In this document: piece by piece, positions 1 to 64,000 of the stretch
Layout of the letters: each line of letters begins with the position of its first letter
Numbering within the stretch: position 1 is the first letter of the stretch
Source of the DNA: Fundidesulfovibrio soli
GTDB taxonomy: Bacteria > Desulfobacterota > Desulfovibrionia > Desulfovibrionales > Desulfovibrionaceae
Length of the DNA: 64,000 nt
Direction of reading: 5' to 3'
Assembly (NCBI RefSeq): GCF_022808695.1
Contig: NZ_JAKZKW010000007.1
Coordinates: 18,849 to 82,848 of the forward strand
Translations under genes and position numbers: made by a program
The notes under the pieces: model-generated
Database searches by the model: none
Told to the model about the DNA's origin: nothing
The model's input: only the letters and a program-made list of their open reading frames with translations

Positions 1-17
1 GCTTGCAGCCCCAAGAA

Positions 18-57
18 GCCTCCGGCGGCCAAAGGGAGTTCCTCCCTTTGGAATCCC
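18..57 (+). repeat. Intergenic hairpin repeat, copy A
   Basis: This element starts with GCCTCCGGCGGCC, continues with a CAAAGGGA/TCCCTTTG stem and ends in GAATCCC. Related copies lie at 1861-1899, 13701-13773, 51935-51974 and 52009-52081. It sits just in front of the glycosyltransferase that starts at 74. The stem could act as a transcript end or a processing site, but no T-tract follows. Confidence 0.75.
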
Positions 58-73
58 TTCCGGGGGGTAAACC

Positions 74-1171
74 ATGCGCGTCATCCATTTCTCCATCACG
101 CCCCTGGCCGGGATGCCCATCCGCCTGGTGCAAGCCCTGCGCCGCCACACCGGCATCGACGCCCGGCTGGCCGACCTGCAGCGCTTCGGGCTCTACGACC
201 ATGACCTCGTGCACGCCGAGTCGCCGGATGATGTCCGCGAGCTGGCCTGGAGCGCCGACGTCATCCACCTGCACAACTACCTGGACCTGGACTCGCAGCA
301 ATTCACGGGCGTTGACTTCCGGGCCCTTGCCCGCGCTGGCAAGGCCGTGGTCCGCCAGTTCCACTCCAGCCCGGAGCTGATCGCGGGGGTCATGGGCATC
401 GGGGTCCGCGAACTTTTGGAGCAGCCCCTGCCCGCCCTGGCCATCGCCCAGTATCCCGAGCGCCTCTTCCCCCGAGCGCGCGTGGTGCCCAACTTCGTGC
501 CCGAGCACGACCCGGCCTATCTCCCCTCCGGCGAACCGCCGCAGTGGGACGTGTTCTTCAGCCCAACAAAGACCATGAGCGCCTGGGAGGACCGCTGGAG
601 CACCAAGGCCATGCCAGAGGCCTCGGAGGCCATCGCACGCGCGGCAGAGCACAGCGGCTGCCGCGCAAAAGTGGTCACGGGCCTGCCCCTGGCCGAAGCG
701 CTGGATCTCAAACGCCTAAGCCGCATCGTGGTGGATGATCTGGTCACGGGCAGCTACCACCTGACGGGCCTGGAGGGCGCGGCTCAGGGCAAGTGCGTGC
801 TCTCCTTCCTGGACGAGCGTTCGCTGATGCTGCTGCGGCGTTTTTCGGGTTCGGAGGAGCACCCTTTCCTCAACGTGCGCCTGGAAGACGCGCAACGGGC
901 GCTGGAGGAGCTGCTGGCTGGCCCCTCGCTCGTGGAGGATGCCGGAATACGGGCCCGAGCGTGGGTGGAGCGCCACTGGCGGGAGGAGCGCATGGTGCTC
1001 CACTATGAGGAGGCCTACGAACTGCTGCTGGAGAACCCGGAGCTGGTGGCCCGCCAGCCGGAACTGGCCCTGGACGACCCGGCCCTGGTCATGCGCTACC
1101 GGACGCTGCCGGATATGGTGTACCGCGCCCGAGCGGCGGCCTGGGCGCGAAGGACGAACGCATCAGGCTGA
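74..1171 (+). CDS. Glycosyltransferase family 1/4-like protein
   Basis: A 365-residue protein with the look of a GT-B glycosyltransferase: an N-terminal MRVIHFS strand, a 'VIHLHNYLD' segment around residue 63 typical of GT4 N-lobes, and a C-terminal lobe with 'TGLEGAAQGKCVLSF' near residue 235 where nucleotide-sugar binding is expected. It presumably moves a sugar from an activated donor to a glycan or glycolipid on the cytoplasmic side; donor and acceptor cannot be read from the sequence. The start at 74 is preceded by a G-rich stretch (GGGGGGTAAACC) that can serve as a ribosome site. It stands alone, downstream of repeat copy A, and its upstream neighbour is outside the window. Confidence 0.75.
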   Translation: MRVIHFSITPLAGMPIRLVQALRRHTGIDARLADLQRFGLYDHDLVHAESPDDVRELAWSADVIHLHNYLDLDSQQFTGVDFRALARAGKAVVRQFHSSPELIAGVMGIGVRELLEQPLPALAIAQYPERLFPRARVVPNFVPEHDPAYLPSGEPPQWDVFFSPTKTMSAWEDRWSTKAMPEASEAIARAAEHSGCRAKVVTGLPLAEALDLKRLSRIVVDDLVTGSYHLTGLEGAAQGKCVLSFLDERSLMLLRRFSGSEEHPFLNVRLEDAQRALEELLAGPSLVEDAGIRARAWVERHWREERMVLHYEEAYELLLENPELVARQPELALDDPALVMRYRTLPDMVYRARAAAWARRTNASG

Positions 1172-1286
1172 TTCAATTGTTATTACAGTGTCATTGACCG
1201 AAGTAGCCCAAATGGCGCAATGAGCCGCATTTGCCAGGACTTTCAGCGGACGGATCCAACCGGTTCAAATCGCTGCGAGTGGAAAG

Positions 1287-1679
1287 ATGAATACGAAAAT
1301 CACTGCCATAGTGATTGCCCTGGCTACAGTCATGCTTGTCGGTTGTTCGAACAATGTGCCCGTTGACAAGATCTACGGCACCTACAAAACATCATACCCT
1401 TTTGGCACTGAAACCATCATATTGCAGCCGTCAGGAGAATTCATTCAGACTGTCGCGGTCAATGGCCAAAAAGAAGTCACGGTCAGCGGAACGTGGAAAT
1501 ACGATCCGAATGGCAGCCGCGTGAACTTCGAGGGCTTGCTGATCCTCCTGGACGGATTCGGACAACTCCGGAACGGCTGGAACGAAGTGAAGCCTGGCAT
1601 TTCATCTCTGGCTGTTGAGAAGAACTGGTTCAGAATCATCATGGCGTCGGCCGCGCCATATCCATACTTGAAACAGTAA
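1287..1679 (+). CDS. Small predicted lipoprotein, unknown function
   Basis: A 130-residue protein with a lipoprotein signal peptide: basic N-terminus (MNTK), hydrophobic core, and lipobox LVGC with the modified Cys at residue 20. The mature part is short and beta-rich ('YGTYKTSYPFGTETIIL', 'VSGTWKYD'), reminiscent of lipocalin-like or META-like small domains, but I do not recognise the family. GTGGAAAG precedes the start. Base composition is visibly lower in G+C than the flanking genes, suggesting later acquisition or relaxed selection. It is probably anchored in the periplasm or outer membrane. No operon partner is evident. Confidence 0.6.
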   Translation: MNTKITAIVIALATVMLVGCSNNVPVDKIYGTYKTSYPFGTETIILQPSGEFIQTVAVNGQKEVTVSGTWKYDPNGSRVNFEGLLILLDGFGQLRNGWNEVKPGISSLAVEKNWFRIIMASAAPYPYLKQ

Positions 1680-1860
1680 ATACACCTGCGCCCACGCAGG
1701 ACACGCTGAACGGAGAGAACCGCCGATCCAGGTCAGCTCAGGCTGCGTACGGTTCCGGCATTGCCTGGAGCGTCCGTTTCAAAAAAAGATCGGTTCCAGC
1801 ACGAACCGAACAGGCGCGCCAGAACCGACCAAATCTTCCAATCACAACGCGAAGCCGTGT

Positions 1861-1899
1861 GGGATTCCAAAGGGACTCGTCCCTTTGGCCGCCGGAGGC
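1861..1899 (-). repeat. Intergenic hairpin repeat, copy B
   Basis: Read on the minus strand this is GCCTCCGGCGGCC, then a CAAAGGGAC/GTCCCTTTG stem, then GAATCCC: the same element as copy A. It lies about 30 bases past the stop codon of the DedA-family gene, where it could terminate or stabilise that transcript. Confidence 0.75.
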
Positions 1900-1927
1900 G
1901 CTTCCCCCCTCCCCTTATCTCTCCCCT

Positions 1928-2584
1928 CTACTGGGCGGCTTCCCGGGCGGCCGCGCGTCTGGCGCGCATGAACTCGATCACCCCGGGCATGATGGAGAGC
2001 AGGATGATGCCGTAGATCACCACGCTGAAGTAGCGCTTCACCCAGGGCATGTTGCCGATGAAGAAACCAAGGCCGACGAAGAAGCAGATCCAGAACACGC
2101 CGCCGGAGACGGAGAAGGTCAGGAAGCGGGCGTAGCTCATCTTGCCGATGCCCGCCACGAAGGGGGCGAAGGTGCGCACGATGGGCATGAAGCGGGCGAT
2201 GACCACGGTCTTGCCGCCGTGCTTCTCGTAGAAAGCGTGCGTCTTGTTCAGGTGCTTCTTGTTGAGCAGCCAGCTGTCCTCGCGGCTGAAGACCGCCGGG
2301 CCCACCACGCGGCCGATCCAGTAGTTGGTGTTGTCGCCCAGGATGGCCCCGGCCGTCATCAGCCCGGCGGTGAGCACCGGGTCGAGGTAGCCCGCGCCGC
2401 ACAAGGCGCCGACGGTGAACAGCAGGGAGTCGCCCGGCAGGAAGGGCGTGACCACCAGGCCGGTCTCGCAGAAAATGACAAGGAACAGCACCAGATAGGT
2501 CCAGGTGCCGTAGCTGCCTATGATCATGCGCAGGGCCTCGTCGACGTGGCCGAGCATCCATATGAACTGGGAAATGAGCTCCAT
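1928..2584 (-). CDS. DedA-family inner-membrane protein
   Basis: A 218-residue polytopic membrane protein of the DedA/SNARE-associated (PF09335) family. Diagnostic features are 'FCETGLVVTPFLPGDSLLF' near residues 38-57, an acidic E followed by the PFLPGDSLL loop, then 'GAILGDNTNYWIGR' near residue 80 and a basic 'RFMPIVRTFAPFVAG' near residue 140. DedA proteins are linked to undecaprenyl-phosphate or phospholipid translocation and membrane-potential maintenance. The length is usual for the family. GAGG lies five bases before the ATG. It is the second gene on this strand after the SAP-like gene, but 160 bases with hairpins separate them, so co-transcription is uncertain. Confidence 0.92.
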   Translation of the reverse strand: MELISQFIWMLGHVDEALRMIIGSYGTWTYLVLFLVIFCETGLVVTPFLPGDSLLFTVGALCGAGYLDPVLTAGLMTAGAILGDNTNYWIGRVVGPAVFSREDSWLLNKKHLNKTHAFYEKHGGKTVVIARFMPIVRTFAPFVAGIGKMSYARFLTFSVSGGVFWICFFVGLGFFIGNMPWVKRYFSVVIYGIILLSIMPGVIEFMRARRAAAREAAQ

Positions 2585-2679
2585 GCGGTCCTCTTGGCGG
2601 GGGATTGGGCTTCGGTGGCCCCGGCAGCCATACAGATTTGAAGCCCCGCTTGCAAGGGGCGCATGGGCAGCCCCGGAAC

Positions 2680-2705
2680 GGGCAGCGCCCCGTCAGGGGC
2701 TGCCC
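2680..2705 (-). terminator. Hairpin after the SAP-like gene, no T-tract
   Basis: GGGCAGCGCCCC, loop GTCA, GGGGCTGCCC forms a strong stem with a two-base bulge about 40 bases past the stop of the minus-strand SAP-like gene. No run of T follows on the minus strand, so it may be a Rho-assisted end or a processing hairpin rather than an intrinsic terminator. Confidence 0.35.
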
Positions 2706-2744
2706 AGGTCGGAGGGCGGTCTGGAGAATGCGGCCGGAGGGCCG

Positions 2745-2945
2745 CTAGTTCTTGGCGGGGATCTTCTCGCAGTCCGAACGGAAACAGCAGTGAGGCTGCC
2801 CGCACACGTCGTAGAGTCCCCGCCCGTAACAGGGATCGAAGCCCTCGGCGATCTGCACCTCGCGGATGGCGGTCGTCTTGGTCCAGCCAACGGCCACCTT
2901 CACGCCCAGTTCCCTGGCCTTGTCCCTGACTTCTTTCATGTTCAT
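2745..2945 (-). CDS. Small SAP-like, cysteine-containing protein
   Basis: A 66-residue protein. Its first half, 'VRDKARELGVKVAVGWTK' followed by 'TTAIREVQIAEG', fits the helix-turn-helix of a SAP motif (a short DNA/RNA-binding fold). The second half holds five cysteines, in 'DPCYGRG', 'DVCGQPHCCFRSDC', which could bind a metal. AGGAGG lies ten bases before the ATG at 2945; a second ATG at 2939 is equally possible. Small SAP-plus-cysteine proteins of this kind are common in sulfate reducers, but I know of no assigned function. Confidence 0.7.
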   Translation of the reverse strand: MNMKEVRDKARELGVKVAVGWTKTTAIREVQIAEGFDPCYGRGLYDVCGQPHCCFRSDCEKIPAKN

Positions 2946-3040
2946 GGCGTTCGAGCCTCCTGGGAGTTTCTACCCTCCCTAGTAGACCATCTTGTGTCGG
3001 GGCGCAATGTGGCGGAAAAATTACGTGGAAGTCCGGGTTC

Positions 3041-3901
3041 TCAATCCTGAACGGAGCGTGTGCGGCACAACTCGGCGTGCCATTCGAACACCCTGGTGAG
3101 CAGATCCTCGGCTACGTTCTCCTCGATGGGCAGCCAGACCATCTCTCCGTTCTCGGGGTGCCTGCGGCCCACGCTGTCGAACATGAGGCCCAGGTCCACG
3201 TTGTGGGTCACCTGGTCCAGCAGCACGCGCACGGCCCGGCCGGAGAGCCACAGCTCGCGCGGCTGGTTGCGCACATCGTGTGCGAAACGCATGTAGAGCG
3301 TGAACTGCTCGTGCATGTTCGGCTGGAATTCCGATTGCTTGCAGAACTCATGGGTCAGGTGCAGGCCGAGCCCTCCGGCGGACATGTTCTCCAGGCGGCA
3401 GACCTTCCCCTGGTTGAACTCCCTGAGTCCGGCCAGGATTCCGGTCTGTTCGGCCTGGACGAGCTTGTCTCCACGCCAGATGAGCAGCTCTTCGAACCAG
3501 GAGAGGGCCGGGCGCACCCGCACGCTCCTGCGCCGTTGCGAACGCTCCACGCGCGCGGGCACGGACACGATGAACACGATGCCGCCTGACTTGGCCTGGC
3601 GCACGGACTCCACCTGGGAGCGGAAGCCATAGAACCCCACCCCGGATTTGCCCTCCCGGATGCGGAAATGGCAGGTGAAGGACGAACCCGTGAATTTGCC
3701 CGGGGCCTTGAGCCCGTAGACGTCCAGCAGCAGCGAATTCGCCCCTATGGAGTTGAGCGCGCAGCTCAAGCCCTTGATGGTGGTGACGCCATCCTCGAAA
3801 TCCATATCCATCCTGGCGCGCTGAACGAGCGCCTGATCGAGGATTTCGGCGGAAGCCTTGTCCAGCTTGGGGGTCTTCTTCTTGAAGAGGTCGAGTATCA
3901 T
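3041..3901 (-). CDS. PilZ-domain protein (c-di-GMP effector type)
   Basis: A 286-residue protein. An N-terminal YcgR-like part (about residues 35-130) is followed by a PilZ-like segment starting at 'ERSQRRRSVRVRP' (about residue 120), which matches the RxxxR arginine motif, with 'DNxSxxG' represented by 'LENMSAGGLGL'. PilZ domains bind cyclic di-GMP and often act on flagella or exopolysaccharide machinery. The gene lies 36 bases after the sensor kinase at 3938-6628 on the same strand and is probably co-transcribed, suggesting a kinase output that meets c-di-GMP control. The Shine-Dalgarno is weak. Confidence 0.8.
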   Translation of the reverse strand: MILDLFKKKTPKLDKASAEILDQALVQRARMDMDFEDGVTTIKGLSCALNSIGANSLLLDVYGLKAPGKFTGSSFTCHFRIREGKSGVGFYGFRSQVESVRQAKSGGIVFIVSVPARVERSQRRRSVRVRPALSWFEELLIWRGDKLVQAEQTGILAGLREFNQGKVCRLENMSAGGLGLHLTHEFCKQSEFQPNMHEQFTLYMRFAHDVRNQPRELWLSGRAVRVLLDQVTHNVDLGLMFDSVGRRHPENGEMVWLPIEENVAEDLLTRVFEWHAELCRTRSVQD

Positions 3902-3937
3902 GGCGAGACTATGCCTGGGTTGCGCTGCCCCTTCGGA

Positions 3938-6628
3938 TCAGCGCCTTTCCTTCTTGGGATGCAGCGGCAGGCGCAGGATGAAGCGCGCACCCTTGCCCGG
4001 GGCGGAGATGACGTCGAATTCACCTCCGTGGTTTTCACGGACGATGAAGTAGGACACCGAAAGCCCGAGGCCCGTTCCGCTGCCGGGGCTCTTGGTGGTG
4101 AAGAAGGGCTCGAACACCTTGCGGCGCACGGATTCCTCCATGCCGGGACCGTTGTCCTCCACCTCGATCACGGCCCAGTCACCCTCGATGCGGGTGCGCA
4201 ACGTCAGGACAGGTTCAGCCGTCTGCCCCTGGCTCATGGCCTGGGCGGCGTTGCGCATCAGGTTGAAGAGCACCTGCTGTATCTGGGAGGGGGAACAGGG
4301 CACGAAGGGGTTGGCGGGATCGAACTCCTTGACGATGTTGATCTTCTTGAAATCGTAGTGTTTCGAGAAATTGTAGTCCTGCTGGCACAGCGCCAGGGCT
4401 CTTTCGACTATGTCGTTCAAGTCGGCGGGAAGCCAGGCCGAGGTGCTGCGCCTGCTGAACTCCAGCATGTTGGAGACGATGCCCGCCGCCCGCTTCGCGC
4501 TCTCGCGTAGGTTATCCAGCAGGGGGTAAATCTCGCGCAGCCGCAGGTAGCCGGCCACGCTGTCCATGCTGCAGCCCGCCAACTCGGCGGCGCGGCGGTT
4601 GACCTCCAGCTCGGGCCGGAGCCTGTTGGCGATCACCTGGGCGCTTTGCATCACGCCGCCCAGGGGGTTGTTGATCTCGTGGGCCATGCCCGCCGCCAGG
4701 CCGCCCACGGACATCATCTTCTCGGACTGGATCAACACCTCCTGCAGGCGATGCTGTTCGGTGACGTCGTCGATGCGGACCACAGCCTCGCTCATGCCCA
4801 GGGAGGCCAGCGGGTAGATGATCACGTCCTCCACCTTGGTGCGGCCCCCTTCCTGACTGATGCGCCGGGGCAGGCTCACCAGTTTGCCCTCCGTGATGGA
4901 GGCACTGACCTGCTCGGAGAGGTCGCCCACGCAGGGAAGGCTGAACGCCGAATCCCTCCGGGAATCCAACACGCAGGAGGCGCGGGCTTTGGCGTTGGCG
5001 TGGGTGATCCTGCCTTCGGCGTCCATGCAGAGCATGGCCGAGGGGGATGAGTCGATAATTGCTTGCAGGTAGTTGCGGGTGTTCTCCACCTCGCGTTCGG
5101 CGCGGCGCAGGTCTGTAATGTCGGCGATGACGCCCACCAGCCCCGCCGTCTTGCCAGCGGCGTCGCGGTAGATTGCCTTATGGAAGCGTATCTGCCGGGG
5201 ACCCGCGGGTGTCATCTTCTCGTACTCGTAGATTTGCACGGGGCCGGCGGCGAACAGGGCGTCGTCCTTGGCCTTGTAGATGTCCGCCTCGGACTCGGGG
5301 TAGAGATCGTGCACGGAGCGGCCTATGAGCTGCTCCCTGGTCATGCCCATGAATTCCTCGAAGGCGGGATTGCAGCCAAGGTATCTGCCGTCCACCCCCT
5401 TGAAGAAAACGGGCGTGGGCATGGCCTCCATGAGGGAGCCCACAAAGTTCACCTGTGCGGCCAGCTGGCCCTGCAGCCTGCGTCTGCTGGCGACGTGCTG
5501 CGCCAGGATGCCGCAGGTCGCGGCCAGCAGCACCATGATTGCGATGTAGGTCCACACCACGTGCCGGTAGGAGTCGAGGATGGATGGCGGCTTGTTGATG
5601 ACCAGGCTGCCGGAAGGGAGCCTGCTCTCCTCGAGGTTGAACCGGACGAGCGCATTGTAGTCGAACATGAAACGCCCGTTGGCTTCCATCCTGGGCGGCA
5701 CCGCCCCGGGGGTTCCGGCGCCGAGCATTGCCAGCACGAGCTTTGCCGCCCCCTTGCCTTGCTCGTCCGGCACGATGATCTTGCCGCCCACAGGGCCGAA
5801 GCCCATCCAGGAGGCCCAGGTGATGAACACCGGGGCCGGGCTGGCCGCCGATATGCGGGGCGAAGCGTCGGACTGGAGCATGACCTTTCCGTTCAGCTCG
5901 GGCCTGCCGACAACGTACACGATCCAGTCGGGGCCAAGCTGCGACAGACGCTCCTCGATGGCCGAGATTTCCATACTCTCCATATATTCAATGGCAAGGC
6001 GCGGCGAAAGATTCGCCAGGTCCTTGTGGAGCATTTCGCGGACAGCATGGAAATGAAGGCCCTTCTCCCCTACGACCAGCACCTTCCGGGCCTCGGGGAA
6101 CAAACGGGAGGCCTCAAGCATGGCGTCGCCGAAGCCGGGGCGCTCCAGCACGCCGGTCACCCGTTTCAGAACGCGCAGCTCCTCGGGGAGGCTGTCCCCC
6201 ACGCCGCAGTATACCACGGGCAGGTCCGGCCCGAAGGTCTGGCTGTTGTCCACCCAGAACTCCATGGCTTTCCAGTCCGTCAGGAGCACAGCATCAGGCG
6301 GCTCGGATTGAATCAGGGCCTTGATGGATTCGCGCTTGCCTTCGAGGTAAGCCGCGTAACCAGGGGATTTGCCCATGATGGACACGTCGAGGTATTCGAC
6401 GATTTCCTGGACGGGACGGACGCTTTTGCCGAACTGCTCCGTTATGCCCCGGGAGAGGCCGTCCGTGCGGAACACGCCGTGGCTGTAGCTGTGCAGCACG
6501 AGCACCTTGGAGGGCCGCTGTCCCTTTCCGGCCTCGGCCGCCAGAGCCGCCAAGGGAAGGCAGCCCAGCAGCGCAATCAGCAGCCATGCTGCGGCGCGGA
6601 ATGGCAGGTTCGGAACGAGGCGGCTCAT
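3938..6628 (-). CDS. Membrane sensor histidine kinase with periplasmic substrate-binding domain
   Basis: An 896-residue kinase. The start at 6628 is preferred because GGGAG lies just before it and the protein then opens with a clean signal peptide/anchor (MSRLVPN, hydrophobic to 'LAALAAEAG'). An ATG 33 bases upstream also exists. The order is: periplasmic ABC-type substrate-binding-like domain ('VLVLHSYSHG' to about residue 330), a transmembrane helix ('VVWTYIAIMVLLAATCGILA'), a PAS domain, a second PAS-like segment, HisKA with 'AHEINNPL', and HATPase with 'DNGPGME' and 'GSGTGLGLS'. The DHp has an unusual stretch of about 60 residues between its two helices, shared with the kinase at 25197-27722. 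No receiver is attached; the PilZ gene follows. Confidence 0.9.
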   Translation of the reverse strand: MSRLVPNLPFRAAAWLLIALLGCLPLAALAAEAGKGQRPSKVLVLHSYSHGVFRTDGLSRGITEQFGKSVRPVQEIVEYLDVSIMGKSPGYAAYLEGKRESIKALIQSEPPDAVLLTDWKAMEFWVDNSQTFGPDLPVVYCGVGDSLPEELRVLKRVTGVLERPGFGDAMLEASRLFPEARKVLVVGEKGLHFHAVREMLHKDLANLSPRLAIEYMESMEISAIEERLSQLGPDWIVYVVGRPELNGKVMLQSDASPRISAASPAPVFITWASWMGFGPVGGKIIVPDEQGKGAAKLVLAMLGAGTPGAVPPRMEANGRFMFDYNALVRFNLEESRLPSGSLVINKPPSILDSYRHVVWTYIAIMVLLAATCGILAQHVASRRRLQGQLAAQVNFVGSLMEAMPTPVFFKGVDGRYLGCNPAFEEFMGMTREQLIGRSVHDLYPESEADIYKAKDDALFAAGPVQIYEYEKMTPAGPRQIRFHKAIYRDAAGKTAGLVGVIADITDLRRAEREVENTRNYLQAIIDSSPSAMLCMDAEGRITHANAKARASCVLDSRRDSAFSLPCVGDLSEQVSASITEGKLVSLPRRISQEGGRTKVEDVIIYPLASLGMSEAVVRIDDVTEQHRLQEVLIQSEKMMSVGGLAAGMAHEINNPLGGVMQSAQVIANRLRPELEVNRRAAELAGCSMDSVAGYLRLREIYPLLDNLRESAKRAAGIVSNMLEFSRRSTSAWLPADLNDIVERALALCQQDYNFSKHYDFKKINIVKEFDPANPFVPCSPSQIQQVLFNLMRNAAQAMSQGQTAEPVLTLRTRIEGDWAVIEVEDNGPGMEESVRRKVFEPFFTTKSPGSGTGLGLSVSYFIVRENHGGEFDVISAPGKGARFILRLPLHPKKERR

Positions 6629-6924
6629 CGAACTCCCGGTTTCATCAAGACTTGGGGCCAACGCGGCGGATCACAATGTTCTTCGTAAGGAACAACAATA
6701 TATCCCGATCCCCGGCAAACGGGAAGGGGGCGCTTGCGGCATTTCCGGGATGTTCCATTCCAAAAGTGTAAGCGAACAACCCTTCCGACGTCCGCCACAT
6801 CCCCCCACCCGGCCTGCGGTCCGGCTCTTCCGACGTTGCCGCAATGCTCCGGCTCGTATAGAAATCCGCCAAGATGCACCCGGCCGCAACGCGTGGGAAC
6901 GTGGCCCGAGCAATTGGAGGCTTC

Positions 6925-7515
6925 ATGAGCAAACAACCGGACGACCCTCAATCGGACGATTTCTATCTGGCCATGAGGGAAATGGGCTCCTTCCTGGACA
7001 TAACGCCTTCAGATGCGCGCGAACTCTTCGCCATGGCCCGCCGCCAAGCCCGCGAGCGCATTCGGGCATCCGCGAGCGTGGCCCAGGTGATGACCCGCGA
7101 GGTTATCGGCCTCTCACCAGATACCGGCGTGCTCCGGGCTGCGGCCATCCTGTCGGAAGCGGGAATCTCGGGCGGACCTGTGGTCCAGGAGGGGAGGGTG
7201 CTGGGAGTGCTCTCCGTCAAGGACCTCCTGCCCCTGATCGGCCTGGACAAGGGCACTCCCCTTCCCGCCCTGGTCGCCTGGGTCTTGGCCGGGAAGGCCT
7301 GCCCCGGCGTGCCGGAGGAAGTGCGGGTGAGGGACGTCATGGCCTCTCCCGCGAGGACGGTCCCCATCGGCGCTTCCGCAGCCGACGCCGCGCGCATCAT
7401 GACTGAGAGCGGTTTCCGCAGGCTGCCTGTGCTCGACGGCGAGCAACTCGTCGGCATCGTGACCCGCTCGGACCTCGTCCGGGCACTCGGCGGTCTTTTG
7501 GAGGAAGCCGAATGA
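6925..7515 (+). CDS. Tandem CBS-domain protein
   Basis: A 196-residue soluble protein with two CBS motifs: 'VAQVMTREVIGLSPDTGVLRAA' (first) and 'VRDVMASPARTVPIGASAADAA' (second), each followed by the usual 'GxPVV...GVLSVKDL' and 'RLPVLDGEQLVGIVTRSDL' segments. CBS pairs bind adenine nucleotides and gate enzymes or transporters. I chose the ATG at 6925 because GGAGG precedes it by four bases; an upstream ATG at 6874 lacks this. The stop overlaps the start of the HPP membrane gene (ATGA), so the two are translationally coupled and the CBS module is probably its regulatory subunit. Confidence 0.85.
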   Translation: MSKQPDDPQSDDFYLAMREMGSFLDITPSDARELFAMARRQARERIRASASVAQVMTREVIGLSPDTGVLRAAAILSEAGISGGPVVQEGRVLGVLSVKDLLPLIGLDKGTPLPALVAWVLAGKACPGVPEEVRVRDVMASPARTVPIGASAADAARIMTESGFRRLPVLDGEQLVGIVTRSDLVRALGGLLEEAE

Positions 7516-8051
7516 GGCCCTATTTCGCCAGGATGAAAGGCAACGGCAAGGGCCCTCCGCCGCCGCCGCTGAAGGAGGCCGCCTGGTCCTGGCTCGGGGC
7601 CTTCCTGGGCATGGGGGCGCTGGGCTGGATGGACTCGCTGCTGGTGGAAGGCACAGACCTCTCGCTGCTCATCGGTTCCTTCGGGGCCTCTTCGGTGCTG
7701 CTGTACGCGGCCCCGCGCAGCCCGCTGGCGCAGCCCCGCAACCTGCTGGGCGGGCATGTGCTCTCGGCGTTGGTCGGCGTGGCAGTCAGGCTTTGGCTGC
7801 CCGGCCCAGCTTGGCTGGCCTGCGCCCTGGCCGTGGCCTGCGCCATAGCCCTGATGCAACTGACCGGCACCCTGCACCCGCCCGGCGGGGCCACCGCCTT
7901 CATCGCCGTGGCGGGAGGGCCGAAGATCACGGCCTTGGGCTTCAACTACGCCTTCATCCCGGCGGGAGCGGGCGCGCTCGTCCTGCTGGCGGTAGCCTTG
8001 CTGGTGAACAATCTGGCCAAAAACAGGCGCTACCCGGAATATTGGCTGTAG
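7512..8051 (+). CDS. HPP-family integral membrane protein
   Basis: A 179-residue membrane protein with four hydrophobic helices and the family signature 'GTLHPPGGATAF' near residue 118, containing the HPP triplet that names PF04982. 'IGSFGASSVLLYAAPRSPLAQPRNLLGGH' is also typical. Some plant and cyanobacterial HPP proteins transport nitrite; the bacterial substrate is generally unknown. In many proteobacteria HPP and CBS domains are fused in one chain; here they are two overlapping genes, which supports a transporter-plus-sensor complex. Confidence 0.88.
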   Translation: MRPYFARMKGNGKGPPPPPLKEAAWSWLGAFLGMGALGWMDSLLVEGTDLSLLIGSFGASSVLLYAAPRSPLAQPRNLLGGHVLSALVGVAVRLWLPGPAWLACALAVACAIALMQLTGTLHPPGGATAFIAVAGGPKITALGFNYAFIPAGAGALVLLAVALLVNNLAKNRRYPEYWL

Positions 8052-8087
8052 ACGGCCAAACCAGGCGAACAGGAGGCTCCGGGGCCT

Positions 8088-9878
8088 TCAGCCCGTCTCT
8101 TCCCTGGGGGCGGCCAACAGAGCGCGCATGGTCAGGAAGCCCAGGATGGTCGAACGGTCATCGGGATCAACCACGGGCAACTGGTCCGTGCGGGACTCGA
8201 CAAAGGACATCAGGGCCTGGTGGAGGTCCTGCTCGGGCACGAGCAGCACCGGCGGGCGCGCCAGGTCGCGCACTACGAGCAGGGGATAGAGCGATTTCTC
8301 GAAGATCACGGGCCGGACGTCGCGCACGTCCAGCAGGCCGGTAATGGAGCCGTCGGCGCCGCGCACGGGGAAGGCCACGTCCTCCGTGTTGGAGACGATG
8401 TCCGACAGGGCCGCCAGGGTGGTGGATTCCTCGAGGACAACGGCCTTGCAGCGCATGAAGACGTCGCCCACGGTCAGCTGTTGGAGCGCCGCGCTGACCG
8501 CCCCGTCGCGGTGCGCCGGGGAGTCGAACTTGCTGCGCACCTGGTTCTCATAGAGGCAGAACGACCCTGAGAGCATCAGCGAGACCGCCGTGCAGAGCAT
8601 CAACGGGGCAAGCAGCACGTAACCCTGGGTAATCTCGCAGACCATGATGATCGGCCCGATGGGGGCCTTGGCCGCGCAGCCGAAAAAGGCGCTCATGCCC
8701 ACCAGCACGAAGGAGCCGGAAAGCTCCGGCCCTCCACGTCCCAGGGCTTCGCAGGCCTTGGCCGCCAGGCCCCCGGTCATGCCGCCAACGAAGAGGCCCG
8801 GCGCGAACATGCCGCCGGAGAACCCCGAACCGATTGTCATCGAGGTGGCCAGCACCTTGCCCAGCAGCAGGGCCAGCAGGGCGGCGGCGGGCAGCTTGCC
8901 CAGCACGGCCAGTTCCAGGCTGGAGTGGCTCGCCCCCAGCAGTTCGGGAAAGGCCATGCCCACGCAGCCCATGAGCAGCCCACCCAGCGCCGTACACAGG
9001 GGCAGCCCCAACCGGCCGGAAATCTTGCGGAACACCTTGTATTTGATCAGGAAGAAACTCCTGACATACAGCCAGGCGCTGCCCGCGCAAGCCAGGGCCA
9101 GCAACAGGTAGAAGGGCGCGTCCATCAGGGACATGGGCACCAGATCCATATCCTCAAGGAAAGGGGCGGTGCCCAGGAACAGGGAGCTGATCGTGTAGGC
9201 CGTGACGGAGCTGACGATTGCTGGCAGCAGGGCCTCGCCCTCGAAATCCTCCGAGTAGAGCACCTCCACGGCCGTCAGGGCGCCGCCCAGAGGGGCGTGG
9301 AAAATGGCCCCGAGCCCGGCGGCCGCTCCGGCCAGCAGCAGGATGCGGCGCTCCTTGTCCGTGAGGGACATGCGCTCGGCCACCCAGGCCCCGAAGCCCG
9401 CGCCCATGAAGGCCACGGGGCCTTCCTTGCCGGCGCTTCCGCCCGAAGCCATGGTCAGGATGGAGGTGAGCGTGCGCAGCACGGCGGTCAGCGGGCGGAT
9501 GCGCCCCCGGCCCTGGTGGAAGGCCCGGATCATGGCGTCCGTTCCGTCGGTCCCGGCGTTGGCCGCTTCCGGCGCGAACCGGCTCACGAGCCAGCCTGTG
9601 AGCGCACCCACGAAAGTGGTCATCAGGGGCAGCACCCAGGGACGCAGCAGAGTGGACTCGCCCGGGTGGCCGGTACCTCGCATGCCAGCCAGCCCGCCCT
9701 GCAACTGCCCGGTGAGCCAGTCAAGTGAATGGGAATAGCCAGCGGCCAACAGCCCGGCCACCGCGCCAACGGCCAGGAACAGGATGATCCTGCGCACGCG
9801 GCGGGAACTGATGGTCGCCCTCAGGACGGCGCGGGTCACGCCGCCAGCGGGAGAGATGTCGGATTGTTGGATGCTCAT
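8088..9878 (-). CDS. ClC-type chloride channel/antiporter with C-terminal CBS domains
   Basis: A 596-residue protein. The membrane part carries the conserved anion-path motifs 'GSAGKEGP' (with the gating glutamate, equivalent to E148 of E. coli ClcA) and 'GSGFSGGMFAPGLFVGG' (the GxFxP motif). A cytoplasmic tail of about 150 residues has two CBS-like segments ('VGDVFMRCKAVVLEE' and 'VVRDLARPPVLLVPEQD'). The family moves Cl- through the inner membrane, often in exchange for H+. I start it at the ATG at 9878; a GTG at 9929 would add 17 residues, and neither has a strong ribosome site. It is convergent with the HPP gene. Confidence 0.9.
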   Translation of the reverse strand: MSIQQSDISPAGGVTRAVLRATISSRRVRRIILFLAVGAVAGLLAAGYSHSLDWLTGQLQGGLAGMRGTGHPGESTLLRPWVLPLMTTFVGALTGWLVSRFAPEAANAGTDGTDAMIRAFHQGRGRIRPLTAVLRTLTSILTMASGGSAGKEGPVAFMGAGFGAWVAERMSLTDKERRILLLAGAAAGLGAIFHAPLGGALTAVEVLYSEDFEGEALLPAIVSSVTAYTISSLFLGTAPFLEDMDLVPMSLMDAPFYLLLALACAGSAWLYVRSFFLIKYKVFRKISGRLGLPLCTALGGLLMGCVGMAFPELLGASHSSLELAVLGKLPAAALLALLLGKVLATSMTIGSGFSGGMFAPGLFVGGMTGGLAAKACEALGRGGPELSGSFVLVGMSAFFGCAAKAPIGPIIMVCEITQGYVLLAPLMLCTAVSLMLSGSFCLYENQVRSKFDSPAHRDGAVSAALQQLTVGDVFMRCKAVVLEESTTLAALSDIVSNTEDVAFPVRGADGSITGLLDVRDVRPVIFEKSLYPLLVVRDLARPPVLLVPEQDLHQALMSFVESRTDQLPVVDPDDRSTILGFLTMRALLAAPREETG

Positions 9879-10021
9879 AGGGAACGGCCGCACTCCACCA
9901 TGTGTCCGGCGGCTTGAGGACTGTTCCACAACGCTGCGCGAATATCCAGCCCCGGCGGGTTCAGGGGACCATCGCGGGCCGCTGATCCGGGGTCAACCCC
10001 CGGAATCCGTTGGCCCCGGGA

Positions 10022-10225
10022 TCACTTCCCCGCTTCGTCCTCGCCGTCGCTGGCTTCGTTCTTCCAGTCGTCCCCCGGCTTCATGCCGATGGACTCCCAG
10101 AACATCTGGATGTTGTCGCGCCCCGTCTGCGGGATGAGCTCCGGCCGGGTGGCCTCGCTGGCGTCGTCGTTGCCGGAAGCGTCTTCGCAGCCCGAGGAGC
10201 CGCGCCTGAAATCGTCGCCGCGCAT
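10022..10225 (-). CDS. Small acidic hypothetical protein
   Basis: A 67-residue protein starting MRGDDFRRGSSG. It is supported by a near-perfect GGAGGTG ribosome site five to six bases before the ATG at 10225. It is polar and acidic, with 'IPQTGRDNIQMFWESIGMKPGDDWKNE' and an acidic tail, no cysteine cluster beyond one Cys, and no membrane segment. I do not recognise the family. It follows the ComFB gene on the same strand after a 110-base gap and may share its transcript. Confidence 0.55.
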   Translation of the reverse strand: MRGDDFRRGSSGCEDASGNDDASEATRPELIPQTGRDNIQMFWESIGMKPGDDWKNEASDGEDEAGK

Positions 10226-10335
10226 GGTTGCACCTCCGTTATCAAGAGGCCGGGGCATAGTGCGCATCGGCCCCGGGGTCAACCTCCGGGCGCGATGCCG
10301 GGCAGGCCGCAAGAATCGAAATTTGCAACAGGCAA

Positions 10336-10620
10336 CTAATATCTCGGCCGCTCCTGCACGGTGCGCAAGGAGCGCCTGATGGCGGATTCGATGTGGGAGT
10401 CCTTCACGGGCTCGGAGAGCACGATGGTGCCGAACTGCTTGTAGCGCGAGGGTAGCAGGTTCAGGGTCAGGGCGTAGATGTCCTGCACGTCCAGCGGGTC
10501 CGGCTGGTAGCCGGGCGTCTCGGAGAGCACCTTCGCCAGCAGCTTGGCGACCCGCGCCTCGTTCTTGTTGCGGATCTTGCTCACATCCACGCCGCACACG
10601 GTCAATTCGGGCTTCGACAT
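10336..10620 (-). CDS. Late competence ComFB-family protein
   Basis: A 94-residue protein matching the ComFB family (PF10719): N-terminal 'NKNEARVAKLLAKVL', then the signature 'DVQDIYALTLNLLPSRYKQFG', which resembles the family's 'D..ALALN.LPP.Y', and a C-terminal basic helix. Members in cyanobacteria have been reported as cyclic-dinucleotide receptors, which would fit the c-di-GMP genes in this window. GGAGG lies eight bases before the ATG. No competence genes are adjacent, so the name should be read as a family label only. Confidence 0.85.
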   Translation of the reverse strand: MSKPELTVCGVDVSKIRNKNEARVAKLLAKVLSETPGYQPDPLDVQDIYALTLNLLPSRYKQFGTIVLSEPVKDSHIESAIRRSLRTVQERPRY

Positions 10621-10761
10621 CCCTTACGCCTCCGTACCGGATATGTTCGCGCTCTTTAGGGGAATATACGGCAGACCCAGGGCAAACCCAAGCGTTTTCC
10701 CCAACCTTCCTTCGCGCGTTCCCTGGCAGCCGCTCCGCCGTCGCGCGCCTTCATGCGGACG

Positions 10762-10791
10762 AAAAAAGGGAGGAGCCGCAAGGCCCCTCCC
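10762..10791 (-). terminator. Intrinsic terminator of the GH-GT2/galE glycan operon
   Basis: On the minus strand GGGAGGGGCC, loop TTGC, GGCTCCTCCC is followed by TTTTTT. It lies about 35 bases past the galE stop codon and closes the long minus-strand operon that begins at 20609. Confidence 0.85.
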
Positions 10792-10825
10792 CAACTTCAG
10801 TGCTTCACGGCGCAGGCCGGACGGC

Positions 10826-11803
10826 TCAGCGCTTCTTCTCGTGCCAGTTCCAGGCCGTGCCCACGATGGTCTCGATGTCGCCGTACTGCGGCTTCCAGCC
10901 CAGCAGCTTGTATGCCTTGTCCGCGTAGGCGTAGAGGCCCGGCGGGTCGCCGGGGCGGCGCGGGCCTTCCTTCACGGGCGTGACCTTGCCCGAGACCTTC
11001 TCCACCGCGCGGATGACCTGGCGCACGGTCTGGCCGTTGCCGGTGCCCAGGTTCACGATGAGGCTCTCGTCCTTGTCCTGGAGGTATTCCAGGGCCTGGA
11101 TGTGGGCCACGGCCAGGTCCGTGACGTGGATGTAGTCGCGGATGCAGGTGCCGTCCGGGGTGTCGTAGTCCGTGCCGTAGATCTCCACATGGCCCCTGCG
11201 GCCCTGGGTGGCCTGGATCACCAGGGGGATCAGGTGGGTCTCCGGGTCGTGCTCTTCGCCGATCTCGCAGTCCGGGTCGGCCCCGGCGGCGTTGAAGTAG
11301 CGTAGGCAGGCGTGGCGGATGCCGTAGGCGTGGTCAAAGTCCCGCAGGGTCTGCTCCATCATCAGCTTGGTCCAGCCGTAGGGGTTGATGGGCTTCTGGG
11401 GATGGTCCTCGCGCAGGGGCAGCTCCGTGGGCACGCCGTAGGTGGCGCAGGTGCTGGAGAACACGATGTTCTTGCAGCCCGCGCGGCGCATGGCAGAGAG
11501 CAGCGAGAGCGTGCCCGCCACGTTGTTGCGGTAGTACTTCTCGGGGTCGGAAACGGACTCGCCCACGTAGGCGAAGGCCGCGAAGTGCAGCACGGCCAGC
11601 GGCTCGTACTGCTTGAACACCTGGTCGAGCTTCTCGCCGTCCAGGATGTCGCCCTTGATCAGCGGCCCCCACTTCACGGCCCACTCGTGGCCGTAGACCA
11701 TGTTGTCGTACGTGACGGGCTCGTACCCGGCCAGCTTGAGGGCCTTGCACGTGTGCGAGCCGATGTAGCCCGCGCCGCCCGTCACCAGGATGTTGCCTTT
11801 CAT
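10826..11803 (-). CDS. galE: UDP-glucose 4-epimerase
   Basis: A 325-residue extended short-chain dehydrogenase. It has the Rossmann NAD motif 'GGAGYIGSHT' at residues 8-17, 'SSTCATYG' with the catalytic Ser/Thr, and the YxxxK pair in 'PYGWTKLMMEQ'. 'GNGQTVRQVI' and 'RRPGDPPGLYA' are typical GalE C-terminal segments. It interconverts UDP-glucose and UDP-galactose in the cytoplasm, supplying donors for glycan synthesis. It is the last gene of the operon, its start overlapping the stop of the glycoside hydrolase gene (ATGA), which ties it to that pathway. Confidence 0.95.
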   Translation of the reverse strand: MKGNILVTGGAGYIGSHTCKALKLAGYEPVTYDNMVYGHEWAVKWGPLIKGDILDGEKLDQVFKQYEPLAVLHFAAFAYVGESVSDPEKYYRNNVAGTLSLLSAMRRAGCKNIVFSSTCATYGVPTELPLREDHPQKPINPYGWTKLMMEQTLRDFDHAYGIRHACLRYFNAAGADPDCEIGEEHDPETHLIPLVIQATQGRRGHVEIYGTDYDTPDGTCIRDYIHVTDLAVAHIQALEYLQDKDESLIVNLGTGNGQTVRQVIRAVEKVSGKVTPVKEGPRRPGDPPGLYAYADKAYKLLGWKPQYGDIETIVGTAWNWHEKKR

Positions 11804-13809
11804 TGCGTGGCTCCCGCGTTATCCTCGGCCTGGCCGAGCACGACCTCGCGCCCGGTCCAGGTCATGGTCAGTTCCCGGTAGAAATTCGTCGCCCGGATGG
11901 AGAGGGCCACCTTTTGGCCCGGCTCCAGCTTCTCCACGCCCAGCAGCTTCGCGGGCAGGAGCCCCTCCACCTGGATGTGCGGCAGGGGCTTGTCCAGCGC
12001 CTGGACCAACTCCTTGCCCTGCTCCGGGCCGAGGCGCTCCACGGGCTTGCCGTCCTCGTAGCGCCAGAGCTGGGCCGTGATCTCGTAGCGGCCCGGCCAG
12101 ACGCTGTGCGGCCTGGGCGCCAGGTGCACCCCGAAGCTGCGCAGCCCGGCGCCCGCATCGGCACTTATAATGATTTGGTAGGTTTCGCTCAAGGGGAACT
12201 CGCCCTGATAGTCCAGCAGGGTGAGGTCCACGTAGTTGCCCGCGATGTTCACGAAATACAGGCCCTCCGGCCCCCAGGCCAGGTGGAAGTCCCCGAAGGG
12301 CACGTAGGGCTTGGGCGCGGCGAAGCCGAGCAGGCGGGTGCCGCGCTTGTCCGGCCAGTCCAGCAGGGAGCCGTCCGTGACGCTCTTGGGCGCGGGCGTA
12401 CGCAGGACCACAGTCTCCAGCCCCTTGTCCGGCGCGCGCTCCCAGCGGCTGGCCGCGTGGATGGCCGGAACGGCCGCGTTGGTCCTGGTGAAGGCTTCGG
12501 TGAGCAACTCGTAGGGCTTGTCGTGGATGTCCACCAGGCCCATGTTGAAGTCCTCGCCGTCGCTGCGCCCGCCCGTGGGCTCGTCCGAGAACTGGAACCA
12601 GTGCACGGCCGCCACGTTGGGAAAGGATGCGAAGTTGCGCATGGCCGCCGAGGCTCCTGCGGCGCGCTGGGCCTGCGTCTTCACGTGCATGAGGTGGCCG
12701 TTGTTCACGTTGCCGCTGCGGTTCTCCTCAGCGGCGAAGAAGAACTCCGAGATGAGCACCGGCGCGGGGCTCAGCTCGCGCAGGCCCTCGAAGTAATACG
12801 GGGCCACCCAGCCGTCCTCGCAGTCCACGTTGTAGTTGGTGGAGAGCACGTCCACGAAGCCGCGCTGCGCCAGCACCGCGTCCTGGTTGTAGTAGAGCGG
12901 CAGCCTGTCGCCCACCACCAGGGCCTTGGGGTCGGCCTTGCGCATGGCCAGGAAGGCAAGCTCGTAATAGCGCCGGGCGATCTGGTAGGTGAACTCCCCG
13001 ATGATCTTGATGCCGCCGCCCCCCGGGCGCAGCTTGAGGGCCGCCCCGCTCTCCTTGAGCTGCTCGAAGCTGTCGAAGCCGGGCGCGGGCACGAAGTCCG
13101 CCAGCAGCTTCTCCCACTTGCCCTCGTAGCGATCGTAAAGCAGCCGCCACAGCTCCCGCTTGGAGGAGAAGGCCCAGCCCCGCTCCAGGTGCCACAGGAA
13201 CAGGGGCGCGTTCCACCAGCCCACCTCGTTGTCCGTGAAGTAGCCCAGCACGCGGGGATTGTCCTTGTAGGGGGCGGAGATCTCGACGGCCACCTCGTCG
13301 GCGGTGGGCTGCATGGCCGGGTCGAAGATGTCGTACCAGTGCAGCTTGGAGTTCCGGCCCAGGTCGATCTCCGGGATGATCGGCAAGCTCATGTCCAGGG
13401 TCGGGTCGGACCAGCCCCCGGCGGTGTTGAAGCCCCAGGAGGTCAGGCGCGACTGCGCGGCCGCGGCCCAGGATTTTTTGTCGGGATAGGTATGGGCGAA
13501 GTAGTAGGCCTGGTTCGCCTGGGCCTTTGCGTCGTTTGAGCCGGGGTGGATGGTGTTCACGCCCAGGGAGAAGAACTGGGCGCGCTCGGGAGTGAGCAGC
13601 CATTTGACGCCGTTTGCGTCGGTGGTGGTGGACCAGCCCCGGGCGTGGGAGAGGGACGGGACAAGGAGAAGAATGAAGAGCAGAGGCAGGAGGCACAGAG
13701 GCCTCCGGCGGCCAGAGAGGGCGCTGCCCTCTCTGAACTCTCCCGCCGAGGGGATGATCCCCCTGGACCCCGCAATTTGGACGGAATTGTATCGAGCGTA
13801 TGGAGTCAT
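11800..13809 (-). CDS. Secreted clan GH-A glycoside hydrolase (agarase/beta-galactosidase-like)
   Basis: A 669-residue protein. A hydrophobic signal (residues about 37-54, ending SHARG) precedes a TIM-barrel hydrolase with the acid/base Asn-Glu pair in 'GYFTDNEVGWW' (E195) and a nucleophile candidate in 'VLISEFFFAAEEN' (E355), as in GH42/GH50-type enzymes. The C-terminal 200 residues look like beta-sandwich modules. It is predicted to trim or rearrange the exported polymer in the periplasm. The only canonical start in frame is the ATG at 13809, with no visible Shine-Dalgarno, and codons 13-36 lie inside repeat copy C, so the N-terminus was apparently supplied or replaced by the repeat. Exact GH family and substrate are unknown. 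Confidence 0.78.
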   Translation of the reverse strand: MTPYARYNSVQIAGSRGIIPSAGEFREGSALSGRRRPLCLLPLLFILLLVPSLSHARGWSTTTDANGVKWLLTPERAQFFSLGVNTIHPGSNDAKAQANQAYYFAHTYPDKKSWAAAAQSRLTSWGFNTAGGWSDPTLDMSLPIIPEIDLGRNSKLHWYDIFDPAMQPTADEVAVEISAPYKDNPRVLGYFTDNEVGWWNAPLFLWHLERGWAFSSKRELWRLLYDRYEGKWEKLLADFVPAPGFDSFEQLKESGAALKLRPGGGGIKIIGEFTYQIARRYYELAFLAMRKADPKALVVGDRLPLYYNQDAVLAQRGFVDVLSTNYNVDCEDGWVAPYYFEGLRELSPAPVLISEFFFAAEENRSGNVNNGHLMHVKTQAQRAAGASAAMRNFASFPNVAAVHWFQFSDEPTGGRSDGEDFNMGLVDIHDKPYELLTEAFTRTNAAVPAIHAASRWERAPDKGLETVVLRTPAPKSVTDGSLLDWPDKRGTRLLGFAAPKPYVPFGDFHLAWGPEGLYFVNIAGNYVDLTLLDYQGEFPLSETYQIIISADAGAGLRSFGVHLAPRPHSVWPGRYEITAQLWRYEDGKPVERLGPEQGKELVQALDKPLPHIQVEGLLPAKLLGVEKLEPGQKVALSIRATNFYRELTMTWTGREVVLGQAEDNAGATQ
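13701..13773 (+). repeat. Intergenic-type hairpin repeat, copy C, inside a coding start
   Basis: GCCTCCGGCGGCC is followed by two stems: AGAGAGGGC/GCCCTCTCT and AGGGGATGATCCCCCT. The composite resembles copy D2. It overlaps the first codons of the minus-strand glycoside hydrolase, directly upstream of its signal-peptide core. Confidence 0.7.
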
Positions 13810-14055
13810 GATTTCGTGTTCAGTATGATTTGGGTGAGAAAAGCTACGCCAGAGTGACCCCCAGCCGCACCCGGTAGCCTACCTGCCAGGGAACGATGGA
13901 TGCACCCAAGACGCGGCGCACGGTGCCAATCAGGGCGATCAGGCCCAGGGCCGCCTCGTCCGCACTGGCGGCCGGCAGGCGAGCGCCCCGCCCAGGCCGC
14001 GCGACAGGCCCACCCTTCGGCAAGGTCGGTCCCTGCGCACTCCCCGGGGGCGGGC
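13810..14055. other. 246-base gap inside the glycan operon
   Basis: Between the glycosyltransferase stop and the hydrolase ATG there is no gene I can support. The minus strand holds a short open frame (about 60 codons, ending VRLGVTLA before TAG at 13855) without a good start or ribosome site. It could be the tail of a lost gene. No promoter is obvious. Confidence 0.4.
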
Positions 14056-15237
14056 CTACTCAGTCGCCTCGGCCAGCAGCTTGGCCAGCACCTTGTCCGA
14101 ATCGAACCAGTCCTCCGCGAACGTGCGGGCGGCGGCCGAGTGCTTGTCCCAGTCCGACCGGACGTCTTCGATCCCGGCCAGGGCCTCCTCCTCGGTGGAG
14201 AAGGCCAGCACGCCCTCGCCCGTGGGCATGAACGAGCTGAAGCCCGTGTCCTGCACCACGCAGGGCCGCCCGGCGGCCAGGTAGCAGGCGCTGCGGCAGC
14301 TGAACCAGCCGCTGCGCGAAGCCACGTAGGCGTTCTTGGCCATGCTGAACTCGGCGAAGCTGTCCCAGATGTAGTCGCGGTAGAGCCACGGCGTGGTGGA
14401 CTTGGCGAAGCCGTCCTCCAGCTTCCAGCCCTTCTCCATGAGCATCTCGCGCGGGGGCCTGCCCTGCCCCAGGGCCAGCTCCAGGGTGGCGGAGGTCTTC
14501 CGCGGCAGGTCGATGAAGCGGGAGAACTCCATGTTCTTGCCCCCGTACTTCACGCCGCCGATCACCGGGCCGGACTCCGTGGGCTGCCAGGAGAGCACCG
14601 TGGTGAAGGCCTCGCCCGCGGGCTTGCGCGGGGGCGTCCAGCAGTCCATCACGATGGGCTGGCGCGTGGGACGCCAGTCGAACACGCCCTTGGGGATGAT
14701 GCAGTCCGCCCCGCCGAAGTTCTCGGCGAAGCTGAAGAAACGGTCGTGCATCTTCATGTGGTCGATGTTCTTGCGGTCCTTCTCCGAAGCGGTGCCCGCC
14801 AGATAATCCGGGATGCCCGCCTGGGTGTACATGGGGTCGGAGTCGATGAGCACCTTCACCGGGATGGTCTGGTACTCCTCGCGCATCCACAGCGTGGTGG
14901 AGATGTTGAACACCACGTCCGCCCGCTTGACCACGTCGGCCAGCTGCTCGCGGCTCAGGCCGTGGAAGTTGTCGCCGGGGTCGCGCACGCAGAAGCGCTT
15001 GGCCAAGTCCGGGTCAAGGGCGGCCATATAGTCCGTGAGGTACTTGATATGATAGGAGTAGTCTTCAGTGAAGGTCACGTTGAACGGGTCGTAGGCCCAG
15101 CCTCCGGTGTCCTCCAGGTAGTAGACGTCGTGCCCGAGCTTGTGGAAGCCGTGCAGGTACTGGATGTAGTCCCACGCGACGCCGCCCAGCGGATAGGTGC
15201 ATGCCAGGCCGGAGACGATGACGGTGCGTTTTTTCAT
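14056..15237 (-). CDS. Glycosyltransferase (GT-B-like) of the glycan operon
   Basis: A 393-residue protein starting MKKRTVIVSG. The start at 15237 overlaps the stop of the preceding lipoprotein gene (ATGA), which decides it against a longer open frame. The N-lobe has 'YPLGGVAWDYIQYLHGFHKLGHDVYYLEDTG', a glycine-rich start like that of GT-B enzymes. The C-lobe has 'SRSGWFSCRSACYLAAGRPCVVQDTG' and 'VLAFSTEEEALAGI', the usual donor-binding and terminal segments of GT4-type enzymes. It is cytoplasmic, with no signal peptide. Substrates are not readable. By context it contributes a sugar to the polymer or lipid acceptor handled by this operon. Confidence 0.75.
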   Translation of the reverse strand: MKKRTVIVSGLACTYPLGGVAWDYIQYLHGFHKLGHDVYYLEDTGGWAYDPFNVTFTEDYSYHIKYLTDYMAALDPDLAKRFCVRDPGDNFHGLSREQLADVVKRADVVFNISTTLWMREEYQTIPVKVLIDSDPMYTQAGIPDYLAGTASEKDRKNIDHMKMHDRFFSFAENFGGADCIIPKGVFDWRPTRQPIVMDCWTPPRKPAGEAFTTVLSWQPTESGPVIGGVKYGGKNMEFSRFIDLPRKTSATLELALGQGRPPREMLMEKGWKLEDGFAKSTTPWLYRDYIWDSFAEFSMAKNAYVASRSGWFSCRSACYLAAGRPCVVQDTGFSSFMPTGEGVLAFSTEEEALAGIEDVRSDWDKHSAAARTFAEDWFDSDKVLAKLLAEATE

Positions 15238-15905
15238 GGTGCGAAGCGGCTCCGATGGTGTTTTGGGGATGAGTGGATTTCCGTGACGTTGGCCTTGTCG
15301 TCCACTTCCAGCATCACGTCGGCCTTGCGCCCGATGTAGGCGTCCATGGCGGCGGCGAAGAAGGGCATGGCCTTCTCCAGGCTGGAGGACCCGCCCTTGC
15401 TGAACACGCGAACGCTCCAGACCACGTGCTTGGGGTCGTTGGCCTTGTAGCGGGCGTAGTCCACCGCCTCCAGGGAGATCCAGCGGCTGAACACGCGCTC
15501 CATGCTCTCCCCCGCGCCGAAACGGTTCGGCGAGAGAAAGAACCCCAACTGCGGCGCGCCCTGGAAGCCGCCCATCGGGATGGGCGGGCTCAGGATAATC
15601 TCCTTCACGCCGAACTCCACGTAGATGCCCAGGTCGGCCGTGTCCACGCCGGAAGCCTTGGTGTAGCCCCTGGCCAGGAGCAGGCTGTCCAGCGCGGCGG
15701 CGACGAGCCTGAATTTCGGGTCCTCGGCCCTGGTCTCCATGATGCCCGGCAGGATCACGTAACTCCTGCCGTACTCCACGCGCTCGGCGTTGGCCTCCAG
15801 GCGCATGGTGTACTTCGAGGAGCCGCAGCCCGCCAGCAGCGCCGCGCACAGCACGGCTGCGAGCGGCGCGAGGATGCGTCGGAAGGCTCGGGGTTCCGGG
15901 GGCAT
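15234..15905 (-). CDS. DUF4136-like lipoprotein
   Basis: A 223-residue protein with an N-terminal signal and lipobox 'LLAGC' (Cys at about residue 27). The mature part ('YVILPGIMETRAEDPKF', 'LDSLLLARGYTKASGVDTADLGIYVEF') resembles the DUF4136 lipoprotein family, in which a small alpha/beta domain is tethered to the outer membrane. It follows the ABC exporter gene by eight bases and overlaps the glycosyltransferase gene. This arrangement suggests a periplasmic or outer-membrane accessory for export or modification of the glycan. The name rests on motif resemblance only. Confidence 0.7.
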   Translation of the reverse strand: MPPEPRAFRRILAPLAAVLCAALLAGCGSSKYTMRLEANAERVEYGRSYVILPGIMETRAEDPKFRLVAAALDSLLLARGYTKASGVDTADLGIYVEFGVKEIILSPPIPMGGFQGAPQLGFFLSPNRFGAGESMERVFSRWISLEAVDYARYKANDPKHVVWSVRVFSKGGSSSLEKAMPFFAAAMDAYIGRKADVMLEVDDKANVTEIHSSPKHHRSRFAP

Positions 15906-15913
15906 GGGCGAGC

Positions 15914-17725
15914 CTAGAAGGCGTCTTCCGCCGGCTGGGCGGGCTTGCCGCGTTCCTTGAGGGGGGCGAACTGCAGGCTGTGCAGGCGGGCGAACTCCCC
16001 GCCTTTGTCCAGCAGCTCCTGGAAGGTGCCCATCTCCCAGACCTTCTTGTCCTTGATGACCAGGATCAGGTCAGCCCGGCGCATCATGGAGAGGCGGTGG
16101 GCGATGACGAAGGTGGTGCGGTTTTCCATCAGCCGGTCCAGGCTTTCCATGATGAGCGCCTCGGTGCCGGCGTCCAGGGCGGAGGTGGGCTCGTCCAGGA
16201 TGAGCAGGGGCGCGTTCTTGAGCAGGGCCCTGGCGATGGAGATGCGCTGGCGCTGGCCGCCCGACAGGTTGGAGCCGCGCTCGTCGAGCTTGGTGTCGTA
16301 GCCTTCAGGCATGGACTCGATGAACTCGTGGGCGTTGGCCAGCGTGGCGGCGCGGACCACCTCCTCACGGGTGGCGGTGCGCTTGCCGTAGGCGATGTTG
16401 TCGTGGACGCTCATGGGGAAGAGGTGCGTGTCCTGCAGCACGATGGCGATCTGCTGGCGCAGGCTCTTGAGCGTGACGGACCTGAGATCCTGCCCGTCGA
16501 TTGTGATGGCGCCCTTCTGCGGGTCGTAGAAGCGCAGCAGCAGGCTGATGAGCGAGGTCTTGCCCGCGCCGGTCTGCCCCACCACGGCCACGGTGGAGCC
16601 GCCCGGGCAGGAGAAGGAAACGTCGCCCAGCACCGGGCGTGCCGGGTCGTAGCCGAAGGTCACGTCCGAGAACTCCACCCGGCCGGAGGTGATCTCCAGG
16701 GGCTTGGCGTCGGGGGCCTCGGGCACGGACTTGTCCTCTTCCAGCACGTCCAGCACGCGCCGGGCCTGGGCCAGGGAGCCACGGATGGCGCCCATGGTGT
16801 TGGCGATGGAGTTGAGCGGCGTGTAGAGCGAGGCCAGGTAGCCCAGGAAGATGAGCAGCTCGCCCGTGGTGAGCGTGCCTTCCAGCACGTGGCGCGCGCC
16901 CACGTAGAGCACGTAGGACGTTCCGGCGGCGGTGATTGCCCCGATGATCCAGCCGTAGGCGGTCTGGAGGGAATAGAGCGAGAGCTTGCGGTCGAAGCTG
17001 TGGCGCGACTCGGCCACGAAGCGCCTGCGCTCCTCGTCCTCGCGGGCGAAGGCCTGCACCAGGGAGATGGAGTTGAAGATGTTCTCCACCGTGGAATAGA
17101 CCTGAGACTCCTTCATGTGGGTCTCGTAGGTCAGGTTGCCGATCTTCTTGGTCACCGAGGCGATGGCCAGGATCAACAGCGGCACCACGGCCATGGCGTA
17201 GAGCGTCAGCTCCCAGTCGATGCCCAGGAGCACGAAGAACATGCCGCCCAGCAGCACCAGGCTGGTCAGGGTGGTGAACACCCCGTTCATGAGCAGGGTC
17301 TGCACCGAGTAGGTGTCGCCCATGAGCCTGTAGAGCAGGTCGCCCGTGGGGCGGGTCTGGTGGAACAGCAGGGACTGGCGCTGCAGGTGGTCGAACAGCT
17401 CGCAGCGGAAGTCCTGCACCATGTCCTGGCCCATGCGGATGGTCAGGTAGTTGTTGGCCAGCTGCACGAAGCCCACCAGGAAGTGGATGCCCACCAGGGA
17501 CAAGGCCACGATGGCAAGCTGCGCGCTGCTGGAGACCACGTCCGGCGAGAGGGTGTAGCCCCAGAATTCGAGCGGCTGGTGCGCGATGATCTGGTCCACG
17601 CAGATTTTCAGGGGCCAGGGCTTGAGCAGCTCCAGGGCGCTCTGCACGCCCACCAGGGCCAGGCAGAACAGAAACAGGAGCTTGTAGGGCCCGAGATATC
17701 CCAGAAGTTTCAGGAAAACGGCCAT
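15914..17725 (-). CDS. ABC exporter, fused membrane and ATPase domains
   Basis: A 603-residue half-transporter of the MsbA/exporter type: six transmembrane helices over residues 1-310, then an ATPase with Walker A 'GQTGAGKTS', Q-loop 'QDTHLFP', signature '[15 protein letters not shown]', Walker B '[12 protein letters not shown]' and H-loop 'IAHRLS'. It should work as a homodimer in the inner membrane and export a lipid-linked or oligomeric glycan, comparable to NdvA/ChvA or MsbA. I start it at ATG 17725 (MAVFLKLL). An upstream ATG at 17776 lies in the loop of a perfect hairpin and would add a non-membrane-like tail. Neither ATG has a convincing site. Confidence 0.9.
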
Positions 17726-17760
17726 ATATGTATGTCGGGAGGTTGGGGTTGACCGCATGC

Positions 17761-17789
17761 GGGCCGGAGGGGGCATCCCCCTCCGGCCC
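17761..17789 (-). other. Perfect 13-bp hairpin between GH-GT2 and ABC genes
   Basis: GGGCCGGAGGGGG, loop CAT, CCCCCTCCGGCCC is a perfect inverted repeat 37 bases past the GH-GT2 stop and 36 before the exporter start. There is no T-tract on either strand, so it is more likely an RNA-stability or partial-attenuation element that sets different expression for the synthase and the downstream genes. Confidence 0.6.
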
Positions 17790-17825
17790 GGTTCGGGTCA
17801 TACGCGCAAGCGTCTAGGATGTCAT

Positions 17826-20609
17826 CTACTGAAGCGGAGCGTCAACGGTGGTCCGGGCGGCGGCGGGCTCGGCCTCCTCGCGGACAAGGGCGGCCTCGAC
17901 TGCCTCGGGGGCTTCGGCCTGCTCGCGGGCGGGCTTCACGGCCACGGCCTCGGATTCGGCCTTGGAGGCCTCGGCGGCCTCGGGCTTGGCGTGCTCAGGC
18001 TCGTTCATGGAGCAGCCGGCCTTGCAGGTCATCAGGTGCTGGGTCAGCTTGGTGACCATGGAGGCCCCGTGGGACATGCCCTTGGCGGTCCAGAGGATGG
18101 ACAGCAGGGAGGCGCCCGCGCAGCCCGCGGCCGGGATAAGCGCCCCGAAGGCCAGGCAGCCCGCGGCGGCGGCCAGGGTCAGGCCGGTGAGGGCCACGGC
18201 GAAGGAGGTGGGGGCGATGGACCCGGCCAGGCGCACGAACCGCTTCTCGCCGCCGTGGTTCTCCACCGTGACGCGCAGCTTCATGGAGGCCATCAGGCCC
18301 GGCTCCACGCGCAGGTCCCAGGGGGCGGCGTTGGAGGAGGCGTAGCCCGAGTCGGTGGTGTGGTTCACGTTCAGGGTGCGCATCACACGCAGCAGGTGCT
18401 CCAGCACGTCCTCACGCTCCAGGGACTTGATGTTCCAGAAGAAGCGGTGGAAGCGCAGGCCCCGGCGGAAGATGGAGCAGGTGTCCTTGATCTTCTGCCA
18501 GAAGGTGTACTTGGGCAGGGCGGCCTCCTCGGGCAAGCCGAGCACGGCCATGTTGCCGGTGGCGGCGCCCTTGCGGCCGGCGCGGCGCAGGTCCATCAGG
18601 GTCTGGTAGCGCGCCTTGCCGCGCACCCAGGGCTGGGCCAGGGTCAAGAGGGCGATGATCACGCGGGAGAAGAAGGTGTCGTGGCGCTTGGGCAGCTTGG
18701 CCTGGGCGGCGCGGTGGCACACGAAGGCCATGGTGGTGCCGAGCATCAGCGCGCCCAGGGCGAACATGGGGGCGAACAGGAAGCCCGAGGCCAGGATCAC
18801 GAAGGCGGCCATCATCCACTCGAAGGAGAGCGGCAGGTAGGCGGTCAGGCTGCCCTTGGGCTCGTAGAGCGTCTGGAACAGGCCGGACCCGAACACGCCG
18901 TGGTAGATCACCGGGCGGGTGGAGAGCAGCGCGCCGGAGATGTCGCCGTAGATGCGCCCGGCCCAGCGGGAGTTGCCCAGCACGTTGAAGCGGTGCGGGT
19001 GCTTGGGCATGAGCAGCGCCTCGGCGCGGCCGTAGCCCTTCTGCTGCTTCATGTAGGCCTTGATGGTGTTGCGGCGGTGGTGCCAGACCATCATGCCTGC
19101 GTGGAAGCCGATCAGGTGGCCCATGTCCATCAGGCGCCAGCACACGTCCACGTCGTCGCCGGCGGCGCGGTAGGTCGCGTCGAAGCCGCCGATCTCCATC
19201 AGGTTTTCCTTGCGGTAGGCCATGTTGCAGCCCGGGACGTGCTCGGCGATCTCGTCGGTGACCAGCACGTGCGTGGGCGCGCCGGGGGAGACGGCCACGC
19301 AGGCGGCGGTGCGGTTGTCCTCCATGGGGGGCAGGTTGGGGCCGCCCACCACGGCGAAGCGCTCGTCCTGGAAGGCCCAGGCCATGTAGGTCAGCCAGTG
19401 GGGGTCCACGTAGCAGTCGGAGTCGGTGTAGGCCACGATGTCGCCCTTGGCGGCGTACATGCCCACGTTGCGGGCGGCCGACAGGCCCAGGTTGGGCTGG
19501 TGGATCACGTGGATGAAGGGGAACTTGGCGGCGTACTTGTCGGAGATCTCGCCGGTCTTGTCCGTGGAGCCGTCGTCCACCACGATCACTTCGAAATTGG
19601 GGTACTCCACGTGCTGGAAGCTGGCCAGGCAGCCTTCCATGGTGGAGTCGGCGTTGTAGGCGCAGACCACCACGGAGATCATGGGCTGCTTGGGCGGCAG
19701 CGGGGGCAGCGGGTTGGCGTAGGCCTTGGCCACGGCCTCGAAGGCGGCCTTGGGCTTGCGGTCGGCGTCAACGATGCCGAACTTCCAGTCCTCGATGAGG
19801 TGCCCGCCGGTGTACCACTCGTCGGTCCAGGCGAAGACCATGGTGCCGGAGACGCCTTCCTCGAAGGCGGCCATGACCTGCCAGTCGAGGAACTCGGCCT
19901 GGGCGGCCTCGCCGTGGCGCAGGGAGTCCATGCCGAACTCGGAGAGCACCAGGGGCATGTCGCAGGCAACGTTCTGCAGGCGCTTCACGTAGGCGCGGAA
20001 GCTCTTCTCGTTGTGCAGGTAGACGTTGAAGCACAGGAAGTCCAGGAAGGGCAGCTTCAGGTACTCCGTGGAGGGGTAGTTGGCGTAGGTCACCAGGCCG
20101 GAGGGGTCTTCCTCGCGGACGATGGCGGCCAGCTTGCCCAGGAACTTCTCCACCTTCTTGGCGCCGCTCCAGCGCACGATGTGGCTGGGGATCTCGTTGC
20201 CGATCAGGTAGGCAAGCACGGCGGGGTGCCCGGCGCAGGCGCGGGCGGCCTCGCGCATGGTGTCCTTGATGGACTCCTTCACTTCCCACTGGTCAAGGAA
20301 GCAGAGGTGCTGGGGCCAGGGAATGCCGACCATCACGTGGATGCCCAGGCGCGCGGCGGTGTCCAGGAACCACTTGGGCGGCACGTAGTACACGCGGATG
20401 GTGTTCACGCCGATGGTGCGCATCAGGCGGAAGTCCTCGGCCACGCGCTCCGGCTCGGGCAGGGGCTCGCCGTTCTCGTTCTCGGGGAACGGGCCGTAGG
20501 TGACGCCCTTGATGAAGAACTTCTTGTCGCCGAGGAACAGGAAACGCCCGTGAACGCGGGGACGCTCCAGAATGCCCTGACCGGCTGCTCCGCCTTCTAG
20601 CTGAAACAT
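17826..20609 (-). CDS. Fusion of glycoside hydrolase-like and GT2 glycosyltransferase domains, membrane-bound
   Basis: A 927-residue protein with two enzymes in one chain. Residues about 20-300 form a clan GH-A barrel (GH2/GH5-like) with 'LIGNEIPSH' (acid/base E139) and 'PLVLSEFGMDS' (nucleophile E224), both intact. Residues about 310-540 form a GT2 domain with 'VVDDGS' (D345-D346), 'AYTDSDCYV' (DxD-like) and 'AAGDDVDVCWRL'. Transmembrane stretches follow near residues 600-630 and 800-860, then an Ala/Glu-rich tail. There is no signal peptide, so both catalytic parts should face the cytoplasm. GH17-GT2 fusions such as NdvB make and remodel beta-glucans; by analogy this may elongate and branch or cyclise a glucan. 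GAGGAAG precedes the ATG. It is the first gene of the operon. Confidence 0.85.
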   Translation of the reverse strand: MFQLEGGAAGQGILERPRVHGRFLFLGDKKFFIKGVTYGPFPENENGEPLPEPERVAEDFRLMRTIGVNTIRVYYVPPKWFLDTAARLGIHVMVGIPWPQHLCFLDQWEVKESIKDTMREAARACAGHPAVLAYLIGNEIPSHIVRWSGAKKVEKFLGKLAAIVREEDPSGLVTYANYPSTEYLKLPFLDFLCFNVYLHNEKSFRAYVKRLQNVACDMPLVLSEFGMDSLRHGEAAQAEFLDWQVMAAFEEGVSGTMVFAWTDEWYTGGHLIEDWKFGIVDADRKPKAAFEAVAKAYANPLPPLPPKQPMISVVVCAYNADSTMEGCLASFQHVEYPNFEVIVVDDGSTDKTGEISDKYAAKFPFIHVIHQPNLGLSAARNVGMYAAKGDIVAYTDSDCYVDPHWLTYMAWAFQDERFAVVGGPNLPPMEDNRTAACVAVSPGAPTHVLVTDEIAEHVPGCNMAYRKENLMEIGGFDATYRAAGDDVDVCWRLMDMGHLIGFHAGMMVWHHRRNTIKAYMKQQKGYGRAEALLMPKHPHRFNVLGNSRWAGRIYGDISGALLSTRPVIYHGVFGSGLFQTLYEPKGSLTAYLPLSFEWMMAAFVILASGFLFAPMFALGALMLGTTMAFVCHRAAQAKLPKRHDTFFSRVIIALLTLAQPWVRGKARYQTLMDLRRAGRKGAATGNMAVLGLPEEAALPKYTFWQKIKDTCSIFRRGLRFHRFFWNIKSLEREDVLEHLLRVMRTLNVNHTTDSGYASSNAAPWDLRVEPGLMASMKLRVTVENHGGEKRFVRLAGSIAPTSFAVALTGLTLAAAAGCLAFGALIPAAGCAGASLLSILWTAKGMSHGASMVTKLTQHLMTCKAGCSMNEPEHAKPEAAEASKAESEAVAVKPAREQAEAPEAVEAALVREEAEPAAARTTVDAPLQ

Positions 20610-20660
20610 GGCTTCCTCACCTTTTCCGGCATCTTTTCGCCGGGATATCGCGTAGTTGTG

Positions 20661-20698
20661 CCTGCCCTGGAGGGGGTTTCCCCCATTTGCCCGGCAGG
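20661..20698 (-). promoter_or_regulatory. Leader hairpin of the GH-GT2 operon
   Basis: CCTGCC (20661-20666) pairs with GGCAGG (20693-20698), and an inner GGGGG/CCCCC pair (20672-20684) closes on TTT. The structure falls within the predicted 5' leader, between the sigma-54 element and the ATG at 20609, leaving the ribosome site free. Confidence 0.4.
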
Positions 20699-20725
20699 GG
20701 CGCGCGTTTGCGCGCAGACGCCTAA

Positions 20726-20741
20726 AGCAATGACCATGCCA
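20726..20741 (-). promoter_or_regulatory. Sigma-54 (-24/-12) promoter of the glycan operon
   Basis: On the minus strand the sequence is TGGCATGGTCATTGCT. It matches TGGCACG-N4-TTGCT with one change in the -24 box and the invariant GG and GC at the correct spacing. The predicted start is near 20715, giving a leader of about 107 bases before the GH-GT2 ATG. Sigma-54 promoters need an AAA+ activator bound upstream; two direct repeats sit at about -85 to -123. Confidence 0.8.
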
Positions 20742-20799
20742 CGCCCCGGCAGGCCCGGGAAGCCGCGCCCTAAGCGGATGACGAATCGGGGATGAAGGG

Positions 20800-20838
20800 C
20801 CGGTTACGAAAATTGCGCACGAACCGGTTACGATAATT
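20800..20838 (-). promoter_or_regulatory. Paired direct repeats, candidate activator sites
   Basis: CCGGTTACGAAAATT (20800-20814) and CCGGTTACGATAATT (20824-20838) differ at one position and are 24 bases apart, start to start. They lie about 85-123 bases upstream of the predicted sigma-54 transcription start, the usual position for an enhancer-binding activator. Confidence 0.65.
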
Positions 20839-20892
20839 TCCCTTGACGTGATTCAAGGTAATCGGCCCGAAACGGGCGGGAATGCGGGGGGG

Positions 20893-21249
20893 TCAGGAGG
20901 TCATATCGGAACGCAGCTCCGCGATGTAGGCGGCGGTGCGGTCCAGCAGGTCCACGGCGGCGGGGACGAGCGAATGCGCGAGGGGTGCGTCGCCCGCGCG
21001 GGCGGCCATTTCGAGCTTGTAGCAGATATCATTGAGGGGAGCAGCCTGGAGTGTGCCGCTGGTGCCTTTGAGCGCGTGGGCCCACTGGACCACGGCGGTC
21101 AGGTCGTGCGTCCGCACGGCCTCGTCGATCCTCTCCAGCCGGGCCGGGGTCTCTTCGATGAAGACGTCGAAGATCTCCATCAGCAGTTCCCTGTCGTCCT
21201 CCAGACGTTCCATCAGTTTGGGCAAATTGAGAAGATCAGCGTGCGACAT
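20893..21249 (-). CDS. Histidine phosphotransfer (HPt) domain protein
   Basis: A 118-residue all-helical protein with the HPt signature 'WAHALKGTSGTLQAAPL', where the His accepts phosphate, and the usual 'FIEETPARLERIDEAV' first helix. It lacks other domains, so it should shuttle phosphoryl groups between a kinase and a response regulator. It follows the PAS kinase gene by 32 bases and is probably its partner, though that kinase has no attached receiver to complete a phosphorelay here. Confidence 0.88.
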   Translation of the reverse strand: MSHADLLNLPKLMERLEDDRELLMEIFDVFIEETPARLERIDEAVRTHDLTAVVQWAHALKGTSGTLQAAPLNDICYKLEMAARAGDAPLAHSLVPAAVDLLDRTAAYIAELRSDMTS

Positions 21250-21281
21250 GGGTATCCCCTATATTGAACCCGGCAGAGGCA

Positions 21282-22796
21282 TCAACCCTTTTCAGGCGCG
21301 TCCTGGACGAGCGCGGGCACCGGCGTCAGGCGCAGCACCACGTCCGTGCCGTGGCCCTCGCGGCTGGCGATCTCCACCTGGCCGCCCCAATCCTCCACGG
21401 CCTTGCGGATCATGGCCAGGCCCAGGCCGTATCCCTTGTGCTTGGTGCCGAAGAAGGGGCTGAACACGTGCTCCAGCACTCCCTGGGGCATGCCTTTGCC
21501 CGTGTCCGAAACGGCTATGCGCACGAAGCCGGCGTCCATGCCCACGCGCACCACGACCCTGCCTTCGCCCTCGATGGACTCCACGGCGTTGGCCACAAGG
21601 TGCATCACGGCGCGGCGAAGGACGTCCTCGTGGGCCACGGCCCTGGGCACGCGGCAATGGTCCTCCGACTCCAGGGCGACGCCTTTGGGTATGAAGCCCT
21701 GGCGCAACACTCCCAGGGCCTCGCGCACCACTGCGCAGACGTCCACCTCGCCGGGAACGTCGGCCCCAGGCCGGGCGAACCCGATGATGTCCTTGAGGAT
21801 CGCGTCCAGCCGGGCGGTCTCCTCCAGGATGATCTTCACCTTCTCGCGCTCCCGCTCCGAGATGTTGGGCGACTTGAGCAGCGAGTTGGTGAACCCTCCG
21901 ATGGCGAAGAGCGGGTTCCTGATCTCATGGGCCAGATAGGCGGAGAGGCGCTCAACCACGCCGATCTTCTCGCTCTGCTGGAGCCGCTTCTCGTACTCCG
22001 TGCGCGAGGTGATGTCGCGGCGCATGACCATGACGTGGCCTATGGAGCGCGAGGCGTCGTATATGGGGTAGGCGTACTCCCTGAAGTAGAGCATGCGTCC
22101 GTCCTTGCTGACCCGCGTCTCCAGGGACTCCGCCTTCTGCCCGGTGCTGAGGGCGGTGTAGAAGGGGCAGGAGCGCTTATCGGGTTCGCAGAAGGGCATG
22201 TCGTCGCGCACGGCCTGCACTTCGTAGCAGGGCTTGCCCAGGAAGGACTCCTTGGGTTGGCCGAGGCGGGCCTCCACGTTGCGGTTGGCGTCCACCACAC
22301 GACCCTGGCGGTCCAGCAGGAGGATGTCTTCAGGCACCTCGTTGACGATGGCCTGCAGGAGCACGCGCTGGCTGTCCAGGCTGGCCTGGCAGCGGGCGTT
22401 GACCTCGGCGAATTTCTCCAGCGCGCAGAGGAAGAATGTGGCGGTGTGGTCGATGAAGGCCACGCCGTCGGGCAGCTCGGCCATGATCTGCTTGACCTTG
22501 TGCCGCTTGCCCGCCAGTTCGATGAGCAGGTTGATGTCCGGGTGGGCGGCCATCATCTCCCGCCAGGTGTTGTACACGGGCAGGCCCGCCACCCGGCGGT
22601 CGCGCATCTTCTCGGTCTCGGTTCCCGGCTCCGAGAGCCCGACGAGGGTCATGGGCGGCAGGAACTCCGCCGCCGTCTGGCCGCAGACGATGTCCAGGAT
22701 GGCCCGGAAGCCCGGCCCCGTGCCGATGAGGCCCACAGTGAAGCCCACATCGTCCATTTCCCACAGGCAGTAGCCGTCGGGCAGCCGATCACCCAT
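21282..22796 (-). CDS. Cytoplasmic histidine kinase with Rossmann-like sensor and PAS domain
   Basis: A 504-residue soluble kinase. Residues about 15-130 begin 'VGFTVGLIGTGPGFRAIL', a GxGxxG dinucleotide-binding pattern, with 'LPVYNTWREM' like an NAD(P)-dependent Rossmann fold. A PAS domain follows ('EVPEDILLLDRQGRVVDANRNVEARLG') with a cysteine-bearing insert (residues about 190-215), then HisKA 'AYLAHEIRNPLFAIGGF' and HATPase 'DTGKGMPQG' with 'KGYGLGLAMI'. There is no membrane segment. GGGAGGG six bases before the ATG supports the start. It overlaps the end of rsmI by eight bases and is followed by the HPt gene. Confidence 0.88.
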   Translation of the reverse strand: MGDRLPDGYCLWEMDDVGFTVGLIGTGPGFRAILDIVCGQTAAEFLPPMTLVGLSEPGTETEKMRDRRVAGLPVYNTWREMMAAHPDINLLIELAGKRHKVKQIMAELPDGVAFIDHTATFFLCALEKFAEVNARCQASLDSQRVLLQAIVNEVPEDILLLDRQGRVVDANRNVEARLGQPKESFLGKPCYEVQAVRDDMPFCEPDKRSCPFYTALSTGQKAESLETRVSKDGRMLYFREYAYPIYDASRSIGHVMVMRRDITSRTEYEKRLQQSEKIGVVERLSAYLAHEIRNPLFAIGGFTNSLLKSPNISEREREKVKIILEETARLDAILKDIIGFARPGADVPGEVDVCAVVREALGVLRQGFIPKGVALESEDHCRVPRAVAHEDVLRRAVMHLVANAVESIEGEGRVVVRVGMDAGFVRIAVSDTGKGMPQGVLEHVFSPFFGTKHKGYGLGLAMIRKAVEDWGGQVEIASREGHGTDVVLRLTPVPALVQDAPEKG

Positions 22797-23640
22797 CGCC
22801 AGCCCTCCCCTGTGCGGCCAGCACCCGTTCGTAAAGTTCCTTCACCGTGAGGCCCTTGAGCCGGGCCGCGGCCCTGCGGGCCATCTCCTTGGGCTTGCCC
22901 CCAGCGGCGACCTCGGCGGCCAGCACGCTCTCCACGTCGTCCTCGCCGGGCTGGGCCTTCTCGAGTTCCGGCCCCAGCACCACGGTCAGCTCGCCCAGCA
23001 GGTCGAGCTCCTTGTCCGCCAATTCGGAAAGCCTGCCCGTGATGAACTCCTCGTGGGTCTTGGTCAGCTCGCGCGCAATGACGCACTCGCGTTCGCCCAG
23101 GGCTTCCAGAGCGGCGGCCAGGGACTTGGCCAGCCTGTCCTTGCGCTCGAAGAAGACCAGGGTGCACCCGGCGGAGGCGAAGCGGGCGAAGGCCTGGCGC
23201 ACGTCCCCGGCCTTGCGCGGCAGGAAGCCCAGGAAGGTGAAAGGCTGCGGGGCCAGGCCCGATGCGCACAGGGCGGCCATGACGGCCGACGGCCCGGGCA
23301 CGGGGCGCACGGGGTGCCCGGCCTCCCGGCAGGCGCGCACCAGCAGGAAGCCCGGGTCGGAGAGCACGGGGGTGCCCGCGTCGGAGATAAGGGCGGCGTC
23401 GCCGCCCTGCTCCAGGTGGCTGAGCACCTGGGGCACGCGGCCCTGCTCGTTGTGGTCGAAGAGGGAGAGGAAGCGGCGCGGCTCCATGCCTTGGGTGGCG
23501 AACAGGCGCGCGGCGCGGCGGGTGTCCTCGCAGAGGATCATGCCCGCCTGCTCCAGAATCTGCCTGGCGCGGGGGGAGAAGTCCTGAGGGTTCCCCAGGG
23601 GCGTGGCCACGATCCAGAGTGTCCCGGAGGAAGCGTTCAT
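22789..23640 (-). CDS. rsmI: 16S rRNA 2'-O-ribose methyltransferase (C1402)
   Basis: A 283-residue tetrapyrrole-methylase-fold enzyme. It has 'LWIVATPLGNPQDFSPRA' at the N-terminus, 'CEDTRRAARLF', 'LISDAGTPVLSDPGF' and 'VRPVPGPSAVMAALCASGL', all diagnostic of RsmI. It methylates the ribose of C1402 in 16S rRNA using S-adenosylmethionine. The length is usual. The stop overlaps the following kinase gene, an unusual partner for an rRNA enzyme. Confidence 0.95.
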   Translation of the reverse strand: MNASSGTLWIVATPLGNPQDFSPRARQILEQAGMILCEDTRRAARLFATQGMEPRRFLSLFDHNEQGRVPQVLSHLEQGGDAALISDAGTPVLSDPGFLLVRACREAGHPVRPVPGPSAVMAALCASGLAPQPFTFLGFLPRKAGDVRQAFARFASAGCTLVFFERKDRLAKSLAAALEALGERECVIARELTKTHEEFITGRLSELADKELDLLGELTVVLGPELEKAQPGEDDVESVLAAEVAAGGKPKEMARRAAARLKGLTVKELYERVLAAQGRAGDG

Positions 23641-23716
23641 GGGCTATTTATCACATGCGCGCACTCCGATTGCAAGTGCGCTTGACTCCAATTGGCCCGG
23701 GGGATAGGCGTGAAGC

Positions 23717-23929
23717 ATGTCTACCGAAAACGTGCGCGACGCGGCATACTCCACGGGCTATATTTCCATGGCCAATGCCGGGGGCCTTGTTCAGGGCGAC
23801 CCCCAGCAGGCCGCCGTGGCAAAGTTCGAGCGCGCCCCGCTGCCGCCCTCGCCCGTCTCGGTCAACGCCTGGAGCCACGCCTTCGAGCAGACCGAGAAAG
23901 GGCGCATCATCGGCAACGTGGTCATCTGA
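23717..23929 (+). CDS. Small hypothetical protein
   Basis: A 70-residue protein starting MSTENVRDAAYSTGYIS and ending GRIIGNVVI. It is divergent from rsmI (77 bases between start codons) and is followed 24 bases after its stop by a convincing terminator, which supports a real transcription unit. It has no membrane helix or cysteine and is moderately polar, with proline-rich 'APLPPSPVSVNAW'. I do not recognise it. The ribosome site is weak. Confidence 0.55.
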   Translation: MSTENVRDAAYSTGYISMANAGGLVQGDPQQAAVAKFERAPLPPSPVSVNAWSHAFEQTEKGRIIGNVVI

Positions 23930-23952
23930 CCGCAAGGGACTCCCCGCCTCGC

Positions 23953-23977
23953 AAAGCCGCACCGTTGCGGCTTTTTT
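23953..23977 (+). terminator. Intrinsic terminator after the small ORF
   Basis: AAAGCCGCA, loop CCGT, TGCGGCTTT with a T run to 23977 ends the plus-strand unit. Confidence 0.85.
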
Positions 23978-24190
23978 CATTCCTAAGCGCCCCATTCACT
24001 GAGCGGACTGACTTCATTCTTAAAAACTTTTCGCATTGAGCCGCTTCGCGGGCGGCCGGGCGTTGCGCGCGGCTGACGGCGCGATCTCGCGCTGCCGCTT
24101 CGGCAGAGGGGCGCAGCCCCGGCAGCTTGATCGCGGCGGCGGACGCACGCAACGCCCGGCTGGCCGGTACAAGCCCAGCTTTCTTCCGGG

Positions 24191-24607
24191 TTACCAGGGC
24201 TGCCAGCCGCCGCCCCGCCCCCTTCCCTTCCCGTCCGCCGCGAAATCCGCCTGGAAGGCGTCCGGCACATGCTCGGCCGTCAGCCGCTCCCCGTCGGACA
24301 CTACGCTCACCACGTCGAAACGGCAGGGCCGCTCCCACCAGCCCCTGGAGGAGAGGAACTCGCTCGCCGCGCGGATCAGCTTGCCCCGCTTGCGCCCGTC
24401 CACGGCCTCGGCCCCGCTGCCCAGGCTGCCCAGGCCGCGCGTCTTGACCTCCACGAAAACAACGGTGTCCCCGTGCTGGCACACCAGGTCCAGCTCGCCG
24501 GTGCGGCAGCGGAAGTTGCGCTCCAGCACCCGCATCCCGGCCCGGCGCAGCAGGCGCTCGGCGGCCTCCTCGCCTTCGCGCCCCAGGGTCAGATGCCCGG
24601 CAGGCAC
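24191..24607 (-). CDS. yraN: YraN/UPF0102-family nuclease-fold protein
   Basis: A 138-residue protein of the UPF0102 family: '[35 protein letters not shown]' followed by '[11 protein letters not shown]', which gives a GELD...EVK arrangement like PD-(D/E)xK endonucleases. Its function is not established; Holliday-junction-type roles have been suggested for homologues. I start it at the GTG at 24607 (VPAGHLTLG), which overlaps the end of rnhB by 19 bases; an upstream start would lie deep in rnhB. The rnhB-yraN pairing is common in bacteria and supports the call. Confidence 0.85.
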
Positions 24608-25200
24608 GGGCGCTCCTGGAGCACGGCCTTCGGCTCCGGCCGCACGCCCCGGAAGGTCATGCGGTGCTGGGCGCATGGCCCCAGCCGGATGATGGCCTCG
24701 CGGTGAACCTTGGTGCCGTAGCCCTTGTGCTCGCCGAAGCCGTAGCCGGGGAAGCGTTTCTCCAGCTTGGTCATGATGCGGTCGCGGAAGGTCTTGGCCA
24801 GGATGGACGCGGCCGAGATGGCCGGGATGCGCGCGTCCCCCTCCACCTCGGCCCGCTGGCGCAGGGAGTGCAGGTGCAGGAGGCGGCTGGGGATGATCTT
24901 GTCTCCGTCCACCAGGACGAGGGTGGGCCGCGCCCCCAGCAGGGCCAGCGCCCTGGACATGGCCGCGAAGGTGGCCTGCAGGATGTTGACGCGGTCGATC
25001 TCCGGCGCCCAGGCCACGCCGAGGCCCCAGGCCACGGCCTGGGCCTTGATGGACGGTTCCAGCGCCAGCCGCCCGCGTTCGGTGAGCTTCTTGGAGTCCG
25101 TAAGGCCCGGCAGGTCGAACGTTTCCGGCAAGATCACGGCCCCGGCCACCACCGGCCCCGCCAGGCAGCCGCGCCCCGCCTCGTCGATGCCCACGATCAC
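24589..25200 (-). CDS. rnhB: Ribonuclease HII
   Basis: A 203-residue RNase HII with '[19 protein letters not shown]' (the catalytic Asp-Glu and GRG signature) at residue 4, '[10 protein letters not shown]', 'VLVDGDK' and '[14 protein letters not shown]'. It removes RNA from RNA-DNA hybrids and single ribonucleotides from DNA. The start overlaps the stop of the upstream sensor kinase (ATGA), and its own 3' end overlaps yraN, so all three are read from one minus-strand message. Confidence 0.95.
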
Positions 25201-27722
25201 GCTGCGGCCTCCTGCACGGCCGGGCCAAGGGGCAGCCGGATGGTGAAGGTGGTGCCCTCGCCGGGTGCGGAGTTGGCCTGGATCGAGCCGCCGTGGCTGC
25301 TGGTGACGATGAAGTAGCTCACGGAAAGGCCCAGCCCCGTGCCCTCGCCCACTTCCTTGGTGGTGAAGAACGGCTCGAACACCTTTCCCAGCAGCGCCTC
25401 GTCCATGCCCGGGCCGTTGTCCGCGATGTCGATACGGGCCATGCCCGCCTCCACGCAGGTGCGCAGCACGATCCGGGGCGGCCGCGACCCCATGGCGTCA
25501 CTGCCCTTGCTCAAGGCCTGGGCCGCGTTGCGCAGGATGTTCATGGCCACCTGTTCGATCTGCGTGGGTGAGCAATGCACGTGCGGCAAGTCCGTGCCGT
25601 ATTCGCGCACAATCTCCACCTTGCGGAAATCGTACTTCTTTTTCATGTCGTAGTCGTTGGCGCACAGCTCCAGGGCCTTGTCCAGCAGGACGCTGATCTC
25701 CACGGGCACGTGGCCAGTCCCGGGCTTGCGGCTGAATTCGAGCATGTTGGCCACGATGCTGGCGGCCTTTTGACCGGCCTCACGCACGGCGTCCAGCAGC
25801 TCAAAAACCTGCCGCCGGGCGCAATAGTCCCTGATGGCGTCAAGCCCGCAGCCCACCTCCGCCGCCGCGCTCGCATTGGCCGGGATTCCGGCATCCAGGC
25901 GGCGGCGCAGGTTCTGTACGCTCTGCAGGATGCCCGCCAGGGGATTGTTGATCTCATGGGCCATGCCCGCGGCGAGTCCGCCCACGGACATCATCTTTTC
26001 CGTCTCGGCCATGATGGCGTACATCCGGGCACGCTCGTCGATGTCCACGGCGATGATCAGCAGGTAGGCCGCACCTGCCGTCTCTATCCGGCAGAAGGTG
26101 CACTCCGCCAAGCCCTTGCCTTCCTCCGCCCGGCGCAGGCGCAGGTCCGCACGCTGCGGGCCCTCGCCCGCCAGGGCCTTGCGCGCGGGGGAGGAGGGGT
26201 CCGCCGTGTTCCAGATGTCCAGGGAATGCAGAGTGTGGCCGAGCAGTTCCGCCTTGTCCATGCCCAGAAGCTCGGCGGCCGCGCGGCTGGCCATGACGCA
26301 GGCGCCGCCCGAGCAGTCGTAGAGCAGCACCCCCACCGGAGAGTGGTCCAGGATCATTTCGTTGAAGGCGAACGCCCGGCGCAGGGATTCCTCAGCGTCC
26401 ATGCGGGCGGAAATGTCCGTATGGGTGCCGATCACGCGCAGGGGCGCCCCGGAGGCGTCGCGCGCCACCACCTTGCCCACCGCCAGGATCCAGCGGTAGC
26501 GGCCGTCCTTGCAGCGCAGACGGTGCTCCAGCACGTAGCTTGAGCTCTCGCCGGAAAGATAGCGCTGCACGGTCCTGATGGCGGCCTCCCGGTCGTCCGG
26601 GTGCAGCAACTCCCGCCACTGCTCGAAGTTATCCAGCAGTTCGTCCGGCGCGAAGCCGAGCATGGATTTCCAGCGGTCGGAGAAGAAGACCTTGCCGGTG
26701 GCCACGTTCCAGTCCCACACGCCCGCGCCTGCCCCTTCCAATGCGAACTGCCAGCGCTCGTCGCTTTCGCGCAGGGCCGCCAGCAGTTCGGAGAGCTCTC
26801 TTGTTTTTATGCGCACCCGGCGCCGCAACACGATGTTGAAACCGCCCAGCGCCGCGAGGCAGATGGCCACCCCGGCAATGGCGTAGCGGATGGCGCTGAG
26901 CACTTGGGAATTATAGAGCGGGACGCCCAGCCATTTGTTGTTGATGGCCTCCAGCTCCGAGCGGGGAATCCTGTCGAAACCGTTCTCCACCAGGAGTAGC
27001 AGATCCTGGCGGCCTTTTTTCACGGCGCGGTGGAACTCCCCCGAGTACAGGGTGAAGCCGAAGAGGTAGTCGTCGTCCAGGCCGTACTTGTAGAGGTAGT
27101 ACAGGGCCGGGGGCTTATCCACGCAGAAGACCTTGACCACGCCGTCCCGGGCGGCCTTGATCACCTCCTCGTAGCTGCTGAACTCCATGACCGTGGCGAT
27201 GCCGCGTCCGCGAAGCACGTCGATGCAGGCGTCCCCTGCCTTGACGCCTATGGTGAACCCATGGAGGGAATCGAGGTTGGTGATGCCGCTCAGATTCTTG
27301 TGGTAGAAGACGGGGACGTCCAACTGGGCGTAGGCCGGAGTGAAGTCGTAGACCCTGGACCGGGCTTCGTTCTCGAACATGGTGTCGATGACGTCCGCCC
27401 TGCCCTCGGCCATGATCTGCTGGGCCTTGTCCCAGTCGGTGGCAACCAGGTTCACCGCCACGCCCGTGGCCGCGGACCACTGCTTCCACTGATCCACCAG
27501 GACGCCCTGAAGATCGCCGCTCTGGGTGCGGAAGATGTACGGGGGGTAGTTGTCGTCCATGACGACGGTGATGGAGGCGGGCCGCGCCTGGGCCGGCGGC
27601 CCCGGCTGGGCGGAATGAACCGGCGGGGCAGCCTGCGGCGCGACTAGCGCCAGCGCGAAGGCAGCGATAAAGAGCACGAACCTCGCGCCGAACAGCACCG
27701 CTCTGATCCGTCCGCTCTTCAC
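25197..27722 (-). CDS. Membrane sensor histidine kinase with periplasmic amino-acid-binding-like domain
   Basis: An 841-residue kinase. The GTG at 27722, directly behind GGGGGGAGAC, gives a tidy membrane signal ('[21 protein letters not shown]'). Next come a bacterial extracellular solute-binding (SBP_bac_3-like) domain ('[16 protein letters not shown]' to about residue 255), a transmembrane helix ('[20 protein letters not shown]'), a PAS domain with PAC ('[23 protein letters not shown]'), a second PAS, HisKA '[16 protein letters not shown]' and HATPase 'DNGPGMDE', 'GEGTGLGLS'. The DHp carries the same long inter-helix insert as the kinase at 3938-6628. It lies upstream of, and overlaps, rnhB. 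Confidence 0.9.
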
Positions 27723-27814
27723 GTCTCCCCCCGTTTTCTTGCTGAAATGTGCCTGAAAACGTGGCGCGGGCGCAAGGGAAATCGCTTTTAAAGAGTCATT
27801 CCCAGGCAATGGAA

Positions 27815-27849
27815 ACAGGGCAAGACCCCCTTGCGGGATCCTGCCCTGT
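27815..27849 (-). terminator. Probable terminator of the rplS operon
   Basis: ACAGGGCA pairs with TGCCCTGT, with an inner partial GACCC/GGGATC stem. It lies about 75 bases past the rplS stop on the minus strand and is followed by only a short TTT. A further perfect palindrome, GGCGGCCCGGGCCGCC, sits at 27867-27882. Confidence 0.55.
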
Positions 27850-27921
27850 CGGCTTCGAAGCTGGAAGGCGGCCCGGGCCGCCGTGCAGTCAAAGGAGGCC
27901 GTGCCCTGTGGGGCCGAAGGC

Positions 27922-28278
27922 CTAGTTGTTCCAGTCGTTCTTGGACTTGATGCGCGAGGCCTTGCCCTTGAGCTTGCGCAGGTAGTACAGGCGGGAACGG
28001 CGGACCTTGCCCTCGTTCACCACCTCGACGCGCTCGATGAAGGGCGAGTACATGGGGAACACGCGCTCCACGCCGACGCCGTCGGACACCTTGCGCACCG
28101 TGAAGGTGCAGTTGGTGGTGCCCTTGCGCAGGCGCAGTACGGCGCCCTGGAACACCTGGATGCGCTCCTTTTCGCCCTCGAGGATGCGGAAATGCACCTT
28201 CACCGTGTCGCCGGGCTTGAACGAAGGCATATCCAGGCGGATATGCTCGGATTCGATCTGACGGATGATGTTGCTCAT
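27922..28278 (-). CDS. rplS: Ribosomal protein bL19
   Basis: A 118-residue protein with the full L19 pattern: 'FKPGDTVKVHFRILEGEKERIQVFQGAVLRLRKG', 'FTVRKVSDGVGVERVFP' and 'KVRRSRLYYLRKLKGKASRI'. It sits at the 30S-50S interface. It is the last gene of the ffh-rpsP-khpA-rimM-trmD-rplS operon, 35 bases after trmD. I start it at the ATG at 28278, with an AGGAGACAGGCC ribosome site. Confidence 0.97.
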   Translation of the reverse strand: MSNIIRQIESEHIRLDMPSFKPGDTVKVHFRILEGEKERIQVFQGAVLRLRKGTTNCTFTVRKVSDGVGVERVFPMYSPFIERVEVVNEGKVRRSRLYYLRKLKGKASRIKSKNDWNN

Positions 28279-28313
28279 GGCCTGTCTCCTTATGACTGGC
28301 TTCACGGGGAAGC

Positions 28314-29591
28314 TCAAAAAATGTCGCCCAAAATACGGTCCAGCAGGATGGCGCAGGCGGCCCGCACAGGCAGGTGGTTGTAACCGCCGTAGGGCCTCAC
28401 CGGGGCCAGCAGCCCGTGGGTGAGGGCCAGGGCCTCGGGGGCCAGCCCCGATCCGGTGCCCAGCACCAGGAGCACGGGGCGCTCCTCTAGGGCCTGGCGC
28501 ACGCCGCCCGGGGTCAGCGCGCCGTCCGGCCGGGCGCTGGTGGCCAGCACCAGCGGTTCCTGGCCGCATGACTCCGTCACGCCTGCAACCGCGTCTTCCA
28601 GGGTGGAAACCACCCTGACCATCCCGAAAGCCTCGGCCCTGTCGGGGTTGCCCTTGCCGCCCGCCCCGCCGGTCCAGTGACCGAGCAGAGTGGCCGCCAG
28701 AGCCTGCTGATCCTCCAGGGGAGTGACCGCAAAAAATCCCGCAAGACCATACGTTCGGGAAATGCGGGCTATATCGTGGAGGTCGAGGTTGGTCAAGGAA
28801 ACAGTGACGGTGTGGCCCATTTTGTTCATCACGGGGCCATGCACCAGGGCCACGTGAAGGTTTCGCCCGGGCAGCGTCCTGCGCAGGGCGGCAAGATGCG
28901 CCCTGTCGCGCGGGTCCAGCCGGGCCTCGGCCAGCAGTTCGGGGCGCCGCGCCATGGTCTGCTCCAGGGACTGCTCCCTGCGCCAGCGGGCCACCTTGGC
29001 GTGGTCGCCGCCCAGGAGCACGGGGGGGACGCCCAGGCCCTCGTAGACCTCGGGGCGGGTGTAGTGCGGATATTCCAGCACCCCGTGAGAGAAGCTCTCC
29101 TCGTCGCCGGACTCCTCCTTGCCCATGAAGCCGGGCAGCAGGCGCGAGACGGCCTCGATCAGGCACAAGGAGGCGGACTCCCCGCCGGAGAGCACGAAAT
29201 CCCCCACGGAGACCAGCTCGATGGGGTAAAGCTCCAGCAGGCGCTCGTCGATGCCCTCGTAGCGGCCGCAGAGCACGGTCAGCGCCGGTTCGGCCGCCAG
29301 TTCGCGGGCCAGGGCCTGGCTCATGGGCTTGCCGCGCGGCGAGAGCATGAGGATGCGGCCCGGGGCCTCCAGGGAGCGCAGGGCGCCGGCCAGGGGGTCG
29401 AGCATCATGACCATGCCGGGGCCGCCGCCGTAGGGGCGGTCGTCCACGGTGCGGTGCTTGTTTGTGGCGAAGTCGCGCGGGTTCACCAGGTTGAAGTCCA
29501 CGATGCCCTGCTCCACCGCCTTGCCCAGCAGGGCGCAGGAGAGGGGGGAATCGTAGAATTCCGGGAACAAGGTGAGGATGTTGAAGCGCAT
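28314..29591 (-). CDS. trmD: tRNA (guanine37-N1)-methyltransferase with C-terminal RNA-methyltransferase-like domain
   Basis: A 425-residue fusion. Residues 1-235 are TrmD: 'MRFNILTLFPEFYDSPL', 'VDDRPYGGGPGMVMM', the trefoil-knot 'LCGRYEGIDERLLE' and 'LSGGESASL'. It makes m1G37, preventing frameshifting. Residues about 240-425 ('LVHGPVMNKMGHTVTVSLTNLDLHDIARISRTYGL') match the SAM-dependent RNA methyltransferase family PF09936, which occurs as an extension of TrmD in Desulfovibrio-type bacteria. Its ATG lies only three bases after the stop of the inserted nuclease-like gene, so its normal leader has been replaced and translation may be coupled to that gene. Confidence 0.95.
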   Translation of the reverse strand: MRFNILTLFPEFYDSPLSCALLGKAVEQGIVDFNLVNPRDFATNKHRTVDDRPYGGGPGMVMMLDPLAGALRSLEAPGRILMLSPRGKPMSQALARELAAEPALTVLCGRYEGIDERLLELYPIELVSVGDFVLSGGESASLCLIEAVSRLLPGFMGKEESGDEESFSHGVLEYPHYTRPEVYEGLGVPPVLLGGDHAKVARWRREQSLEQTMARRPELLAEARLDPRDRAHLAALRRTLPGRNLHVALVHGPVMNKMGHTVTVSLTNLDLHDIARISRTYGLAGFFAVTPLEDQQALAATLLGHWTGGAGGKGNPDRAEAFGMVRVVSTLEDAVAGVTESCGQEPLVLATSARPDGALTPGGVRQALEERPVLLVLGTGSGLAPEALALTHGLLAPVRPYGGYNHLPVRAACAILLDRILGDIF

Positions 29592-29594
29592 TTT

Positions 29595-30488
29595 CTAATA
29601 ATCACTTCGCAACAAGTCTAAAAACCTTTCACGTTCCCTTTTTGTTGTTAGCCTTAGGACACGCTGCGAAATTGATATCAGAATGTTTTTCTGTTCTTCC
29701 CACGCGGCATCCGAGTAGACCCTTTGCCCCGAGCGAATACTATTCGCAACACCTAGAACATGCTGCAGAAACCGTCCGGGGATTAACAAATCTTGTAGAT
29801 CACACCATCCAGTGAGAAGTTTAGCCTTATTATATCTTGCTTCCAACAATGAATCGCACTTCTCGTCCTTACAAGCACAATACACCTTAATTATACCAAC
29901 TCCATCTCTATCTTCTACACTCACCACATTACCAGAACATTCTTTCGTTATAGATTTTTTGAGCAAGTCCGCGCCACACACTTCGCACGGCAAGGGTACA
30001 TACTCATCAACAACACAATGTATTGGTTTAATATTATCGTAAGACTGAGGAAAGTATCTCTGTAAAAGCATACTATGGAAGTCAAACAAAAGCCGCTTTT
30101 CAATCAATTTTTTGTCGTATATTTTGTACGATATTATCTCACCCCTCTCAACCAAGCGGTTAAGACGAGTATTTAAGCCAGCACTTGGGAGCGTAGAATA
30201 CACGCCAATAAAGCAGTCTGCTCCAAAAGCCTTCATTCTCTCCAGAATATTTGACTCGTCGGATTCATTTACGGATTTGTCAGACACAGCATTATGCTTA
30301 CAGCTGACCATGCTCAATAATTTGTGGTCAGACGCTAAGCCGGAAATTGTCTCAGAAACAATAAAATCCTTTCCTTCATCAGCCCCGCGATCTGGTGATG
30401 AGACGATTTTGAAACCAACATCTGCAAGGAAATCTCTAGCAAAAAGCTCCCAAATCTCAGGCGATGTAATTTCCTTGAAGTCTATCAT
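29595..30488 (-). CDS. Restriction-endonuclease-like protein (Mrr-type fold) inserted in the ribosomal operon
   Basis: A 297-residue protein. The N-terminus ('ELFARDFLADVGFKIVSSPDRGADEGKDFIVSE ... MVSCKHNA', residues about 14-66) matches the PD-(D/E)xK pattern of Mrr-like nucleases, with D in 'GKDF' and 'SCK' as the xxK. A middle part holds paired cysteines, 'CEVCGAD' and 'CACKDEKC', consistent with a zinc site. The C-terminal helical part is unassigned. Composition is strikingly AT-rich (22 G/C in the 60 bases 29881-29940, against 47 in 29341-29400 of trmD). No partner methylase or helicase is adjacent. It probably cuts foreign or modified DNA, but this is inference. The Shine-Dalgarno is weak. 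Confidence 0.75.
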   Translation of the reverse strand: MIDFKEITSPEIWELFARDFLADVGFKIVSSPDRGADEGKDFIVSETISGLASDHKLLSMVSCKHNAVSDKSVNESDESNILERMKAFGADCFIGVYSTLPSAGLNTRLNRLVERGEIISYKIYDKKLIEKRLLFDFHSMLLQRYFPQSYDNIKPIHCVVDEYVPLPCEVCGADLLKKSITKECSGNVVSVEDRDGVGIIKVYCACKDEKCDSLLEARYNKAKLLTGWCDLQDLLIPGRFLQHVLGVANSIRSGQRVYSDAAWEEQKNILISISQRVLRLTTKRERERFLDLLRSDY

Positions 30489-30581
30489 GACTTACCCACG
30501 CCATAAGAAGTTGAGACAACAACACAATCGATTATGGAAACCAGATAAACACTTTACTACAAATACAACACCCCAGCGGAA

Positions 30582-31118
30582 TCACTCCCCCGGCTGCGAA
30601 AGCTCCAGGAGCCCCTGCGGCGGGTCGATGACGATCCGCCGCTCCCCGGCGTCGATCTCGGGCACGGTCTCCTCGGTGGCGGGCAGCAGGATCTCGCGCC
30701 CGCCCTCGCCCCGGATCAGCCAGACGTCCTGCCCGGGCAGGTCCATGAAGCCCTCCAGCACGCCCACGGGCTCACCGCCGGGCAGCACCACGTCGAAGCC
30801 GACGATCTCGTGCAGATAAATCTCGTCGTCGTCGAGTTCGGGCAGGTCCTCCGGGCGCACCAGCACCTGGCAGCCGCGCAGGGCCTCGGCGGCGTCGCGG
30901 TCGGCGACGCCCTTGATCGTGAGCAGCATCCTGCCCTGATGCGGCCTGCTCGTGAGAATCTCCACGACGCGGTCCGCGCCCTTGGCGGGGCGCAACCACA
31001 CCTTGCCGCCGGGCGCGTAGAGCGAAGGGGAGTCAGCGTGGTTCTCCACGCTGAACTCCCCCCGGATTCCGTGTGGCTTGACGACCTCGCCGATGACCAC
31101 CATGTCTTTCGCGGCCAA
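30582..31118 (-). CDS. rimM: 16S rRNA processing protein RimM
   Basis: A 178-residue protein with 'VVIGEVVKPHGIRGEFSVE' (RimM N-terminal barrel), 'YLHEIVGFDVV' and the PRC-barrel segment 'GVLEGFMDLPGQDVWLI ... ILLPATEETVPEID'. It assists 30S head assembly around ribosomal protein S19. I prefer the TTG start at 31118 because GGAGG lies eight bases before it; an ATG at 31103 is the alternative. It follows khpA after a hairpin and precedes the inserted nuclease gene. Confidence 0.93.
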   Translation of the reverse strand: MAAKDMVVIGEVVKPHGIRGEFSVENHADSPSLYAPGGKVWLRPAKGADRVVEILTSRPHQGRMLLTIKGVADRDAAEALRGCQVLVRPEDLPELDDDEIYLHEIVGFDVVLPGGEPVGVLEGFMDLPGQDVWLIRGEGGREILLPATEETVPEIDAGERRIVIDPPQGLLELSQPGE

Positions 31119-31149
31119 TTCGGGAGCCTCCAGAAAGAAAAGGGAAAGC

Positions 31150-31173
31150 GAGCCCCTCCGTGAGGAGGGGCTC
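31150..31173 (-). other. Hairpin between khpA and rimM
   Basis: GAGCCCCTCC, loop GTGA, GGAGGGGCTC is a perfect 10-bp stem in the 58-base gap between the two genes. It has no T-tract, so it may serve as an RNA processing or partial attenuation site in the operon. Confidence 0.55.
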
Positions 31174-31176
31174 CGC

Positions 31177-31410
31177 CTATTCCAGGATTTCCAGCACTGA
31201 GCGCTTGCGCGCCTTGGTGGAAGCCGCGCCGAGGATGGTGCGCATGGCACGGGCCGTGCGGCCCTGCTTGCCGATGACCTTTCCCAGGTCCTCCTTGGCT
31301 ACCTTGAGCTCGATGACGGACGTCTGTTCGCCCTCGACCTCGTTCACCTGGACCTGTTCCGGGTTATCCACCAGCGACTTGGCGACGTACTCTATGAGAT
31401 CCTTCAGCAT
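31177..31410 (-). CDS. khpA: KH-domain RNA-binding protein
   Basis: A 77-residue protein made of one KH domain: '[21 protein letters not shown]' then the GxxG loop in '[19 protein letters not shown]'. KhpA-type proteins bind structured RNA and often pair with KhpB. It lies between rpsP and rimM as in many bacteria. The ATG at 31410 is chosen; a longer open frame has no ribosome site. Confidence 0.93.
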
Positions 31411-31467
31411 AATCGTGGCACCTCCGCGTGTTGGGCACGCGTCCCGGCGCCGCATCGCCCGCTGGGA

Positions 31468-31713
31468 CTAGTTGTTCGAGCCGGCCTTGCGCAGCAGCGC
31501 CCTGACGGTGTCGGTGGGCTGTGCGCCGCGATCGACCCAGTACTTCAGCTTCTCGGCGTCGACCACCACTTCGGCGGGCTCCACCATGGGGTTGTAGTGC
31601 CCCACGTAGTCAAGGGCGCGACCGTCCCGGCGGGTGGCGCTGTCCATTGCGACGATGCGGTAGAAGGGACGTTTCTTGCTGCCCATTCTGGTCAGTCTGA
31701 TTTTCATGGCCAT
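31468..31713 (-). CDS. rpsP: Ribosomal protein bS16
   Basis: An 81-residue protein with '[28 protein letters not shown]' and 'DYVGHYNPM', diagnostic of S16. It binds 16S rRNA early in 30S assembly. It lies 89 bases after ffh and 57 before khpA on the same strand. A second in-frame ATG two codons later (31707) is also possible. Confidence 0.97.
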
Positions 31714-31802
31714 GGTTCATTCACCCCCGATGAGGATATGTAACGTGTTTTACGGTTCTGGCAAGCCCGCCACGGCGACGATCCGGCGCGCGGGCAGGCC
31801 GC

Positions 31803-33242
<1,440 letters not shown>

Positions 33243-33334
33243 GGTCCCTTCTTGTGCCGGTAAAATTAAAGCCCTCTCGCCTACCGCAGGCAAGGGGGCC
33301 TGTCAAGGAAGAATTGCGCGCTCTTCCGGGCCTT

Positions 33335-34516
33335 TCAGCCCGCGATGGCCTTCTTGAACCCCTCCGCGGCGCCCAAAATCACCTTGGTGCCCACGCAGAA
33401 GGTCAGCCGGAAGTATCCGGGCATGCCGAAGCCCGAGCCGGGCACGGCCAGCACCCGCTCCTTGCAGAGCTTCTCCACGAAGGCCACGTCGTCGCCGCCC
33501 GGGGCCTTGGGGAAGAAGTAGAACGCGCCCTTGGGCATCACGAACTCGTAGCCCGCGTCCCCCAGCACCTTGGCCATGGCGTCGCGGCGCTCGGCGTACA
33601 CGGACACGTCCACCTGCTGGCCCAGGGCCTTGAGCAGGATGGCCTGCCCGATGGCCGGAGCGTTGACGTAGCCCAGGATGCGGTTGGCGAACACCACGCC
33701 CGCCATGAGCTCCTCCTTGCCGGGCATCTGCGGGGCCAGGGCCACGTAGCCGATGCGCTCGCCCGCCAGGGAGAGGTTCTTGGAGAAGGAGCTGACCACC
33801 ACCGTGTAGGGGTAGATGTTCATGATCGAAGGCACGTGCGCGCCGTCGTAGGTCAGGAAGCGGTACGGCTCGTCGGCCAGCAGCAGGATGGGCTTCTCCC
33901 GCTTGGCGTTCTCGGCCGTGAGCCCGTCGGCCAGGGCCTTGATGGTCTTCTCGGAGTAGACCACGCCCGTGGGGTTGTTGGGCGAGTTGAGCAGCACCAC
34001 GCGGGTCTTGGGAGTGATCGCCGCCAGCAGGGCCGGGACGTCCAGGTCGAAGTCCGGCAGGGTCGGCACGGTGACCAGCCTGCCCCCATGGTTGCCCACG
34101 TAGAACCCGTACTCCACGAAGAAGGGGCGCGGGCAGATGACCTCGTCGCCCGGGGTGAGCACGGCCCGGAAGAAGGCGTTGATGCCGCCGGCCGCGCCGC
34201 AGCTGAGCAGCAGGTCCGAGCCGGTGACGGGGGCTTCCTGCTCCTGCGCAACCTGTGCGGCCAGAGCCTCGCGCACGTGGGGGTGCCCGGCGTTGGGCAT
34301 GTAGCCGAAAGCGAAGGGCTCGGTGGCGCGGGCGGCCAGCTCGGCCAGGCATTCGCCCACCACTCCGGGCGAGGGCAGGTCCGGGTTGCCCAGGCTGAAG
34401 TCGTACACATTGTCCTCGCCGTATATCTTCTTCATCTCCGCGCCCTGCTCGAAGATGCGCCTGATCCAGGACCCTTTGCTCAAGGCCTCGGAAATCTCGC
34501 TCGACAACAAACTCAT
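33335..34516 (-). CDS. PLP-dependent aminotransferase class I/II
   Basis: A 393-residue fold-type I aminotransferase. It has 'YDFSLGNPDLPSPGVVGE' near the N-terminus, 'LLSCGAAGGINAFFRAVL', 'LLNSPNNPTGVVYSEKTI' and the PLP-lysine in 'VVSSFSKNLSLAGERIGYV'. It transfers an amino group between an amino acid and a 2-oxo acid; aspartate or aromatic specificity cannot be decided from these motifs. The ATG at 34516 fits the family start. It is divergent from the U32 gene and separated from ffh by about 90 bases. Confidence 0.9.
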   Translation of the reverse strand: MSLLSSEISEALSKGSWIRRIFEQGAEMKKIYGEDNVYDFSLGNPDLPSPGVVGECLAELAARATEPFAFGYMPNAGHPHVREALAAQVAQEQEAPVTGSDLLLSCGAAGGINAFFRAVLTPGDEVICPRPFFVEYGFYVGNHGGRLVTVPTLPDFDLDVPALLAAITPKTRVVLLNSPNNPTGVVYSEKTIKALADGLTAENAKREKPILLLADEPYRFLTYDGAHVPSIMNIYPYTVVVSSFSKNLSLAGERIGYVALAPQMPGKEELMAGVVFANRILGYVNAPAIGQAILLKALGQQVDVSVYAERRDAMAKVLGDAGYEFVMPKGAFYFFPKAPGGDDVAFVEKLCKERVLAVPGSGFGMPGYFRLTFCVGTKVILGAAEGFKKAIAG

Positions 34517-34739
34517 GATCCGCTCCCGGTGAGTATTGCCCGCCAACGCGGGGGAGCCTGCTTCTACCCTCCAAGCGCCCATACTTCAAGCTTGCCAAGC
34601 CCGCCCCGAAGCATTACATGCCTTTCGCCTTCATTGAAAACCGCCCCCGGGCTTCCGGCGGGCGTACATCATGCGCACCGGCTTCCGTCGCCAGCGGCGG
34701 ATTATTTCTCCAACTCTTGCAGCAGAGTACCGTTCCAAT

Positions 34740-36713
34740 ATGAACCACACCCCCGAAATCCTCGCTCCAGCCGGTGACGCCCAATCCTTCCTGGCCGCCC
34801 TCTCCGCCGGAGCCGACGCAGTATACTGCGGGCTCAAGCATTTCTCCGCCCGCATGCAGGCCGAGAACTTCTCCATCCAGGAGCTCGCCCGCCTGACCAC
34901 CCTGGCCCACGACATGGGCCGCAAGGTCTATGTGGCCATGAACACCCTGGTCAAACCCGGCGAGGAAGGCAAGGCGGGCCGCCTGGCCGACCGCCTGGCC
35001 CGCGTGGTCCACCCCGACGCGCTCATCATCCAGGACCTGGGCTCGGCCGTGGTGGCCCGCCAGGCCGGATACAAGGGCGAGCTGCACCTCTCCACCCTGG
35101 CCAACGTCTCCTCCCCCTCGGCCCTCTCCGTGATGCCCCAGCTGGGCATCAGCCGCGTGGTGCTGCCGCGCGAGCTGAACGTGGACGAGATGCGCCTCAT
35201 GGCCGCCGCCTGCCCCGAGGGCGTCGAGCTGGAGACCTTCGTGCACGGCGCGCTCTGCCACAACATTTCCGGCCGCTGCTGGTGGTCGAGCTTCCTGGGC
35301 GGCAAGAGCGGCCTGCGCGGGCGCTGCGTGCAGCCCTGCCGCCGGGTGTTCAACCGCAAGGGGCATCCCGGGCGCTACTTCTCCTGCCAGGACCTCTCCC
35401 TGGACGTGCTGGCCAAAGCCCTGCTGACCATCCCCCAGGTGAAGGCCTGGAAGATCGAAGGCCGCAAGAAAGGCCCGCACTACGTGTTCTACACCACCAC
35501 GGCCTACCGCATGCTGCGTGACGCCCCGGACGACCCGAGCGCCAAGAAGGCCGCCCTCTCCTACATCGAGCAGGCCCTGGGCCGCCCCTCCACCCACTAC
35601 AGCTTCCTGCCCCAGAAGGCCCGCAACCCCGTGGACGCCATGAGCCAGACCGGCTCCGGCCTGCTGGTGGGCCGCGTGAACCTGCGCGAGGGCCGCAAGT
35701 ATTTCGTCAACCCGCGCCAGCCGCTGTTGGCGGGCGACCTGCTGCGCCTGGGCTACGAGGACGAGCTCGGCCACCAGGTGGCGCGTGTGACGCGCTCCGT
35801 GCCCAAGGGCGGCCGTTTCGACTTCTCCATCGCCCCCGGGGCCGGACGCCCGCGCGCCGGCATGAGCGTGTTCCTGATCGACCGCCGCGAGCCCGAGCTG
35901 ATGCGCCGCATCGAATTGCTGGAGGCGCAGCTGAACAAGATCCCCGAGCTGGACTCCGTGGAGTCGAAATACGCGCCGGTGATGCCCAAGCCCTACAAGC
36001 CCGCGCGGGGCGAGCGCTGCGAATCCGTGCACATCTGGCGCCAGCCTCCCAAAGGCCCGGCCAAGGGCGCGGCGGGCGTGTGGGTCTCGGCCACCAAGAC
36101 GCAGCACCTGCCGCTGGGGCGCGCCTCCTCCACCTGGTGGTGGCTGCCCCCGGTCATCTGGCCCAACGAGGAGAAGGATTTCGCGGACATCCTCGAGGTC
36201 ATCCTCAAGCGCGGCGGCAAGCGCTTCGTGCTCAACGCCCCCTGGCAGACCGGGCTCCTGCGCAAGCGCCGCGAGATGGAGCTGTGGGCCGGGCCGTTCT
36301 GCAACGTGAGCAACCCCCTGGCCCTCTCCACGCTGAAGGACATGGGCTTCGACGGCGCGATCATCTCCCCGGAGCTGTCCGGCGAGGAGGTCATGTCCCT
36401 GCCCAAGCGCAGCCCCCTGCCCCTGGGCGTGGTCACCTACGGGCTGTGGCCCTTGGGCATCAGCCGCACGCTCAGCCAGGACATCAAGTCCTGCGAGCCC
36501 CTGACCAGCCCCAAGGGCGAAGTCTGCTTCTCCACCCGCTACGGCCAGAACTTCTGGATCTACCCCAACTGGGAGCTGGACCTGACCGAGAAGGAGGACA
36601 GCCTCTGCAAGGCCGGGTTCATGCAGATGATCCACATGCGCGAGCCCCTGCCCAAGGGCATGGAGCGCAAGGAAAGGGGTTGCGTGTTCAACTGGGACAT
36701 CGGGGTGCTGTAG
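34740..36713 (+). CDS. U32 peptidase-family protein (RNA hydroxylation type)
   Basis: A 657-residue protein. It has 'EILAPAGDAQSFLAALSAGADAVYCGL' at the N-terminus and the U32 signature 'ETFVHGALCHNISGRCWWSS ... GRCVQPCRR' (residues about 165-205), where four cysteines can hold an iron-sulfur cluster. Members once called collagenases include UbiU/UbiV, TrhP and RlhA, which take part in O2-independent hydroxylation of ubiquinone, tRNA or 23S rRNA. The length, with a long C-terminal part, is closest to RlhA, but I cannot assign the target. Start at 34740 (MNHTPEI). An intrinsic terminator follows. Confidence 0.87.
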   Translation: MNHTPEILAPAGDAQSFLAALSAGADAVYCGLKHFSARMQAENFSIQELARLTTLAHDMGRKVYVAMNTLVKPGEEGKAGRLADRLARVVHPDALIIQDLGSAVVARQAGYKGELHLSTLANVSSPSALSVMPQLGISRVVLPRELNVDEMRLMAAACPEGVELETFVHGALCHNISGRCWWSSFLGGKSGLRGRCVQPCRRVFNRKGHPGRYFSCQDLSLDVLAKALLTIPQVKAWKIEGRKKGPHYVFYTTTAYRMLRDAPDDPSAKKAALSYIEQALGRPSTHYSFLPQKARNPVDAMSQTGSGLLVGRVNLREGRKYFVNPRQPLLAGDLLRLGYEDELGHQVARVTRSVPKGGRFDFSIAPGAGRPRAGMSVFLIDRREPELMRRIELLEAQLNKIPELDSVESKYAPVMPKPYKPARGERCESVHIWRQPPKGPAKGAAGVWVSATKTQHLPLGRASSTWWWLPPVIWPNEEKDFADILEVILKRGGKRFVLNAPWQTGLLRKRREMELWAGPFCNVSNPLALSTLKDMGFDGAIISPELSGEEVMSLPKRSPLPLGVVTYGLWPLGISRTLSQDIKSCEPLTSPKGEVCFSTRYGQNFWIYPNWELDLTEKEDSLCKAGFMQMIHMREPLPKGMERKERGCVFNWDIGVL

Positions 36714-36763
36714 AAGCGCCTCGGCCTGGGCTGGTTTGCTGAAACCGGGCCAATTGAATACAG

Positions 36764-36793
36764 AAAAGGGCTCACGGTGTGAGCCCTTTTTTT
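36764..36793 (+). terminator. Bidirectional intrinsic terminator
   Basis: AAAAGGGCTCAC, loop GGT, GTGAGCCCTTTT then TTT. It ends the plus-strand U32 gene and, read in reverse, also suits the convergent diguanylate cyclase gene. Confidence 0.88.
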
Positions 36794-36845
36794 ATCTCTG
36801 GACGGCGTCCGTCCCGCCGCCTTACGGTCGCAGGAATGTGCCCGC

Positions 36846-37868
36846 CTATTGCACGCTGGTCCTGTTCTTGCCGGACTTCTTGGAAAAATACAGCGCCTCG
36901 TCCGCGCGCTTGAGCGCGGACAGATAACACTGCTTGCCGCCATCGTTGTGGAGCTTGGCCAGGCCGATGCTGCACGTTATCTTGAGTCCGCCATAGAGCA
37001 GCGCCCCGTCCACGTCGCGCGCCTTGAACACCTTAGACTCCAGAGAGCGCCTGATGTGTTCGGCAACCATGAACGCCTTCTCGTCATCGACGCCATCCAG
37101 GTACACCACGAACTCCTCGCCGCCATACCTCCCGGCAAGGAACCCGCTCTGGGGGGAGTTGGCCTTGCTCTCCACTTCATTCAGGAGATTGCCGACCTCC
37201 CGCAGCACCTGATCGCCTACAAGGTGGCCGTAACTATCGTTGAATTTCTTGAAATTATCCACGTCCAGCATGGCGACATACGCGGGCCTGCTCCCCTCGA
37301 ACGTGCTCTTGACGAGCTGCTCGACGGTCAGTTCGAAGCACCTGCGGTTCCGCAACCCGGTCAGAGGGTCCAGATTGCAGATGGCGTCCAGGCTTTCCGC
37401 ATCCTGAGCCAGCAGGTCCGCGAACTCGGACACGTTTCTGTTGACGAACTGCACGGCCTCTTCAATCGAACTGAACTTCCGCATGTCGTTCGACAGTTCA
37501 TTGTTGAAGTCGACGAGATTATTGCACCGTTTTTTGATGACTTCTTTCGAGGCATTGATGGCCTGGACGATCTCGTCGAACATCTTGTTGACGCTGTCAA
37601 TCGACTCCGAAGTCACACGCGCGCCTATCCTATTTGAGACATCCGCGAATGAATCGTTGTCGAACTTCAAAGACTTGAGTGCTTCCAGGGCGATAAGCTG
37701 GATGTCTTCCTTTTGTGCGGACGACAAGAATTGAATTTCTTTTATGAATGACACGAACAGGAACAACGACTTCCAGCGCACATCCTGGGGCGTCCCCGCC
37801 TTGGCCAAAGACGCGCACAGCTTCTTGATGTCACATGATTCTTTAATTTCACTACAAACATGATCCAT
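36846..37868 (-). CDS. Diguanylate cyclase (GGDEF domain)
   Basis: A 340-residue soluble protein. The helical N-terminal half (about 170 residues, unassigned sensor) precedes a GGDEF domain beginning 'NLDPLTGLRNRRCFE', with 'AMLDVDNFKKFNDSYGHLVGDQVL' and the active-site loop 'RYGGEEFVVYL'. It condenses two GTP to cyclic di-GMP. The residues five positions before GGEEF do not form an RxxD inhibitory site. AGAGGTG lies a few bases before the ATG. G+C is lower than in neighbours, suggesting transfer. There is no transmembrane helix. Confidence 0.9.
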   Translation of the reverse strand: MDHVCSEIKESCDIKKLCASLAKAGTPQDVRWKSLFLFVSFIKEIQFLSSAQKEDIQLIALEALKSLKFDNDSFADVSNRIGARVTSESIDSVNKMFDEIVQAINASKEVIKKRCNNLVDFNNELSNDMRKFSSIEEAVQFVNRNVSEFADLLAQDAESLDAICNLDPLTGLRNRRCFELTVEQLVKSTFEGSRPAYVAMLDVDNFKKFNDSYGHLVGDQVLREVGNLLNEVESKANSPQSGFLAGRYGGEEFVVYLDGVDDEKAFMVAEHIRRSLESKVFKARDVDGALLYGGLKITCSIGLAKLHNDGGKQCYLSALKRADEALYFSKKSGKNRTSVQ

Positions 37869-38273
37869 TCCGCACCTCTGATTTCATTTGTGCAACAGCG
37901 GAGCACGTCTGTTACCGGCACAGCCATCCTGTTTGCATGTTGAAGCCAACAAAACATATTATTGCCTAAACAAAATTATTATCACCATGGCTTTCTTATT
38001 GCAAATATTTTGCGGTCGGTGACCCATGGTTCTCACCGCCGTACGGCCGCCCTCCCCGGTGCGCCAACTCCGGCTTGTAGCCCTGGGCATCAGCGGCGAC
38101 CTCTTTCCGCTTATTGAACATCCCCTCCCCTATCAGTTCTCAGCAGGGGGGCCTCCCTCTTGGCGCTCGTCCCACAACCCTGCAACGGGGGCTGAAAGAT
38201 TCGTTGCGTCTTCATAGACAATAGCGCATACTTGCCATGCGCATTCAATATGTAATAGCGATATGGAGCGCGC
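37869..38273. other. AT-rich gap upstream of the diguanylate cyclase
   Basis: About 400 bases, AT-rich from 37900 to 38010 and likely containing the cyclase promoter on the minus strand, though I see no confident -35/-10 pair. A 63-codon frame (38026-38217, plus) has no ribosome site and no recognisable motif, and I do not call it. Confidence 0.45.
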
Positions 38274-38693
38274 ATGCTGCAAGCAACCCTGCGGAACGTT
38301 CCCCGGCATGATGGAGCATCCGGGCTGTCCGTGGCCCAGCCGTCCCTGCTTAGCGCCCATGTCCTGGCACACGGCTTCGGACGGTCCAGTCCCTCTCGCC
38401 GCCGGGCGTTCACCCGCCTCGCCCCCGCCGCATGGCGTCCGGCGGCGGCGATTGTTCCGGCTGCGGCGGGGACTTCGGGGGAGACTGCGGCGGGGGATGC
38501 GACGGCGGGGGCGGCGGAGACTAAACCTGCCGGTGACGCCCCGAACCGGCGGCTCCCGCCTTGCATGCCCAAATGTCTGGGCCGGAAAGATCGCGATCGC
38601 GTGTTCGGCTGTGATATCGGGCTGTCGGAGACCGCTCCACCAAGACAGCCGCCCGCGCCGCGTGCGGAACCGCTCCGTCAGGACGATTCATAA
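38274..38693 (+). CDS. Questionable ORF of 139 residues
   Basis: This frame starts ATG after GGAGCGCGC and stops two bases before a strong intrinsic terminator, which suggests a real plus-strand transcript. The protein is Ala/Arg/Pro-rich with no recognised domain. In another frame (38432-38524) the same DNA encodes a Gly-Cys tail, 'SGGGDCSGCGGDFGGDCGGG', of a kind seen at the end of some secreted or membrane proteins. The locus may therefore be a frameshifted remnant rather than this frame. Confidence 0.3.
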   Translation: MLQATLRNVPRHDGASGLSVAQPSLLSAHVLAHGFGRSSPSRRRAFTRLAPAAWRPAAAIVPAAAGTSGETAAGDATAGAAETKPAGDAPNRRLPPCMPKCLGRKDRDRVFGCDIGLSETAPPRQPPAPRAEPLRQDDS

Positions 38694-38694
38694 C

Positions 38695-38727
38695 AAGGAC
38701 TCCCGGCCTGGGCCGGAAGTCCTTTTT
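38695..38727 (+). terminator. Intrinsic terminator
   Basis: AAGGACT and CCGGCC pair with GGCCGG and AGTCCTT, followed by a T run. It marks the end of a plus-strand transcript coming from 38.3-38.7 kb. Confidence 0.8.
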
Positions 38728-38960
38728 CATTATGTCCCCGCAAATTGACTCGGCGGACAATATGCATGGCATGTTCCCGTGTTCGTGGTATGCTTGAAAG
38801 AGTTCCGTCTCACGCACCGGCCCAAACTGCTGATTTGGCGTCGCCGGGATCCAGGGGGCGACCCCGCTGCCCCGGCGTATGGGCCGAATCCTGGCCAGGC
38901 ATCGCAGACAATGGGGAGAGGCCGCCTGTTTCACATCATGCCGACTCAAGGAAGGACACA

Positions 38961-39179
38961 ATGAGAACCATCACGATTGTCGCAGTTCTGCTCATGCTCG
39001 CCGGGGGGGCGGTCTTGGGGTATCAAGGGATCACCTATACGACCAAAGAGAATGTCATTGACCTCGGCCCGTTGAAGGTGACGACGGAGACCACGCGCAC
39101 GGTCCCCATGCCGTTGATCGCGGGCGGTCTTGCGCTCGTTGGAGGAGTGGCCCTGCTCTTGCTCGCAAGAAAGAAGTAG
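38961..39179 (+). CDS. Small DUF3185-type membrane protein
   Basis: A 72-residue protein with two transmembrane helices ('ITIVAVLLMLAGGAVLGYQGI' and 'PLIAGGLALVGGVALLLLARK') joined by a short polar loop, 'TTKENVIDLGPLKVTTETTRT'. This layout matches the DUF3185/small inner-membrane protein family, whose role is unknown. AAGGA precedes the ATG at 38961. A strong terminator follows 20 bases after the stop, so it is a single-gene unit. Confidence 0.8.
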   Translation: MRTITIVAVLLMLAGGAVLGYQGITYTTKENVIDLGPLKVTTETTRTVPMPLIAGGLALVGGVALLLLARKK

Positions 39180-39200
39180 GACGCTCGCCGAAATTGAAAG

Positions 39201-39234
39201 CGGGCGCCCCATTATACCATGGGGCGCCCGTTTT
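39201..39234 (+). terminator. Strong intrinsic terminator
   Basis: CGGGCGCCCCAT, loop TATACC, ATGGGGCGCCCG is a perfect 12-bp stem followed by TTTT. It separates the small membrane gene from the convergent minus-strand unit. Confidence 0.9.
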
Positions 39235-39265
39235 GCGTTCGATAGAAGCAGCCGCGTGTCCGGCG

Positions 39266-39640
39266 CTAGCCGCCGAAGTTGGCGATGAAGCGTTCCAGGT
39301 CGTTGGGGTCGCCGTCCTGGTAGTCGTCGGGATAGAGCAGCGCGGACATGTAGAAGATGCTCTCCAGGTCCAGGGCCTGGTTGGCGCGGCGGGCAAAGCC
39401 CTCGGCACCGGTCAACAGGCGGCGGCCCTCCGGCGTGGCGGCCTCCGCGCCGAGGGCGTCCAGGGCGTTCTCGGGCAGGTCGGCCAGCAGCTCGCACTTT
39501 TCGAGCATCATTTCGCGGTGGGCGGTCTTGTCGCCGCGCCCGTGCAGGGCCTCGGCGGCCTCGGCCTCCAGCCGCCTGATATCGGCGGCGGCGTCCCCCA
39601 GCAGTTTCAGGGCCTTGGTCATCCCAATGCTGTGCGTCAT
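39266..39640 (-). CDS. Hypothetical helical protein downstream of PBP1A
   Basis: A 124-residue, largely helical, acidic protein ('ALKLLGDAAADIRRLEAEAAEALHG', 'EMMLEKCELLADLPENALDAL') with a C-terminal 'DDYQDGDPNDLERFIANFGG'. It has no signal peptide, membrane helix or known motif. It follows the penicillin-binding-protein gene by 31 bases and is probably co-transcribed. AGAAGG lies ahead of the ATG. Unknown function. Confidence 0.7.
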   Translation of the reverse strand: MTHSIGMTKALKLLGDAAADIRRLEAEAAEALHGRGDKTAHREMMLEKCELLADLPENALDALGAEAATPEGRRLLTGAEGFARRANQALDLESIFYMSALLYPDDYQDGDPNDLERFIANFGG

Positions 39641-39671
39641 GTCTGTCGCCTTCTGCGTGGCCCTATCCGGG

Positions 39672-41975
39672 CTAGTACATCTGTTTGAGGAGCTGCTCGC
39701 CGGTGGCCAACGGCGCGTTGGGGTCGGAGAAGTTCACGTTGCCCTCCCCGCCGATGATGCCCGCGAAGGCTGATTTGTCCTGCCCTTCCTTGAACGGCAT
39801 GGAGACGCCGTCCACGCTGGCCCAGACGATTCCCGGCGGCGCCGCGAAGTCCACCGTGGGGTAGTACGGCTCCACGGCCATGCGGTAGTCCACGAAGGCG
39901 GGCAGGGCCGCCGAGCCGCCCGCCTCGCCCTTGCCCATGGACTGAGGCTGGTCGAAGCCCAGGTACACGCCGGAGAGCAGATACGGGGTGAAGCCGATGA
40001 ACCAGACGTCCTGCTCGTCGTTGGTGGTGCCGGTCTTACCCGCAATGGGCTTGCCGATGGCCATGGCCTTGCCGGCCGTGCCCGCGCGCACCACCTCGCG
40101 CAGCATGGAGGTCATGATGAAGGCCGTCTGGGGCGACATGGCCTCGTGCAGCTCCGGCTCGGAGCGGTACAGCTCCTGCCCGTCGGGCCCCTGCACGGAG
40201 AGCACGAAGCGCGGCTTCACCTGCTGCCCGCCGTTGGGGAAGGAGGTATAGGCCTGGCAGAGGTTGATCAGGTGCACGGAGGCCGCGCCCAGGCTGATGG
40301 GCAGATAGGGCGGCAGGTCGGTGTCGATGCCCATTTCCTTGGCGCGCTTGATGACCTTCTGGATGCCGATCTGCTGTGCAACCCGGATGGTCACGAGATT
40401 TCGTGACTTCGCCAAGGCCGCGCGCAGGGACATGGGCCCCTGGAAGCCGCCCTCGTAGTTTTCCGGTTTCCAGATCTTGTGGGTGACCGGGTCCTCATAG
40501 ACGAAGGGGCTGTCCATGACCACGGTGGCCGGGGTCATACCCTCGTCGATGGCCGCGGAGTAGACGATGGGCTTGAAGGCCGAGCCGCACTGGCGCAGGG
40601 CCTGGGTGGCGCGGTTGAACTGGCTCTTCTCGAAGGAGAAGCCGCCCACGCAGGCCAGCACCACGCCGTCGCGCGGGTCGAGGGAGACGAAGGCCCCCTG
40701 CACGTCCGGCTCCTGCTGCAGGATCAGGTCTTCCCCGGCCTTGGGGGCCTTGGGGTTGGGTGTTTTGGCCTTGGGTTCCGGCGGGGCCAGGGAGACGAAG
40801 ACCACCTCGCCCGCCTTGGGGCCCTTGCCCCTGGTCCAGCCCAGGAACTTGGCGTCCACGAACCCCACGCTCTTGCCGTACTTGACGGTGAGCCCCTTGG
40901 CCGAGGCCTCGGTGACCAGCGCCTTGACCCAGTGCCCGGTCTTGAGAAGCTCGGGGTTCACGTCCTGGGCCAGGAACTCGCCCCACTTGTCCGGGGTGAG
41001 GGTGTCCAGGGTGCCCTTCCAGCCTCGGCGCTTGGAGGAATCCACCAGGGCCTTGCGCAGGGCCTTCTCGGCCGCCTCCTGGTGGACCAGGTCGCAGCCG
41101 GTGACCACCTTGAGCCCGCCCGTGTAGACCATGTCCTCGCCGAACTTATCCAGCAGCCAGCGGCGCACCTCTTCAAGGTAGTAGGCGCCCACGCCCCAGC
41201 TGGGCTGGTCGTCCATGCTCTTGAAGACCAGTTGCTCCTTGAGGGCGGCGTCATGCTCCTGCTGGGTGATCCAGTTGTTCTCCAGCATGCGGCCCAGCAC
41301 ATAGCGCTGGCGGCCCTTTGCGGCCTCGAAGTCGCGCAGGGGGCTGTAGCGGCTGGGCGCCTGGGGCAGGCCCGCCAGGATGGCCGCTTGGGCGATGGTC
41401 AACTGGCCCACGTGCACGCCGAAGTAGGTGCGCGACGCGGCCTCCACGCCGTAGGCGCGGGAGCCCAGATAGATCTGGTTGAGATAGATGGTGAGGATCT
41501 CGTCCTTGGTGAGGTAGCGCTCCAGGCGGTAGGCCAGGATGGCTTCCTTGATCTTGCGCTTGAGGCTCTTTTCCGGGGAGAGAAGCAGCCGTTTGACCAA
41601 CTGCTGCGTGATGGTGGAGCCGCCCTGACGCATCCCGCCGTGCTGCACGTTCTTGAGGAAGGCCCGGAAGATGGCCAGCGGGTCCACGCCTTCGTGCTGA
41701 TAGAAGGAGGCGTCCTCGGCGGCCAGGAAGGCTTTGGGCAGGAAGGCGGGCATCTCCGACAGGGAGGAAAGGAACCGCTTCTCCGCGAAGAGGTTGCCCA
41801 GGACCTTGCCGTCGTGGGTGTACACGGTGGAGACCACCGGAGGTTTGTATTCCGTGAGGTTCTTAAATCCCGGCAGGTCGCTTGCGGCCCAGAAGTAGAC
41901 GCCGACAAGCCCCAGGCCAGCGCCAAGGATGCCAAGAACGATAAGAATCGCAAATATCAACAGTGCTTTACGCAT
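39672..41975 (-). CDS. mrcA: Class A penicillin-binding protein (PBP1A)
   Basis: A 767-residue bifunctional peptidoglycan synthase. An N-terminal membrane anchor precedes a GT51 transglycosylase with 'EDASFYQHEGVDP' (catalytic Glu), 'GGSTITQQLVKRLLL' and 'KIKEAILAYRLE'. A transpeptidase follows with 'GSAFKPIVYSAAIDEG' (SxxK), 'KSRNLVTIR' and 'AGKTGTTNDEQDVWFIGFTP' (KTG). It polymerises and cross-links murein in the periplasm. Its start overlaps the end of the upstream YkgJ gene by eight bases. Confidence 0.95.
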   Translation of the reverse strand: MRKALLIFAILIVLGILGAGLGLVGVYFWAASDLPGFKNLTEYKPPVVSTVYTHDGKVLGNLFAEKRFLSSLSEMPAFLPKAFLAAEDASFYQHEGVDPLAIFRAFLKNVQHGGMRQGGSTITQQLVKRLLLSPEKSLKRKIKEAILAYRLERYLTKDEILTIYLNQIYLGSRAYGVEAASRTYFGVHVGQLTIAQAAILAGLPQAPSRYSPLRDFEAAKGRQRYVLGRMLENNWITQQEHDAALKEQLVFKSMDDQPSWGVGAYYLEEVRRWLLDKFGEDMVYTGGLKVVTGCDLVHQEAAEKALRKALVDSSKRRGWKGTLDTLTPDKWGEFLAQDVNPELLKTGHWVKALVTEASAKGLTVKYGKSVGFVDAKFLGWTRGKGPKAGEVVFVSLAPPEPKAKTPNPKAPKAGEDLILQQEPDVQGAFVSLDPRDGVVLACVGGFSFEKSQFNRATQALRQCGSAFKPIVYSAAIDEGMTPATVVMDSPFVYEDPVTHKIWKPENYEGGFQGPMSLRAALAKSRNLVTIRVAQQIGIQKVIKRAKEMGIDTDLPPYLPISLGAASVHLINLCQAYTSFPNGGQQVKPRFVLSVQGPDGQELYRSEPELHEAMSPQTAFIMTSMLREVVRAGTAGKAMAIGKPIAGKTGTTNDEQDVWFIGFTPYLLSGVYLGFDQPQSMGKGEAGGSAALPAFVDYRMAVEPYYPTVDFAAPPGIVWASVDGVSMPFKEGQDKSAFAGIIGGEGNVNFSDPNAPLATGEQLLKQMY

Positions 41976-42546
41976 TTTTCCCCACTCTATCCTTCAGCCT
42001 TGCGAGCAGTTCGCCGTCTTCGAAGGGGGTCATTCCCCAGGCCAGGCGCATCCGCCCATGCAAGTCAAGGACCATGGCATGGCTCATGCCCAGTTGGGCC
42101 AGGAGCTCTCGCACGCCCTTGCTGCGCTTGCAGGCCAGGCAGCCCGAGGCGTCGAAGGCGGCGACGGCCCCTGCCGATACCCAAAACGGGAACAGACGGC
42201 AATAATAAGGACGCACCTCCCGCGGCAGGATGCAGCCCTCAGCCGCAAGGAAGGAGCAGCCGCCGTCGGGCCTGGTGGCCAGGCGCAGGTGCCCCCCGTG
42301 CGATGGAAACAGGGAGGCCATATGGGCCCTGTCCCGTGGAAAGAGCCGCATCATGTGCGCCAGGAAGGGCGCCGTGTTGGGCGCTCCGGTGAGCCCCCCC
42401 ATCTGGGGGGCGGCGTCCACGATGCGCTGGCGCTCAAGCTCGGAGACGGGGAAGCACAGATCCTCCTGGCCGGGTTCGAGCCTGCAGCAGGTGGGTCCGA
42501 GGCTGGCGCATTGCGCGCAGACGTATGTATCGGGGGAGGATGTCAC
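41968..42546 (-). CDS. YkgJ-family cysteine-cluster protein
   Basis: A 192-residue protein with the UPF0153/YkgJ cysteine pattern: 'VCAQCASLGPTCCRL' near the N-terminus, 'CSFLAAEGCILPREVRPYYCRLFPFW' in the middle. These cysteines are expected to bind zinc or an iron-sulfur cluster. The biochemical role is unknown. It starts with GTG at 42546, preceded by AAGG. It is the first gene of a minus-strand unit with mrcA and the helical hypothetical gene. Confidence 0.85.
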   Translation of the reverse strand: MTSSPDTYVCAQCASLGPTCCRLEPGQEDLCFPVSELERQRIVDAAPQMGGLTGAPNTAPFLAHMMRLFPRDRAHMASLFPSHGGHLRLATRPDGGCSFLAAEGCILPREVRPYYCRLFPFWVSAGAVAAFDASGCLACKRSKGVRELLAQLGMSHAMVLDLHGRMRLAWGMTPFEDGELLARLKDRVGKNA

Positions 42547-43051
42547 ATTCGTTGCCTTGGCGTCTGACTGCCATTATGACCGAGGGAGCGGTATGGCAAC
42601 CCTTAACAATGCCCCAACTTGCCGGAGGCCTGCCTGCGAGAGGGACGCCCCCCAGCCCTGAAACCGGAATACCCCGGAATAACGCCCTGTTGCCGCCCCC
42701 CTGCCCCCGCCGGCCCCGGCGGCGGCCATCCGCGCACCCAACCCGCCCTTAGCTATCTTGCCATACCCGGACAGGAGGAATCTGCGCCTTTTCGGCAGGT
42801 TATCCGGCTTTTGCCGATATCGGCCCGCACGTGGCTTGTGAAAATAATCGCACAGTAACCACTTTTTTTGTTGACGATCTGCGCCGCTCGGTCGTATTTC
42901 GGCCTCGGCAGTGGTTGAGGCGACGGCGACGCATTCCGCACCGGATCATTTACCCCATCCCCTCCGGGCATGCGTTGTCGTGCCGCTGTTCATGCGATCA
43001 GCGCGACGGCGGCATATTCAGAACTATTTTCCACATACTATGAGGTCTTCT
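42547..43051. other. 505-base intergenic region between YkgJ and IscU-like genes
   Basis: This divergent promoter region has no gene I can support. It contains GCCGATATCGGC (a perfect palindrome near 42814) next to an inverted TTTCGGCA/TGCCGA pair, and an AT-rich patch at 42841-42875 with TTGTTGACGA that could hold a -35 box for the plus-strand gene. None of these is strong enough to name a regulator. Confidence 0.45.
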
Positions 43052-43411
43052 ATGGACACTGTCCACGGGAACTCCTGTTCCAGCGAACTTCGTTTGCTCG
43101 ATAACTACAATTGCGAAGGCGTACACGGCTGCACGACTTGCAAGAAGTCCATCCGCATGCAGCTTCTGATCGTCGATGAAATCATTGTCGACGCCGGCGG
43201 CCAGGTCGACGGCTGCCGCTACAGCCGCGCCTGCCTGACCACCCTGGTCAAGATGGTCAAGGGCAAGTCGATCTACGACGCCTACCCCATCACCAACGAG
43301 GAACTTTGCAGCAACCTTGAAAAGGTCAACCCCAAGTACGACTGCGACACCTTTGTGGTTGGCGCTCTCAAGATCGCCCTGCGCGACTGGGAAAAGAAAC
43401 AGGCCGCGTAA
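43052..43411 (+). CDS. Divergent IscU/NifU-N-like scaffold protein
   Basis: A 119-residue protein. Its layout follows the IscU/NifU N-terminal domain: a first Cys region 'EGVHGCTTCKK', 'QVDGCRYSRACLTTLVKMVKGKSI' aligned with the second Cys and the 'xxxxVKGK' helix, and 'NPKYDCDTFVVGALKIAL' with the third Cys. IscU scaffolds assemble Fe-S clusters. This one has extra cysteines and lacks the Gly-Asp after the first Cys, so it may bind a cluster for sensing or storage instead. GAGG lies six bases before the ATG at 43052. It stands alone. Confidence 0.7.
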   Translation: MDTVHGNSCSSELRLLDNYNCEGVHGCTTCKKSIRMQLLIVDEIIVDAGGQVDGCRYSRACLTTLVKMVKGKSIYDAYPITNEELCSNLEKVNPKYDCDTFVVGALKIALRDWEKKQAA

Positions 43412-43426
43412 GGCGACCACTGCCAT

Positions 43427-43486
43427 GGGCCGCCCGCGGGCGGCCCAACGTCATATTGCCAGGGCCGCTCCGCAAGGGGCGGCCCT
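43427..43486 (+). terminator. Tandem hairpins after the IscU-like gene
   Basis: A perfect 20-base palindrome (43427-43446) is followed by a second hairpin, AGGGCCGCTCC, GCAA, GGGGCGGCCCT (43461-43486), then GCTTGTT. They lie between convergent genes and probably end the plus-strand transcript, although the T-tract is poor. Confidence 0.5.
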
Positions 43487-43581
43487 GCTTGTTCAGGCGC
43501 TTGGGAACGGGGCTTTGGGCATGCACCCTCCCCGGGCCGAACCGCCTTCCCCCGGAGCCGTCCGCTCCGGCGAGACCGCCC

Positions 43582-46161
43582 TTACGCGACCGCTGCTAAT
43601 AGCGCCAGCCGGATCTCCTCCAGCCGGGACCCTTCCGTGACCTTGCGGCCCTTCTCCCCGCGCACGAAGAACACGTCGAACACGTCCAGGCCCTGGGTGT
43701 CGATCTTGGCCATGCGCACGTCCAGGCCGAGCGAATCCAGAACCACGGCGATGTCGTAGAGCAGGCCGATGCGGTCTCCCGCGCGCACCTGGATGATGGT
43801 GAAGTAGTCCGAGCCTTCGTTGTCCACCACCACACCGGGGGTGATGCCCATATCCGGCTGGCGGGGGGTCAGGGGCGAGGCCCGCTTCTGTTGGATGCGG
43901 TAATCAAGCGAGAGCTTGCCCGTGAGTGCGTAGCGGACCGCCCGGCGCACCCTGGCCCAGAGTTCGTCGGGATAGAGCGTGTCCGGCGGATTGGAGGTCT
44001 GGTAGGCGTGCAGCTCCGTGGAGTCGCTCCAGAGGAAGAACTCGGCGGAGCGGATGTTCACGTCGTGCAGGGCCAGCACGCCCGCCACCGTGGCGAAGAG
44101 CGAGGGTTGGTGCCGTGCGGCCAGGGTCACTTTCCAGCCGTCGCCGCCGGGATAGGGTATCGTCTCCACCGCGGCCACGCCGCGCCCGGCCACGCTGGAG
44201 GGCCGCTGCCTGAAATCCTCCTCCAGGTCGGCTTCGAGCTGGGACACCAGGGCCAGGTCGCCCAGTATGTTCTCCGGCTTGCGGCTGAGCAGGTAGCGCG
44301 GGGGCATGGCGTCCAGGCAGGCCTCCAGGCGCTCTGAATTGAAGAGGCCCCGGGCCTTGTCGTGCAGGTGGTCGCGCAGGACCATCATGTGCTGGGCGTC
44401 GGACGGATCGAAGAGCTTCCCGCCCGTGAGCACCGCTCGCACCTTGCCGTACAGCTCGCCCAGCAGGCTGGCCTTCCAGTCGTTCCAGGCCGAGGGGCCG
44501 GTGGCCCGGGAGTCGGCCACGGTGAGCAGCAGGAGCATGTCCAGACGTTGCACCGTGCCCGTGCGCTGGGCGCACTCGGCCAGGATGTCGCGGTCCGAGA
44601 TGTCGCGCCGGAAGGCCGTGTCGGCGAGCATCAGGTGCCTGAGCACCAGGAAGCATACATCCGAGAGGGCCTCGTCCCCCATGCCCAGCCGGTCGAGCAG
44701 CTCGCGCACGATGTCCGCGCCCTTCTCGGAGTGGGCCCCGCCCAGGCCCTTGCCTATGTCGTGGCAGAGCGCACCCCAGTAGAGCCGCTCGGGGTGCGGC
44801 AGGGCCGCGTAGTGGGCGTGGTAGGGGCTGTCGGGGTCGGCCAGGCGCTTGATCTCGAAGATGGTCTCCAGGGTGTGGCGCCCCACTGGATGGATGTGGA
44901 ACACGTCGTACTGCACCATGTCGCGCACGCGGGCGAACTCGGGCAGCAGCGCCCCGAGCACGCCCGTCTCCACCATGTCGGTCAGGGCGGCCTCGCTGCC
45001 GGGATGGAGCATGGCCCGGGTCAGCAGGTCGCGGGCGTGGGCCGCGCCCTCGGCCGTGGCCGCGAAGCTGGCGAGGTCGGGCAGCCCGGCCTCGATGGCC
45101 CGCCTCGCCGCCAGGGACATGGCCTTGCCGTGCCTCAGGGCGTAGCCGAAGAGCTCCACGATCTGCTCGGGGCTCACATGTCTGCCCGGGGGGAGGTCGA
45201 AGCCCAGGCCCTCCTGGCCCAGCACGGCGCAGCCGCCCAGGGACACCTGGGCCGCGCGTTTGCGGCCGGGCTCCATGGCCAGGAGCGGCCAGGAGGCCCG
45301 GTGCAGGGTGCGAATCTCGGCCATGACCCTGTGCAGCTCGGCCATGAAGGCCTCCACGGCCAGGATCTCGCCGGAGGCCTCGAAGCCGAGACGCCCCGCC
45401 AGCTCGCGCTGGGCGTCCAGGCCCAGGCGGTCGGTCTTGTGGCTCTCGAGCAGGTGCAGGTGGTTGCGCACCGTGAGCAGGAAACGCATATGGGCGTTCA
45501 GCACGTCCAGGTCGTCCTGGGGCAGGCCTTCGCCCTCGCGCCGGGAGAGAAAGTCCAGCCAGCGCACCTGATGCACGTCGCGCAGGCCGCCCATGCCCTC
45601 CTTCAGGTTCGGCTCCAGCATGCCGGAGGCGTCGCCGTAGGTGGATGACCGGCTTGCGTTCTGCCTTTCAAGCCACAGCTTGAAATTCCTGCCCGCACCG
45701 GGGAGCAGCTTCTTGTCGCGCCGGGCCACGAACTCCTCGAACACGCCAGCGTCACCGGCCAGGAGGCGCACATCCAAAAGGGATGCGAAGACCTGCCAGT
45801 CCTTGCGGGAGAGGTCGATGCAGTCCGATATGGAGCGCACCCCGTGGCCAAGCTCCAGCCCCAGGTCCCACAGGGGAAAGAAGACACCCTGGGAGAGCTC
45901 CTTGGCCTCGCCGGGGACGGACTTCTTATAGAGGATGAGCACGTCGATGTCCGAGCGGGGGCAAAGCTCCGAGCGCCCGTACCCGCCCACGGCCATGACC
46001 GCGTAAGGTGTGCGCTGGGGGGGGACCTCCCCCACGCGGGCCCTGAAATAGGCGTCGAAGGCTTCGCTGAGCCTGCGGCTGAGGGTGGCGTCGGGCTGGG
46101 CCAGGATGTCCTGGCGGTCGCGCTTGAGCGTGTCGAAGGCGCTGGGTGTGCTTATTGCCAT
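43582..46161 (-). CDS. glnD: [Protein-PII] uridylyltransferase/uridylyl-removing enzyme
   Basis: An 859-residue GlnD: nucleotidyltransferase motif 'MAVGGYGRSELCPRSDIDVLILY' (residues about 53-76), the 'GGLRDVHQVRWL' segment, an HD domain with 'LCHDIGKGLGGAHSEKGADIV', and two C-terminal ACT domains ('LFATVAGVLALHDVNI', 'IGLLYDIAVVLDSLGLDVRMAKIDT') that sense glutamine. It uridylylates PII when nitrogen is short and reverses this when glutamine is plentiful. It lies downstream of amtB-glnB but behind a terminator, so it may have its own promoter. Confidence 0.95.
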   Translation of the reverse strand: MAISTPSAFDTLKRDRQDILAQPDATLSRRLSEAFDAYFRARVGEVPPQRTPYAVMAVGGYGRSELCPRSDIDVLILYKKSVPGEAKELSQGVFFPLWDLGLELGHGVRSISDCIDLSRKDWQVFASLLDVRLLAGDAGVFEEFVARRDKKLLPGAGRNFKLWLERQNASRSSTYGDASGMLEPNLKEGMGGLRDVHQVRWLDFLSRREGEGLPQDDLDVLNAHMRFLLTVRNHLHLLESHKTDRLGLDAQRELAGRLGFEASGEILAVEAFMAELHRVMAEIRTLHRASWPLLAMEPGRKRAAQVSLGGCAVLGQEGLGFDLPPGRHVSPEQIVELFGYALRHGKAMSLAARRAIEAGLPDLASFAATAEGAAHARDLLTRAMLHPGSEAALTDMVETGVLGALLPEFARVRDMVQYDVFHIHPVGRHTLETIFEIKRLADPDSPYHAHYAALPHPERLYWGALCHDIGKGLGGAHSEKGADIVRELLDRLGMGDEALSDVCFLVLRHLMLADTAFRRDISDRDILAECAQRTGTVQRLDMLLLLTVADSRATGPSAWNDWKASLLGELYGKVRAVLTGGKLFDPSDAQHMMVLRDHLHDKARGLFNSERLEACLDAMPPRYLLSRKPENILGDLALVSQLEADLEEDFRQRPSSVAGRGVAAVETIPYPGGDGWKVTLAARHQPSLFATVAGVLALHDVNIRSAEFFLWSDSTELHAYQTSNPPDTLYPDELWARVRRAVRYALTGKLSLDYRIQQKRASPLTPRQPDMGITPGVVVDNEGSDYFTIIQVRAGDRIGLLYDIAVVLDSLGLDVRMAKIDTQGLDVFDVFFVRGEKGRKVTEGSRLEEIRLALLAAVA

Positions 46162-46167
46162 ATAAAT

Positions 46168-46197
46168 AAAAAAAGGGGCCGGTTGTCCGGCCCCTTT
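46168..46197 (-). terminator. Intrinsic terminator between glnB and glnD
   Basis: On the minus strand AAAGGGGCCGG, loop ACAA, CCGGCCCCTTT is followed by TTTT. It ends the amtB-glnB transcript just before the glnD ATG at 46161. Confidence 0.88.
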
Positions 46198-46212
46198 CTT
46201 GCGTTGGTTCGG

Positions 46213-46551
46213 TTAGATGGCGTCTTTGCCCGTTTCGCCGGTGCGGATGCGCACAACTTCTTCAACGGGGCTGATGAAGATCTTGCCGTCTCCCACCTCG
46301 CCCGTGCGGGCGGCGCCTTCCACGGCCTTGAGCACCGCGGGGACGATGGCCTGGTCGATGACCAACTCTATCTTGATCTTGGGTACGAAGTCCACCTGGT
46401 ACTCGGCGCCGCGGTAGATTTCCTTGTGCCCGCGCTGGCGGCCGAAGCCCTTGACCTCGGAGACGGTCATGCCTTTCACGCCCGCGTCGGTGAGTGCCTT
46501 CTTGATGTCTTCCAGCTTGTAGGGCCGGGTGATGATTTCGATCTTGCGCAT
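46213..46551 (-). CDS. glnB: Nitrogen regulatory protein PII
   Basis: A 112-residue PII protein: 'MRKIEIITRPYKLEDIKKALTDAGVKGMTVSEVKGFGRQRG', T-loop with the uridylylated tyrosine in 'RGAEYQVDF' (Y51), and 'GDGKIFISPVEEVVRIRTGE'. It binds ATP/ADP and 2-oxoglutarate and controls AmtB and nitrogen enzymes. It sits 12 bases after amtB, the classical arrangement for GlnK-type proteins, so glnK would be an equally fair name. AAGGAG precedes the start. Confidence 0.96.
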   Translation of the reverse strand: MRKIEIITRPYKLEDIKKALTDAGVKGMTVSEVKGFGRQRGHKEIYRGAEYQVDFVPKIKIELVIDQAIVPAVLKAVEGAARTGEVGDGKIFISPVEEVVRIRTGETGKDAI

Positions 46552-46563
46552 GGGGGTCGCTCC

Positions 46564-47775
46564 TTAGTTCTGATAGCCGGTTTCGCCGTGCTGGCTCACG
46601 TCCAGGCCCTTGTCCTCGTCCTGCTCGTCGACGCGCACCTTCACGATCATGTTGACCACGAACAGGATGACCAGGGTGCCGAGGAAGCAGAAGCCCCAGG
46701 TGGCGACCACGGAGACGAACTGGCTCCAGAGCAGCTCGGCGTTGCCGTAGAGCAGGCCGTCGTTGCCGGCGTCGTTCACGGCCTTGGTGGCGAACAGGCC
46801 GGTGGCCAGCGCGCCCCAGGTGCCGCCCAGGCCGTGCACGCCCACCACGTCCAGGGCGTCGTCGTACTTGAACATGTGCTTGAGGTTCACGCCCAGGTAG
46901 CAGACCACGCCGCCCACCAGGCCGATGATGATGGAAGCCATGGGGGTGACGAAGCCGGCGGCCGGGGTGATGGCGACCAGGCCGGCCACGGCGCCGGAGG
47001 CCAGGCCCAGGGTGGTGGGCTTGCCGCGATGCACCCACTCGGCCAGGATCCAGGAGAGGGAGGCGGCGGAGGCGGCCAGGTGCGTGGTGACGAAGGCCGA
47101 GGAGGCCAGGTCGCCGGCGGAGAGGGCGCTGCCCGCGTTGAAGCCGAACCAGCCGAACCACAGGATGCCGGCGCCGAGGATGGTCATGGGCAGGTTGTGG
47201 GGGATGAAGGGCTCACGGCCGTAGTTCTTACGCTTGCCGAGGAAGAGCACGAAGGCCAGGGCGGAAGCGCCGGAGCTCATGTGCACGACCGCGCCGCCGG
47301 CGAAGTCGAGCGCGCCCAGGCCGGCCAGCCAACCGCCGCCCCAGACCCAGTGGGCCAGGGGGTTGTAGATGCAGATCGCCCAGATGATGCTGAAGATCAG
47401 GAAGGCGCTGAACTTGATGCGTTCGGCGAACGCGCCGGAGATGAGCGCCGGGGTGATGACCGCGAACATCATCTGGAACGCCATGAAGGCCAGATGAGGT
47501 ACGGTCTTGGCGAGTTCGTTGGGCTTATCCATGCCCGCCAGGTTGAGGTAGTCCAGGCCGCCCACCAGGCCGCCGATGTCGGAGCCGAAGGCCATCGAGT
47601 AACCGATGATGGCCCATTCGATGGAGATCAGGCCGATGAGCACGTAGCTGTGCATCAGGGTGGCCAGAACGTTTTTGGAGCGGACCATGCCGCCGTAGAA
47701 CAGACCAAGGCCCGGGGTCATGAGCAACACCAGGGCTGCCGATACGAGGATAAATGCAGTGTCCGCCGCGTTCAT
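46564..47775 (-). CDS. amtB: Ammonium transporter
   Basis: A 403-residue Amt/MEP/Rh protein with eleven predicted helices. It has 'GLGLFYGGMVRSKNVL' near residue 30, 'GGWLAGLGALDFAGGAVVHMSSG' containing the twin-His channel region, and 'DALDVVGVHGLGGTWGAL' with the second conserved His. The C-terminal tail 'DEQDEDKGLDVSQHGE' is the PII docking region. I start at ATG 47775, behind GGAGG; the longer open frame upstream is not protein-like. It is co-transcribed with glnB. Confidence 0.95.
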   Translation of the reverse strand: MNAADTAFILVSAALVLLMTPGLGLFYGGMVRSKNVLATLMHSYVLIGLISIEWAIIGYSMAFGSDIGGLVGGLDYLNLAGMDKPNELAKTVPHLAFMAFQMMFAVITPALISGAFAERIKFSAFLIFSIIWAICIYNPLAHWVWGGGWLAGLGALDFAGGAVVHMSSGASALAFVLFLGKRKNYGREPFIPHNLPMTILGAGILWFGWFGFNAGSALSAGDLASSAFVTTHLAASAASLSWILAEWVHRGKPTTLGLASGAVAGLVAITPAAGFVTPMASIIIGLVGGVVCYLGVNLKHMFKYDDALDVVGVHGLGGTWGALATGLFATKAVNDAGNDGLLYGNAELLWSQFVSVVATWGFCFLGTLVILFVVNMIVKVRVDEQDEDKGLDVSQHGETGYQN

Positions 47776-48600
47776 ATAGATGTCCTCCTGTTTTCGTGGG
47801 TGGCCCCCCGGCAGGGCTGTCCTGCCGGGGACCTGCGCTGGCCGTTTTCCTACCGGGCGCTCCTGCCTGTTCTGCCCGGTCGGCTGCACGGCCCCATGAC
47901 TAGAGCAGTTTTTACACTTTTGCAAGTTTTTTTCATTCCGAGGCACGCACAAATTATTCATTCAAAATTGTTTGTCCAGGGTCGACACCGCCGCGCCACT
48001 CACGATCCTGACACCCGCCTTGCCCGAGCACCTTGCCATGCCCAAAATTTTATATATTTATATCATGTAATTAGATAATACGTTCATTGTGCCCGCCCCA
48101 CAGGGAAACGAGCGCCAGGCGCCCTACGCCCGCCTTGAATATATCATTTTTGCACATTGGAAACCATTTCCAGTCAACAGCCGCAGAGTGGGCCTGGCCG
48201 CCTAGGACTGAATGACAAAATTCGCTCCACCTGACCGCGACGAGCCCGCCCCATCAAACCAAGCACCGACCGAGACAATTTTAGCATTGAATAACAGGCA
48301 CTTGAAACAAACAGCTGAAAAATGCCTCACAACGTCCGGCCCTGATTCGGAACGCGACACGCTGATCATCGGCGACGCGCTCGGCCTTCTGGCATTACAA
48401 ATCTGTAAACGAAGCATCCGGACGAACGGCGAGCATCGAAAAACAGTCCGAAAACAACGCTCTCCCCTTTTCTGTCCAAATCCGCGCTTTACAGAAAATG
48501 TCATGTGCTGGTGGCCTCCGCGGATCATCGGCCGACGGGAACAGGGAATCGCACCCCGCTGACCGGCTTTCCCTTGCCGAAAAGCCGCCATCCATAATAA
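47776..48600. other. Promoter-bearing gap upstream of amtB and the receiver-kinase gene
   Basis: About 825 bases between divergent genes. An inverted repeat CCCCGGCAGG/CCTGCCGGGG surrounds 47805-47832 in the amtB leader, and the region 47900-48080 is AT-rich with likely promoters. I checked for a sigma-54 element for amtB and found none with correct spacing. A 116-codon plus-strand frame (48212-48562) behind AGGA is possible, but its codon use does not resemble the neighbours. Confidence 0.4.
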
Positions 48601-50100
48601 ATGGGATGCATGAATCAGGCTGAGCCCGGCACGGGCACCCAAGCGCCTCCTGGGAAGACCATCCTCACCGTGGACGACGACATCGCCGTTCGCAGCACCC
48701 TTGTGGCCTGGATAGAGGACGCGGGATACACGGCCGTGGAAGCGGGCAGCGGCATCGAGGGCCTGGTGGCGCTCACCTCCTCCAAGCCCGATCTCGTTCT
48801 GCTCGACCTGCGCATGCCCGTGATGGACGGCTTGGCCTTCCTTGAGGAGAAGCGCCGCCTCGGCAACGACACCCCGGTGATCGTGATCTCCGGCCGGGCC
48901 GACATCCAGGACGCCATCCACGCCTTCCGCCTCGGCGCCTGGGACTACATCATCAAGCCCATCGAGAGTTTCGAACTGCTGGCACACGCCGTGTCCGTCG
49001 TGCTGGAGCGACGGGACCTGACCATGCAGGTGCGCAGGGCCGAGGCCCGCTACTCCAACCTGGTGCACAACATCCCGCTGATGATCTTCAGCCTGGACGA
49101 CCGGCTCGACGTGCAGTTCGTGAACAGCGCCTGCACGGGCATGCTGGGCTTCACCCCCGAGGAGGCCCGCAGCCAGGCGGGATGGTTCCTGGAGCGCATC
49201 CACCCTGAAGACCGCGAGCGCGTGCGGGGCAGCCTGGAGCAACGCCTGCGGGACAGCTCCTACGCCTTTTCCAAGACCTGCCGGATGCTGCGCAAGTCAG
49301 GCCGGGTGGTGCACGGCATCATCAAGAGCATCCCGTCTCCGGCCTGCGGCACGACGTGCGAACGCCCACAGGTGGAGGGCGTCGTGCTCGACATCACCGA
49401 CCGGCTGATGCTGGAGAAATACCTGGTGCAGAAGGAGAAGGTGAAGACGCTGGGAGCAATCTCCGCCGAGGTGGCCCACGAGATACGCAACCCGCTGGTC
49501 TCCATCGCCGGGTATGCGCGCAGGTTGGTCAAGAACCTGCCCGATTCGGCCGAGGCCCAGGTGATCCTGGACGAGGCCCAGCGCCTGGAGCGCATCCTGG
49601 ACCGCATCCGGGACTATCTGAGCCCGGTGACGCTTCACCGCGAAGCCTGCGACCTGGGGGCCATCGCGGGAAAATGCCTGGAGCTGCTCTCCCCCGAGCT
49701 GGAGGCCAACGGCGTCGCGCCCAGATTCCTCAAGGACATCGCCTCGGCCACCGTGGAGGAGGACGCGGAGCTGCTCACCCAGGTGGTCATCAACCTGATC
49801 CGCTCAACCCTGGCCAACCTGCCCCCCAAGGGCGGCATGTGGCTGCGCACCTTCGAGAGCGAACGTTTCCTGCACCTGGAGGTCTGCGGCGGGCAGACCG
49901 CCCCCGTGCCCGACGTGGACAAGGTCTTCCTGCCCTTCGACGAGGGCGGCGAAACCATCGGGCTGCCCTTCTGCCACAGGCTGCTGCGCACCATGGGCGG
50001 GTCGCTGACCTTCGAACAGAAGGACAACGTGGCCTGTTTCGTCATGAGCGTGCAGCGCGCCCAAAGGGGCCACCCGGAACGCTCCAATCCGCCGGGTTGA
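48601..50100 (+). CDS. Receiver-PAS-histidine-kinase-like protein with degenerate ATPase domain
   Basis: A 499-residue soluble protein. An N-terminal receiver (residues 19-135) has the acidic pocket D25-D27, phospho-acceptor D69 in 'LVLLDLRMPVMDG' and K119. Next come a PAS domain (about 145-270) and a DHp with H293 in 'AEVAHEIRNPLVS'. The C-terminal region keeps an N-box-like 'QVVINLIRSTLANL' but lacks the DxGxG and GxGxG ATP-lid motifs ('GGQTAPVPDVDKVFLPF', 'GETIGLPFC'). It may be a pseudo-kinase or phosphatase/scaffold. The start could also be the ATG at 48610. No partner is adjacent. Confidence 0.85.
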   Translation: MGCMNQAEPGTGTQAPPGKTILTVDDDIAVRSTLVAWIEDAGYTAVEAGSGIEGLVALTSSKPDLVLLDLRMPVMDGLAFLEEKRRLGNDTPVIVISGRADIQDAIHAFRLGAWDYIIKPIESFELLAHAVSVVLERRDLTMQVRRAEARYSNLVHNIPLMIFSLDDRLDVQFVNSACTGMLGFTPEEARSQAGWFLERIHPEDRERVRGSLEQRLRDSSYAFSKTCRMLRKSGRVVHGIIKSIPSPACGTTCERPQVEGVVLDITDRLMLEKYLVQKEKVKTLGAISAEVAHEIRNPLVSIAGYARRLVKNLPDSAEAQVILDEAQRLERILDRIRDYLSPVTLHREACDLGAIAGKCLELLSPELEANGVAPRFLKDIASATVEEDAELLTQVVINLIRSTLANLPPKGGMWLRTFESERFLHLEVCGGQTAPVPDVDKVFLPFDEGGETIGLPFCHRLLRTMGGSLTFEQKDNVACFVMSVQRAQRGHPERSNPPG

Positions 50101-50133
50101 TCCGGGCGAATTGCCCTTTTTCCAAAAGAGTTC

Positions 50134-50172
50134 GGCCGGGCCCCGCGCATACGGCTTACGCGAGGCCCGGCC
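50134..50172. terminator. Inverted repeat between convergent genes
   Basis: GGCCGGGCC and CGCG pair with CGCG and GGCCCGGCC around a loop of about 11 bases. It lies between the convergent receiver-kinase and TPR genes and could end both transcripts; there is no T-tract. Confidence 0.45.
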
Positions 50173-50208
50173 TACGGCAAGGCGGTGGGAAGGAACTTTC
50201 TACGGCCC

Positions 50209-50622
50209 TCAGGCGGCCTGGGTGCGGCTCATGTTGCCTTCGATCTTCTTGTAGAGCTGGTTCTCGCGCCCGAGCTTGCCCGCCACCAGATCAAGCGCCG
50301 CGCCGAACTCTCGCCGGGCCTCGTCAGGGCGGCTGGCCAGCAGATGAACCAGGCCCAGGTTATTGCGCATCTTGGCCTCGTACATGGCCACCCCGGCCTT
50401 GCGGGCCATGCCTATCGCCTGGGTGAGCATCCGGTCCGCACCGGCGAAGTCTCCCGCCTGGCAGGCCTCCATGCCCTCGCGGTTCAGGCGGGTCATGGCC
50501 TTGGCCCGGCACCCGCCGCCGCAGCCGCAGCCCTCTGTCTGGGCCTGGGCCAGGGGCCTGAGGATGCTTGAGAACATATCCCGAGGACGCTCCGAAGAGC
50601 CGATGGATGATCTGGTGGTCAT
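50209..50622 (-). CDS. Small TPR-repeat protein with Cys-rich motif
   Basis: A 137-residue protein. After a polar N-terminus comes 'EGCGCGGGCRAK' (three Cys in CxCxxxC, around residues 32-38), then about two tetratricopeptide repeats ('NREGMEACQAGDFAGADRML' and 'MRNNLGLVHLLASRPDEARREF'). TPR units mediate protein contacts; the Cys cluster could bind metal. A Fur-like box lies about 90 bases before the ATG, which hints at iron control. It is divergent from the FkbM gene. Function unknown. Confidence 0.75.
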   Translation of the reverse strand: MTTRSSIGSSERPRDMFSSILRPLAQAQTEGCGCGGGCRAKAMTRLNREGMEACQAGDFAGADRMLTQAIGMARKAGVAMYEAKMRNNLGLVHLLASRPDEARREFGAALDLVAGKLGRENQLYKKIEGNMSRTQAA

Positions 50623-50712
50623 GGCGTACTCCTGCTCGACTGCTGGGGCGGAGGGCTATCCCGGCGTGCGCCTGCGAACATCTCCCATTCCGCGCCCCGT
50701 TGGCCATGATTT

Positions 50713-50731
50713 ATTGAAAACGATTCTCAAT
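50713..50731. promoter_or_regulatory. Fur-like box
   Basis: ATTGAAAACGATTCTCAAT is a 19-base imperfect palindrome resembling the Fur consensus built from GATAAT hexamers. It lies between the divergent TPR gene (start 50622) and FkbM gene (start 50801), so it could repress either or both when iron is plentiful. Confidence 0.55.
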
Positions 50732-50800
50732 GTCAATATCGAAATCGAATTTTCCCGCTCCACTTGCTCAGAGGCCCCGAGGCATCTACTCTCCTCCGCC

Positions 50801-51463
50801 ATGAACAGCATGACCTGGCCCCTGTTTCCCGTCGAGGACCCCTTCCCCGCCCTTGCCGCCCTGGCCGGCTCCGCCCGCCCCCTGGTGGTTGACGGCGGCG
50901 CCAACAAGGGCCGCACCGTGGCCCGCTTGCTGGAGTTGCTCCCGCAAAGCACCGTGGTGGCCTACGAGCCGTTGCCCCGCCTGGCGCGCAAGCTGGCCAA
51001 GCGCTTCCAGGGCGACAGCCGCGTGCGCCTGCGCGAGGCCGCATTGGGCTCCGCGCCCGCCCGTCTGGTCATCAACGAGCTGGAAAGCGCCACATGTTCA
51101 TCCCTGCTTGAACCGGACGCCATCCTGCAAAAGCATCCCGACAAGCCCATGAACGTTGCCCGGCGGATCGAGGTGGACGTGGTGCGCCTGGATCAGGACC
51201 TGCGCGAGGCGCCGCAGCTCATCAAGCTTGACCTGCAGGGTTACGAACTGGAGGCCCTGCGCGGCGCGGAAGGCCTGCTGGGGGGGGTGCGTGGGGTGCT
51301 GTGCGAGGTGTCCTTCGCGGGGATGTACAAAGGCCAGCCCCTGGGGGGCGAGCTCCTCGCCTGGATGGAATCCCGGGGGTTCAGGGTGCGGGGGCTCTAC
51401 CGCCCCTGGTTCGACGAGGATGAGAACCTGACCGCGGCAGACGCCCTGTTCGAGCGGCGCTGA
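50801..51463 (+). CDS. FkbM-family methyltransferase
   Basis: A 220-residue SAM-dependent methyltransferase. Motif I is 'PLVVDGGANKGRTVARLLELLP', followed by 'VVAYEPLPRLARKLAKRF' and the FkbM-typical 'APQLIKLDLQGYELEALRGAEGLL'. FkbM enzymes O-methylate hydroxyls on sugars, polyketides or glycans. I start at ATG 50801, where the family N-terminus begins; the longer upstream frame crosses the Fur-like box. It could modify glycans made by the operon at 52-58 kb, but that link is inference. Confidence 0.85.
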   Translation: MNSMTWPLFPVEDPFPALAALAGSARPLVVDGGANKGRTVARLLELLPQSTVVAYEPLPRLARKLAKRFQGDSRVRLREAALGSAPARLVINELESATCSSLLEPDAILQKHPDKPMNVARRIEVDVVRLDQDLREAPQLIKLDLQGYELEALRGAEGLLGGVRGVLCEVSFAGMYKGQPLGGELLAWMESRGFRVRGLYRPWFDEDENLTAADALFERR

Positions 51464-51475
51464 TAGTGCTCCAGG

Positions 51476-51919
51476 TCAGAACGCTTTGATCATCCAGGCC
51501 CCCAGGGCCAGCAATGCCACGCCCGCCATGCGCGCCCAGCTCACGGGGTGCTCCGGGTAGCCCACCAGGGCGTAGTGGTCCAGCACCACGGAGGCCACCA
51601 GCTGGCCCATGAGCATGAAGGCCGTCATGGAGGCGGCCCCCAGCTTGGGGCCGACCAGGATGGTGGCCGTGACGAACGCCGCGCCCATCAGCCCGCCCGT
51701 CCAGAGCCACAGCGGCGTGGAAGCCATCTCCGTAAGCGAGGGCCAGGTGTGCCTGGCCGCCAGGCTGTAGACGCCAAGCGCCAGCGTGCCCACCAGGAAG
51801 GAGATGAAGGAAGCCTGGACAGGGTCGCCCAGGACCTTGCGAAGCTGGATGTTGAGCCCGGCCTGGATGGGAACCAGGGCCCCGGCCACGAAGGCCACGA
51901 GGATGAAGGCGTTTCGCAT
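51476..51919 (-). CDS. YdcZ-type DMT-superfamily transporter
   Basis: A 147-residue membrane protein with about five helices: 'MRNAFILVAFVAGALVPIQAGLNIQLRKVLGDPVQASFISFLVG' and 'GPKLGAASMTAFMLMGQLVASVVLDHYALVG'. This is the DUF606/YdcZ (PF04657) pattern, a half-size drug/metabolite transporter that should dimerise. The substrate is unknown. It is convergent with the FkbM gene. Confidence 0.85.
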   Translation of the reverse strand: MRNAFILVAFVAGALVPIQAGLNIQLRKVLGDPVQASFISFLVGTLALGVYSLAARHTWPSLTEMASTPLWLWTGGLMGAAFVTATILVGPKLGAASMTAFMLMGQLVASVVLDHYALVGYPEHPVSWARMAGVALLALGAWMIKAF

Positions 51920-51934
51920 GAGGGGCTCCTGTTT

Positions 51935-51974
51935 GGGGTTCCAAGGGGAGGAACGCCCCTTGGCCGCCGGAGGC
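51935..51974 (-). repeat. Intergenic hairpin repeat, copy D1
   Basis: On the minus strand GCCTCCGGCGGCC is followed by a CAAGGGGCG/CCCCTTG-type stem and GGAACCCC. It lies just upstream of the YdcZ start and is separated from copy D2, in opposite orientation, by about 34 bases. Confidence 0.7.
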
Positions 51975-52008
51975 TGTCAGCGCGTAAAACCACAGGCCAG
52001 GGGACAAT

Positions 52009-52081
52009 GCCTCCGGCGGGCAAAGAGGGCTCCGCTCTCTCCGCACTCTCCCGCCAAAGGAACTTCGTTCCTTTGGAATCC
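52009..52081 (+). repeat. Intergenic hairpin repeat, copy D2
   Basis: GCCTCCGGCGGG leads into an AGAGGGC/GCTCTCT stem and then a perfect CCAAAGGAAC, TTC, GTTCCTTTGG hairpin ending GAATCC. It lies 54 bases past the stop of the last gene of the second glycan operon and may serve as its transcript end. Confidence 0.7.
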
Positions 52082-52134
52082 TTCATGGCTTCGCGCTCCT
52101 GGCGGAAGCCTTCAGAGCTCCGGGCGGCGAGGTC

Positions 52135-52929
52135 TTAGCTGGCGGCCAGCAGCCGCCTGAAATCGGTGAACTCCACCCGCAACGCGCCCAGCTCCTTGAT
52201 GAGGGCGGCCAGGAAGACGCCTGCGGCGTCGTTCATGCGCTGGTGGTGCAGCATGACGCCCAGGCGGCCGCTGGCCAGGCCCTGGCGCATTTCATCCAGC
52301 ATGATGTCGAGGGATGCCTCGGGATCGGGCTCCTTGCGGGTGTGCAGGTCCATGCGCACGGGGAAGTCCGGCAGGCCCTCGGGCGGATTGGGGCCGGCCC
52401 CAACGGTGCGCGAAAGCCCCCTGAAGCCGATGGCGGGCATGGCGGCCATGGATTCGCCGTCGCAGCGGTTCCAGGGCGGGCTGAACACCGGCGTGAAGCG
52501 CTGCTCCATGATCTCGCCCAGGCGCTTGAAGCCCTTGGTCAGGTCCAGGCGCTTGTCCTTGGCCGGGCGGGCCTGGCCGAACTCGCGCTTCTTCTGCCCG
52601 GCGGGCTCGAAATTCATGTGCCTCCAGCCGTGCTGGCACCAGCAGAACAGCTCGACCTCGCGGGCCTCCTTGAGCAGGGCCTGCCAACGGCTCACCGTCA
52701 GCCAGGAGGGCACCGTGGCCATGCACAGGGGCGCGCCGCCTTCGCGGAAGATGCGCACCATCTTGGTGAAACTGTTGCCGGGCACGGCCACGTCGTCGGC
52801 GCGGAAGAACACCTGGGCGCGGCCGCCAGGAGCCTGGGACAGACCCAGCTCGGCGGCCTGGATCAGCCGGGTGCGGTAGTTGTCGGGGAAGGCCAGCCAG
52901 AGGGGGGATACGTTGTTGGAGACGATCAT
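52135..52929 (-). CDS. Polysaccharide-deacetylase-like protein
   Basis: A 264-residue protein with NodB-type features: 'VFFRADDVAVPGNSFTKMVRIF' (the catalytic/metal Asp-Asp), 'CWCQHGWRHMNFE' (HxxxH metal ligands), 'PVFSPPWNRCDG' (the RxPxW-like loop) and 'LGVMLHHQRMND' (late catalytic His). It should remove acetyl or similar groups from a sugar polymer. There is no signal peptide, so it may act in the cytoplasm on a precursor. It lies 29 bases after the upstream glycosyltransferase and is the last gene of the operon. Confidence 0.82.
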   Translation of the reverse strand: MIVSNNVSPLWLAFPDNYRTRLIQAAELGLSQAPGGRAQVFFRADDVAVPGNSFTKMVRIFREGGAPLCMATVPSWLTVSRWQALLKEAREVELFCWCQHGWRHMNFEPAGQKKREFGQARPAKDKRLDLTKGFKRLGEIMEQRFTPVFSPPWNRCDGESMAAMPAIGFRGLSRTVGAGPNPPEGLPDFPVRMDLHTRKEPDPEASLDIMLDEMRQGLASGRLGVMLHHQRMNDAAGVFLAALIKELGALRVEFTDFRRLLAAS

Positions 52930-52958
52930 GGAAACCTGAAATGCCGTTGGTTAGAATG

Positions 52959-54119
52959 TTACAGCCGCCGTTGTCCGTGGACGATCAGCCGCGCCGCCCG
53001 CTCCGCGCCGTCCAGGCGCACCGGGCAGCCCCCTTCGGGGCGGCCCCTGCGGGCCAGGGCCTCAACAAGCCGGGCCAGCCGGGCGGGCTCCAGGTCGGCT
53101 TGCTCGAGCACTCCCAGCGCGCCCATGGACTGCAGCCGCAGCGCGCGCATGGATTGTTCGCGGTTCTGGGCGAAGGGCCAGACCAGCGCGGGGACACCCG
53201 CGGCGAGGACGTTCATCGTCGTGTTGTATCCGGCCAGCGACAGGGAGGCGTCGGCTGCGGCCAGGAGGTCGGGGAAGTTCCCGGCGAACCGGGACACCCG
53301 TATGCCAGCGTGCGGGCAGGCATCGGCCCCTAACCGCTTATAGACCGTTTCGTCAAGGAACGGTCCGCTGAAAACCTCCAGGCGCGGTTCCGGCGAAATC
53401 TCCAGCAGCGGGTAGGCGGCCACGGCCGCGAACAGCAGCTCGGAGCCGACCTTGCCGCCCCCGGCGCTGGCTACGATGAGCGCATCCCCATCCTTCAGGC
53501 CCATTTCCGCGCGTACGCGCTCCCTGGCTCCGGGAGCGGGCCGCTCCACCACGAACCCGGTGTACTCCACTGGCACGGCGATCTCGCGGGCGCGGGGGAA
53601 GGTCTCCTCCAGGGGGAAGAGCGCCGGGTCGGAGTGCACCAGCAGCCCGTCGAAGAACTCCGCGAGGCGCTTGAGCACGCGGCCCTGGTATTTCTCGGGG
53701 TCGGCCTTCTCCACCAGGATGTCGCGCAGGCTGCACAGCACTCGGGGCCTGCCGAAGGCGCCTTCCCGGATGGCTTGGAGCGCCGGGACCAGCTCGAACT
53801 CGAAGGCCCGCCTGCCGAACGGATACAGCTCAACCACGAAGGCGTCAGGGCGCTCACGCTCCAGGATGGCCAGCAGGCGCTCGCGGCGCGTAATCTTGGT
53901 GACCTCGATATCGCCCTGGACCAGCATCTGGGAGAAGTCCTCGTCCATGCTGAGCACGGGCAGCCGCTCGTGAACAACGTGGGGGCCGAGTCCGGCCGGA
54001 ACGTCCGGCCCGCCCGTGACGAACACCACCCGGTGCGGCGCCAGGGCGCGCACGATGGCCAGGCTGCGCATGTAGTGCCCCAGGCCGAGCACGTGCTGGC
54101 AGTAGAAAACAATGGTCAT
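52959..54119 (-). CDS. MurG-like (GT28) glycosyltransferase
   Basis: A 386-residue GT-B enzyme. The N-terminal loop 'CQHVLGLGHYMRSLAIVRAL' carries the GxGH(Y/M)xR pattern, and the C-lobe has 'DASLSLAGYNTTMNVLAAGVPALVWPFAQNREQ', the donor-site motif of MurG-type transferases. It is paralogous to the protein at 57092-58288. Its start overlaps the end of the histidine phosphatase gene (ATGA). It presumably adds a sugar to a cytoplasmic lipid- or phosphate-linked acceptor; specificity is unknown. Confidence 0.82.
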   Translation of the reverse strand: MTIVFYCQHVLGLGHYMRSLAIVRALAPHRVVFVTGGPDVPAGLGPHVVHERLPVLSMDEDFSQMLVQGDIEVTKITRRERLLAILERERPDAFVVELYPFGRRAFEFELVPALQAIREGAFGRPRVLCSLRDILVEKADPEKYQGRVLKRLAEFFDGLLVHSDPALFPLEETFPRAREIAVPVEYTGFVVERPAPGARERVRAEMGLKDGDALIVASAGGGKVGSELLFAAVAAYPLLEISPEPRLEVFSGPFLDETVYKRLGADACPHAGIRVSRFAGNFPDLLAAADASLSLAGYNTTMNVLAAGVPALVWPFAQNREQSMRALRLQSMGALGVLEQADLEPARLARLVEALARRGRPEGGCPVRLDGAERAARLIVHGQRRL

Positions 54120-54709
54120 AGCGGCAGATTCATGGCCTCGATGGCCAGGCAGCCGCCCTCGGCGCGCAGCAGATGCAGGGCGCGCGGGGCGAGGATTTTG
54201 GGCTCCGAGGGCAGGTAGTCCCGTCCGAGCAGGGCGTACAGCACGGCGCGAACCACGCCCTCGTGGGTCACGGCCAGGATGGACTGGCCCTCGTGCGCCC
54301 GGGCCAGACGCGTCAGGGCCTCCCAGGAGCGGGCCAGCACCTCGGCGCGCGCCTCCCCGCCGGGCGGGGTGAAAGCCCAGCCCACGGCCTCCTGCGGGGC
54401 GAGCAGCCCGGCCGCGCGCAGCTCGGGCACTGTGAGCCCGGTCCAGGAGCCGAATTCCTGCTCCGCGAGGCCGGACTCCGTGCGCACGGGCAACCCAAGC
54501 CCACGGCCGAGGGCATCGGCGGTGAGCGCGGCGCGCCCGATGGGGCTCGAATAGAGCGCGGAAAAACCGTAGACCCGGAGTATCTCGGGCCAGGCTGCCA
54601 CTTCGCGAGCACCCTCATCCGTAAGGGGGGAGTCGGCCCGGCCCTGGATGCGGCGCTCCTCGTTCCAGCTTGTGCGGCCGTGGCGCACCAGGGCGATGAG
54701 CGCGCTCAC
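54116..54709 (-). CDS. Histidine phosphatase (phosphoglycerate-mutase-like)
   Basis: A 197-residue protein with the catalytic 'LVRHGRTSWNEERRIQGRADSPLTDEG' (RHG with phospho-His) at residue 8, 'ALYSSPIGRAALTADALG' and the second His in 'ILAVTHEGVVRAVLYALLG'. Family members dephosphorylate small phosphorylated metabolites. Locked by overlap between two glycosyltransferase genes, it may remove phosphate from a glycosyl-phosphate intermediate, as phosphatases do in glycosylglycerate pathways. This is inference from context. Confidence 0.87.
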   Translation of the reverse strand: MSALIALVRHGRTSWNEERRIQGRADSPLTDEGAREVAAWPEILRVYGFSALYSSPIGRAALTADALGRGLGLPVRTESGLAEQEFGSWTGLTVPELRAAGLLAPQEAVGWAFTPPGGEARAEVLARSWEALTRLARAHEGQSILAVTHEGVVRAVLYALLGRDYLPSEPKILAPRALHLLRAEGGCLAIEAMNLPL

Positions 54710-55866
54710 GCCCTGCCCCCCGGATAGCGGGGGTGACGGCGCTCCTCCACCAGCAGGCGCAGGCGCTCCTCCACCACGTCGAAATTGCGGCGGGCGTCGT
54801 GACGCTCGCGCACGCGCAGCGCGGCGGCGGCGCCCATGCCCCGGCGCAGAGCGGCGTCGTCCAGCAGGCGGGCCACCGCGCCCAGAAAGGCCTCGTCATC
54901 GAAGGGCGGGGTCAGCAGGCCCGTCTCCCCGTGGGCGACAACCTCGGGGATGCCTCCGTTGTCGAAGGCCACCACGGGCAAGCCTGCGGCCTGGGCTTCA
55001 AGGTAGACCATGCCCAGGCTCTCCCGGATGCCGGGAAAGACGAACAGGTCCGCCGCGCTGTAGATCCGGGCCAGCTCCCCGCGCGGCACCTGCCCCACGA
55101 AGGCCGAACGGCCGGGGAGGTGCTCCCGGGCCAGGGCCTCCATTTCGGGGCGGGTCTCGCCGTCTCCGGCGAGCAGCAGCAGGAAGTCGCGTTCCTGGCG
55201 GGCCAGCCGGCCCAGGCGGGTGATGAGGTAGCGCAGGCCCTGGGCCTTCACGTCGTCGCGCATCATGGCCACGCAGGCGATCACGGGCCTGCGGCCCTCG
55301 CCCTGAGCCTCGCCCAGCTCCCGACGCAGGGCCGCGCCCGCGTCCGGGTCGCGCCGGAAGGCGTCGGGGTCGATGCCCGGGGCCACGTAGACGATTCTGT
55401 CCTCGGGCAGCAGGCGGCGCAGGTTCTCCACGTCCAGGCTGCGGTTGGAGAACACCACGTCCGCCGCCAGCAGGGAGCGGCGGTTGAGCTCGAAGCCCAG
55501 CCGGGTGGAGAGGCTCTTGCGCCGCTTGGTGGAATAGATGCCCTGGAACACCGCGTAGGGCGCGCCCATGCGCCGCGAGGCCCACGGCCCGATCACGTCG
55601 GGGGATTTGTAATAGGCGTGGTGCGTCAGCCAGACGTCCGCCCGCCCGGCCCCCGCAACAGGGCTCCCGGCGCGCCAGGCCTCCCAGAGCGCTTGGGGCC
55701 AGAGCCAGGGCTTCTCCGCCAGGTGGCGGGCCCGGAAGCGGCTGGCCACCTCCACGGCGTGGCCCTTGGCGCGCAGGTGCGCGGTCAGGCCCAGGGCCGT
55801 GGTCTGGTCGCCGGAGGGCCGGGGGTGGTCCAGGGGCTTGAACGGGGAATAGAAGGCGACCTTCAT
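54706..55866 (-). CDS. GT4-family glycosyltransferase
   Basis: A 386-residue GT-B enzyme of the GT4 type. It has 'YSPFKPLDHPRPSGDQTTALGLTAHLRAKGH' at the N-terminus, and the C-lobe 'RSAFVGQVPRGELARIYSAADLFVFPGIRESLGMVYLEAQAAGLPVVAFDNGG' with the EX7E-like glutamates. It is retaining by family membership. The donor is probably a nucleotide-hexose, unidentified. Start and stop overlap both neighbours (ATGA). Confidence 0.9.
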   Translation of the reverse strand: MKVAFYSPFKPLDHPRPSGDQTTALGLTAHLRAKGHAVEVASRFRARHLAEKPWLWPQALWEAWRAGSPVAGAGRADVWLTHHAYYKSPDVIGPWASRRMGAPYAVFQGIYSTKRRKSLSTRLGFELNRRSLLAADVVFSNRSLDVENLRRLLPEDRIVYVAPGIDPDAFRRDPDAGAALRRELGEAQGEGRRPVIACVAMMRDDVKAQGLRYLITRLGRLARQERDFLLLLAGDGETRPEMEALAREHLPGRSAFVGQVPRGELARIYSAADLFVFPGIRESLGMVYLEAQAAGLPVVAFDNGGIPEVVAHGETGLLTPPFDDEAFLGAVARLLDDAALRRGMGAAAALRVRERHDARRNFDVVEERLRLLVEERRHPRYPGGRA

Positions 55867-57095
55867 GACATGGCGGCGCGGAAGATCGCGGCCAGCTCGC
55901 CCACGAGCCTGCGGTTGTCGAAGTTCGAGCGCACCTGATCCAGCGCGGCGGGGATCACCCTGGCCCGCAGCGCCTCGTCGGTGAGCAGGCGCTCGGCCGC
56001 GCCGGCCAGGGCCAGGTGGTCCCTGGGCGGGACGAGCAGCCCGTGCTCGCCGTCCACGATGAGCTCCGGGATGGCCGAGACGGCCGTGGCCGCCACGGGC
56101 AGGCCCATGGCCATGGCCTCGACCAGCACGTTGGGGATGCCGTCGCGGTCGCCGTTGCCGCTGACCTCACAGCCCAGCAGGAACAGGTCCGCCCGGCTCA
56201 TGCGCTCCACCACCACCTCGTGGGCCTGGACGCCCAGCCACTCGACGGCGTCAGAGATGCCCAGCTCCCCGGCCAGGGCCTGGAGGGCCTCTTTCTCCTC
56301 GCCGGTGCCTATGATGGCGTGGCGCACAGGGTGGCCGCGCCGCACCAGTTCCGCCACGGCGCGCAGCACAGTGGGCAGCCCCTTCTTCGGCGTCAGCCGG
56401 GCCACGGTGAGGATCTCGAACGTTTCGCCGTTTGCGTGCCTGTGCGCCACCGGCGAGAACAGGCGCACATCGATGCCGTGATAGACCCGATGGATGGGCG
56501 TGCCGCTTGGGTTGAGCTTCTCCAAGTATTCCTTGTTGTAGCCGGTGCAGGTGGCCACGAAGCGGGCCCCGGCGATCTTCTCGGCCAGGCGGGCGGGGTC
56601 CTGGGTGTAGATGTCCTTGGCGTGGGCGGTGAAGCTGTAAGGAAGCCCGGTGAGCAGCGACGTGAACACCGCCACGGATGTGGGCGAATGCGCGAAGTGC
56701 GCGTGCAGGTGCGTGACCCCTGACCCGGGCAGCACGCGCGCGGCCAGGTATCCGGCCTGGAGCAGGTGCTTGGCCGTGGTCGCCTTGCGGGTGTGGGCGA
56801 TGCGCCTGAGCATCTCGACGAAGGCTCCTGCGTAGCGCGCGGGCGAGCGCAGGGCGCACAGCAGGTTGGCGGCCAGGAGCCTCCCCACGTTGCCCAGGAT
56901 GGTTTCGGGCAGGTAGTGCCTGGGGGCCTTGATGCGCTTGACCGACTCGTGCGTGAAGTCCTCCCGGGGGTGGCGCATGGAGAGGATGCGGATGTTGAAG
57001 CCCTCGGCCTCCAGCAGCTCGATCTCGTTGGATATGAACGTCTCGGAAATGCGCGGATAGCCTTTGAGGATCATCCCCAGGACGGGGCGCTTCAT
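55863..57095 (-). CDS. GT4-family glycosyltransferase
   Basis: A 410-residue GT4 enzyme starting MKRPVLGMILKGYPRISETF. The segments 'ITHLHAHFAHSPTSVA'-like, 'TATCTGYNKEYL'-like and 'RLTPKKGLPTVLRAVAELV' match the colanic-acid/exopolysaccharide glycosyltransferase group (WcaL/AmsK-like). The donor site is 'EVSGNGDRDGIPNVLVEAMAMGLPVAAT'. The start at 57095 overlaps the upstream stop (ATGA), so the much longer open frame that runs to 58394 is not used. Confidence 0.9.
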   Translation of the reverse strand: MKRPVLGMILKGYPRISETFISNEIELLEAEGFNIRILSMRHPREDFTHESVKRIKAPRHYLPETILGNVGRLLAANLLCALRSPARYAGAFVEMLRRIAHTRKATTAKHLLQAGYLAARVLPGSGVTHLHAHFAHSPTSVAVFTSLLTGLPYSFTAHAKDIYTQDPARLAEKIAGARFVATCTGYNKEYLEKLNPSGTPIHRVYHGIDVRLFSPVAHRHANGETFEILTVARLTPKKGLPTVLRAVAELVRRGHPVRHAIIGTGEEKEALQALAGELGISDAVEWLGVQAHEVVVERMSRADLFLLGCEVSGNGDRDGIPNVLVEAMAMGLPVAATAVSAIPELIVDGEHGLLVPPRDHLALAGAAERLLTDEALRARVIPAALDQVRSNFDNRRLVGELAAIFRAAMS

Positions 57096-58288
57096 GGATG
57101 CTGCCCCCTGAACTCCGCCAGCCGGGAGGATATGGCCTCCAGCCCGGTGAATTTGAATCCCTCTATGCCCCGGCAGCACGAGTGGGGGTTGGCGATGAGC
57201 GCGCCAACCTTCTCGCCCAGGCTCTCCGGGGTCAGCTCGGCCCAGGGCAGGAAGTCGATGAGGCCGTGGCTCTTGAACACCTCGGCCCGGATGCGCTGCT
57301 CCAGCCGGGGCTCCTCCCGGGGGACCACCAGGGAGGGCTTGCGCAAGGAGAGGATCTCGCAGGTGGTGTTGTAGCCGCCCATGGAGACCACCACGTCGGC
57401 CAGGCCCATGAGCGCCTCCATGCGCCTGTGGAAGTGGTAGAAGTGCGCCTTGAGCTTCTTGGCCCGGCGGTGCACCTCCTCCCGCATGGGCTTGGGCATG
57501 AACGGCCCGGACACCAGGATGGAGCGGAAGGGAGGGCTCTCCATGTTTTCGAGCATGGTCAGGTAGGCGTCCATCAAGGGGTAGCCGTCGCCTCCGCCGC
57601 CCGTGGTCACCAGCACCATGCGCTCCTTCTGGTGCAGGTGCTCCTCCTGCCGCATCTCCAGCATCTTGCCGCGCTTGGGCAGGGCGCGGGGGATGTAGCC
57701 CGTGAAGAACATCTTCGCGCCCACGGCCTCGGGGATCTCGTATTCCTCGATGGGGTCGTAGTAGTCGCGGTTCCCATAGACCCAAATCTCGGAGTAGAAG
57801 CGGTCCAGCACCTCGTAGATGCCCTTGTCGCGCCAGTCCTTGCGGGTGGATTCGGCGTCGTCCATGATGTCGCGCAGGCCCAGGATGGTGCGGCACTGCG
57901 GCAGCCTGCGTTTGAGCCACTTGAGCGTGGGCAGCACCTCCTTCTTGAGCCCCAGGGGGGCCTTGTCCACGATGAAGAGGTGCGGCTGGAAGGCCTTGGC
58001 CGTGGCCACGATGATGTTGCGCCGGATGTTCAGGGCCTGGGCCGCGCTCATGCGCACGGAAAGGGGCAGGTACTCGTCGTTGGTCTTCTTGATCATCCCG
58101 GGGATGCGCACGAAGTCCACCCCTTCGGGGAAGTCGAAGCGGCCCACCAGCGGCGAGCCGGTGAGGATGAGCACGTTGACGCCGGTGCGCCGCAGGTGGC
58201 TCGCTATGGCCATGGTCCTGCGGATGTGCCCGAGCCCGTAGGTGTCGTGGGAGTACATCAGGATATTGAAGGTCGTGGAAGACGCCAT
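57092..58288 (-). CDS. MurG-like glycosyltransferase, first gene of the second glycan operon
   Basis: A 398-residue protein. 'MYSHDTYGLGHIRRTMAIASHLRRTG' (GxGHxRR) and 'VVVSMGGYNTTCEILSLRKPSLVVPREEPRLEQ' are the acceptor- and donor-side motifs of GT28-like enzymes. It also has 'VLVTTGGGGDGYPLMDAYL' at the inter-domain glycine loop. It resembles a family of membrane-associated transferases often annotated as such without known product. It opens a chain of overlapping genes reaching 52135. No clear Shine-Dalgarno or promoter is visible upstream. Confidence 0.85.
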   Translation of the reverse strand: MASSTTFNILMYSHDTYGLGHIRRTMAIASHLRRTGVNVLILTGSPLVGRFDFPEGVDFVRIPGMIKKTNDEYLPLSVRMSAAQALNIRRNIIVATAKAFQPHLFIVDKAPLGLKKEVLPTLKWLKRRLPQCRTILGLRDIMDDAESTRKDWRDKGIYEVLDRFYSEIWVYGNRDYYDPIEEYEIPEAVGAKMFFTGYIPRALPKRGKMLEMRQEEHLHQKERMVLVTTGGGGDGYPLMDAYLTMLENMESPPFRSILVSGPFMPKPMREEVHRRAKKLKAHFYHFHRRMEALMGLADVVVSMGGYNTTCEILSLRKPSLVVPREEPRLEQRIRAEVFKSHGLIDFLPWAELTPESLGEKVGALIANPHSCCRGIEGFKFTGLEAISSRLAEFRGQHP

Positions 58289-58429
58289 GCGGGGCAGGAT
58301 ACGCCAAAACCAGGCCGCTGCAAACCCCGGCGAGTCTTCCCGGCTTTTCGGGCGCGACCTTGCATGAAAGGCCCATGTGGGCTATCGGAAACAAACGGAG
58401 AACCGCAACACGCAGACGGCAGGAGCACT

Positions 58430-59683
58430 ATGGGCACGGTCTACATCGAGGATTTGCAACCCGGCATGGTGCTCGCGTCCGATGCGCGCAGCCGCCAGGG
58501 CCGCCTCCTGTTCTCCGAAGGCATCGGGCTTGACGAGCTTTCCATCCAGACGCTCAAGTTCTGGGGCGTCACGGAAGTCGCCATCCAGGGCCAGAGCCAG
58601 GCCGAGCTGGACCGCAGCCGTCTCGAGCGGATCGGCCCCGAGCGCGCCCAGGCCTACACCCGGGAGGCCGCCGCGCGCCTGCGCCTGAGCGGCACGGACC
58701 ATCCGGCCGCCGCGGAACTGGCCCGGGTGGCCGTGATCCAGATGATCCAGTCCGGACATGCGCCGCAAGGCTCGTTCAGCGCCCCCAGGCCCACCCCTCC
58801 CGAGGCGGCGGCCCGCCCGTCCGACCCCCGCAAGCGTCCGAGCCTCGCCAAGCTCACGGGCGGTTCAACCAAGCTGGCGACCCTGCCCCAGGTGGTCACC
58901 CAGACCCTGGAGGCGCTCAAGAACCCAAACTTCTCCTACGGCTACGTGGCCTCCATCATCAGCAAGGACACGGCCCTCTCCGCCAAGCTGCTCAAGCTGG
59001 TCAACTCCGCGCTCTACAGCTTCCCCGAGCCCGTGGAGACCATCGACCGCGCGGTGACCGTGGTGGGAGCCAGCCGTCTGACCAGCCTGGCCCTGGGCGT
59101 CTCCATGATAAGCTACTTCTCGGACATACCCCGCGACGTCCTGGACATGCGCTCCTTCTGGAAGCACTGCCTCTCCTGCGGGGTGCTGGCCCGCCTGCTG
59201 GCGGTGACCGCCGGCCACCCCAACGAGGAGCGCTGCTTCGTGGCCGGGCTCCTGCACGACGTGGGCCGCCTGATCATGCTCAAGAACCACCCGGCCCTCG
59301 TGGCGCAGACCATCGCCCTGGCCGAGGAGCGGGACATCGCCCTGGCCGAGGCCGAACGCGAGGCATGGGGGTTCGACCACGCCCTGCTCGGCTCCAGGCT
59401 GTTGCAGGCCTGGCGCTTCCCCCCGGCCCTGGAGCACGCCGTGGCGGATCACCACGCCTACGACCCGCGCACCAGCACCCAGGACGCCGCCCTGGTCCAC
59501 CTGGCCGACCTGATGGCCCACACCCTGCGCATGGGCGCAAGCGGCGCGCCGGCCGGCCCGCCGCTGATCCCAGGAGCCTGGGAGCAGATGAACATCCCTC
59601 TTTCGGCGCTCGGCGCGGCGGCAGCCCAGGGCGAGCGCCAACTCGACGACATCGGGCACATCCTGCTCGACGAGCATGTCTAG
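58430..59683 (+). CDS. HDOD-domain signalling protein
   Basis: A 417-residue protein. The N-terminal part ('VYIEDLQPGMVLASDARSRQGRLLFSEG') resembles a segment often found before HD-GYP/HDOD modules. An HDOD domain covers residues about 160-370: 'LATLPQVVTQTLEALKNPNFSYGYVASIISKDTALSAKLLKLVNSALYSF', with 'CFVAGLLHDVGRLIM' retaining an HD pair. HDOD proteins act in regulatory networks, often with c-di-GMP partners. AGGAG lies four bases before the ATG. Its stop overlaps the GGDEF gene by eight bases. Confidence 0.88.
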   Translation: MGTVYIEDLQPGMVLASDARSRQGRLLFSEGIGLDELSIQTLKFWGVTEVAIQGQSQAELDRSRLERIGPERAQAYTREAAARLRLSGTDHPAAAELARVAVIQMIQSGHAPQGSFSAPRPTPPEAAARPSDPRKRPSLAKLTGGSTKLATLPQVVTQTLEALKNPNFSYGYVASIISKDTALSAKLLKLVNSALYSFPEPVETIDRAVTVVGASRLTSLALGVSMISYFSDIPRDVLDMRSFWKHCLSCGVLARLLAVTAGHPNEERCFVAGLLHDVGRLIMLKNHPALVAQTIALAEERDIALAEAEREAWGFDHALLGSRLLQAWRFPPALEHAVADHHAYDPRTSTQDAALVHLADLMAHTLRMGASGAPAGPPLIPGAWEQMNIPLSALGAAAAQGERQLDDIGHILLDEHV

Positions 59684-61667
59684 CCAGGCCGAGAGCAAGC
59701 CCCGAAGGGCCAGCCCCAAGCAGCGCCTGGAGGCCATGGAGCAGGCCTATTGCCTGACCATGGAGGCCCTCGAGCTCGCCACGGCCATGGGCGTCGGGGC
59801 CAAGTCCCGCTCCATGCACGGCTCGGCCCAGGTCCTGGCCGATTCCGCCCAGCGCGTCAGGAGCCTGGTGCCCATGAAGGCCCTGGCTTTCTACCTCATT
59901 CGCGAGCCCGGCGGCGGCTTCAACCTGGCCAAATGCTGGCCCCCGTCGCGCAGGAGGTTCTTCGAGCGGGAGATGGCCCACCTGGCCGAGACAGGCTCAG
60001 CCCCCTGGGCCCTGCACCGGGACGGGCCCGTGTTCACCACGCCCCACTCCGGCAAGGGCGAGCTGTTCGTGCACACCCTGAGCACGCCCTCGCGCATCCG
60101 GGGCATCTTCGTCGGCCTGCTGGACCAGGAGGTCAAGGCCATCCAGGACGCCCCGCTCAAGCTGGTGACCATCGTGCTGCGCAACACGGCCGCCCTGCTG
60201 GAGAGCGTGGAGCTCTACAGCCTGTGGCGCGCCGCCAACGTCCAGCTCAAGGACCGCGTGCGCGACCTGGAGCGCTCGCGGCGAAGCCTCCGCCGCGAGA
60301 TCGAACGCCGCCGCGCCGTGGAGGAGCAGCTCAAGCACCAGACCCTGCACGACGCCCTCACCGGCCTGCCCAACCGCACGCTCATCCGCGACCGCATCAT
60401 GCAGGCCATCCGCCGGGGCATGCGCCGGACCCGCAACCAGGAGAATGCCGCCTTCTGCGTCGCCTTCATGGACCTGGACCGCTTCAAGCTCGTCAACGAC
60501 CACCTGGGCCACGCCGCGGGCGACGCCCTCCTGGTGGAGACCGGCAGGCGCGTACAGGAAGGCCTGCGCGAGCTGGACACCGTGGCCCGCATCGGGGGCG
60601 ACGAGTTCGTCATACTCCTTGAGGACCTGACAAGCCCGGGCGAGGCTGTGCGCGTCATCAAGAGGGTGCGCGCCAACCTGAGCGAACCGCTGGACCTGGA
60701 AGGCTTCTCCCTGGGCATCAGCGCCAGTTTCGGGCTGGCCTTCGGCCCCAGTTCGATGAGCACCCCGGAGGAGCTCATCGAGCAGGCCGACGTGGCCATG
60801 CAGGCCGCCAAGCAGGCCGGACGGGACCGCATCCGCGTCTACTGCAAGGCCCTTCGCGCCCTGGAGCGCTCCAGGAACACCCACGTGGCCCGGCTGCGCA
60901 GCGCGCTGCACGCGGGCCGCACCACCGCGCTGTTCGTGCCAACATTCGCGGCGCAGGGGCCGAGCCTCACAGGGTTCGAGGCCGTGCCCGCCTGGGACGA
61001 CGGCCAGGGCGGCTTCATCTACGGCAAGCAGCTGTGGAACCTCGCCAAGCATTCCAATCTGGAGTGGGAACTCTGGGAGCGCACCCTCTCGGAAGGGCTG
61101 TCCCAATTGGCCACCTGGCGGGAGGAGTCTGGATGCGGCGGCATGGCTTTGACCATGCACCTGGGCCGCTCCCTTGTGCCCCGCTCCGACATGCCCGACA
61201 CCGTGGAGGAGGCGTTGCAGAACGTGGGCCTGCCCGGCAGCGCCCTGCGCCTTGAGGTGCCCGAGCACAGCCTGCTCGATTCCTCCGAGCGGCTCACGGA
61301 GCAGCTCAAGCGCCTGAAGCGGTTCGGGGTCAGGCTGTGCGTGGGGGACTTCGGGGAGCGCTTCTTCAGCTTCCTGGGCCAGCACCCTGAACTCATCGAC
61401 AGCATGCGCATCGACCCCTGCGCTGAGGAGGCCGCAGCCCCCGAGGCCAGCCAGGAGGTCAAGTCCGCATGCCTGCGCAAGGTGGCCGACGCCCTGGGAC
61501 TGGAGGCGCAGGAGCACACCCTGAGCAGGGAGGCCGTGCTCGGCCCGCATGGCCCCCTGGGCCAGGGAGCCACGGACGGGACGCTGCGCCCGCTCACCGC
61601 CCAGGAGGCGCTGGAGATGGTGCGTCGGGTCCGCTCGCGCGGGAGCCACGGCTACGCCGGGTTCTAG
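59676..61667 (+). CDS. GGDEF protein with degenerate EAL domain
   Basis: A 663-residue protein. Residues 1-200 look like a GAF-type sensor. A coiled-coil linker precedes GGDEF ('HDALTGLPNRTLIRD', 'MDLDRFKLVNDHLGHAAGDALL', 'RIGGDEFVILL'); 'RELD' five residues before GGDEF is an intact inhibitory site. The C-terminal EAL-like domain is broken: EAL reads EAV, DDFG reads GDFG, and other metal ligands are missing. It should therefore make, or only sense, c-di-GMP rather than degrade it. It is translated with the HDOD gene. Confidence 0.88.
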   Translation: MSSQAESKPRRASPKQRLEAMEQAYCLTMEALELATAMGVGAKSRSMHGSAQVLADSAQRVRSLVPMKALAFYLIREPGGGFNLAKCWPPSRRRFFEREMAHLAETGSAPWALHRDGPVFTTPHSGKGELFVHTLSTPSRIRGIFVGLLDQEVKAIQDAPLKLVTIVLRNTAALLESVELYSLWRAANVQLKDRVRDLERSRRSLRREIERRRAVEEQLKHQTLHDALTGLPNRTLIRDRIMQAIRRGMRRTRNQENAAFCVAFMDLDRFKLVNDHLGHAAGDALLVETGRRVQEGLRELDTVARIGGDEFVILLEDLTSPGEAVRVIKRVRANLSEPLDLEGFSLGISASFGLAFGPSSMSTPEELIEQADVAMQAAKQAGRDRIRVYCKALRALERSRNTHVARLRSALHAGRTTALFVPTFAAQGPSLTGFEAVPAWDDGQGGFIYGKQLWNLAKHSNLEWELWERTLSEGLSQLATWREESGCGGMALTMHLGRSLVPRSDMPDTVEEALQNVGLPGSALRLEVPEHSLLDSSERLTEQLKRLKRFGVRLCVGDFGERFFSFLGQHPELIDSMRIDPCAEEAAAPEASQEVKSACLRKVADALGLEAQEHTLSREAVLGPHGPLGQGATDGTLRPLTAQEALEMVRRVRSRGSHGYAGF

Positions 61668-61769
61668 CGAGGCTTTGCCCTGAGGCGCATGGGGTCCGAC
61701 CGGCAGGGCGCCGTAAAGCAATCAAACGGAGGATCGGGGCGAAAGGCGGGGAGAACGTTCCGGCTGAGC

Positions 61770-63353
61770 CTAGCGGACTTCCATGCCCTGCTGGCGGTAT
61801 TCCGAGAGCTTGTTGCGCAGGGTGCGCACGGAGATGCCCAAAAGCAGGGCCGCCTGGGTCCTGTTGCCGGAGGTCTGGTCCAGGCTCTTGAGGATCATCT
61901 CCCGCTCCAGCACGTCCAGGGGCACGATGCCGGGGGGCAAGCCCCTGCCGCCGTCGTCCGGCAGGGGGGAGGCAGGCTCCGGGGGCTCCATCAGGGAGGT
62001 CACGCGCTCCATGGTCACGGGCGGCTCATCGGCCAGGGGGAACTCGTCCCCTTCGAGCAGGAAGTGGACCTTCTCGATGGGTCCGGCGCCCGCCAGCAGC
62101 ACCGCGCGCTCCATCAGGTTCTGCAGTTCTCGCACGTTGCCGGGCCACTCGTAGGTCAACAGCCAGCTCCTGGCCTCCTGGGAGAAGTCGAGGCGCGTAA
62201 GGCCGTAGGCCTTGCAGTTCTTGTCCACGAAGAAGGCCGCCAGGGACAGGATGTCCTCCCCGCGCTCGCGCAGGGGCGGCAGCTTCAGCGGGATGACGTT
62301 GAGCCGGTAGTAGAGGTCCTGGCGGAACTTCCCTTCCTCAACGTATTGCTCCAGGCGGCGGTTGGTGGTGGCCAGCACGCGCACGTCCACGCGCACGGTC
62401 TCGGTGCCGCCCACGCGGTCGAACTCGCCCTCCTGCAGCACGCGAAGCAGCTTGGCCTGCAAGGCCAGCTCCATCTCGGAAATCTCGTCGAGCAGGATGG
62501 TGCCCCCGGCGGCCAGCTCGAACTTGCCCAGCTTCTTGGCGATGGCCCCGGTGAAGGCCCCCTTCTCATGGCCGAAAAGCTCGCTCTCAAGCAGGTGCTC
62601 GGGCAGGGCCGCGCAGTTGAGCGCAACGAAGGGCTTGCCCGCCCGGTCGGAGTGGGCGTGCAGGAAGCGGGCGAACATCTCCTTGCCGGTGCCGGACTCG
62701 CCGGAGATGAGCACCGTGGCCTTGGAGCGCGCCACCTGCCTGGCCAGGGCCAGCACGCGCAGCACCGCCGGGTGGCCCCCGATGATGGCGAAGCGCTCCC
62801 CCACCACCCCGGGGGATGCGGGCCGCGAGGGCGCGGGCTGTCTCGATTCGGCTGGCTGCGTGCGCTCGGGGCCTGCGGTTTCGGCCTGGGCCATGCTCTG
62901 CTGCGTCTGGGACAGGGCCGCGGCGGCTGCCAGGGGCGCAGCCACATGGGCGGACCGGGCCTGCGCCGCCGCGTCGTCGGCATCGTCCACGCAGGCCTCC
63001 ACGCCGGGGAGCACGGCCAGGATCTTCTCCCAGAGCAGCGGCTCCAGCCAGTAGTCGCGCGCGCCCTGCTCCATGAAGGCCTGGGCCTCCTGGGCGGTGC
63101 CCCGGTCAGTGAAGACGATCACGGGGGGGAAGTCGTCCGCGTCGCGTCCTGCGGCAAGAAGCGCCGCTGCGCTGTAGGCCCCGCCGATCTTGGCCTGGCT
63201 GAAAACAATGCAGGGGCGGGACTTTCGGATGAAGGCCAGCGCGCCGGAAAGCGTGTCCGCAATGCCCGCCTCCATTCCGGCATCTTTAAAATGCCCGAAG
63301 AGCGGCGTGATGGTGTGGGCTTGGGCCACAAAGAGTATCGTCTTTCCCGGCAT
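61770..63353 (-). CDS. Sigma-54-dependent activator with degenerate receiver domain
   Basis: A 527-residue NtrC-type protein. The N-terminal receiver-like domain (1-120) has Ser-Gln at the phospho-Asp position ('[11 protein letters not shown]') and Glu in place of the conserved Lys ('DYWLEPLL'), so it should not be phosphorylated. An Ala/Pro-rich linker follows, then an AAA+ domain with Walker A 'GESGTGKE' (218-225), 'GAFTGA' (265-270) that contacts sigma-54, and Walker B 'TILLDE' (285-290). A FIS-type helix-turn-helix ends the protein ('[20 protein letters not shown]'). Targets are unknown; the sigma-54 promoter at 20726 is a candidate. Confidence 0.92.
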
Positions 63354-63498
63354 GAAAGCGTCTTATCCGCAAGTCAAACGCATTTCAACGCGTACCGTGT
63401 ACTTTTGGCTTGATTTTTCACTATTTATCACCCCGCCATCCTGTGGCCCCCTTCGCGGGGCGGGCGTCGTCTTGCGCAAGCCCTTATCCGGGCTTATT

Positions 63499-63527
63499 TT
63501 GACATTTTCCGCAACCTGCACGATCAT
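63499..63527 (+). promoter_or_regulatory. Possible sigma-70 promoter for the right-edge gene
   Basis: TTGACA (63499-63504), a 17-base spacer, and GATCAT (63522-63527). The -35 is perfect and the -10 matches four of six. The ATG follows at 63546, giving a leader of only about 12 bases. Confidence 0.35.
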
Positions 63528-63545
63528 GCCCGCGAGGTGACACCC

Positions 63546-64000
63546 ATGAAGATCGAGACTCGCTACGGGGTCCTAAACTCCGTGACTCATATCGAAACCG
63601 ATGCGCAGGGGGCTGTGGTCTCCTGCGTGCCAGAAGGCCCCAACACTTTGGAAACCCCCTGGGGCAGGCTCACGCCCCAGCACTCCACTGACGACATGCG
63701 CCGGCCGAAGGTGGAGCCGCTGCTGTTCTATCCCGACGGCACCCTGCGCTCCGTCGCCCTGGAGACCCGCACGCCCGTGGCCACCCCGCTGGGCGAGATC
63801 ATGGCCGAGATGCTCAACTTCTACCCCGACGGCAGCCTCCGCCGCGTGTTCCCGCTCAACGGCAAGCTCTCCGGCTACTGGACCGAGAAGGAGGAGGCCG
63901 CCCTGTGCGAGCCCCTGACCATCGATACCCCTGCGGGCGCGATCACCGCGCGCCTGGTGGGCGTGCAGTTCCACCCCGGCGGGCAGCTACGCAGCGTGAC
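63546..64000 (+). CDS. Partial gene: repeat protein with FYPDG motifs (cut by window edge)
   Basis: An open frame from ATG 63546 runs to the right edge (151 codons seen). It carries a recurring motif: 'LLFYPDGTLRSVALETRT', 'LNFYPDGSLRRVFPLNG' and 'VQFHPGGQLRSV', spaced by about 40 residues, plus 'LNGKLSGYWTEKEEAALCEPL'. This pattern resembles MORN-type or related beta-hairpin repeats. I do not recognise a named family. There is no signal peptide. GCGAGGTGACACCC lies before the ATG. The C-terminus and any further repeats are outside the window. Confidence 0.7.
   Translation, partial: MKIETRYGVLNSVTHIETDAQGAVVSCVPEGPNTLETPWGRLTPQHSTDDMRRPKVEPLLFYPDGTLRSVALETRTPVATPLGEIMAEMLNFYPDGSLRRVFPLNGKLSGYWTEKEEAALCEPLTIDTPAGAITARLVGVQFHPGGQLRSV

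Follow-up and report, generated by a model that had tools for sequence, protein, structure and literature searches.

Searches for candidate defence genes usually turn to islands and mobile elements. The nearest described kinds of setting to the one reported here are the core defence hotspots (PMC10250203) and the P2/P4 cargo hotspots (PMC9122126), in both of which, in the sections of these papers available to us, fixed flanks enclose variable defence cargo; the hotspot cDHS1 spans 1-224 kb in the available part of PMC10250203. In the Z region of the P2-EC67 prophage (AJ512685), ORF1 is a single-gene cargo in a variable slot, lies between inverted repeats and carries the annotation of a putative lysogenic conversion protein; the record gives no function, and a literature search under the name P2-EC67 returned nothing. 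Among nucleases, the Mrr-cat restriction enzymes such as EcoKMrr, MspJI and AspBHI have a (D/E)..(D/E/Q)xK motif with D, E or Q at its middle position (PMC3874153, in the part available), and the anti-phage NTPase Avs4 has a nuclease domain. PADLOC further holds PDC-S15, an FRG-domain candidate for phage defence. Here we set against these systems a gene of Fundidesulfovibrio soli that lies inside an essential ribosomal operon, between rimM and trmD. In our judgement it is probably a horizontally acquired, stand-alone Mrr-like PD-(D/E)xK nuclease, most likely restricting phage or foreign DNA, and carried as single-gene cargo in an operon joint that both takes guests and breaks.

The window, by which we mean the whole stretch of 64,000 nucleotides of F. 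soli that was analysed, carries the operon in the order ffh, rpsP, khpA, rimM, trmD, rplS. The additional gene, called the guest here, occupies 29595..30488 on the reverse strand, which also carries the parts, leader and flanking genes located below, and it begins with ATG and encodes 297 amino acids. Upstream stands rimM (30582..31103; Pfam RimM and PRC_RimM, protein start MVVIGEVVKP), and downstream stands trmD (28314..29591; Pfam tRNA_m1G_MT), fused to a Methyltrn_RNA_4 domain to give a protein of 425 aa. By eye, in another locus (L122, genome G618), this second part of TrmD is a separate 168-aa ORF in a 577-nt trmD-rplS gap. From the rimM stop codon, TGA at 30582-30584, an AT-rich leader of 93 nt (30489..30581) runs to the guest ATG, while the far end of the guest reads TAG-AAA-ATG, leaving three bases between its stop and the trmD start at 29591. 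The whole gene has a G+C of 0.41 and a GC3 of 0.40, against a GC3 of 0.84-0.93 in rpsP, khpA, rimM and trmD, and 300-nt windows inside it range from 0.38 to 0.45 G+C, against 0.59-0.74 in the adjoining operon genes. An earlier note, made from the letters of the window, had pointed to a 297-codon AT-rich gene of foreign composition in an otherwise intact operon, with its stop three bases before the trmD ATG, and each of these points is borne out by the ORF, its flanking genes and its composition. The genome holds a single copy. There is no integrase, transposase or terminal repeat beside the guest and no other substantial ORF in the rimM-trmD interval, and the repeats at its edges are short and chance-like, so that the gene would be a single-gene cargo with no mobile-element machinery next to it. 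An Rfam scan of 27000-34000 gave no match, and a comparison of the leader DNA with phages gave one match, at E 0.8. Judged by a congener, G004, which keeps a 67%-identical protein at the same joint despite differences at 47 of 67 comparable fourfold-degenerate sites, the guest is more than a chance ORF.

The encoded protein is predicted to be an Mrr-like PD-(D/E)xK nuclease. An AlphaFold2 model built from 51 sequences (mean pLDDT 88, pTM 0.64) places a nuclease domain in residues 1-147 (30048..30488), and the best structural matches of this domain are AspBHI (Z 13.5), MspJI (11.7), AF1548 (11.5) and the nuclease domain of Avs4 (10.8), the rows after these standing at Z 7-8. A nuclease-fold match, whose lack would have told against the earlier note, was thus found, and the predicted fold agrees with the Mrr-like pattern that it had read from the sequence. 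Profile searches are less decisive for the guest itself than for its relatives. Pfam Mrr_cat reaches E 0.013 and 16 bits on the guest protein, below the cut-off of 21, and lies above the cut-off for the G004 orthologue (22.6) and P2-EC67 ORF1 (24.1), below it for the homologue in G553 and absent for that in L177; at E<=0.01 it is found in 46 of 51 homologues. The protein is covered by no PADLOC model, NCBIfam gives one chance-level match (E 0.11), and a sequence search of solved structures returned none for the protein and one match at E 0.49 for the profile.

Within the nuclease domain, D41, E46, S62 and K64 are invariant in 51 homologues, and D41-x20-S62-C63-K64 (30297..30368), with E46, is the candidate active site. 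The corresponding spacing in MspJI is D-x20-Q-x-K, so that the distance from D to K is the same in both. The middle position of the Mrr-cat motif, D, E or Q in the available part of PMC3874153, is serine in 51 of 51 homologues, with D41 and K64 kept, and because of this replacement we call the guest Mrr-like and not a canonical Mrr. It differs from the Mrr-cat enzymes also in that Pfam on the full protein finds no modified-base reader domain of the type IV modification-dependent restriction enzymes (Mrr_N or SRA-like), and in its C-terminal part, where C168, C171, C206 and C211 (29856..29987), invariant in the five sequences of alignment A1, suggest a zinc-ribbon-like structure that would bind zinc. 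From Avs4 it differs in having no NTPase and no repeat sensor, the whole protein being 297 aa long. In four distant homologues (L226, L227, L230, L234) the C-terminal part is replaced by one that matches the C-terminal section of the PADLOC model PD-T4-6, so that the nuclease domain is a module with varying partners; the main text of PMC9519451, in the part available, does not mention PD-T4-6. The N-terminal domain would cut DNA, and the C-terminal part would recognise some feature of incoming DNA and so select the target.

The guest family is rare and scattered. Homologues were found at 55 loci from many phyla in the genome collection, on 3 viral contigs, on 4 plasmids and in 1 phage record, the last being P2-EC67 ORF1, which is 45.5% identical over 98% of the protein; like the guest it is a single-gene cargo, but it sits in a phage slot with flanking inverted repeats, and the guest sits without them in an essential host operon. 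Close copies occur in 13 of 5,426 E. coli genomes, where RefSeq names them 'restriction endonuclease'; two of these were inspected, and both have phage-type surroundings: a phage remnant, in which the copy comes directly after a tail fibre assembly gene, and a stretch in which phage tail genes, a capsid fragment and an integrase flank the copy. Elsewhere one homologue belongs to a conjugative-plasmid island with genes for a TrlF-type ATPase and a caspase, another adjoins AbiU (5e-192), HEC-06-like and ThsA-like ORFs, and a third adjoins an AbiJ_NTD5/DUF4145 ORF that has no PADLOC match. By eye, the homologues in L197 and L233 lie between hsdS- and hsdR-like ORFs, and four neighbours of homologues match type I specificity models. 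A further locus (L032:617-1426) has a Trypsin_2-like ORF, below the Pfam cut-off, 75 nt upstream of the homologue, possibly forming a two-gene system with it.

Neighbouring ORFs were sampled at two distances from the homologues, 120 out of 180 from the nearest 1.5 kb and 120 out of 217 from at least 6 kb away, and 457 PADLOC models reach 1e-10 in the near set against 32 in the far set, a count of models rather than proteins in which many related type I specificity models inflate the 457. Action against phage or foreign DNA is likely for the guest, because homologues turn up in the Z region of the prophage, next to AbiU and inside type I restriction loci. The suggestion in the earlier note that this is a defence gene therefore gains support by association, from the settings of homologues, and the search of the defence database that it proposed gave no PADLOC model. 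The absence of such a model, the serine in all 51 homologues and the sub-threshold Mrr_cat score of the window protein all weigh against our preferred explanation. The protein is not named in the available part of PMC9122126.

To place the insertion, the five joints of the operon were measured in 156 of 247 family genomes, mostly those with the best TrmD matches, each joint being counted where both genes lay on the same stretch, after exclusion of 16 duplicate or contig-edge loci and of 23 loci from other families of the order. Of 115 family rimM-trmD joints, 6 hold an ORF of at least 200 aa, and none of the other joints does (ffh-rpsP 0/96, rpsP-khpA 0/111, khpA-rimM 0/111, trmD-rplS 0/146; together 0/464). 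The difference gives a Fisher p of 5.5e-5 with genomes treated as independent though they are related and the sample leans to window-like TrmD; counted as four cargo types it gives 0.0015 (against 0/392, before the last 24 genomes were added). One of the rimM-trmD gaps counted, at -253 (L271), probably reflects a mis-set gene end. All of the cargo ORFs run in the direction of the operon. The Mrr-like gene is found in F. soli (G000) and G004; an FRG-domain gene ending 2 nt before trmD is found in G020 and G474, of one genus; an SBP_bac_3 gene is found in G033 and G479, of another genus represented by those two genomes (a third member, G497, being outside the sample); and G033 (L070) also holds an AT-rich (0.38) ORF of 302 aa, 19 nt before trmD, that is absent from G479 and has no Pfam, PADLOC or plasmid match. 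The FRG protein of G020 matches PDC-S15 at 5.8e-43, so that a PADLOC defence candidate of a protein family unrelated to the Mrr-like guest occupies the same joint in another genus. The Mrr-like and FRG/PDC-S15 cargo look like defence genes. For the SBP_bac_3 gene and the 302-aa ORF such a role is not evident, and that two of the four cargo types are of this sort also counts against our explanation. In other loci, the 878-nt gap of G021 holds no ORF over 92 aa, and the gap of L145 holds a 75-aa tautomerase-like ORF (Pfam 5e-15). The largest rimM-trmD gap in 22 measured genomes from other families of the order is 244 nt.

The operon also comes apart at this point. Among 146 family loci with adjacent trmD and rplS, rimM is not upstream in 42 (L118, L144 and L073, for example), 38 of these having more than 4 kb in view; rimM was located elsewhere in 10 of 10 split genomes searched, and rpsP, khpA and rimM were still together on one 3.5-kb stretch in 8 of 8 split loci examined. 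Since 6 of 115 loci hold an ORF of at least 200 aa there and 42 of 146 are split there, rimM|trmD is the operon joint that both takes cargo and breaks. Set beside the core defence hotspots, the joint shows constant flanks in 115 loci and four cargo types, two of them defence-like, in 6, and its occupancy, at 6 of 115, falls short of the high occupancy of such hotspots. It differs from them and from the P2/P4 hotspots also in that it lies inside an operon and usually takes single genes, which run with the operon and end 2-19 nt short of trmD. A search of the literature for insertions at rimM/trmD and for guest genes of core or ribosomal operons showed, in titles and the beginnings of abstracts, no cargo between rimM and trmD; cargo at this joint, against none at the other four, is new here, as is the splitting of the operon there.

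How the guest came to the joint can be approached through the genus. Comparison of the junction in relatives, which the earlier note had called for as the check on an ancestral gene, shows that the guest gene is not ancestral there: it is absent from 4 of 5 congeners with a readable rimM-trmD junction (a sixth, G006, is 66% complete and has no trmD match), and the family and phylum samples hold a homologue of any kind in 5 of 247 and 3 of 395 genomes respectively, own genome included in both counts. The nearest sampled relative, G001 (TrmD 98.8% identical), aligns at 96% DNA identity as far as 3 nt beyond the rimM stop and, at 96% once more, from the trmD ATG onward, with no BLASTN match of note between those points, and its corresponding interval is 252 nt of largely repeated sequence, parts of which match 29-56 places in each of six genus genomes. 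This gap (L061:4017-4268) consists of a palindromic module and a module of about 45 bp, belonging to a REP- or MITE-like repeat family of which one copy overlaps positions 1-57 of the window. The rimM-trmD gaps of G002, G003 and G005 are 140, 27 and 8 nt, and a genome-wide search of G001, G002, G003, G005 and G006 found no guest homologue. In the remaining congener, G004, the gene sits at the same joint and likewise 3 bases before trmD. The other family holders are G553 (48%), G498 (36%) and G494 (29%, partial), and their genes have neither rimM nor trmD adjoining.

Two histories may be weighed for the pair of copies. The first is one gain in the ancestor of the genus, with the gene then passed down vertically in two lineages and lost from the remaining four, so that it would be an old resident and not a recurrent arrival. 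It accommodates the sister relation of the F. soli and G004 copies in the tree (support 100/100), their identical spacing to trmD, and a divergence of the guest proteins (67% identity) close to that of RimM (68%; TrmD 79%). Under it, however, two genes whose fourfold sites differ at 47 of 67 would have kept a GC3 of 0.40 and 0.37 among rpsP, khpA, rimM and trmD genes at 0.76-0.93 in both genomes, 4 of 6 genomes lack the gene, and the leaders of the two copies have no detectable likeness (398 of 2000 shuffles reach the score); we hold this history to be somewhat unlikely. We favour separate arrivals, the sources being AT-rich and related, or a transfer whose donor lies outside the sample, because the low GC3 persists despite near-saturated silent sites, because each copy is missing from the closest relative compared (G001 for F. 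soli; G005, TrmD 88%, for G004), and because the leaders are dissimilar. With either one gain or two, 67% protein identity alongside nearly saturated silent sites points to purifying selection on the guest.

The position of the guest flush with trmD raises the question of how the two genes are translated. Consensus promoters and terminators in 29400-30800 number 0 and 0 (shuffles average 1.6 and 1.7; other promoter types lie outside the scan), and for this reason the guest would most likely be read from the operon transcript. A 4-nt gene overlap is the usual layout of translational coupling, and rimM and trmD show one in 25 of 115 family loci. The anti-Shine-Dalgarno pairing of trmD is weak in the two genomes with the Mrr-like guest (-1.0 and +1.2 kcal/mol), against a family median of -3.3 kcal/mol (10-90% range -6.6 to -0.55) and -2.1 kcal/mol in the guest-free G001. 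Given this weakness in both genomes, the simplest route to TrmD would be for ribosomes finishing the guest to begin again at trmD, just as they may when coming from rimM where the two overlap by 4 nt, and a guest flush with the trmD start would then be tolerated. Coupling of trmD to the guest is plausible, and with the TAG-aaa-ATG arrangement and the weak Shine-Dalgarno the translation of trmD may depend on it. Against a general rule stand the value of the guest-free G001 and the pairing at trmD in the other cargo genomes, which is of ordinary or strong level (-2.8 and -3.0 kcal/mol with the FRG gene, -6.9 and -5.8 kcal/mol in G033 and G479) and counts against our explanation.

Taken further, the joint would be a hostage pocket, in which trmD relies on ribosomes that finish the guest, so that a nonsense or frameshift mutation in the guest stops TrmD and the guest is kept, as in a toxin-free addiction module; the protection would go to guests lying flush with the trmD start. 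This reading we think distinctly unlikely, the more so for the pairing at trmD in the other cargo genomes. The related idea in the earlier note, that coupling to trmD could protect the guest from loss, was not upheld: G001 and G005 are without the gene, and in them loss and never having gained it are indistinguishable.

Our preferred reading, of an acquired nuclease acting on phage or foreign DNA, has two further competitors. The guest might instead be a DNA-repair or genome-maintenance nuclease of the host that was recruited into a translation operon, as its place among translation genes, the purifying selection on it and the presence of repair nucleases such as EndoMS (Z 7.9) in the list of fold matches would allow; yet a host function of this sort is hard to square with so sparse and uneven a distribution (3 of 395 genomes in the phylum and 5 of 247 in the family, with the own genome among them) and with homologues spread across many phyla, on a prophage and on plasmids, and we consider it highly unlikely. 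A selfish, homing-like nuclease, which would cut empty rimM|trmD joints and insert a copy of itself there, would suit the same joint in two species and an interval swapped whole, without integrase or edge repeats, but is scarcely credible when homologues sit at many unrelated sites, guests other than this nuclease use the joint, and the G001 interval is itself made of genome-wide repeats.

A single guest in an essential ribosomal operon is easily overlooked, and the present one belongs to a family that has no PADLOC model although its homologues occupy a prophage cargo slot and many phyla. Should the rimM|trmD joint prove a true landing pocket, its two flanking genes could serve as fixed markers in the search for more cargo in the family, and whether accessory genes are lost more slowly when coupled to an essential one could be tested simply in this system.
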